DNA from: Candidatus Delongbacteria bacterium
GTDB taxonomy: Bacteria > UBA4055
Length of the DNA: 33,008 nucleotides
Assembly: GCA_007124045.1 (NCBI GenBank)
Contig: SLFX01000181.1
Span: forward strand, 1-33,008
Reading direction: 5' to 3'
Shown: positions 1 to 33,008 of the stretch, piece by piece
How the letters are laid out: the number at the start of each line of letters is the position of its first letter
Position numbering within the stretch: the stretch's first letter is position 1
Notes under the pieces: model-generated
Seen by the model: the letters and a program-made list of their open reading frames with translations, nothing else
Databases searched by the model: none
Told to the model about the DNA's origin: nothing
Program-made: the position numbers and the translations under genes

Positions 1-1165
1 CAATTTGATTCCATTCAGGAAACAAACCATAATTAATTTCTTCACTTCCATATCTACTTAAAAATTTTCCAGAAGAATGTTTAGGTAAATGTGCAAAAAA
101 TCCATCAAGTTTATGATATGCCAGTCCATTATGATCTGTTTCAAGTGTATCTGGAACTTCATTTCCACTAAACAAGTAATATAAATCAGCAACTTCAGTA
201 TTCATCCAATTATCATCTTTTGTTCCAATATTTGCAAGTACCGAATCCCTTACAGCAACCTTATCAGGAGTAGTGTAATTACCATTAATATCTGTAGTTG
301 TTTCAGATAGAACATCATATTTAAAATTAAACTCTTCAGTACCATCTAATCTGCTTTTCTCTTTTAACTTAACAAATCTAACTCTAATTCCTTCCAAAGG
401 AGCGCCTGTCATTAAATTAGTAACCTTTCCACTAATATGAACTTCAGGGTCATTAAATTTTAAAGCATGTGTAGGATATTCCCATCTTGAATCTCCTGTA
501 TCAGGGATAACCCATCTTAATGTATCGCAAAATTGTTTAAATTCCTCGTTAGGAGCAGTAATTTTAACTTCCAAATCATATTCAAGTTTATTTTTAGAAT
601 CTTTTGTATTACGAATATTAGGAGAAGAAACATTAAAATTAGGAACACCACTCATTTGTCCTTCTAAAATATTAGATTTAACAGCCATATTTTTTCCATC
701 ATTAAAATTAACATTAAAAATATAAAGCCCACTAGAAAGCCCAGAAGGATTAAAAGAACCTTTTGTAATTCCATTTTCTTCACTAAATTTAACATCACTA
801 ACTTTTTGCCCTAGAGAATTATAAACCTCAATATTTTTTACATTATCACTACCAACAACAATATTGTTTCCAAAAGCTCTCGCATCAAAATTAATTGTGT
901 TATTTAAATTTATACTAGATGTATCTGAAAAATCTAAAGTAATTTCATATTCTCCTCCAGAATCCAAAGTAGTATCTCCTATATTTTTATTTAAAGTAAG
1001 ATTTCTATATTCAACCAAAGAACCTTCTGTTCCATGATCTCCATTAGGTAAATTTGCATAACCTAGGACATGAATAGTTCCACCTGCATAAGCATTTAAT
1101 AACATACCAAGTGCGAAAATTAAAGTAACGGCGATATTGATTTTGAGTATGCGCGTGCTTTTCAT
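1..1165 (-). CDS. Secreted protein, C-terminal part beyond window (partial): signal peptide, T9SS/Por-type sorting-domain-like module, then a carboxypeptidase-regulatory-like domain
   Basis: Hand translation from ATG at 1165, no in-frame stop to the window edge: MKSTRILKINIAVTLIFALGMLLNAYAGGTIHVLGYANLPNG...VKNIEVYNSLGQKVSDVKF...FNPSGLSSGLYIFNVNFNDGKNMAVKS...EVHISGKVTNLMTGAPLEGIRVRFVKL... SD ggagg at about 1172-1176. Not in the supplied ORF track, probably because it has no stop inside the window. Confidence 0.85.
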   Translation of the reverse strand, partial: MKSTRILKINIAVTLIFALGMLLNAYAGGTIHVLGYANLPNGDHGTEGSLVEYRNLTLNKNIGDTTLDSGGEYEITLDFSDTSSINLNNTINFDARAFGNNIVVGSDNVKNIEVYNSLGQKVSDVKFSEENGITKGSFNPSGLSSGLYIFNVNFNDGKNMAVKSNILEGQMSGVPNFNVSSPNIRNTKDSKNKLEYDLEVKITAPNEEFKQFCDTLRWVIPDTGDSRWEYPTHALKFNDPEVHISGKVTNLMTGAPLEGIRVRFVKLKEKSRLDGTEEFNFKYDVLSETTTDINGNYTTPDKVAVRDSVLANIGTKDDNWMNTEVADLYYLFSGNEVPDTLETDHNGLAYHKLDGFFAHLPKHSSGKFLSRYGSEEINYGLFPEWNQI

Positions 1166-1205
1166 AAAAGACCTCCGGTTATAAATCAAAAATTAATTTA
1201 TCTGA

Positions 1206-1233
1206 AATTTAGCAAATCTGAATAGGATGTCAA
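1206..1233 (-). promoter_or_regulatory. Candidate sigma70-type promoter for the partial secreted protein gene
   Basis: On the minus strand TTGACA (1233-1228), 16-nt spacer, TAAATT (1211-1206), about 40 nt upstream of the start codon. Confidence 0.45.
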
Positions 1234-1271
1234 GATAATTTTGGGGTTAATATAAAAACCTGAAGCCCCTG

Positions 1272-1640
1272 TTATTCGAAATATCTCATTCCGTTATTAT
1301 CCGACTCCCATACCTCGATCATATGAATGCGCAGTTTACCGGTGTTTACTTTTTCTGAAAGCTCCCTGTAAATTATTCGCGCTATGTTTTCCGCTGTGGG
1401 ATTTATATCTTTAAAGCTCGGATGATCGTTTAGAAGCATATGATCGAATTTATCAATCTCACTCCTGACTATCCTTTTGAACTCTTTAAAGTCCATTGAA
1501 ATACCGATGTCGTTCAGTTCCTCAGCTCTGGCCGTCACTTCCACCTTCCAGTTGTGACCGTGAAGATTTTTGCATTCGCCCGCATAATTTTCAAGCCTGT
1601 GAGCAGAAGAAAAATGATGTTTGACTATGATCTCATACAT
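1272..1640 (-). CDS. queD: 6-carboxytetrahydropterin synthase / 6-pyruvoyl-tetrahydropterin synthase family (QueD)
   Basis: FSSAHRL...CKNLHGHNWKVEV...SMDFKEFK...FDHMLLND...PTAENIAR...VWES. Start chosen at MYEIIVKHHF (1640) because the longer ORF start (1697) lies inside ftsZ. Confidence 0.9.
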   Translation of the reverse strand: MYEIIVKHHFSSAHRLENYAGECKNLHGHNWKVEVTARAEELNDIGISMDFKEFKRIVRSEIDKFDHMLLNDHPSFKDINPTAENIARIIYRELSEKVNTGKLRIHMIEVWESDNNGMRYFE

Positions 1641-1650
1641 CCTGACCCCG

Positions 1651-2790
1651 CTAATCCTTATTTTGTCTGAAAATAGCCGGTATTTCAAAATCAACATAAA
1701 GGTTTTTCAGATTTTTGGCTGCAGAATGAAGTGGTTCGCGATCTCCTGCAACAGATTTGATTTCGTTATCGGATACAGCCTTTTCTCCAACTGCCGCATA
1801 TTCCTTTTTCATGCCTCCATTCTCAAACCCGGTAGCTATAACTGTCACTCTTACCTTTTCCCCAAGGCTGTTATCATGAACGATCCCGAATATAACATTT
1901 GCGTCATTCGATCCGGCAGCCTGATATATAAGATCCATCGCCTGATCAATTTCGATTAGAGCAATATCCTCGTTTGAACTGATATTTACAAGAATACCTT
2001 TGGCTCCCTTAATATCAATATTCTCCATTAATGAGCTTTGAATAGCTGTTTGTGCTGCCTCAATACACGCATGATCTCCTTCTGATTCACCAACACCCAT
2101 CATTGCTTCGCCCATGCCCTTCATAATGGTCTTTATATCTGCAAAGTCCAGATTGATCTGTCCCTTTACAGTTATTAGATCCGAAATTCCTCTGACTGCT
2201 TTATATAAAACCTCATCCACCTGCAGAAACGCTTTCTTGACCGATGCGGTCGGATCCGTAGTTGACTGTACAAGTCTCTGATTATGAACTATTATCAACG
2301 CATCAACATGCTCTCTCAATTCTTTTATACCCCTCTCAGCATTGGAATATCTTTTAACACCTTCGAACTTAAAAGGTTTAGTTACAACTGCCACTGTCAG
2401 AGCCTCGATCTCTTTACATATCTCAGATATCACACCTGCGGCTCCTGTTCCTGTGCCTCCTCCCATTCCGGCAGCTATAAATACCATGTCGGCATCTGAA
2501 AGAACATTCAATAATTTTTCCCTGTCCTCCAGCATAGCTTCTTTCCCGACTTCAGGATTTGCACCTGCTCCCAGTCCTTTGGTAGTAGCGGAACCGATCT
2601 GGATCTTTGTATTCGCTTTAGAATCCTGAAGAGCCTGAGCATCAGTGTTAAGAGCAATGAATTCTACACCTTTCAACCCCATATCTATCATACTGTTCAC
2701 AGCATTACAGCCGCCGCCGCCGACTCCAAGAACTTTAATTTTTGCAGATCCTTTGATCTCATTGTCAAATTCAAAAACCATTGCTGACAT
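1651..2790 (-). CDS. ftsZ: Cell division protein FtsZ
   Basis: GVGGGGCNAVN, GMGGGTGTGAA tubulin signature, NLDFADIKTIM, C-terminal FEIPAIFRQ peptide; SD ggaggatat. Confidence 0.98.
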   Translation of the reverse strand: MSAMVFEFDNEIKGSAKIKVLGVGGGGCNAVNSMIDMGLKGVEFIALNTDAQALQDSKANTKIQIGSATTKGLGAGANPEVGKEAMLEDREKLLNVLSDADMVFIAAGMGGGTGTGAAGVISEICKEIEALTVAVVTKPFKFEGVKRYSNAERGIKELREHVDALIIVHNQRLVQSTTDPTASVKKAFLQVDEVLYKAVRGISDLITVKGQINLDFADIKTIMKGMGEAMMGVGESEGDHACIEAAQTAIQSSLMENIDIKGAKGILVNISSNEDIALIEIDQAMDLIYQAAGSNDANVIFGIVHDNSLGEKVRVTVIATGFENGGMKKEYAAVGEKAVSDNEIKSVAGDREPLHSAAKNLKNLYVDFEIPAIFRQNKD

Positions 2791-2814
2791 ATATCCTCCA
2801 TAATCTTTAATTTA

Positions 2815-4047
2815 TTAAACAAGGTCCGAAATGAACTGCTTGATCCATTTCAAAAAACCTTTCTTATTTTCAGTTTCATCATCTTCATTAAGCATTCCGT
2901 TTAATACTGCATACTTCACAAGCCCGATAGCACTATAATATTCATCACTTATCTCAAAATCACTTTTTACTCCCGCTGAAAGAGTTCCTGAAACTGTTTT
3001 TGAGTTATTCATATCGGCAAACAGCTTTTCAGCCCCCCTGATCCTGCTGCCCGGTCCGGTTATTACAACAGGTGAATGTATCAACCTCTGATATGATCCT
3101 TTATAGACTTCCTTCATTACGAACTCATATATCTCCTTCAATCTTGCTTCCGCTATTTTAGAAACATATTCTTCGGAAAAATCGGAGTTGACTGAATTTG
3201 ATCCAGGTATATTAATGATCTTTTCCGGATCAGTATCTTTCAAAAACACATTCACTTCATTCTTTTTAATATCCTCTGCTGTCCTGTAGTCCGTTTTGAG
3301 AACTACTTTCAAATCTCTGGTTATATTTCCCGACCCGAATGGTATTACCTTTGCCATCCTGTTTATGCCTGATGTATAAACCGCCAGTTCAGTTGTCTGA
3401 TCGCCGATCGAAACAACTATGGCACCACCTTCTTTATCTTCCTCATCGAGAACCGACTCAGCTGTTGCAAGAGGAGAAAACACAATTCTGTAATTGTCTA
3501 TACCCACACTTTTCAGTATTTCCGTCAGATTTTCACGATGAGCTTTATCTGTCTGAATAACATACACAGACCCTTTTAGTTTTATTCCGGACATATCCAC
3601 CGGATTTAAAGTAGGGGGCTGATCATCTATTTGAAACTCCTGAGGCACTGAATGGATCTCAGTTTTGTCATCTTTATTGTAAGCAGTCATTTTTGCTGTG
3701 TTAATAACTTCTTTTACATGCGACCTGGTGATCTTTACCCTTCTTTCCTCATTTTCCTGTTTCCACAAAGGAATAGTTGTAGTTCCGGTGTAAGAGCTGA
3801 CATTCTCCCCCGATATTGAGATGACATACATATCGACCGGTTCGGAAAACTCATTTTTTATTTTTTCAAGTAAACGGCCGAAAACATCTTTTGCCTTTTC
3901 CATATCTGACAATGTTCCTTTTTTCGCAGATTTATGGTCAAAAACAAATGTTTTTAATACAGTTATTTCCTTATTGTCATCGCCGAGTACACATAATACC
4001 GCTTTTAGATAAACACTTCCGAAATCGATCCCGACTATATACATCAT
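2815..4047 (-). CDS. ftsA: Cell division protein FtsA
   Basis: Actin-like ATPase with GIDFGSVYLKA phosphate-1 motif and VVSIGDQTTELAVY; located between ftsQ and ftsZ. Confidence 0.93.
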   Translation of the reverse strand: MMYIVGIDFGSVYLKAVLCVLGDDNKEITVLKTFVFDHKSAKKGTLSDMEKAKDVFGRLLEKIKNEFSEPVDMYVISISGENVSSYTGTTTIPLWKQENEERRVKITRSHVKEVINTAKMTAYNKDDKTEIHSVPQEFQIDDQPPTLNPVDMSGIKLKGSVYVIQTDKAHRENLTEILKSVGIDNYRIVFSPLATAESVLDEEDKEGGAIVVSIGDQTTELAVYTSGINRMAKVIPFGSGNITRDLKVVLKTDYRTAEDIKKNEVNVFLKDTDPEKIINIPGSNSVNSDFSEEYVSKIAEARLKEIYEFVMKEVYKGSYQRLIHSPVVITGPGSRIRGAEKLFADMNNSKTVSGTLSAGVKSDFEISDEYYSAIGLVKYAVLNGMLNEDDETENKKGFLKWIKQFISDLV

Positions 4048-4054
4048 ACCTCCT

Positions 4055-4795
4055 TTATCTGGCCATTGCGAATTCTTTCAGAACAACCTGCCGGTCGAAT
4101 CTCAGGTCAATATATTCAACATTTGAAAAGCTGACCGAACCGTACTCTTCTTTTAGAAAATTATCAAGAACGATTATTTTTTTGTCAAATTCCTCTTTAC
4201 CAACTACTACATGTGCGCTGTTATTTATAAGAAACAATTCTATACCCTTACCAGTATTTTGTATTTCTGAAATCCGGTGATATATAAAGGGACTGATATT
4301 TAAGGCTGTATTCAGGAACTGAACAGTTTCTTCATCGGCTTCTCCGGATATTATAGGAAGGTCATAATCCGATGGTCTTTTACCTGAAAGTATTTCGCCT
4401 TTCCTGCCGATATACTTTAGACCGTTACTGTGGTTTAATACAGCAATAGGCATTGTTTCTCTGACCTTTATCACTACTGTAGCCGGATAAATTGTCTTAA
4501 CTGATGCATCTTCTATTTCAGGATTTGAAACCAGCCTCTTGACTACATCATTTTTATCAATATCCATTATTCTTGTTCCTTTCCTGATACCGGAAAGATC
4601 CATTACATCGCTGTTGGAAAGAGTGATATTGTTATGTACAATCACTTTCTTCAAGTCAAAAAATCCTGTAGTTCGGTAGGCTTTTATAATGTAAACACTC
4701 TGGAATACCAGCAAAAAGCCACCTGCAGATACCAGAACAAACATCAGGCATAATTTAAAGATCCCGTAAATTTTTTTAACCATTTTCATATCCAT
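4055..4795 (-). CDS. ftsQ: Cell division protein FtsQ/DivIB (POTRA domain)
   Basis: N-terminal TM segment, then FFDLKKVIVHNNITLSNSDVMDLSGIRKGTRIMDID...VKTIYPATVVIKVRE; position between murB and ftsA. Confidence 0.85.
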   Translation of the reverse strand: MDMKMVKKIYGIFKLCLMFVLVSAGGFLLVFQSVYIIKAYRTTGFFDLKKVIVHNNITLSNSDVMDLSGIRKGTRIMDIDKNDVVKRLVSNPEIEDASVKTIYPATVVIKVRETMPIAVLNHSNGLKYIGRKGEILSGKRPSDYDLPIISGEADEETVQFLNTALNISPFIYHRISEIQNTGKGIELFLINNSAHVVVGKEEFDKKIIVLDNFLKEEYGSVSFSNVEYIDLRFDRQVVLKEFAMAR

Positions 4796-5690
4796 CTCCT
4801 TTATCGAATCCTATTAATATTACTTCCTCTTCAAGCTTTACATTGAATTGTCTGAATACTTCTTCTTTCGCAATTTGTATAAGTTTTAAGACATCTGTAG
4901 AACTTGCTGTACCTGTATTAATTATAAACCCGGCATGTTTATCTGAAATTTGCGCACCCCCATACCTCTTTCCTTTCAATCCTGCTTTTTCGATCAATTC
5001 TCCGGCAAAACAGTTTTCGGGCCTTTTAAAAACCGACCCGCAGGAAGGATAATTTAAGGGCTGTTTTGATCTTCTGATCTCAGAATAGCGATCCCTTTCA
5101 GCTGCAATATCTTCTTTTGTTCCCTTTTCAAGTTGTATTCTCGCACTCAAAACGATTTTTCCTTTCAGGTTGGATGTTCTGTATTTGAAATTCAGTTCGG
5201 ATGCGTGAATTACTTCTTCCCTGCCATCAGAAACAACTGTTACATCTTTTATAAGATCCCCTGTTTCCGTTCCATAACATCCGGCATTCATTACCAGTGC
5301 ACCTCCCAGAGTTCCCGGTATGCCGCCAAGCTTTTCAAAACCTCTTAGCGAAAGTTTTTCGGCATAATTCTGAATTGACGACATGGTACATCCGGCCTCT
5401 GCAGATATACAAACCTCACCGTCAAAAACAATGTTTGTAAAATATTTTGACATATCAATTATGCAGCCTCTAAATCCCCGGTCGGATATCAACAGATTTG
5501 AACCGTTTCCCATAATTAAATAATTCACATCATTATCATTCAGTGTTCCCGTTACAAATGCAAGCTGTTCTGTTGTTTTCGGATATACTAAAAAATCAGC
5601 AGGGCCGCCGATCCTGTAGTAAACAATATCCTTCATATAAACACTTTTTAAAAATTCGATTCCCCTGTCTGCAAATAAACTACTCAACAT
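4776..5690 (-). CDS. murB: UDP-N-acetylmuramate dehydrogenase MurB
   Basis: RIGGPADFLVYPKT, GNGSNLLISDRGFRGCII, GIPGTLGGALVMNAGCYG, YPSCGSVFKRP. Confidence 0.96.
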   Translation of the reverse strand: MLSSLFADRGIEFLKSVYMKDIVYYRIGGPADFLVYPKTTEQLAFVTGTLNDNDVNYLIMGNGSNLLISDRGFRGCIIDMSKYFTNIVFDGEVCISAEAGCTMSSIQNYAEKLSLRGFEKLGGIPGTLGGALVMNAGCYGTETGDLIKDVTVVSDGREEVIHASELNFKYRTSNLKGKIVLSARIQLEKGTKEDIAAERDRYSEIRRSKQPLNYPSCGSVFKRPENCFAGELIEKAGLKGKRYGGAQISDKHAGFIINTGTASSTDVLKLIQIAKEEVFRQFNVKLEEEVILIGFDKGDGYENG

Positions 5691-7060
5691 ACCGCCTCCA
5701 GTTTCTCTTTGAATCTGTAGAGAACCTTGTTGACCTCTCCTGCGCCGAGAGCAACAATAATATCACCTTTTACGGCAGTATCCTCAAGCATCTCAAACAA
5801 GTCATCAAAATTTTCGTAAACTGATGTTTTTTTCGATTCTGCCCTGTTCATTTTATCTTTTATAACAGAGCTCTTTACCGAACCGTCATCTGTTTCCCTT
5901 GCAGGATAAATATGTGATATCATAACAATATCGGCATCGTTAAAACTGGAAGCAAACTCTTCACAATGATTTAATGTCCTGGAAAAAAGATGCGGCTGAA
6001 ATAAAGCAATAATCCTTCCTCTATAATCATTTTTCACAGCACTGAGGATACTTTTTATCTCAGTCGGATGATGTGCATAATCATCAATAAGAAGATAACC
6101 GTTCCTGTTATAAACAACCTCCATTCGACGCTTTATTCCTCTAAAGCTTTCCGCAGCACGTTTTACGGTTTCCGGGTTCAGTCCGTATCCGTATAATAGT
6201 GCGGCTGCTGCAAGCATGTTGTATGTATTGTGAATACCTGAAGAACAGAACTGTAAATTTGTAAAAAATCTGTCCGAACAGAAAACCTCGATATTTGTAA
6301 TGCCTTTAGAACACACAATGTTATTCGCCCATATACCCGTTTTGTTATTAATTCCGTAGGGCATTTTACGGCACTTTACATTTTGCGCTATTTCTGTAAC
6401 ATTATCATCATCCTGATTATACACAAGAACAGATCTTTCTGAAAGCTTTTGCGTGAGAATTGAAAAATTATTTTTTAGATTCTCAACCGTTCCGTATATA
6501 TCCATATGGTCATTATCAATATTCAATATTATAAGATCTTTCGGATAAAGTTCAAGAAAACTCCGATCGTATTCATCTGCTTCAATAACGATGTGATCGC
6601 CTTCGCCTTTATAGTAACCGGAACCCGTACTTACCGAAGGCGCGCCTATAACTGCATAAGAATTATAAGGTTCGATCCGGTTTAACATATCGGCAAGCAT
6701 AACACTTGTGGTGCTTTTGCCGTGAGAACCTGAAATAAGTACTGAATGCATATCCTTTGTGATCTCTCCGAGAAACACGGCTCTTTTTACAGTTCTGATA
6801 TTCTTTCCGGTTGCGTCTATAAGCTCCGGGTTGTTCTCCCTGACTGCCGAACTGTACACGAGAATGTCAGTGTCTTCAGGAACTTTACCGTGTCCTTTTA
6901 CCGGATAAACCCCCTCCTTATATAAGGCGGAAAAGTTCTCGGCATTCAGATCCGAACCTGTAACATGTGCTCCCTTTGACTTTGCAAAAAGAGCCAACGG
7001 TATCATTCCTGCACCGCCAATTCCCGTAAAATGTATTCTGGAATTTTTCAAATTTATCAA
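5684..7060 (-). CDS. murC: UDP-N-acetylmuramate--L-alanine ligase MurC
   Basis: HFTGIGGAGMIPLA, SGSHGKSTTSVM, DDYAHHPTEI, FQPHLFSRT. Confidence 0.97.
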   Translation of the reverse strand: MINLKNSRIHFTGIGGAGMIPLALFAKSKGAHVTGSDLNAENFSALYKEGVYPVKGHGKVPEDTDILVYSSAVRENNPELIDATGKNIRTVKRAVFLGEITKDMHSVLISGSHGKSTTSVMLADMLNRIEPYNSYAVIGAPSVSTGSGYYKGEGDHIVIEADEYDRSFLELYPKDLIILNIDNDHMDIYGTVENLKNNFSILTQKLSERSVLVYNQDDDNVTEIAQNVKCRKMPYGINNKTGIWANNIVCSKGITNIEVFCSDRFFTNLQFCSSGIHNTYNMLAAAALLYGYGLNPETVKRAAESFRGIKRRMEVVYNRNGYLLIDDYAHHPTEIKSILSAVKNDYRGRIIALFQPHLFSRTLNHCEEFASSFNDADIVMISHIYPARETDDGSVKSSVIKDKMNRAESKKTSVYENFDDLFEMLEDTAVKGDIIVALGAGEVNKVLYRFKEKLEAVC

Positions 7061-8181
7061 ACTAACCCTTCCGATCTGCTTTTGTACGAAATATTCAAAA
7101 GTACTCCCATACTGAACATCGTCATTATCAGAGATGTTCCTCCGTAACTTACCATTGGTAAAGGCAGCCCGGTCGGCGGAACAAGACCGAGCGTTATACC
7201 CATATTGAATACTGAATAAATAAAAATCGAGAATGTTATGCCTGAAGCAAGTAAAAAGCCAAAATAATCCGGAGCTCTTGAGGCTATAATAAAACCTTTG
7301 ATCGTAATAATAATATATGCCAAAACCAGCATAAAAGTTCCTATAAAACCCAATTCATCCCCAATAATCGAAAATATGAAATCATTGTGAGGTTCAGGAA
7401 GATACATTTCTTTTTGTCTTGATTCCCCAAGACCGGAACCGGTTATTCCTCCATTTCCAAGACCGATCAATGACTGATGAACCTGATAACCTGATCCGCC
7501 GATATTTTCCGAAGGATTAAAAAAACTTTTGATCCTTTCAGTCCTGTAAGGCTGAAATATTGCCACCAGTATCAAAACGGGAATGATCAGTATCATCGAA
7601 GAAGCCAGATGTTTCATTTTCATTCCTGATATGTAGAACATTGAATATCCTATCAGAAATATCATCATGGATGTTGAAAAGGCCGGTTGTGCAACTACAA
7701 GAGCCACCACAACTGAAAGTATTCCAAAATGGTAAAGATACCCTTTTATAAAATTTTCTGTCTCCGACCTCATTTTGTTCAGACTGAATGCAAAGAAGAA
7801 AATTATCATGTTTTTTGCGACCTCTGATGGCTGAAATCCGAATATCCACCTTGTTGCACCTTTAATATTTTGGGCATGGTTCGATATCAGAAGATATACA
7901 AGAGCAAGAAATGTCACTGCAGAAATAAAATAAATTAAATACTTTGAGTTGTAAACCCTGTAATTGATTACCATAGCTGTCAGAAAAGCTATAAAAGCAA
8001 CCAGAACATTTTTTACCTGATTGGTAACGAAAAAATTCTCATTCCCGAATCTTTCCACAGCAATATAAGATCCGGCGCTTATGACCATTATAGAACCGAA
8101 TATAACGACAGATAATATTATTGCGAGAAGCAAAAGATCGTATTTGTAAACCTCCTCCTTAATCCTTTTCAGCATAGTCAT
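7057..8181 (-). CDS. ftsW: Lipid II polymerase FtsW (SEDS family)
   Basis: Polytopic membrane protein with GSGYQVHQSLIGLGNGGITGSGLGESRQKEMYLPEPHNDFIFSIIGDELGFIG and GLPLPMVSYGGTSLI. Confidence 0.95.
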   Translation of the reverse strand: MTMLKRIKEEVYKYDLLLLAIILSVVIFGSIMVISAGSYIAVERFGNENFFVTNQVKNVLVAFIAFLTAMVINYRVYNSKYLIYFISAVTFLALVYLLISNHAQNIKGATRWIFGFQPSEVAKNMIIFFFAFSLNKMRSETENFIKGYLYHFGILSVVVALVVAQPAFSTSMMIFLIGYSMFYISGMKMKHLASSMILIIPVLILVAIFQPYRTERIKSFFNPSENIGGSGYQVHQSLIGLGNGGITGSGLGESRQKEMYLPEPHNDFIFSIIGDELGFIGTFMLVLAYIIITIKGFIIASRAPDYFGFLLASGITFSIFIYSVFNMGITLGLVPPTGLPLPMVSYGGTSLIMTMFSMGVLLNISYKSRSEGLV

Positions 8182-9505
8182 TTCCCCGGATTAGTTTTTC
8201 AAGTTTCATAGCTCTTGATCCCTTAACAGCGATTTCAGAGCCGTTTTCCGCTTCTTCATCAAATCTTGTTTTCAGATCTGCAAAATTTTCAAAAAAATAA
8301 ACATTCTTGTCCTCCATACCACCATTCTGAAGAGCTTCTTTCATGTTTTCACCTATCAGAAACAATTTTTCGGCACCACTATTAAGAGCGTGTCTTATTA
8401 CCTCTGAATGATACTTCCCGGACATTTCTCCTAATTCAAGCATATCCCCAAGAACGATCAAATAACGAACTTCTGTTAATTTAAGATCATTTATCATTTC
8501 TTTAACGGAAGTGGGATTGGAATTATAGCAGTCAAGAAGAACTGTGGAATTTTTATATTTCACGGTCTCGTAACGATTTGAAGAAGGAACATATTCGGAC
8601 AATACTCCGGCAGTGATTTCAGGACTTACACCGAGTTCAGTTGCGGCTGCAGCCGCGGCTAAAGCATTTTTTAAATTCAACATGCCTTTAACCTTCATAC
8701 TCACAAAATTCCCCATAAAATAAAATTCGGGATACCCTTCACTGTTTAGACGGATAGAATCGAATCTGTGATTCACGCTCCCTCTCTGACCGAAACATGA
8801 TATATTGCCTCTGTCCCATTCCTTCAGGTATTCATCGTCTGTATTTAGTATTATTTTTCCGCCTTTAGAATAAATATATTCAAAAAGGGATATTTTTTCC
8901 AAATATACTCCTTTCCTGTCATGCAGCTTTTCCAGATGTGCGTCACCGATATTGGTTATAAGTCCGAAATCGGGATCGGTGATTTCTGTCAGATATCTGA
9001 TCTCTCCTTCCGAGTTGGTCCCTATCTCCACGACAGCCATTTCTGTTTTTTCCTCAATACGGAAAAGAGTCAGAGGGACACCGATAAAATTATTAAAATT
9101 ACCTTTTGTTCCCACCGTATTAAATCTTTCTGAAAGAATATTTACAAGTATTTCTTTTGTGGTCGTTTTGCCGTTGGAACCTGTTATGGCAAAAACTAAA
9201 GTATCAAATGAACTTCTCCATATATATGCAAACTCACCGAGAGTTTTAATCACATCATCGGTATAAATCACCGGAAACTTCCCTGTGTTGACATAGTTTT
9301 GGGACACTACGGGTATGCAGTTCTTTCTTACAGCATCCGGTATAAAATCATGGCCGTCTGAACGATTTCCGCTTATACAGAAAAATATGTTCCCTTCGCA
9401 TAGATCTCTTGAATCTGTTTTTCCTCCGGTAACAGTAAACTCCGATGGTATGTTTTCATATTTTTTTACACTTTCACAGTTGAGGTATTTTTCTATATTT
9501 GTCAT
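8159..9505 (-). CDS. murF: UDP-N-acetylmuramoyl-tripeptide--D-alanyl-D-alanine ligase MurF
   Basis: AITGSNGKTTTKEIL, NFNNFIGVPLTLF, LLDCYNSNPTSVKEM, LGDMLELG. Confidence 0.96.
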   Translation of the reverse strand: MTNIEKYLNCESVKKYENIPSEFTVTGGKTDSRDLCEGNIFFCISGNRSDGHDFIPDAVRKNCIPVVSQNYVNTGKFPVIYTDDVIKTLGEFAYIWRSSFDTLVFAITGSNGKTTTKEILVNILSERFNTVGTKGNFNNFIGVPLTLFRIEEKTEMAVVEIGTNSEGEIRYLTEITDPDFGLITNIGDAHLEKLHDRKGVYLEKISLFEYIYSKGGKIILNTDDEYLKEWDRGNISCFGQRGSVNHRFDSIRLNSEGYPEFYFMGNFVSMKVKGMLNLKNALAAAAAATELGVSPEITAGVLSEYVPSSNRYETVKYKNSTVLLDCYNSNPTSVKEMINDLKLTEVRYLIVLGDMLELGEMSGKYHSEVIRHALNSGAEKLFLIGENMKEALQNGGMEDKNVYFFENFADLKTRFDEEAENGSEIAVKGSRAMKLEKLIRGNDYAEKD

Positions 9506-10962
9506 GCTTCTAAACTTCCGGTTATTTTCAGCACCTCATCTTTGTCAGAAAACGGATATTTTACACCATTAATCTCCTGACAGCACTCATGCCCTTTACC
9601 GGCTATAAGTATAACATCACCTTTTTCTGCTGTCGAGACCGCTTCGTTGATAGCCTTTCTTCTATCATTCTCGATTATGATCTTTTTCGTATTCAGCCCC
9701 GCTACAATACTGTCAGTTATAGATTTCGGATCCTCATATCTTGGGTTGTCTGTTGTGATGATAACCTTATCGGATAGTTCTACAGCGATTTTTCCCATAA
9801 GCGGCCTTTTGTTCTGATCCCTGTTCCCGCCGCATCCAAAAACAGTAATGAGCTTCCCTTTTTTGTAACTCTTTATGCTTTCAATAGTGTTTTTTAATGC
9901 GTCCGGAGTGTGAGCATAATCTATGACTACTTCAAAAGATTTTTTATATATTGTCTCCATTCTTCCGGGTATTATTACAGGTTTTTTCATTGCCGATACA
10001 ACCTGACTTACGGTTATTCCTTTCTCAAAAGCACTAAGAATTGATGCCGCAATATTATAAGCCTGAAAATATCCTGAAAGATTTGTTTTTACGGTAAAAA
10101 TTTCATCTGAATATATATAGTCTGTTACCAAACCATCATCCGTCATCTTTATACTGCTTATGAAAAGATCAGAGTTTTTATTTTTTGATGAATAAGTTTT
10201 AACCTTTTTTGAAGAAGCTGAAACGAACATCTCTGAATAAGGATCATCAAGGTTTATCAGCGAAACACCGTCTTTTTTCATATAAGATCTGAAAAGTTCA
10301 GATTTTACAGCAGCATATTCATTCATGTCTTCATGAAAATCAAGATGTTCTTCCGAAAGGTTCGTAAAAACTGCTGTATCGAAATATGTTTCAAGCACTC
10401 TTTTTAGAGTAAGTGAGTGGGATGAAACCTCAACGACTGCATAATCCAATCCCGAATTAACCATCTCGTTCAGATAACGCTGCAAAAAAACTGCATCCGG
10501 GGTTGTCCTTTCAGGAATAAAGTATCTTTTTCCCAAATCGTATTCAACTGTTCCTATCATTCCGCATTTTTTCCCGCAACTCTTTAGTATATGTCTGTAT
10601 ATATACGCGAATGATGTTTTGCCGTTCGTTCCTGTAACCGCAGTGAGATCAATCTTATCCGAAGGACTGTCATAAACAACCGAAGCCACCTTTGACTGTA
10701 TAGTTCTGGAATCGGGAACTTTAATGTAGGTTACACCGTCTATTCTGTTTTTTATCTCTGTTTCAAAAATCACTGCCGTCGCACCATTAATGACGGCATC
10801 TGCGGCATAATCCGCACCATCACCGCTTAATCCTTTTACCGCTACAAAAATCGAATTCTTTAACCTTTCCCTTGATTCTGATGTAACCGATTCGATTTCT
10901 TTTTCTGTAAAGTTAAAAACATCACAATCTCCAATAACCTCTATCAGCCTGCTCAGTTTCAA
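9502..10962 (-). CDS. murE: UDP-N-acetylmuramoyl-L-alanyl-D-glutamate ligase MurE (diamino acid specificity not verified)
   Basis: AVTGTNGKTSFAYI, VVEVSSHSL, DYAHTPDALKN, FGCGGNRDQNKRPLMGKIA, TTDNPRYEDP, IAGKGHE. DNPR motif typical of meso-DAP-adding MurE. Confidence 0.97.
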   Translation of the reverse strand: MKLSRLIEVIGDCDVFNFTEKEIESVTSESRERLKNSIFVAVKGLSGDGADYAADAVINGATAVIFETEIKNRIDGVTYIKVPDSRTIQSKVASVVYDSPSDKIDLTAVTGTNGKTSFAYIYRHILKSCGKKCGMIGTVEYDLGKRYFIPERTTPDAVFLQRYLNEMVNSGLDYAVVEVSSHSLTLKRVLETYFDTAVFTNLSEEHLDFHEDMNEYAAVKSELFRSYMKKDGVSLINLDDPYSEMFVSASSKKVKTYSSKNKNSDLFISSIKMTDDGLVTDYIYSDEIFTVKTNLSGYFQAYNIAASILSAFEKGITVSQVVSAMKKPVIIPGRMETIYKKSFEVVIDYAHTPDALKNTIESIKSYKKGKLITVFGCGGNRDQNKRPLMGKIAVELSDKVIITTDNPRYEDPKSITDSIVAGLNTKKIIIENDRRKAINEAVSTAEKGDVILIAGKGHECCQEINGVKYPFSDKDEVLKITGSLEA

Positions 10963-13124
10963 CGGGTCCTCCCTGTCAGAAGGTTGTTTTTAAACTGATG
11001 AGAAGCGAATAATGTACATATTTTAGCTCCTGAGGATTCATCATAAAAAATATCAGAATGCGAGTGGATATTGCCCCGACCTACAAGAACAGGATTTATT
11101 CCTGATGCACGCATAAGAGTTACCGCCTCACGGGAAGATAAGGATATCACATCCGGTATATGATCTTCGCCGTTACTCAATACACCTTCTGAATAAACTG
11201 ACGATATGATCAGATGAGTATCGTCTGATACAAGATTGAAAGGTCTTACAGATTGATACGATACCACACTGCCTCTTTCTGCAATAACATAATTTATTCC
11301 GATTTCTTTCAATATATTTTCCGATTCAGACAACCTGAGTCCACGGAGTTCAGGAACTTCCTTGTATCTGACTGCCTGTGATCTTTCCGCAATATTACTG
11401 ATTCTGTTTTCATCGTATATTCTGCTTATTATATTTTTGAAAACAGGCGCAGCAACTGTACCGCCGTATATTGAACCTCTCGGAGAGGATATCAATACAA
11501 GACAGACCAGCTTAGGATCGTCATAAGGCACTATGCCGATAAAACTTGCGTCGTAAAATCTTGATGAATAACTTCCGTCAACTACCTTTTGTGATGTGCC
11601 GGTCTTACCGCCTACTCTCAAACCTTCAATTTCAGCGTTTCTGCCGGTACCGTTTTCAACAGCATACCTCAGTAAGTTCCTTGTTCTTTGAGCTGCTGAA
11701 GCTCCGATTACCCGTCTGACCGGCTGAACATCATATTTTTTAACAACCCTGTTGTCTTTGTCTATTATTCCTTTAACTATCATCGGCTTTAATAGAGTCC
11801 CGCCGTTTGCAATTGCACTGTAGGCAACTGCCATTTGAAGAGGCGTCACGCTTATTCCCTGACCAAAACTTATTGTCGGTTGTGTCGTAAGACTCCAGTT
11901 CCTGAGCCTTGGAAACATTCCGCTAACTTCTCCGGTCAATTCAATATCTGTTCTGCTCCCGAATCCAAAAGCTCTCAAAAAAGAAAAATGTTTTGCTTTA
12001 TCAAGTCTGGATGCAGCCAGAAGAGTTCCTATATTGCTCGACTCTGCAAATACATCTTTATATTTCATAAGTTCTTCTTCGTTCTCATGTGAGTCTCTGA
12101 TCCTTCTTCTGCCTATCATTATACCTTTGTTATCGCAAAAAAACTCATCATCTTCTTTAAGCAGATTTTCTTCAAAAAGCATTGCTGAAGTTAGAGTCTT
12201 GAAGGTTGATCCAGGTTCATACATATCAGTTACAGGTGTCGCTTTTCTTGCCGAAGGATCAAACCGGCCCGGATCGTTAGGATCAAAGTCAGGATATCCT
12301 GCCATAGCCATTATTTCGCCTGAGTTAGGCTCCATCAATATTACAACACCTTTTTCGGCCTTCCATCTTTCCACTGCTTTTTTTAGTTCATCCTCAGCTA
12401 TGGCCTGATATGACTGGTCTATGGTTAGAACTATACTGTGTCCCGGTTCAGGTTCTTTTTTCAGATTCACCGATCCGTAAGACCTGTTCTGCATGGCGTC
12501 TCTGTATATATACTCCCAACCGTCAATACCGGTAAGCTGTTCACAAAATTCTTTTTCTATCCCGCTTAGACCTTCTCCGTCAATGTTTGTATATCCAATG
12601 ATATGGGAAGCTGTTCGGCCGTTTGGATAGACTCTGTTTGGTGTAAGTCTGAATGATGCCGCAAAACTCTCTCTTTCTGTTAGTGCTCTCAAAATATCGT
12701 TTTTCTGTTTTTCGGTCAGATTTTGTGTAAGCCACAAAAATCCGTTTCTGGAGTTTAAACCCTTAAGGTAATTCCTGTGATCACCTCCTGTAATTTGAGC
12801 AATTCTTTTAGAAAGCCCGGCTTTGTCCTCCACGGCTCTTGTGTTTATTCCAAAAGCGTAATTCATTCCTATGTTTTCGGAGAGTGTTCTGTACCTTCTG
12901 TCGTAAATATTACCCTTTGGTGCATACACGATCATTCTTTTTCTTGACTGAGCACTATATCTTTCGGAGTAACGACTGTGATTGATTATTTGTACATTTA
13001 TCAGTTTTACTATAATAATGAAATAAAGCAGAAGTCCGGTGCAGCCCGCAAAAAATACTCTTGATATGTTTTTTCTCTCAAATCTTGAAGATATATTCTT
13101 TGCAGTGCGATCTGAATTTTTCAT
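10959..13124 (-). CDS. ftsI: Penicillin-binding protein / transpeptidase FtsI (PBP2x/SpoVD-like) with C-terminal PASTA-like repeats
   Basis: GNIYDRRYRTL, EPGSTFKTLTSAM, SSNIGTL, GGKTGTSQKV; C-terminal VPELRGLRLSESENILKEIGI and IPDVISLSSREAVTLMRASGI resemble PASTA domains. Confidence 0.95.
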   Translation of the reverse strand: MKNSDRTAKNISSRFERKNISRVFFAGCTGLLLYFIIIVKLINVQIINHSRYSERYSAQSRKRMIVYAPKGNIYDRRYRTLSENIGMNYAFGINTRAVEDKAGLSKRIAQITGGDHRNYLKGLNSRNGFLWLTQNLTEKQKNDILRALTERESFAASFRLTPNRVYPNGRTASHIIGYTNIDGEGLSGIEKEFCEQLTGIDGWEYIYRDAMQNRSYGSVNLKKEPEPGHSIVLTIDQSYQAIAEDELKKAVERWKAEKGVVILMEPNSGEIMAMAGYPDFDPNDPGRFDPSARKATPVTDMYEPGSTFKTLTSAMLFEENLLKEDDEFFCDNKGIMIGRRRIRDSHENEEELMKYKDVFAESSNIGTLLAASRLDKAKHFSFLRAFGFGSRTDIELTGEVSGMFPRLRNWSLTTQPTISFGQGISVTPLQMAVAYSAIANGGTLLKPMIVKGIIDKDNRVVKKYDVQPVRRVIGASAAQRTRNLLRYAVENGTGRNAEIEGLRVGGKTGTSQKVVDGSYSSRFYDASFIGIVPYDDPKLVCLVLISSPRGSIYGGTVAAPVFKNIISRIYDENRISNIAERSQAVRYKEVPELRGLRLSESENILKEIGINYVIAERGSVVSYQSVRPFNLVSDDTHLIISSVYSEGVLSNGEDHIPDVISLSSREAVTLMRASGINPVLVGRGNIHSHSDIFYDESSGAKICTLFASHQFKNNLLTGRTR

Positions 13125-13131
13125 CAGTTTT

Positions 13132-13554
13132 TCATCTTTCCGGGTAAATATTTTTATCTGTTATCATAGTCAAATTAATATTTGTATCAAACAACTCAGG
13201 CATATTTGAATTGTGACCTGATTCGAAAAGCTCTTTTTTGTCGACAATGGTAAAGCTTTTAACATCGCTTGAAAGATATCTCATCTTAAGATCATTCTCT
13301 GCATAATTTACTATATCGCTGAAAGTGAAGATTTTTTCATTAAAAGAAATCAGCCTTTCCAGCTCTTCTTCAAGAATTGACTGTTTTGTCATAAGCCTTA
13401 CTGTGTCTCTTGAAACTGATTTGATCTGAGACTGTATAATAACATGTGACCCTATGATCAATGCCAGAAATAGCGTTTTAAGTACCAGCCCGAAAACCGA
13501 AATTCTTCTGTTCAGACTTTGGACTCCGTTTCCTCTTACATATTTCTGTGCCAT
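13132..13554 (-). CDS. Small single-TM coiled-coil protein, positional FtsL candidate
   Basis: 140 aa with one N-terminal TM segment (VLKTLFLALIIGSHVII) and a following heptad-like region; located between rsmH and ftsI where ftsL normally lies. No sequence signature. Confidence 0.6.
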   Translation of the reverse strand: MAQKYVRGNGVQSLNRRISVFGLVLKTLFLALIIGSHVIIQSQIKSVSRDTVRLMTKQSILEEELERLISFNEKIFTFSDIVNYAENDLKMRYLSSDVKSFTIVDKKELFESGHNSNMPELFDTNINLTMITDKNIYPER

Positions 13555-13563
13555 AACATGCTC

Positions 13564-14493
13564 CTATATTTTTTCGTATACTCTTAACTTTGCGCTTCTT
13601 GATCTTGAATTACGCTGAATTTCATCATCTTCAGGTCTGATAACTTTTCCTGTTACATTTATGATCTCCGGTACCGTTTCGCACATGCATCTTGGAAAGC
13701 TTACGGGACATGTACATTTTCTTGAATTTTCCGATATAAAACTCTTCACTATTCTGTCTTCCAGTGAATGATACGAAATAACCCCTGCTCTTCCACCCTT
13801 CTTCATTATAGAGACTGAGATATCTAAAGCTTTTTTTATTTCGTCCAGCTCGCCGTTCACAACAATTCTGATCGCCTGAAAAATTCTTGAAAGAGACTTC
13901 ACTCTATGCCTGGATCCAACTACTGAAGATACTATATCAGCGAGATCTTTAGTATTTTCGATCTCTCTTTCCGACCTTCGGGAAACTATTCTGGCAGCTA
14001 TTTGAGCAGATCTGTTCTCCTCTCCAAATTCAAAGAAGATTCTTTGAAGGTCTTTTTTGCTGTAGTTATTTACGATATCTCTTGCAGAAATTTCATTTTC
14101 AGGATTCATCCTCATATCCAGAAGTCCGTCAAGTGAGTGAGAAAATCCTCTTTCCGGGTCATTAATCTGTTTTGAAGAAACTCCCAGATCGAAGATTATT
14201 CCGTCGAATTTTTGACCGTAAATAATATCCGTAATCTCTTTCAAACTTCCAAATTCAATATTTACAGCCTTAAAGTTCTTTCTGTCCTTAAGTCTTTCAG
14301 ATGCGAAATTTATCGCTTCTGGATCTCTGTCAACTCCTATCACAAAACCATCTTCTTCCAAGTGGTTCAGGACAGCTTCAGAATGCCCTCCGCCGCCAAG
14401 AGTACAGTCAAGATAAGTGCCATTCCTGTTCCTTACAATATACTTAACTATCTGGTCTGTCATTACCGGTATGTGATAGTTACTGAAAAACAT
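13564..14493 (-). CDS. rsmH: 16S rRNA (cytosine1402-N4)-methyltransferase RsmH (MraW)
   Basis: HIPVMTDQIV, LDCTLGGGGHSEA, DGIIFDLGVSSKQINDPERGFSH, RIFQAIRIVVNGEL, ISYHSLEDRIVK. Confidence 0.97.
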   Translation of the reverse strand: MFFSNYHIPVMTDQIVKYIVRNRNGTYLDCTLGGGGHSEAVLNHLEEDGFVIGVDRDPEAINFASERLKDRKNFKAVNIEFGSLKEITDIIYGQKFDGIIFDLGVSSKQINDPERGFSHSLDGLLDMRMNPENEISARDIVNNYSKKDLQRIFFEFGEENRSAQIAARIVSRRSEREIENTKDLADIVSSVVGSRHRVKSLSRIFQAIRIVVNGELDEIKKALDISVSIMKKGGRAGVISYHSLEDRIVKSFISENSRKCTCPVSFPRCMCETVPEIINVTGKVIRPEDDEIQRNSRSRSAKLRVYEKI

Positions 14494-14520
14494 ATATAAT
14501 TAACCTCTCGCAGAAAAATT

Positions 14521-14541
14521 TTCCGCTACCGAAGTAGCGGA
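14521..14541 (-). terminator. UUCG-tetraloop hairpin plus short U-run between mraZ and rsmH (terminator or attenuator candidate)
   Basis: Minus strand TCCGCTAC-TTCG-GTAGCGGA, an 8-bp stem followed by AAATTTTTC. Confidence 0.5.
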
Positions 14542-14557
14542 GGAGAATTATTTTATT

Positions 14558-15076
14558 CTAATGATCTTTTTTTTTGCTTCTGTTCAGTATGCCGTGAAAA
14601 TCCGGTTCTTCGGTTTGCGCTGTAATCTCTTTCGAGTAAATTTCAAACACTTCTTCGGACCACACCTGAAGTCTGTTTCCGCCAAAACCCTGAATGAACA
14701 GGTTTTTTGATGCTTTTATATATTTGAGAAACTCTTTGGGAAATGTCATTCTGGACATACCGTCAAGCGACGCCTCGTCACATTTCAGAGTAGTGAAAAG
14801 CGACAGCTCGTCATCCGAAAGACTAATTTCCAGCTGCTCATAAAACAAAACCCACTCTTCATCCGTAAAAACATAAAAAACAGGGTATTTTTCATCCGAT
14901 CCCGGCTTTTTCACATAATCTTTGTAAAGGTGAAAAACATTAAATTTTTCTCTTTTGGTATCCTCGTGGTCTTCGGGAAGTATTCTTTTCAGAATCTTTT
15001 TGAAATTAATTCGCCCTTTTTCATCCAGTGAGTATTTGTATTTACCCGAAAAGACACCCATTTTATACACTTTCAT
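14558..15076 (-). CDS. mraZ: Divergent MraZ-family transcriptional regulator; start could be ATG 15061 instead of 15076
   Basis: SGKYKYSLDEKGRINFKK resembles the MraZ/AbrB-like motif; LDGMSRMTFPKEFLKYI is a degraded second motif; located immediately before rsmH. Confidence 0.85.
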   Translation of the reverse strand: MKVYKMGVFSGKYKYSLDEKGRINFKKILKRILPEDHEDTKREKFNVFHLYKDYVKKPGSDEKYPVFYVFTDEEWVLFYEQLEISLSDDELSLFTTLKCDEASLDGMSRMTFPKEFLKYIKASKNLFIQGFGGNRLQVWSEEVFEIYSKEITAQTEEPDFHGILNRSKKKDH

Positions 15077-15093
15077 ACATTTTTATACACTGG
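15057..15093 (-). promoter_or_regulatory. Putative MraZ operator: four 10-bp-period repeats overlapping the mraZ start
   Basis: Minus strand CCAGTGT-ATA-AAAATGT-ATG-AAAGTGT-ATA-AAATGGG; fits the AAAGTG(T/G)-N3 pattern described for MraZ boxes in Mollicutes. Confidence 0.7.
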
Positions 15094-15102
15094 GAGTAAA
15101 TT

Positions 15103-15129
15103 ATACAATACTTAAGCCTTTGTCAAGTC
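15103..15129 (-). promoter_or_regulatory. Candidate promoter of mraZ
   Basis: Minus strand TTGACA-(15 nt)-TATAAT; both hexamers are consensus but the spacer is short. Confidence 0.5.
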
Positions 15130-15155
15130 TTTTATTATTTTTTTTTAAAATAAAA

Positions 15156-15175
15156 TAACCGCCGGTTGGCGGTTA
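15156..15175 (-). terminator. Rho-independent terminator after pyrH
   Basis: Minus strand TAACCGCC-AACC-GGCGGTTA, an 8-bp stem followed by TTTTATTTTAAAA. Confidence 0.75.
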
Positions 15176-15203
15176 TAAGGGATCTATATTTTTTAAGGTA
15201 CAA

Positions 15204-15914
15204 TTACTCTATAACTGATCCGACATCTTCTCCGTTAAGAAAACCTTTCAGGTGACCTTTTTTCAAAAGATTAACAACACCTATTCTTAATGAATTTTCA
15301 AGCGAAAAACTAACAGCTGTTATGTCAAGTACTCTCAGGTTTTGTTTCATAACTTCCATATGCGACAAAGATCTGATCTTTTTTGCCCCCGCATTTGTTA
15401 CAGGGTCTGAATCATAGATTCCGTCAACTTTTGTAGCTTTGATCATAATATCTGCACCTATCTCTTTTGCACGCAATACAGCTGCAGTATCGGTAGTGAA
15501 AAAAGGATTACCGGTCCCACAGGCGAAAATGACCACTTTGCCGTTTTTAAAATGATCCAGTGCCTTGCTGATAATTACCTGATCGGCAATCTTATCAATT
15601 GATATTGCACTTTGAATGACAGAATCTATACCGGCATTCTTCAGGGCATTATGAAGAGCTATAGAATTTATCATAGTGGCGAGCATACCCATCTGATCAG
15701 CTTGCACCCTATTCATACTCTCCGCATTTTTTGAAAGCCCCCTGAATATATTACCCCCTCCGATAACTATACCGGTTTCAACACCCGTTGCGCATACTGA
15801 TGCAACTTCTGATGCTGTATAGCTCAGTACTTCAGGATCGATACCGTATCCCTGACTGCCGACCATCGCTTCGCCGGACAATTTTATAAGTACTCTTTTA
15901 AATTTTCTGTTCAT
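15204..15914 (-). CDS. pyrH: UMP kinase PyrH
   Basis: RVLIKLSGEAMVG, GIVIGGGNIFRG, RVQADQMGMLATMINSIAL, GTGNPFFTTDTAA, ATKVDGIYDSDP. Start at MNRKFKRV (15914) rather than 15965, because the upstream extension runs into the terminator. Confidence 0.96.
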   Translation of the reverse strand: MNRKFKRVLIKLSGEAMVGSQGYGIDPEVLSYTASEVASVCATGVETGIVIGGGNIFRGLSKNAESMNRVQADQMGMLATMINSIALHNALKNAGIDSVIQSAISIDKIADQVIISKALDHFKNGKVVIFACGTGNPFFTTDTAAVLRAKEIGADIMIKATKVDGIYDSDPVTNAGAKKIRSLSHMEVMKQNLRVLDITAVSFSLENSLRIGVVNLLKKGHLKGFLNGEDVGSVIE

Positions 15915-15944
15915 GTGATATTTTTCCTTAAAATATAAAGAAAA

Positions 15945-15963
15945 GCCCCGGTTGATCCGGGGC
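15945..15963 (-). terminator. Rho-independent terminator after tsf (between tsf and pyrH)
   Basis: Minus strand GCCCCGG-ATCAA-CCGGGGC followed by TTTTCTTTAT. Confidence 0.75.
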
Positions 15964-15972
15964 AATACAAAC

Positions 15973-16821
15973 TTACCCGCCGATCTGGTATCGAACGAAA
16001 TTATCGATCTTTACATCAGACCCTACTTCCTGCTCAACTTTTGATATAAGCTCTCTTACTGTCATTTTTTCTTTAACATATTCCTGATCCAGAAGACAGC
16101 TCTCGGCAAATATTTTTGCTTTACGGCCTTCTACTATCTTTTCAATTATATTTTCCGGTTTACCTGAGTTTTTAGGATCTTCCTTCAGCTGTTTTCTGAT
16201 GATATCCAGCTCTTCGTTAACATATTCAGGATCAAGACCATCCGACGATAGTGCTTTAGGAGCCAGAGAAGCTATCTGAAGAGTAAGATTCTTTGCCAGA
16301 TCCTGTATCGCGGGATGAGAAACTGCTGACTTATCTTCAATGCTCAATCCAATAATAACTCCGATCTTATAATTCATATGGATGTAAAATGAAGCAAAAT
16401 CCGCTTTCATCCTTGTGTACTCGACTATAGTAATATTCTCACCAAGTTTCGCCCTGATCCCGGTTAGTTCATCAATTACAGAACTGCTCTCAAATTCACC
16501 AAAATCTCCGGAATAAGCTATAGATGACATTTTATCGCCAAAACTATTGAACTCTTCGGTGTTTCTTACCGGCTCTGTTTCGCAGGTGAGTTTAAGCATG
16601 GAAACAACAGTATTATCGTCAGATATTTTGCAGAATATTTTTCCTTCATTAGTCTCATTGCTCAATCTTTTAGCTGCTTTCGCCATACCTTTTTCTCTCA
16701 GGATATTAACGGCTTTTTCAAAATCACCGTCGGATTCGGAAAGCGCTTTCTTGCAGTCCATCATCGGGGATCCGGTGGATTTTCTGAGGTCGCCAACCAT
16801 TTTTGCAGTTATTTCAGCCAT
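15973..16821 (-). CDS. tsf: Elongation factor Ts
   Basis: VGDLRKSTGSPMMDCKKALSESDGDFEKAVNILREKGMAKAAKR; C-terminal EF-Ts dimerisation-domain features. Confidence 0.96.
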   Translation of the reverse strand: MAEITAKMVGDLRKSTGSPMMDCKKALSESDGDFEKAVNILREKGMAKAAKRLSNETNEGKIFCKISDDNTVVSMLKLTCETEPVRNTEEFNSFGDKMSSIAYSGDFGEFESSSVIDELTGIRAKLGENITIVEYTRMKADFASFYIHMNYKIGVIIGLSIEDKSAVSHPAIQDLAKNLTLQIASLAPKALSSDGLDPEYVNEELDIIRKQLKEDPKNSGKPENIIEKIVEGRKAKIFAESCLLDQEYVKEKMTVRELISKVEQEVGSDVKIDNFVRYQIGG

Positions 16822-17666
16822 TATTTTTCTCCGATATTGTTTTGATTTTCCTTTTTTTCAGAATCATTACCGCTTTCTCCGTCAGAACTTTTTCTCAATG
16901 GTCTCCTGGGAGTTCTTTTTCTGTCTGTTCTTTCCGGGTGTTCTTTGGGTGATCCGGCTTTTTCGTCCGCCGATTTAATATTTGCAACCTGACTCGCCTC
17001 GAGAATAGCATCGCTGAAAACCTTCGTGATGAGTCCGATTGACTTAAAAGCATCGTCATTAGCAGGTATGACATAATCCAACCCGTCTATATCTGAATTT
17101 GTATCACATATAGCAAAGATCGGTATTCTCAACTTTTTAGCCTCTTTTATGGCAATGCTCTCTTCCAGGGTGTCAACTACAAAAATCGCATTGGGTATCA
17201 CCTTCATCGTCCTGACCCCATCAAGGACTTTCTTCAGCTTGGCTTTTTCTTTTTCTATGCTGATTATTTCTTTCTTGTTAATTTTCTGATATGTACCGTC
17301 AGTTTCTTTTCTCTCAAGTTCCTCGAGAGTTTTTATCGAATTCCTTATAGTCTGGAAATTAGTGAGAAATCCTCCCAGCCATCTTTCTGTAACATAGTTC
17401 ATCTGACATCTTTCTGCCTCTTCTTTCAGAAGGTCTTTTGCCTGGGGTTTGGTTCCCACGAACAATATCTTTCCTCTCTTCGAAACGATCTTCATTGCCG
17501 CATTGCACGCTTCATCGATCTTTTCGACCGTTTTGTTGAGATCTATCAGATGTATGCCCTTTTTCTTCGTGAAAATATAGGGCCTCATCTTAGGATTCCA
17601 CCTTTTTGACAGATGCCCGAAATGCGCACCGGCCAGAAGTAGCTGCTGTACTGTTACTCTTGACAT
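16821..17666 (-). CDS. rpsB: 30S ribosomal protein S2 with charged C-terminal tail
   Basis: VTVQQLLLAGAHFGHLSKRWNPKMRPYIF...LGGFLTNFQTIR...PNAIFVVDT...PIFAICDTNSD. Start at MSRVTVQ (17666), preceded by ggaga; shares TAATG with tsf. Confidence 0.97.
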   Translation of the reverse strand: MSRVTVQQLLLAGAHFGHLSKRWNPKMRPYIFTKKKGIHLIDLNKTVEKIDEACNAAMKIVSKRGKILFVGTKPQAKDLLKEEAERCQMNYVTERWLGGFLTNFQTIRNSIKTLEELERKETDGTYQKINKKEIISIEKEKAKLKKVLDGVRTMKVIPNAIFVVDTLEESIAIKEAKKLRIPIFAICDTNSDIDGLDYVIPANDDAFKSIGLITKVFSDAILEASQVANIKSADEKAGSPKEHPERTDRKRTPRRPLRKSSDGESGNDSEKKENQNNIGEK

Positions 17667-17805
17667 TTTTTCTCCTTTTTTCTTGGGGTTATACGCTTTT
17701 GCGCATCCCGGCTTCATTGCCGGGATTATCCGTAGCCGGATCATTTCTCCCGTTGAAACAGTTTTCTGTTATAAACCGCACCCCAACTAGGAGATCACAG
17801 GCTAC
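17667..17805 (-). ncRNA. Candidate structured 5' leader of rpsB (possible autoregulatory leader)
   Basis: Nested complementary segments on the minus strand: GTAGCC/GGCTAC, TCTCC/GGAGA, AACAG-AAAA-CTGTT, then an ATCCCGGC/GCCGGGAT hairpin without a U-tract, all before the rpsB SD. Confidence 0.45.
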
Positions 17806-17818
17806 TTTAATTTTATCA

Positions 17819-18220
17819 TTATCTCTTCGAGAACTGATATCTTTTTCTCGCCTTTGCCAAACCGTACTTTTTTCTTTCCTTTTCTCTTGAATCTCTGGTA
17901 AGCATTCCGGCTGCTCTCAAAATCCTTTTGTAACTTTCGTCAACAGCTACGAGAGCACGGGATATCCCGAGTCTGGTTGCACCTGCCTGGCCCGACAGTC
18001 CGCCGCCGTTAACATTTACGAAAACATCAAACTTACCACTGTTACCGGTCAACTCTAAAGGCTGTTCAAGGTCCATTTGAAGAAGTTTCTTTTTAAAGTA
18101 ATCAAGACTTTCCGTATTATTCACGATTATCTTTCCTGAACCTTCCTTTATTCTTACTCTTGCTGTCGCAGACTTTCTTCTGCCTATCGCCAGGTGAAAT
18201 CCGTTAATAGTTTCTTTCAT
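17819..18220 (-). CDS. rpsI: 30S ribosomal protein S9
   Basis: AIGRRKSATARVRIKEGSGKIIVNN, GGGLSGQAGATRLGISRAL, LTRDSREKERKKYGLAKARKRYQFSKR. Confidence 0.99.
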   Translation of the reverse strand: MKETINGFHLAIGRRKSATARVRIKEGSGKIIVNNTESLDYFKKKLLQMDLEQPLELTGNSGKFDVFVNVNGGGLSGQAGATRLGISRALVAVDESYKRILRAAGMLTRDSREKERKKYGLAKARKRYQFSKR

Positions 18221-18245
18221 TTTATCCTAATCCTTTGTTTTATTT

Positions 18246-18674
18246 TTAAACTGAAAGTATCTCTGGTTTCTGGGCCGTGTGAGGGTGATCAGGGCCTTTG
18301 TACACTTTTAGCCTTGTCAGCCTTCTGTCTCTCATTTTATTTTTTGGCAACATACCGCTGACAGCAGAGGTGATTATCCTTTCAGGATGCTTCTCTCTGA
18401 CAGCAGCGACACTGGTGAATGACTCGTTACCCGTGTAGCCCGTATGTTTGAAATACATTTTTGAATTCTCTTTGTTTCCGGTAAGAACCACTTTTTCCGC
18501 ATTTACCACGATCACAAAGTCGCCCAAATCAATATGCGGTGTGTAGAGCGGCTTGTTTTTACCGGTCAATCTGCGGGCTATCTCGGTCGCTATCCTTCCA
18601 AGATGCCTGCCTTCAGCATCAACAATATGCCATTTTCTGTCAATATCGCTGTGCTTTGCACTAATTGTTTTCAT
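18246..18674 (-). CDS. rplM: 50S ribosomal protein L13
   Basis: KWHIVDAEGRHLGRIATEIARRLTGKNKPLYTPHIDLGDFVIVVNAEKV, VSGMLPKN, LKVYKGPDHPHTAQKPE. Confidence 0.99.
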   Translation of the reverse strand: MKTISAKHSDIDRKWHIVDAEGRHLGRIATEIARRLTGKNKPLYTPHIDLGDFVIVVNAEKVVLTGNKENSKMYFKHTGYTGNESFTSVAAVREKHPERIITSAVSGMLPKNKMRDRRLTRLKVYKGPDHPHTAQKPEILSV

Positions 18675-18721
18675 TGTTTCTCCTGTTTCCTATTTTAAAT
18701 TTATCACAGTCACTGTCACTT

Positions 18722-18757
18722 CTCTTTCACCATGATCATCTCTCTGGTGCAAAAGAG
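18722..18757 (-). ncRNA. Candidate hairpin in the rplM (L13) mRNA leader
   Basis: Minus strand CTCTTT-tg-CACCA-gagagatgatca-TGGTG-AAAGAG: 11 bp with a 2-nt bulge, upstream of the rplM SD. Confidence 0.4.
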
Positions 18758-18819
18758 ATATACGAACATCATAATTGACTTTTTTGTGCTCAAGTCAATC
18801 GTTTTCGCACGAACTTATA

Positions 18820-18848
18820 AATATAATCTGATGCAAAATAAAATGCAA
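18820..18848 (-). promoter_or_regulatory. Candidate distal promoter of rplM-rpsI
   Basis: Minus strand TTGCAT-(17 nt)-TATATT. Confidence 0.4.
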
Positions 18849-18867
18849 CTCTTTAAATAAAAAAAAA

Positions 18868-19620
18868 TTACTGTATAAAATAGCCTATTCTCTCCCACCT
18901 GACCGATTTCAGGAATCTGTATAAAGGGTAGTCTGAATCAAAAGAGAAGTATACCATAACAGGCTTTCCTATTATTAGATCCTCCTGAACAAAACCCCAA
19001 AATCTGCTGTCGTAACTGTTGTCCCTGTTATCACCTATCATGAAATAATTTCCGTCAGGAACGGTCAAGGGGCCGAAGTTATCCCTGTTACCCAGTCCTT
19101 TATAAATACCTCTCTGGATCGCGCCGGGTGGATATGTGTTTCTGTCAGCGAAACGGGCCCTGGGCCAGCCTTCTTTATAACCCGGATCGTTTTCAAGCGT
19201 ATCGAAGAAATAACCGAAAGGTTTTCCGTCCACATAAAGTTCTTTGTTAATGATCTCGACCGTCTGCCCCGGCAGCCCTACACATCTTTTGACATAATAA
19301 AGCCACTGTTTGAGATTTTCGTCATAATGTCTGAAAACCACTACATCCCCGCTTTTTATGCTTTTAAAAAGCGGGGTTTTGAACCACGGAACACCGAATC
19401 CGATCTGGGTAAAGGGTATTCCGATCCTGTCGGGAGTTCTGAACCCGTACACAAACTTGTTAACAAGCAGCATATCTCCCACCATAAGGGTTTTTTCCAT
19501 AGATCCTGTCGGTATCCTGTAAGCTGAAACTACAAACGACATTATAAGAAAAAGTGTTATTACAAGCGTTAACGCCGGCTTAAGAAGTCTCAGATAATCA
19601 GTTTTATTTTCTTCGTTCAT
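18868..19620 (-). CDS. lepB: Signal peptidase I
   Basis: SAYRIPTGSMEKTLMVGDMLLVNKFVYGFRTP, YVKRCVGLPGQTVEI, FMIGDNRDNSYDSRFWGFV. Start probably at MNEENKTDY (19620) because the putative promoter sits just upstream of 19641. Confidence 0.95.
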   Translation of the reverse strand: MNEENKTDYLRLLKPALTLVITLFLIMSFVVSAYRIPTGSMEKTLMVGDMLLVNKFVYGFRTPDRIGIPFTQIGFGVPWFKTPLFKSIKSGDVVVFRHYDENLKQWLYYVKRCVGLPGQTVEIINKELYVDGKPFGYFFDTLENDPGYKEGWPRARFADRNTYPPGAIQRGIYKGLGNRDNFGPLTVPDGNYFMIGDNRDNSYDSRFWGFVQEDLIIGKPVMVYFSFDSDYPLYRFLKSVRWERIGYFIQ

Positions 19621-19655
19621 CAGTACTAAATCCTGCTTCAAATTAAATTCAGCGA

Positions 19656-19684
19656 ATAGTATGATTTTTTTTTCGTTTTGTCAA
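19656..19684 (-). promoter_or_regulatory. Candidate promoter of lepB
   Basis: Minus strand TTGACA-(17 nt)-TACTAT. Confidence 0.5.
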
Positions 19685-19771
19685 TTCTTATTCAAAACAG
19701 CTATTTTTACGGAACTTTTAATGCGATGTTCATTATAAAAGTTAAATTCAGCTTTCATTGTCAATTATTTT

Positions 19772-19801
19772 TTGTTAAATTTGTAGGAATAGCGTTATAC
19801 T
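19772..19801 (+). promoter_or_regulatory. Candidate promoter of the ABC/Gld-like operon
   Basis: TTGTTA-(18 nt)-TATACT, upstream of ATG 19825. Confidence 0.4.
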
Positions 19802-19824
19802 AAAATTAAACACGGAAACAATTT

Positions 19825-20742
19825 ATGATCACACTTACCGATCTTTCGAAAAATTACGGTCGGGTCCAGGCTCTCAAAAGCGTATCTTCTACGATCAGAA
19901 GCGGAGAAATTACAGGGATACTGGGGCCCAACGGCGCAGGAAAAACGACTTTACTGAAGATAATAACCTGCTTCATATACCCTACTTCAGGATCAGTAAA
20001 TGTCGGCGGGTCAAGTGTTTTCAGAGACAGTATGAGGATCAGGAGTATGATAGGATATCTTCCCGAGAATGCACCGTTATATTCTGATTTGAGCGTTATA
20101 GATTATCTGAGATTCATTTCAAAGATAAGAAATATTCCTTCAAAAATGATATCCGACAGAATTTCATCAGTTTCAGATTCATGCGGAATAAAATCTGTTG
20201 CATATAAAAGGATCGATGCTCTTTCAAAGGGCTACCGCCAGAGAGTCGGGCTTGCTCAGGCACTCATTCACGATCCTGAGATAATAATTCTCGATGAACC
20301 TACATCAGGGCTTGACCCGAACCAGATCATGGAGATCCGCGACATGATAAAGCAACTCGGCAGGAAGAAAACAATGTTATTTTCAAGCCATATCCTTCAG
20401 GAAGTTCAAGCTGTGTGTGACAGGGCGCTTATTATAAACAGAGGCGAAATAGTAGGAGACGGGGATCCGAACTCAATGCAATCAGAATCTTCGGCTCGTA
20501 AAGAACTTCTTCTTACTGTGAAGGTAGAGAACGATATTTCGAAAAAGATTACTGACCTTTCATCTGTTAATACAGTCAGAGTATTAAAGAAATCCGAACA
20601 GGAAATAACATACCTTATCGAACACGAAGAAGATATCAGAGAAAAATTATTCGATCTTTGCGTTCAAGAGAATGCAAAGATCATAGAAATGCGATTTGAA
20701 AAACATTCACTGGAAAAAATCTTTAGAGAACTAACTGCTTAA
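19825..20742 (+). CDS. ABC transporter ATP-binding protein (GldA-like)
   Basis: GILGPNGAGKTTLLKI Walker A, LSKGYRQRVGLAQALIHDPEIIILDEPTSGLDP signature and Walker B; downstream GldF- and GldG-like genes. Confidence 0.92.
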   Translation: MITLTDLSKNYGRVQALKSVSSTIRSGEITGILGPNGAGKTTLLKIITCFIYPTSGSVNVGGSSVFRDSMRIRSMIGYLPENAPLYSDLSVIDYLRFISKIRNIPSKMISDRISSVSDSCGIKSVAYKRIDALSKGYRQRVGLAQALIHDPEIIILDEPTSGLDPNQIMEIRDMIKQLGRKKTMLFSSHILQEVQAVCDRALIINRGEIVGDGDPNSMQSESSARKELLLTVKVENDISKKITDLSSVNTVRVLKKSEQEITYLIEHEEDIREKLFDLCVQENAKIIEMRFEKHSLEKIFRELTA

Positions 20743-20754
20743 AAGGAGCAAATA

Positions 20755-21456
20755 ATGAGATCATCTCTGGTTATAGCCGGAAAAGAAATAAAATCATATT
20801 TCGCGACACCATCAGCATATATAATACTGGTTCTGTTCACAGGAATCACGGGATGGTTTTTTACCAACACCCTTTTTATTGAAGGGGGTCAGGCTGAAAT
20901 GTCATCGTATTTTGGACTGACACCATTTTTATACATGTTCATTATTCCTGCACTGACTATGAGATCAATAGCAGAAGAAAAAAAGACCGGCACAATGGAG
21001 GTAATGACAACTTTTCCTGTTTCGGCTTTAAGCATAGTTACAGGCAAATTTCTTGGTGCCTTTTTTATAGTAATTCTTTCCCTTTTTCTTACCTTCCCTG
21101 CGTTACTGACGATAGGAATACTTGGAAAACCTGACTGGGGAATAGTCTTCACCAGTTATGCCGGACTGATTATGATGGGCGCATCTTTTACTGCAATAGG
21201 AATATATTGCTCCGCTGTCACAGAAAATCAAATGATAGCATTTATGATCAGTTTTTTTATAATATTTATTCTTATGATGCTTGATTCAATGCTTGTATTT
21301 TTACCTTTTACACTTATTTTTGACTACATCAGTGTAAACTCACATTACCATAACTTCTTGAGAGGAATCATTGACACAAGAAATATTGTTTATTTTTCTT
21401 CTATGGCATTACTGTTCCTTTTTTCAGCAGCTAAATCAATTGAATCTGAACGCTAA
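20755..21456 (+). CDS. ABC-2 type permease (GldF-like)
   Basis: VIAGKEIKSYFATPSAYIILVLFTGITGWFF, IIPALTMRSIAEEKKTGTMEVMTTFPVS; six-TM pattern; adjacent to the ATPase. Confidence 0.88.
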   Translation: MRSSLVIAGKEIKSYFATPSAYIILVLFTGITGWFFTNTLFIEGGQAEMSSYFGLTPFLYMFIIPALTMRSIAEEKKTGTMEVMTTFPVSALSIVTGKFLGAFFIVILSLFLTFPALLTIGILGKPDWGIVFTSYAGLIMMGASFTAIGIYCSAVTENQMIAFMISFFIIFILMMLDSMLVFLPFTLIFDYISVNSHYHNFLRGIIDTRNIVYFSSMALLFLFSAAKSIESER

Positions 21457-21473
21457 TCCAAAGGAAAACTACT

Positions 21474-23000
21474 ATGATAAAAAATAGAAAATATGGATCT
21501 TTTCTCACAATTTTGATAATTCTGTTTACTGCAGTTATAATGAATATCTCATTTTATTTCTTTTTTAAAAGATTCGATTTTACGGAAGGAAAGATATATT
21601 CGCTTTCAGAATCCAGTAAAAATTTAGTATCGGAATTGGAAGAAGAATTAAAGATCAAATGTTTTTTTTCAAACGATCTGCCTCCTCAACTAAAATTGAT
21701 CCCTTCACATATAAAAAATAATCTCGAAGAATACAGAGCTTATTCCAATGGAAAACTCACCTATGAATTTATTAATCCCTTCAGTATTGAGTTTTCGGAA
21801 CTCATCATGAAATACCAGCTTCCCTCAGCACAGGTCCAGGTGCTGGAAAAAGACGAGTTCAAAGTTAAAAGGATCTTTATGGGAATTGTAATGACCTATG
21901 GTGACAGACATGAGATAATACCTTTCGTTCAGAGCGGAGATATGCCTGTAATTGAGTACGAGATTAGCAGCAGAATAAAAAAACTGATTTCAGAAAGTTT
22001 GCCATCAATAGGCATTCTCACAGGTTTCAGCTCAACTTCTTTCAATGACATGAGAACAGCAATGCGAATACTCCTTTCGCAATATAAAGTAGATGAGATT
22101 GATTTGATAAGCACAGTCCCTGATCCTGATGTGCACAGTGCATTTATTATTGCAGGTCCCGAAAAAGATTTTTCAAAAGAACAACTAAGAGCTATCGACA
22201 ATTATGTTATTGCCGGCGGAAGGGCAGGTTTTTTTATTGATAAAACTAAACCGGACCTTGAAAAAATGGGAATAAGAGACATCAGGTCAAATATCGACTC
22301 TCTTACAGTATCATATGGTTTTAAAGTAAACAACGATCTCGTTGGAGACAGGCAGGCCGGTCTCATAACTGTAAGGCGGCAGAAGGGGTTTTTCAGTTTC
22401 GTAGATCAGTTGCGCTACCCTTTTATCCCTCAGATAACTGAACTGGACAGGGATAATCCGGTTACGCGCAGATTAGATCCGGTAAATCTGTATTTTCCGA
22501 GTTCTTTGGATCTTTCATATTCAGAAGGAAATAATACCGATATTAATATTATTGCCCGTTCATCGGAAAATTCATTCACACAGACGGAGAATTATTACAT
22601 TTTTGCAGACAGAGACATTAGTGATTATACTTACGACAGATCACATCTTCCGCTTATCGCGCTTATTGAAGGGTCTTTCAGATCTTTTTCGGACTCTTCT
22701 GTAACCGGTGAAACAACCCGCATGGCAATATCCGGTAATTCCAGATTTTTTCTTGACGGTATTTTTCAAAATGACAGCGATATAGACCTGTTTCTGAATA
22801 TTGTCGACTGGCTGACCGCTGACGATTCATTAATAGGAATTCGATCAAAAAATATCGAGTTCAGGCCATTAAAAGATGTAAGTGAAACCGGAAGACTTAT
22901 TATAAAGTTGCTTAATTTAATATCAGTACCTTTTATAATTACAGTAACCGGACTTATGAAATGGATCAAGACCAGATCAAGAAAAGATTTCAGCCTCTAA
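21474..23000 (+). CDS. GldG-like ABC-type auxiliary substrate-binding protein
   Basis: NISFYFFFKRFDFTEGKIYSLSESSKNLVSELEEELKIKCFFSNDLPPQL; PSIGILTGF; flanking TM segments; third gene of the GldA-F-G arrangement. Confidence 0.85.
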   Translation: MIKNRKYGSFLTILIILFTAVIMNISFYFFFKRFDFTEGKIYSLSESSKNLVSELEEELKIKCFFSNDLPPQLKLIPSHIKNNLEEYRAYSNGKLTYEFINPFSIEFSELIMKYQLPSAQVQVLEKDEFKVKRIFMGIVMTYGDRHEIIPFVQSGDMPVIEYEISSRIKKLISESLPSIGILTGFSSTSFNDMRTAMRILLSQYKVDEIDLISTVPDPDVHSAFIIAGPEKDFSKEQLRAIDNYVIAGGRAGFFIDKTKPDLEKMGIRDIRSNIDSLTVSYGFKVNNDLVGDRQAGLITVRRQKGFFSFVDQLRYPFIPQITELDRDNPVTRRLDPVNLYFPSSLDLSYSEGNNTDINIIARSSENSFTQTENYYIFADRDISDYTYDRSHLPLIALIEGSFRSFSDSSVTGETTRMAISGNSRFFLDGIFQNDSDIDLFLNIVDWLTADDSLIGIRSKNIEFRPLKDVSETGRLIIKLLNLISVPFIITVTGLMKWIKTRSRKDFSL

Positions 23001-24121
23001 AGAAAATTCTTCATCTTCATTCTTGATGTCGGTTTTACGAAAGGTGAATCCGATATCTCTCCTTCGAGTATTCTTGATTTTCCCTCTTCATTGAATGTAA
23101 GTTTAGTTCCGGTTTCGAGAGGTGTCTGAGACATTAGAAACCCTATCGGTCTGTTCTCAAGTGTGGGTGATATTACTCCTGATACTACATTTCCGATCTT
23201 TACACCTTCAAGATTCACATTCCAGCCGGGCATTGCTTTGCTGCGGCCGCTCATAATAAAAGGTATAGTGTAATGCCCGCTTCCCTCCTCTCTGATCTTT
23301 AGAAGTGCCGCCTTTCCTATAAAATCATGTTCCCAGTCAAATACAAAATTCCAGGGTGTGTTCAGAGCCGGTACATCCGGGCGTATCTCGTGACCGTGTA
23401 GAGGAAGGCCGGCTTCGGTCCTTAATGAATCCCTTGCACCGAGACCACACGGTTCTATTCCGTATTTTTCTCCTGCTTTTATGAGCATATCCCACATTTC
23501 GACGGCCCTGTCTGAATCAAAATACAGCTCGAATCCTATCTCTCCGGTATAACCTGTTCTGGAGAGGAGAACCGGTATGCCGCCAATAACAACCCCGTCT
23601 CTGAATTTAAAAAATCCGAATTTATTTAAAACATCCTCTCCTGCCAGATCTCTTATTATCTTCGGTGAGTCAGGGCCCTGAAGATCAAGTTTTGCGGTGC
23701 GGTCGCTCCTGTCTGTAACTGTCACGCCCCCGGGTGCATTCTCCATGATCCACTCAAGATCCGTTCGTATGTTGCCCGCGTTTACCACAAGCATCCATTT
23801 TTCATCATTGAATTTGTATATGATACAATCATCAATAACTCCGCCGTTTTGATTCAGCATAAAATTATAAGAGGCCTGTCCGTCACTCATGCCAAAAACA
23901 TTGTTCGTAAGAAGTTTAGACATCATTTCTTTGCTGCCCGGGCCTGTTATATCAAATTCGCCCATGTGACAAATATCAAAAAGTCCGACATTTTTTCTTG
24001 TCGCATGATGCTCCGCACTCTGACCCTTTTTGTACCACAAAGGCATTTCCCAGCCTGCAAAATCCACTATTTTTCCACCGCTTTCAACATGTTTCTGGTA
24101 TAGAACCGTTCTCATTTTCAC
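22997..24121 (-). CDS. gcvT: Glycine cleavage system aminomethyltransferase (T protein)
   Basis: VDFAGWEMPLWYKKGQSAEHHATRKNVGLFDICHMGEFDITG, SRTGYTGEIGFELYF, CGLGARDSLRTEAGLPLHGHEI. Confidence 0.97.
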   Translation of the reverse strand: MKMRTVLYQKHVESGGKIVDFAGWEMPLWYKKGQSAEHHATRKNVGLFDICHMGEFDITGPGSKEMMSKLLTNNVFGMSDGQASYNFMLNQNGGVIDDCIIYKFNDEKWMLVVNAGNIRTDLEWIMENAPGGVTVTDRSDRTAKLDLQGPDSPKIIRDLAGEDVLNKFGFFKFRDGVVIGGIPVLLSRTGYTGEIGFELYFDSDRAVEMWDMLIKAGEKYGIEPCGLGARDSLRTEAGLPLHGHEIRPDVPALNTPWNFVFDWEHDFIGKAALLKIREEGSGHYTIPFIMSGRSKAMPGWNVNLEGVKIGNVVSGVISPTLENRPIGFLMSQTPLETGTKLTFNEEGKSRILEGEISDSPFVKPTSRMKMKNFL

Positions 24122-24176
24122 GCTCCGTTGTTAAAATTATTTTTACGCCTCAGAATTTAATAATCCAAAACAAAAA

Positions 24177-24205
24177 TTGCAATTTAAATCAAATAATTTT
24201 ATATT
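24177..24205 (+). promoter_or_regulatory. Candidate promoter of holA-nrdR-comF
   Basis: TTGCAA-(17 nt)-TATATT. Confidence 0.4.
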
Positions 24206-24224
24206 ACACAAATCAAATAATTTT
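24186..24224 (+). repeat. Two-copy 15-bp direct repeat AAATCAAATAATTTT, 24-bp period
   Basis: Identical copies at 24186-24200 and 24210-24224, bracketing the candidate -10 element. Confidence 0.85.
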
Positions 24225-24233
24225 GAGAGCAAA

Positions 24234-25295
24234 ATGGTCACAAAAACAGGTAAAAAAAACTATAAGAAAATAACTGACTACTCAACTTTTCTTTTAACCG
24301 GTGAAGACAGATACTCAATAGAGATTAAAATATCAGAGATCGTGTCAGAATATTTGGAACAGGATCTTAAGGATTTTAACTATTCTGTCTTCAACGAAGA
24401 GAATATGGACCCGGTCACTATCAGCTCCGAGCTATACTCCCTGCCCGTAATGGCAGATCAGAGAATAGTTGTTGTCTCTGATATAGATAAAGCACCTTTA
24501 TCGTTACTGGAAATGCTGTCGGTATTTATCAAGAAAAATATCAGTACTTCAATACTTATCCTGTCCGGTACCAAACCGGATAAAAGGAAATCTTTTTTCA
24601 AAGAGCTTTCCGCAAAAAAAACCTGTCTTTCTATTGAGTTTAAAGAAAAGAACGACAGAGAAATTATTCAGTGGATCAGCAATCATATCAGATCAAAAGG
24701 TTATAATATCTCAGTCGGAGCACTTCAAATGCTCTCTCTTTCACTCTCTTCAAATCTATCACAGATATCCTCTGAAACTGACAAACTGATTGAATACTGT
24801 GAAGATAAGTGTATTTGCGAGGATGATGTTGAAAATGTTATGGGCATTTCAAAAAAGTATAATATATTCAAACTACAAAAAGCTGTTGCAGAAAAAAACC
24901 TTAAATCAGCATTGATGATCTGCGATAATATTCTAAAGGATAAAGGCAACAAAACCGATCCTATATCTATCAATCTTTTTCTTTCAAAAATGTTCACATC
25001 AGCATTTGAAATTGGATATAATTCCATTGCTTCAAAAATATCAATAGAAAGATCTGCAGCCGCTTTAGGATATAATAATCCATGGAAAGATGCCGATATT
25101 CTGACCTGTTCGAAAACATACAGAACATCAGAACTGTTAAGAAACCACCGGTATTTTCTTGAATGTGATATCAAACTTAAATCATCCTATCAGAGTCCCG
25201 ATACAGCTATTTTTCTATTGCTTGAAAAGATTATCAGTCATTCAGACGATAACTCGTTCATCTATCTTGATTATTTCGACAGTGTAAGAAAGTGA
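24234..25295 (+). CDS. holA: DNA polymerase III subunit delta (HolA)
   Basis: FLLTGEDRYSIEIKISEIV...LYSLPVMADQRIVVVSDIDKAP...ILILSGTKPDKRKSFFKELSAK; delta-subunit AAA+ fold pattern. Start at MVTKTGKK (24234) rather than 24177. Confidence 0.85.
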   Translation: MVTKTGKKNYKKITDYSTFLLTGEDRYSIEIKISEIVSEYLEQDLKDFNYSVFNEENMDPVTISSELYSLPVMADQRIVVVSDIDKAPLSLLEMLSVFIKKNISTSILILSGTKPDKRKSFFKELSAKKTCLSIEFKEKNDREIIQWISNHIRSKGYNISVGALQMLSLSLSSNLSQISSETDKLIEYCEDKCICEDDVENVMGISKKYNIFKLQKAVAEKNLKSALMICDNILKDKGNKTDPISINLFLSKMFTSAFEIGYNSIASKISIERSAAALGYNNPWKDADILTCSKTYRTSELLRNHRYFLECDIKLKSSYQSPDTAIFLLLEKIISHSDDNSFIYLDYFDSVRK

Positions 25296-25302
25296 GAATA
25301 TT

Positions 25303-25758
25303 ATGAAGTGCCCAAAATGCTCTATGAGCGAAACTAAAGTTATTGATTCAAGATCGGTAAAAAGTGATTCAGCTATTAGAAGGAGAAGAGAGTGTAACGA
25401 CTGTGGTTTTAGATTCACAACCTATGAGTATGTTGAGAAAATTGAAATGATGGTCGAAAAACAAAGCGGAACGACCGAGGAATTTGAACTTCAGAAAATC
25501 AGAAACGGCATCATGATAGCCTGCCGTAAAAGACAGATAACTCCTGAACATATTGAGCGTCTGGTAAATGAAATATACAACGAGCTGGTTTCAACGAGCG
25601 ACAACAACGGCATAATCAGATCGTCACTTATCGGAGAACTTGTCATGCAGAAACTAAAAGAAACTGACGAAGTTGCTTATATAAGGTTCGCTTCTGTTTA
25701 CAGAAAGTTCAAAGATGTTAAAGAATTCATGTCAGAACTGCAGAATATAGTAAAGTAA
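25303..25758 (+). CDS. nrdR: Transcriptional repressor NrdR
   Basis: MKCPKCSMSETKVIDSRSVKSDSAIRRRRECNDCGFRFTTYEYVE zinc ribbon plus ATP-cone. Confidence 0.98.
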   Translation: MKCPKCSMSETKVIDSRSVKSDSAIRRRRECNDCGFRFTTYEYVEKIEMMVEKQSGTTEEFELQKIRNGIMIACRKRQITPEHIERLVNEIYNELVSTSDNNGIIRSSLIGELVMQKLKETDEVAYIRFASVYRKFKDVKEFMSELQNIVK

Positions 25759-25759
25759 A

Positions 25760-26431
25760 ATGAGTTTGATAAAGATCAAAGGTCATATATGTTCTTCGTT
25801 AACCTCACTTCTATACCTTCTCTTTCCACCCTCATGCTACATCTGCTCTGAATATCTTGATGATGAACTTCTGGTTTGCAAAAAATGCCTCAAATCATTA
25901 AAAATCCATAAAAACGAAAATAAAAATCATCTTTCCGTCTTCTGTTACGACAGTAATATCAGGGTTTTGATACATGCTTTAAAATACGGCAACAGACCTT
26001 TGATCGGGAGAATTATCGGAAGGGAAATGGCAAAAAGACTTAAAGATCTTCTTTCAAACGAAAATTCACTGCTTGTACCTGTGCCTCTTCATAAAAAAAG
26101 ATTGAGAAAAAGGGGATATAACCAGAGCCGCCTTATATCTGAAGGTATTTCTGATATCACATCAATCCCCGTTGATGAATCTTTTCTTACAAGAAAAACA
26201 AATAATGTCTCGCAAACTATTCTGGGTTCAAAAGAAAGAGCTGAGAATGTTATGAATATTTTTTGTTCAAGGACGCTCTCAGAAAGTGAAAAGAGCAAAA
26301 ATGTTTATTTGATTGACGATCTCATAACAACAGGGGCAACATCAAAAGAGGCCTGTAAGGCCCTCAGGAGTGCAGGAAACGAAAAATTATTCCCCATAAG
26401 TGCCGCCACCAGTTCTAACGATTTCATGTAA
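25760..26431 (+). CDS. comF: ComF family amidophosphoribosyltransferase-like protein
   Basis: CYICSEYLDDELLVCKKCLKSL zinc-finger-like, LVPVPLHKKRLRKRGYNQSRLI, NVYLIDDLITTGATSKEA PRPP motif. Confidence 0.92.
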   Translation: MSLIKIKGHICSSLTSLLYLLFPPSCYICSEYLDDELLVCKKCLKSLKIHKNENKNHLSVFCYDSNIRVLIHALKYGNRPLIGRIIGREMAKRLKDLLSNENSLLVPVPLHKKRLRKRGYNQSRLISEGISDITSIPVDESFLTRKTNNVSQTILGSKERAENVMNIFCSRTLSESEKSKNVYLIDDLITTGATSKEACKALRSAGNEKLFPISAATSSNDFM

Positions 26432-27176
26432 AAACTATCAGCAGCCATGCTCTTGAATCCTGCCACGGAATGATCTTTAATTTGTAATTACTGTATATAA
26501 TCTTTCCGTTTTTATGCTTAAAACCGGATTTGCCTTCACCCTTTTCCTGCAAATAAAGCTGCTCCAGTGTCTCCTGTTCAGGAAAAACAGTCTCTCGTTT
26601 ATCGATTATATCATGTACCTTTTTTCCGACAATATATGATCTTGTGTAGCCAAGACTTTCCTCTACCTGGTCATTTAAATCAAGTATGCACTGATCGTAT
26701 GGGTCTATTACAAAGACCATTTCTGTAAAATGATTGAATATCGTTCTGAACTTTGCCTCAGAAAGCAAAAGATCCCTTTCGACTCTTCTTTTCTTTTTCA
26801 GCTCATCACCTTTTATCAAAGCTGACTCTATTGAGGGTATGAGTTTTTCCAGTTTAGATTTAAATATATAATCTACTGCACCATATTTTAAAGTGTCGAT
26901 TGCAATATCTTCATTAATTGTACCTGAAAGAATAATCGTGGGAATGTCGGGATTGATCTGTCTTACCATATAAAGTATTCCGTAACCGTCAATATCCGGC
27001 AGGCTGAAATCGGCAAGTATAACATCAAATTTCATAGTTTTAAGCGATATTTTGAAATCGTTTTTATTCTGAACATGAAATAAAGTATACTTGAGTTTTC
27101 CGGTATTAAGTTTATCTCTGATAAGCTCAACATCAAGCTCGTCGTCTTCGAGGTAAAGGATTGAGATCTTTTTCAT
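26424..27176 (-). CDS. Response regulator receiver domain plus PAS domain, no recognizable output or kinase domain
   Basis: REC: ILYLEDDELDVELI, DVILADFSLPDIDGYGIL, ILSGT, AVDYIFKSKLEKL; PAS: LSEAKFRTIFNHFTEMVFVIDPYDQCILDLNDQVEESLGYT; ends after the PAS fold. Confidence 0.88.
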   Translation of the reverse strand: MKKISILYLEDDELDVELIRDKLNTGKLKYTLFHVQNKNDFKISLKTMKFDVILADFSLPDIDGYGILYMVRQINPDIPTIILSGTINEDIAIDTLKYGAVDYIFKSKLEKLIPSIESALIKGDELKKKRRVERDLLLSEAKFRTIFNHFTEMVFVIDPYDQCILDLNDQVEESLGYTRSYIVGKKVHDIIDKRETVFPEQETLEQLYLQEKGEGKSGFKHKNGKIIYSNYKLKIIPWQDSRAWLLIVFT

Positions 27177-27313
27177 GCCCCCTCCTTAGTGTCTGAATTG
27201 GCAACCGCTATATTTCCGTATACCGTACATGCAACAAACAAAGCCTCCAACCTTAAAAACACAGAAACACCCGGTCTTCAACTGATCAAATTCAAAATTC
27301 TATCTTCAAAGGC

Positions 27314-27342
27314 AATATAATACAATAGAGTAGTAAAATCAA
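27314..27342 (-). promoter_or_regulatory. Candidate promoter of the REC-PAS gene
   Basis: Minus strand TTGATT-(17 nt)-TATATT; long leader of about 130 nt to the start codon. Confidence 0.35.
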
Positions 27343-27361
27343 TTAAATTGTTAATAAAAAA

Positions 27362-28132
27362 TTATTTTTTGTTATCATCATTTATTTTTTCGATTTCTTG
27401 TAAATTCTGCTTTAATGAGCTTATCTCATTCATTATCTTACCCGCAATTGCCTTCCATGTTTCAGGTGTATTGGGCATACTGAAATATTCGTCAAAAAAT
27501 ATAGGTTTGCCAATAATAACTCTTATCTTTTTCCCAATTTCCGGTATAGTTTTTCCCACGGGAAGCATATTCCTCATACCTTCATGATAGCAGGGTACTA
27601 CTTTGACCTTTGCTTCATATACTCTCTTGCCCACACCGGCTTTACCCTCAAGCAACTCTCCTGTCCGGCTCCTGGTACCTTCAGGAAATATATGGACTAT
27701 ATTTCCTTCTTTCAATTTTTCAGTGACCTTTTTCTGAGAAAACTGATCGATACCCTTTCCCCTTTCAACAGGAATACATTTTACATGATCCATATACCAG
27801 GAAAGCAACCTGTTCTTATAAAAATTACCATATTCGGGTGTATGATAGGGAAGCCATTTGTAGGAAAAAAGCGACCTTTTAAAGAACACTGTACAGTCAA
27901 TGAATGCAGAATCAAACATTGTAGTATGGTTGGATGCGAATATAAATGGCGCTTTTTCATTCTTTATATTATTTAATCCATAAAATCTCGTATTATTCAT
28001 AACATACAACAATATCCAGACAAATATGCTTGTCAGTAAAGTGAGAACTTTAGATACCATTCTAAATATAAAAGTTTCTTTTGGCGGTATCCAGCGGCCG
28101 CATGTTTTATTAGTCTCTTCTTTTCCCTGCAT
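27362..28132 (-). CDS. 1-acyl-sn-glycerol-3-phosphate acyltransferase (PlsC family)
   Basis: FASNHTTMFDSAFID (NHX4D) and HIFPEGTRSRTGELLEGKAGVGKRV. Confidence 0.92.
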   Translation of the reverse strand: MQGKEETNKTCGRWIPPKETFIFRMVSKVLTLLTSIFVWILLYVMNNTRFYGLNNIKNEKAPFIFASNHTTMFDSAFIDCTVFFKRSLFSYKWLPYHTPEYGNFYKNRLLSWYMDHVKCIPVERGKGIDQFSQKKVTEKLKEGNIVHIFPEGTRSRTGELLEGKAGVGKRVYEAKVKVVPCYHEGMRNMLPVGKTIPEIGKKIRVIIGKPIFFDEYFSMPNTPETWKAIAGKIMNEISSLKQNLQEIEKINDDNKK

Positions 28133-28281
28133 CTCTTCCTGCCAAGAATATACATTTTATTCACCTCTGTAATTTATCCTGTTGCAGACTAATAATCAAG
28201 TGTATTATTTATGCCAATTATTTTATGTTTGCTAAAAATAAAAAGATGATTTAATATTCAAACGATTAATTGGAAGGCCGG

Positions 28282-29028
28282 ATGCAAAAAACCGCGATAT
28301 TTATAACTTTTCTTTTAACATTATCACTACAGTGTATGAATATGTCCGTGTATGATGATAAAATATATATTTTGGACGGATTCAACAGAGAGCTTTTTGT
28401 TTTTAATGACGACGGTTCAAAAGAACATACTGTATGTCTTAAAAATATTTCAAGATCAGGATACTTTGATTTTTTTATAAAAAGAGACCGTTTCTACTCA
28501 CTGATTCACGACTGCTTTAATGGTTCGGTATATGTTTTGGATGAAAAATACGAAGTCAGAAAAACTATTACTTTAAAAAATATTTACGAAGAAGAGATTG
28601 CTCCAAAAATATATCCGGCAGGTTCCAGTTCGATGTTTTTTTCAACATCCGATTATTTAAGTATATACATTTTGAGAGACAATAGAGCCAGAATGATCAT
28701 TCTTTCTGAAATACCTTACACAGACTTCTTCTCTGACGGCAAAAATATATTTCTTCTTTATAACGATCATATTTCAGTATATACCGTCTCCGGAATTTTT
28801 ATCAAAAAGATCCCTTTACCGTTACCCGAAACTCCCTACTCCTCTTTATACATCACATCCTCACACATATTCTTACATAACCTGTATGGTATCACATATT
28901 TAAAGAAAGATCTGTCGGATAGCGGTTTTATGGAAGATATGTCAATAATTTCATACGCAGGAACGGGAGACACTTTGTTTTATTCTTCAATCGTATCAAA
29001 GATCAAAATCTGGAGAGCCAAAAATTGA
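28282..29028 (+). CDS. Secreted/lipoprotein-like protein with beta-propeller-like repeats
   Basis: Hydrophobic N-terminus MQKTAIFITFLLTLSLQC; repeated blade-like segments (VYDDKIYILDGFNRELFVFNDDG, VYVLDEKYEVRKTI). Start taken after the SD-like ggaagg. Confidence 0.55.
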   Translation: MQKTAIFITFLLTLSLQCMNMSVYDDKIYILDGFNRELFVFNDDGSKEHTVCLKNISRSGYFDFFIKRDRFYSLIHDCFNGSVYVLDEKYEVRKTITLKNIYEEEIAPKIYPAGSSSMFFSTSDYLSIYILRDNRARMIILSEIPYTDFFSDGKNIFLLYNDHISVYTVSGIFIKKIPLPLPETPYSSLYITSSHIFLHNLYGITYLKKDLSDSGFMEDMSIISYAGTGDTLFYSSIVSKIKIWRAKN

Positions 29029-29954
29029 AAAAGGGCCTTGTGCTTTACGGCAACGGTACGGATTATACCGTTTCTTACGAAGGCAAAGATATCATTGCAA
29101 GGCTTAGGGGTAAGCTGCTCCACACGACGAAAAGATCACATCATCCGGTATGCCCGGGGGATTCAGTAAAACTTGTAGAAAGCGGAGAGGAGTTCGTCAT
29201 TGATCAGATACTTCCCAGAAAGAATAAGATTTCCCGGCCTGCGAACTACGGAATAAGAAAAGAACAGGTTATAGCTTCGAATCTCGACTACCTGTTCGTC
29301 GTAGCCTCAGTTTTTTCCCCAAAACTGAATACGGGGTTCTTAGACCGTATCCTTGCATACAGTAATATGCAGATGATAGAAACAAAGATTATCATCAATA
29401 AGACAGATTACGGAATAAGCGAAGAAGAGCAGGAAAGCATAGACGGCTACAGGCAGATAGGGTTTGAAGTGATAGAAACTTCAGTGACCGAAGGAATTAA
29501 TCTCGAAAAGGTCAAATCTGCTGCAATTGGGAAAATTACTGCTTTCGTTGGAAATTCCGGAGTTGGAAAATCCTCGATATTGAATAGCATAGACCCGGAT
29601 ATAAACCAAAAGGTAAAAGAAACTTCAACTTATTCGCTCAAAGGAAAACACACCACAAAACAGGCAAGACTTTTTCCCATTGGAAAAGGAGGCTATATAC
29701 TCGATACCCCGGGAATAAGAGAGTTCGGAATGTGGAATATGGATTTTGAGGACCTTAAAAATTATTTTCCGGAAATATACAGTATCAGTCCTGAATGCAG
29801 ATACCACAATTGTCTTCACACGACAGAACCCGGTTGTGCGGTTATAAAAGCTGTCGAAAAAGGCAACATACCAATTTTCAGATATGAGAACTACCTTAAA
29901 ATATTTGACACTCTATATGAGAACCGAAACCTGTATTTTAAAAAGGACAGATGA
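29025..29954 (+). CDS. rsgA: Ribosome small subunit-dependent GTPase RsgA, TTG start
   Basis: FVGNSGVGKSSILNSI, LDTPGIREFG, circularly permuted order, CRYHNCLHTTEPGCAV Zn motif; TTG overlaps the upstream stop (TTGA). Confidence 0.95.
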   Translation: MKKGLVLYGNGTDYTVSYEGKDIIARLRGKLLHTTKRSHHPVCPGDSVKLVESGEEFVIDQILPRKNKISRPANYGIRKEQVIASNLDYLFVVASVFSPKLNTGFLDRILAYSNMQMIETKIIINKTDYGISEEEQESIDGYRQIGFEVIETSVTEGINLEKVKSAAIGKITAFVGNSGVGKSSILNSIDPDINQKVKETSTYSLKGKHTTKQARLFPIGKGGYILDTPGIREFGMWNMDFEDLKNYFPEIYSISPECRYHNCLHTTEPGCAVIKAVEKGNIPIFRYENYLKIFDTLYENRNLYFKKDR

Positions 29955-29962
29955 AAAGATTT

Positions 29963-30220
29963 TTATTTTTCAGCGTCTTTCTTAGTTGTCGTTTTTTTTG
30001 CGGCAGGTTTCTTTTCAGGAGCTTTTTTTTCAACAGCAGCCTTTTTAACAGGTGTTTCTTTATTTAATTTTTTTGCCGGAGCGGCGACTTTTTTAGGTGC
30101 CGTCTTTTTTACTTCAGGCTGCGAAAGGGTAATTGCCGATTTTTTGTTTTTCATTCTTGAATTTCCTGAAGAACCTCTGAATATTTTGCCTTTTTTTGTT
30201 TTTCTGTCGCCTCTACCCAT
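29963..30220 (-). CDS. 30S ribosomal protein bTHX-like N-terminus with long Lys/Ala/Pro-rich tail
   Basis: MGRGDRKTKKGKIFRGSSGNSRMKNKKSA closely resembles bTHX ([22 protein letters not shown]...); tail PKKVAAPAKKLNKETPVKKAAVEKKAPEKKPAAKKTTTKK; SD aggag. Confidence 0.8.
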   Translation of the reverse strand: MGRGDRKTKKGKIFRGSSGNSRMKNKKSAITLSQPEVKKTAPKKVAAPAKKLNKETPVKKAAVEKKAPEKKPAAKKTTTKKDAEK

Positions 30221-30304
30221 TTTAATCTCCTGCTGGTTTTTATTTTTGATAAATGTAAGAAATTATTTATTTTCTATCCACTAAAATTTATATATTTTTC
30301 CCGT

Positions 30305-31549
30305 TTATTTCCCGTTTGTATTTATTCTGTATTTCTCCATAGGCAAAAGGAGCTTATGGTACATGTATGATGAAAGAATATAGAAAAGCATTGTAAAACC
30401 GAAAGGTATCATATATCCTGTATGCTCTATAAGATAACCGCCGATATTAGCCGTTATTCCCCAGGTAAAAAGCCATGAAAGAGTAAGAAGCCCGCTGGTT
30501 ATAGATCTGTCATCCGGGTGAACAGCTTCCATAGAGAAATTCGTCGATATCGGCGCTGACATGTTCATAAAGGCATTTCTGATGAGAAATGCTGTTACCG
30601 CAAGTGGAAGGTACTGCGAAACTCCCAGTATGAGCAGGAAGGGAAGAGAAAGCACCTGTGACAAAATAACAGATCTGATCTTTCCGAGCTTTGCGGCAAT
30701 AAGAGGAGCAGCAAGTGCTCCTCCGATAGTAAAAAATTGTGCCAGAGCGAAAAGCATACCGATGTTGTTTGCCGAAAGATCGAATCTGGTTCTGAAGTAA
30801 AGATTCAGAAACGGAATGGTCATGCCGGCTCCAAGGCCTACTACCATAGGCGGAATAACAAGCTTCATAAGCAATTTCTTTGGAGTTTTTAGCCTGTGCT
30901 TTTTCTTTGCGTCAGGCTCATCATCACTTACAATAATATTCCTGACTTTTATTTTTGAATAAAAGAATACCGAAAACACCGCCAGTACGAGATGAATGAA
31001 TATAGCCGCCTTGTAGCCGCTTGAAGTTTCTATCCCCATTTCTAGCATAAGATCAGGAATACTTCCAGCTACAAGATTACCCGTAATTCCGGAAAGAAGC
31101 ATAACGGCGTGGTTTATGGAAAACAGATGAGTTCTTTCTTTTTCTTCGCTGCTCTGCATCAGAAGTGGTCCGCCGATAACGGAATTGAAAGCTCCCGCAA
31201 AACCCGCGAGGGCTATGCCGGACATAATTGTGCGAAGAGTTTCGGCCTGAATAGCGATTGAATAACCTAAAGACATGATAACAGGTACTATTATCATAAC
31301 AGGTTTTATCGGCATTCTTTTTATGAAAAAAGCCGCCGGAAAGATCATGAGCACAGTAGCATAAGTACCTACCGACAGTATATTCCCTATGCTGCCCTCT
31401 CCCATTCCGGAAGATTTGAGATAAAGATTAAAAAGAAGTGTAAAACCGGTAAACCCGAAACCCGCGAAAAAATTACCTATAAGATAATTCCATGCGTCCT
31501 TCTGGATTATTTTTGCTATGCTGTAATATTCTCTGACAATTTTTTTCAC
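30305..31549 (-). CDS. Major facilitator superfamily transporter
   Basis: 12-TM-like hydrophobic pattern; GNFFAGFGFTGFTLLFNLYLKSSGMGEGSIGNILSVGTYATVLMIFPAAFFIKRMPIKPVMI. Confidence 0.88.
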   Translation of the reverse strand: MKKIVREYYSIAKIIQKDAWNYLIGNFFAGFGFTGFTLLFNLYLKSSGMGEGSIGNILSVGTYATVLMIFPAAFFIKRMPIKPVMIIVPVIMSLGYSIAIQAETLRTIMSGIALAGFAGAFNSVIGGPLLMQSSEEKERTHLFSINHAVMLLSGITGNLVAGSIPDLMLEMGIETSSGYKAAIFIHLVLAVFSVFFYSKIKVRNIIVSDDEPDAKKKHRLKTPKKLLMKLVIPPMVVGLGAGMTIPFLNLYFRTRFDLSANNIGMLFALAQFFTIGGALAAPLIAAKLGKIRSVILSQVLSLPFLLILGVSQYLPLAVTAFLIRNAFMNMSAPISTNFSMEAVHPDDRSITSGLLTLSWLFTWGITANIGGYLIEHTGYMIPFGFTMLFYILSSYMYHKLLLPMEKYRINTNGK

Positions 31550-31626
31550 GGCCTGAAATATATACTAAAAAAGACAATTGTAAAGGTAAATATTAAGATA
31601 TTTCTGTTTGAATTATTGTAACATTA

Positions 31627-31977
31627 TCATACAATAAGCGATGGGTCGTTGAAGTGCTGAAATTCCAGTGTCCTGTTCTCCGGATCCTTTGCCCAGAAAT
31701 GATATATGTTGAACTTAACATTCTCTACAGGATCCGAAGTTGAAATATCCTGAAGAACATCATGCATTTTATCCACATCAGTTTTTTTACTGTAAAAAAA
31801 GGTAATGCATGGCGAAACAGGCTCTATGGTGCCTTCACAGAAACCGAGAAGAAAATTCCCGTGCCTTAAAATAATACACTGCCCCTGATCACACCAGAGT
31901 TCCATACCTATCCTATTAATATAGAATTCCCTCATGAGATCAAGGTTTTCAGTTTTTAAAAAGACCAGTCCGGACAC
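31627..31977 (-). CDS. VOC/glyoxalase-family protein, GTG start
   Basis: LVFLKTENLDLMREFYINRIGMELWCDQGQCIILRHGNFLLGFCE...IYHFWAKDPENRTLEFQHF; SD cggagg 5 nt before GTG. Confidence 0.82.
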   Translation of the reverse strand: MSGLVFLKTENLDLMREFYINRIGMELWCDQGQCIILRHGNFLLGFCEGTIEPVSPCITFFYSKKTDVDKMHDVLQDISTSDPVENVKFNIYHFWAKDPENRTLEFQHFNDPSLIV

Positions 31978-32002
31978 AATACCTCCGTTGTTTGTTCAAA
32001 AG

Positions 32003-32089
32003 CGGAGAGACAGGGATTCGAACCCTGGGCACCCGTAAAGATACAACGGTTTTCGAGACCGCCCCGTTCAACCGCTCCGGCATCTCTCC
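32003..32089 (-). tRNA. tRNA-Ser(CGA)
   Basis: Minus strand GGAGAGATGCCGGAGCGGTTGAACGGGGCGGTCTCGAAAACCGTTGTATCTTTACGGGTGCCCAGGGTTCGAATCCCTGTCTCTCCG: GGAGAGA/TCTCTCC acceptor, long variable arm, GGTTCGAATCC T-arm, CGA anticodon; no encoded CCA. Confidence 0.97.
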
Positions 32090-32096
32090 GATCTAA

Positions 32097-32105
32097 ATTA
32101 TACCA
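32097..32105 (-). promoter_or_regulatory. Extended -10 promoter element for tRNA-Ser
   Basis: Minus strand TGGTATAAT, about 7 nt before the mature tRNA 5' end. Confidence 0.5.
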
Positions 32106-32146
32106 CTGTAAAGTAATTTTTTTTTAACAGATAATCAAATAAAAAA

Positions 32147-32163
32147 GCCCCGTAATCCGGGGC
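32147..32163 (-). terminator. Rho-independent terminator after the T9SS-substrate gene
   Basis: Minus strand GCCCCG-GATTA-CGGGGC followed by TTTTTTATT. Confidence 0.8.
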
Positions 32164-32184
32164 CTAAAAAATACTCTCTAACAG

Positions 32185-33008
32185 CTATTTTAGCAGGATC
32201 ATTTTTCTCGACGCTGTCAGTCCTTCGCTTTCAAGCTTGTAGAAATATACTCCGCTTGTGAGTTCCGCTCCTGAAAATACGAATTCGTGCGATCCTTTTC
32301 TCAGAATTCCCTCGTGCAATGTACTGACCAGCTCTCCTCTTGAGTTAAAGATACTCAGGGTGATATTTTTGTCGGAAGGAATATCGAAACTTATAGCTGT
32401 CTCGGGATTGAACGGATTCGGATAATTCTGATTCAGAACAAAACCTTCGGGAATATTATCACCTGTATAAATACCTGTAGTTCTGCCTCCAAACAAGACA
32501 ATATTATCCACCCATGCACAATCTTCAAAAAATGAACCTGATCCGTCTTTCTGATAACGCCATGTAAAAACATGGGTTCCTTCCTCTATATCAAAATCAT
32601 GATGCCGCCAGTCTGTATTTCCGCTCCTTCTGGCCCTTTCTTCACCGTTGATCAGAAACCTGAACAGATCCCAATTTGCTTCGGACGAAGCCTTTGAATA
32701 AAATGATAATGTTCCGGGAATGTCGTATACTACTTCCAGCTGCATAACAGAATTCTGGTTATGGGTTATGTCCCCTGAGCGTGCGCTGTATGAACCTTCA
32801 TAAACTTCATCTGTGTCAATCACCCATCCGGCATGACCCGCAAATTCCCACGCAAGTTTAGAAAAATCTCCTGTCTCAAAATCCTCTACTGCGTAATTTA
32901 CAGGATCGTAAACGCTTACGGTAATTTCATCTGTGGTCGTATATTCACCACCTGTACCTCTCAGTACGATAGTTGAAATCCCCTGTACTTCCAGGGCATT
33001 AAGATAAA
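32185..33008 (-). CDS. Secreted protein with C-terminal Por/T9SS type-A sorting domain (N-terminus beyond window)
   Basis: NQNYPNPFNPETAISFDIPSDKNITLSIFNSRGELVSTLHEG...GVYFYKLESEGLTASRKMILLK. Frame stays open to the right edge (YLNALEVQGISTIVLRGTGGEYTTTDEITVSVYDPVNYAVEDFETGDFSK...), so the listed start at 32823 (GTG) is not the real start. Confidence 0.9.
   Translation of the reverse strand, partial: YLNALEVQGISTIVLRGTGGEYTTTDEITVSVYDPVNYAVEDFETGDFSKLAWEFAGHAGWVIDTDEVYEGSYSARSGDITHNQNSVMQLEVVYDIPGTLSFYSKASSEANWDLFRFLINGEERARRSGNTDWRHHDFDIEEGTHVFTWRYQKDGSGSFFEDCAWVDNIVLFGGRTTGIYTGDNIPEGFVLNQNYPNPFNPETAISFDIPSDKNITLSIFNSRGELVSTLHEGILRKGSHEFVFSGAELTSGVYFYKLESEGLTASRKMILLK

Follow-up and report, generated by a model that had tools for sequence, protein, structure and literature searches.

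A putative three-box MraZ operator with a lineage-specific core at the head of the dcw cluster in Delongbacteria

The operator of the division regulator MraZ in E. coli reportedly consists of TGGGN repeats with 5-nt spacers. In Mollicutes, MraZ binds (AAAGTGKN3)3 (PMC5282649 citing Fisunov 2016), and in M. genitalium the MraZ box is single-copy in the genome and mraW and ftsZ transcripts increase when mraZ is lost (PMC8475190). The B. cenocepacia protein binds a promoter fragment containing four 7-nt repeats; repression by E. coli MraZ likewise acts through a repeated sequence upstream of mraZ (both PMC7761207). In the mycoplasma M. gallisepticum, MraZ has been described as an activator (PMC7761207 citing Fisunov 2016) and its overexpression was accompanied by raised FtsZ (PMC8475190).

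Here we describe a repeat array at the head of the dcw cluster in a Candidatus Delongbacteria genome (GCA_007124045.1; 1.99 Mb in 184 contigs), whose nearest relatives constitute one family. The window analysed is one whole contig of 33,008 nucleotides (SLFX01000181.1). The gene preceding the array is pyrH, which ends in a terminator-like hairpin; similar hairpins are visible at the same place in several relatives. Downstream, the cluster runs in the order mraZ, rsmH, a small ORF in the ftsL position, ftsI, murE, murF, ftsW, murC, murB, ftsQ, ftsA and ftsZ. No mraY was found between murF and ftsW (9505-5684, minus strand); the mraY of this genome resides on another contig. Neither murD nor murG was seen among the ORFs of the dcw cluster. 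Coordinates are collected in Table 1.

Table 1 Features at the mraZ locus, in positions of the window.
Feature	Position	Strand	Remarks
Intrinsic-terminator-like hairpin after pyrH	15155..15176	-	separates pyrH from the mraZ promoter
-35 element TTGACA, mraZ promoter	15121..15126	-	identical in 10/10 Delongbacteria mraZ promoters
-10 element TAATTT, 17 bp from -35	15098..15103	-	TA[AG][TCA]TT in 10/10 relatives
Putative MraZ-box unit 1 CCAGTGTATA	15084..15093	-	predicted transcription start about here
Putative MraZ-box unit 2 AAAATGTATG	15074..15083	-	
Putative MraZ-box unit 3 AAAGTGTATA	15064..15073	-	
Fourth unit of the first-pass annotation, AAATGGG	15057..15063	-	start-codon context, one base off register; not a box
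mraZ, 167 aa	14558..15061	-	PF02381 44.1 bits, cut-off 23
rsmH (mraW), next dcw gene	13564..14493	-	TIGR00006 338.9 bits, cut-off 154.3

The first-pass annotation had read the minus strand from 15093 to 15057 as CCAGTGTATA AAAATGTATG AAAGTGTATA AAATGGG, and both letters and coordinates proved exact. Its description of four units at a period of exactly 10 bp was borne out for three, which occupy 15093-15064 in the 10-bp register with RTG cores 10 bp apart (GTGT, ATGT and GTGT). The fourth is out of register: AAATGGG matches the third unit at 4 of 7 positions, its ATG comes 9 bp after the third core, and AAATGAG or AAATGAA stands there in relatives of the same spacing. The array thus reduced resembles a MraZ box in having at least three direct units at a 10-bp period (three in the window, three to four in relatives), a TG core with an A-rich 5' side, and a site at the mraZ promoter heading the dcw cluster.

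With the E. coli operator the array shares direct repeats, a 10-bp period and a position upstream of mraZ at the head of dcw, but it is without the GGG tract, carrying T or TA after the TG core. The Mollicutes operator (Fisunov 2016 via PMC5282649) is likewise made of three direct units at a 10-bp period at the mraZ promoter, and like the box of M. genitalium (PMC8475190) the Delongbacteria array is apparently single-copy. In PmraBc of B. cenocepacia (PMC7761207), too, repeats occupy the mraZ leader in a dcw operon regulated by MraZ; there are four of them, each of 7 nt, however, and the transcription start lies 100 bp before the gene, as against about 30 bp predicted here. The HsdC operator of Mollicutes (PMC5282649) resembles the array in placing direct repeats over the -10/transcription start and in keeping TG invariant in their cores, but it serves another regulator, and its core-to-core spacer and the MraZ-box spacer differ by 1 nt.

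Conservation was assessed by searching 13 Delongbacteria genomes for the pattern ARTGTATRAAARTGTATRAAARTG with up to three mismatches. At two mismatches or fewer, the pattern was found directly upstream of mraZ in all ten genomes with an assembled mraZ, and nowhere else in the 13; matches elsewhere carried three mismatches and were about as numerous as in the reversed control. The three genomes without the array were also without an assembled mraZ, two of them having no rsmH and the third carrying rsmH at a contig edge. (A single-protein scan of the genome contigs recovered one relative only.) Alignment of the mraZ upstream regions of the six genomes with equal spacing gave an average identity of 85% for the array and 89% for the cores, compared with 64% for the promoter spacer and 58% for the DNA farther upstream of the promoter. 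In the same six genomes the -35 and -10 elements were 100% identical and the first 60 coding bases 75%. From the -10 element to the array there were 4-6 bp, not conserved in sequence; in the other four genomes this gap measured 5-7 bp.

In 10/10 genomes with mraZ, the 10-bp array lies between mraZ and a promoter of the form TTGACA-N17-TAnnTT, which in the window spans 15098-15126 on the minus strand. The -10 element at 17 bp took the forms TAATTT, TAGTTT, TAACTT and TAAATT. A TTGACA/TATAAT promoter had been proposed, of which the TTGACA half was upheld in all ten genomes. TATAAT, conversely, lies 15 bp from TTGACA, is present in five of the ten relatives (with CATAAT in a sixth) and has been lost in several; it was disfavoured as the -10 element, the TAATTT type at 17 bp being conserved instead. 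Within the window genome, TTGACA-N17-TAWATT occurred at 65 sites against 1 in the reversed control, and TTGACA-N17-TATAAT at 6 against 1. Conservation of the -10 element and these genome-wide counts together make the 17-bp spacer the better reading of the promoter, and transcription is predicted to begin at unit 1 or immediately ahead of it, with 5' ends near 15091. The Bacteroidota -10 element is TAnnTTTG; that of the window genome resembles it, but is paired with a full TTGACA -35 element.

We consider it probable (roughly 87%) that the array is a MraZ operator of three boxes which exerts negative feedback on the mraZ-dcw operon. This reading is based on the array itself, its conservation and position, its being the sole site at two mismatches or fewer, and the homology of MraZ; four points we infer, namely that MraZ binds, where transcription begins, in what oligomeric state the protein acts and in which direction it regulates. 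The earlier identification of a MraZ-box-like operator holds up as a sequence-based prediction, the array being in the expected place, kept in relatives and directly followed by mraZ. Three direct boxes, one helical turn apart, would reach from the predicted transcription start of the mraZ-dcw promoter almost to the mraZ start codon. MraZ produced by this operon would bind them on one face of the DNA and hinder promoter opening or escape, giving negative feedback on mraZ, rsmH and the genes from ftsI to ftsZ named above. Given the MraZ-bound repeats of Mollicutes, Burkholderia and E. coli and the derepression seen in M. genitalium, an autorepressor operator is the simplest account. Counting against it are the RTGT core, where characterised boxes have GTGG, and a MraZ that scores below equivalog cut-offs. 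A literature search returned no binding, footprint or expression data for any Delongbacteria. The arrangement itself is known from other bacteria, and what is particular here is the lineage-specific spelling of the core; the MraZ autoregulatory operator would thereby be extended to an uncultured phylum.

It is unlikely that MraZ, working from the same operator, chiefly activates the promoter or switches it both ways instead of repressing it. The two M. gallisepticum reports cited above point in this direction. Conversely, the boxes lie downstream of the -10 element, over the predicted transcription start, in a position typical of repression, and knock-out of mraZ in M. genitalium derepresses the cluster (PMC8475190).

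The relation of the array to the mraZ start codon bears on two further alternatives. The ATG at 15061 is kept as start codon in 9/10 relatives, L007 having been assigned a GTG start. The upstream ATG (15076), by contrast, corresponds to ATA in L003, L004 and L008, and L009-L011 lack a counterpart. MraZ was therefore taken to begin at 15061 and the array to be a non-coding leader; an operator-encoded N-terminus MKVYKMG, which would begin at 15076, was abandoned. The array had also been said to span both candidate ATGs, so that bound MraZ would cover the start codon. Array and 15061 ATG are in fact adjacent and not coincident, so that bound MraZ would block the transcription start and the early transcribed region and would here at most touch the ATG. 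Both the start codon and the promoter register of mraZ are thus corrected by this analysis. The start codon lies 9 bp from the third core in six genomes; from the last counted core, the distance is 10 in L007, 8 in L009, 14 in L010 and 4 in L011, that last unit being degenerate in L007 and L011.

We regard it as very unlikely that the repeat is a translation-initiation feature (AAAAUG units acting as repeated starts, or a short upstream ORF) with no protein site. The units do contain AUG or GUG, and in the window a 5-codon ORF starts in unit 2, with its stop beginning 4 bases ahead of the mraZ start codon. Furthermore, unit 3 of five relatives (L003-L006 and L008) is spelled RTGGRG and stops 3 bases short of the ATG, placing GGAG or GGGG 6-7 bases upstream of it. 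This unit could double as a Shine-Dalgarno sequence, and operator and ribosome-binding site may therefore overlap in those five relatives. The window species, however, has TGTATA in unit 3 and no GGAG-like motif before mraZ. Additionally, the spacing is strictly 10 bp, which is not divisible by three, and it is retained even though the start codon lies at different distances. A conserved upstream ORF from unit 2 was rejected, as its frame and stop position differ among relatives.

More doubtful still is a coding constraint on the repeat, as part of a longer MraZ N-terminus (MKVYKMG and onwards). In the window no stop interrupts the frame from 15076, and L005 and L006 also have an in-frame ATG. 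Against this stand the ATA codons noted above and the different context of the array in L009-L011, with an in-frame stop between array and start in L011; moreover, the third position of the lost codon is an A/G-variable position of the DNA unit itself.

The 10-bp periodicity was also evaluated on its own. The self-match of the array at lag 10 was 18/27, the best of all lags and the top value among the 32,972 37-mers of the window, whose highest lag-10 values were those of seven overlapping 37-mers at the array. Since 32 of 5000 dinucleotide shuffles of the array region were equally strong, the periodicity by itself is modestly above chance and suggestive only, and the array was judged real on conservation. 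A functionless tandem repeat arising by chance or slippage, which AT-rich DNA and those shuffles would allow, is hardly credible for an array kept at the same promoter throughout the phylum while its flanks diverged.

The spelling of the putative MraZ boxes was compared with that at 98 MraZ loci of other families, mostly best-scoring PF02381 matches and hence biased to canonical MraZ, using a unit finder for [AG]TG units at 10-bp spacing. At least three units at 10 bp were present at 68 of the 98 loci, and at least two units with the core [AG]TG[GT] at 88. Outside Delongbacteria, 223 of 257 units had the core GTGG. The array had been classed as Mollicutes-type and not E. coli-type; this distinction was not supported, for AAAGTGG-like units predominate in dozens of bacterial families, and the E. 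coli TGGGN and Mollicutes AAAGTGK thus look like views of one motif. The units of the window depart from this general form in that A occurs besides G ahead of TG, and T behind it.

In Delongbacteria, T follows TG in 26/31 units (84%) versus 16/257 elsewhere. A precedes TG, where the Mollicutes consensus has G, in 20/31 units (AAAATGT) versus 23/257 elsewhere, G making up 35%; a TATR tail is frequent after the TG core. The per-unit Fisher values of 3e-21 and 1e-11 exaggerate the significance, neither units nor species being independent of one another, and a locus-level count gave the same contrast, T being found in most units at 10/10 Delongbacteria loci versus 5/88. Positions 1, 2 and 3 of the Delongbacteria units are A in 68, 84 and 94%, respectively; the invariance of TG is no independent evidence, since the unit finder demands it. 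New here, then, are Delongbacteria units with an RTGT core (mostly ATGT), alongside changes in the two conserved loops of MraZ.

The MraZ of the window fell short of both NCBIfam equivalog cut-offs (NF001476, 35.6 of 162 bits; TIGR00242, 24.2 of 98.35 bits); with such scores and a divergent branch, it was not called an equivalog on NCBIfam ground. Profile-profile comparison of Delongbacteria MraZ with MraZ of other families gave a probability of 98.7 over 129 columns, and the Delongbacteria profile matched MraZ chains in the PDB with E values of 1.8e-9 to 1.5e-7. Our literature search found no paper on the newer MraZ entries there. An AlphaFold model built from two sequences only was of low confidence (pLDDT 60, pTM 0.55), and Foldseek returned no significant match with it. 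Both D-x-x-x-R motifs are present in the window protein (DEKGR and DGMSR), and the D and R of both loops are invariant among ten Delongbacteria sequences. After loop 1, the P found in 92/96 sequences elsewhere is replaced by K in 9/10 Delongbacteria; in loop 2, the Q-G found elsewhere (78/96 and 92/96) is replaced by [SMA]-[EDSQ].

We tentatively suggest, at somewhat less than even odds, that operator and repressor changed together in Delongbacteria, the core passing from GTGG to RTGT as the recognition loops changed. That the loop changes explain the altered core is a hypothesis, and phylum-specific differences would also arise by descent alone. If true, a division regulator of very wide distribution would have shifted its DNA specificity in one phylum. 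GTGG operators with D-x-Q-G-R loops, as in most bacteria, and RTGT operators with D-x-[SMA]-[EDSQ]-R loops, as in Delongbacteria, offer a natural comparison, and MraZ entries in the PDB open the reading of bases by loop residues to test by swaps.

A second element was observed in the mraZ-rsmH gap, where a hairpin, CTCCTCCGCTACTTCGGTAGCGG, occupies 14545-14523 on the minus strand. It was found in exactly one copy, just upstream of rsmH, in 9/13 Delongbacteria genomes and nowhere else in the 13; the control gave none. Its 7-bp stem is preserved by two-sided changes in two relatives. Rfam yielded no match at the gathering score, and sub-threshold matches were at chance level. The hairpin may serve as an attenuator or as a processing site; alternatively, it may represent an undescribed RNA element that controls rsmH and the remaining dcw genes. 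Elsewhere in the window, a 250-aa protein encoded at 26424-27176 on the minus strand scored 117 bits with the LvrB hybrid response regulator model, whose cut-off is 500, the match covering the model's N-terminal 142 residues.
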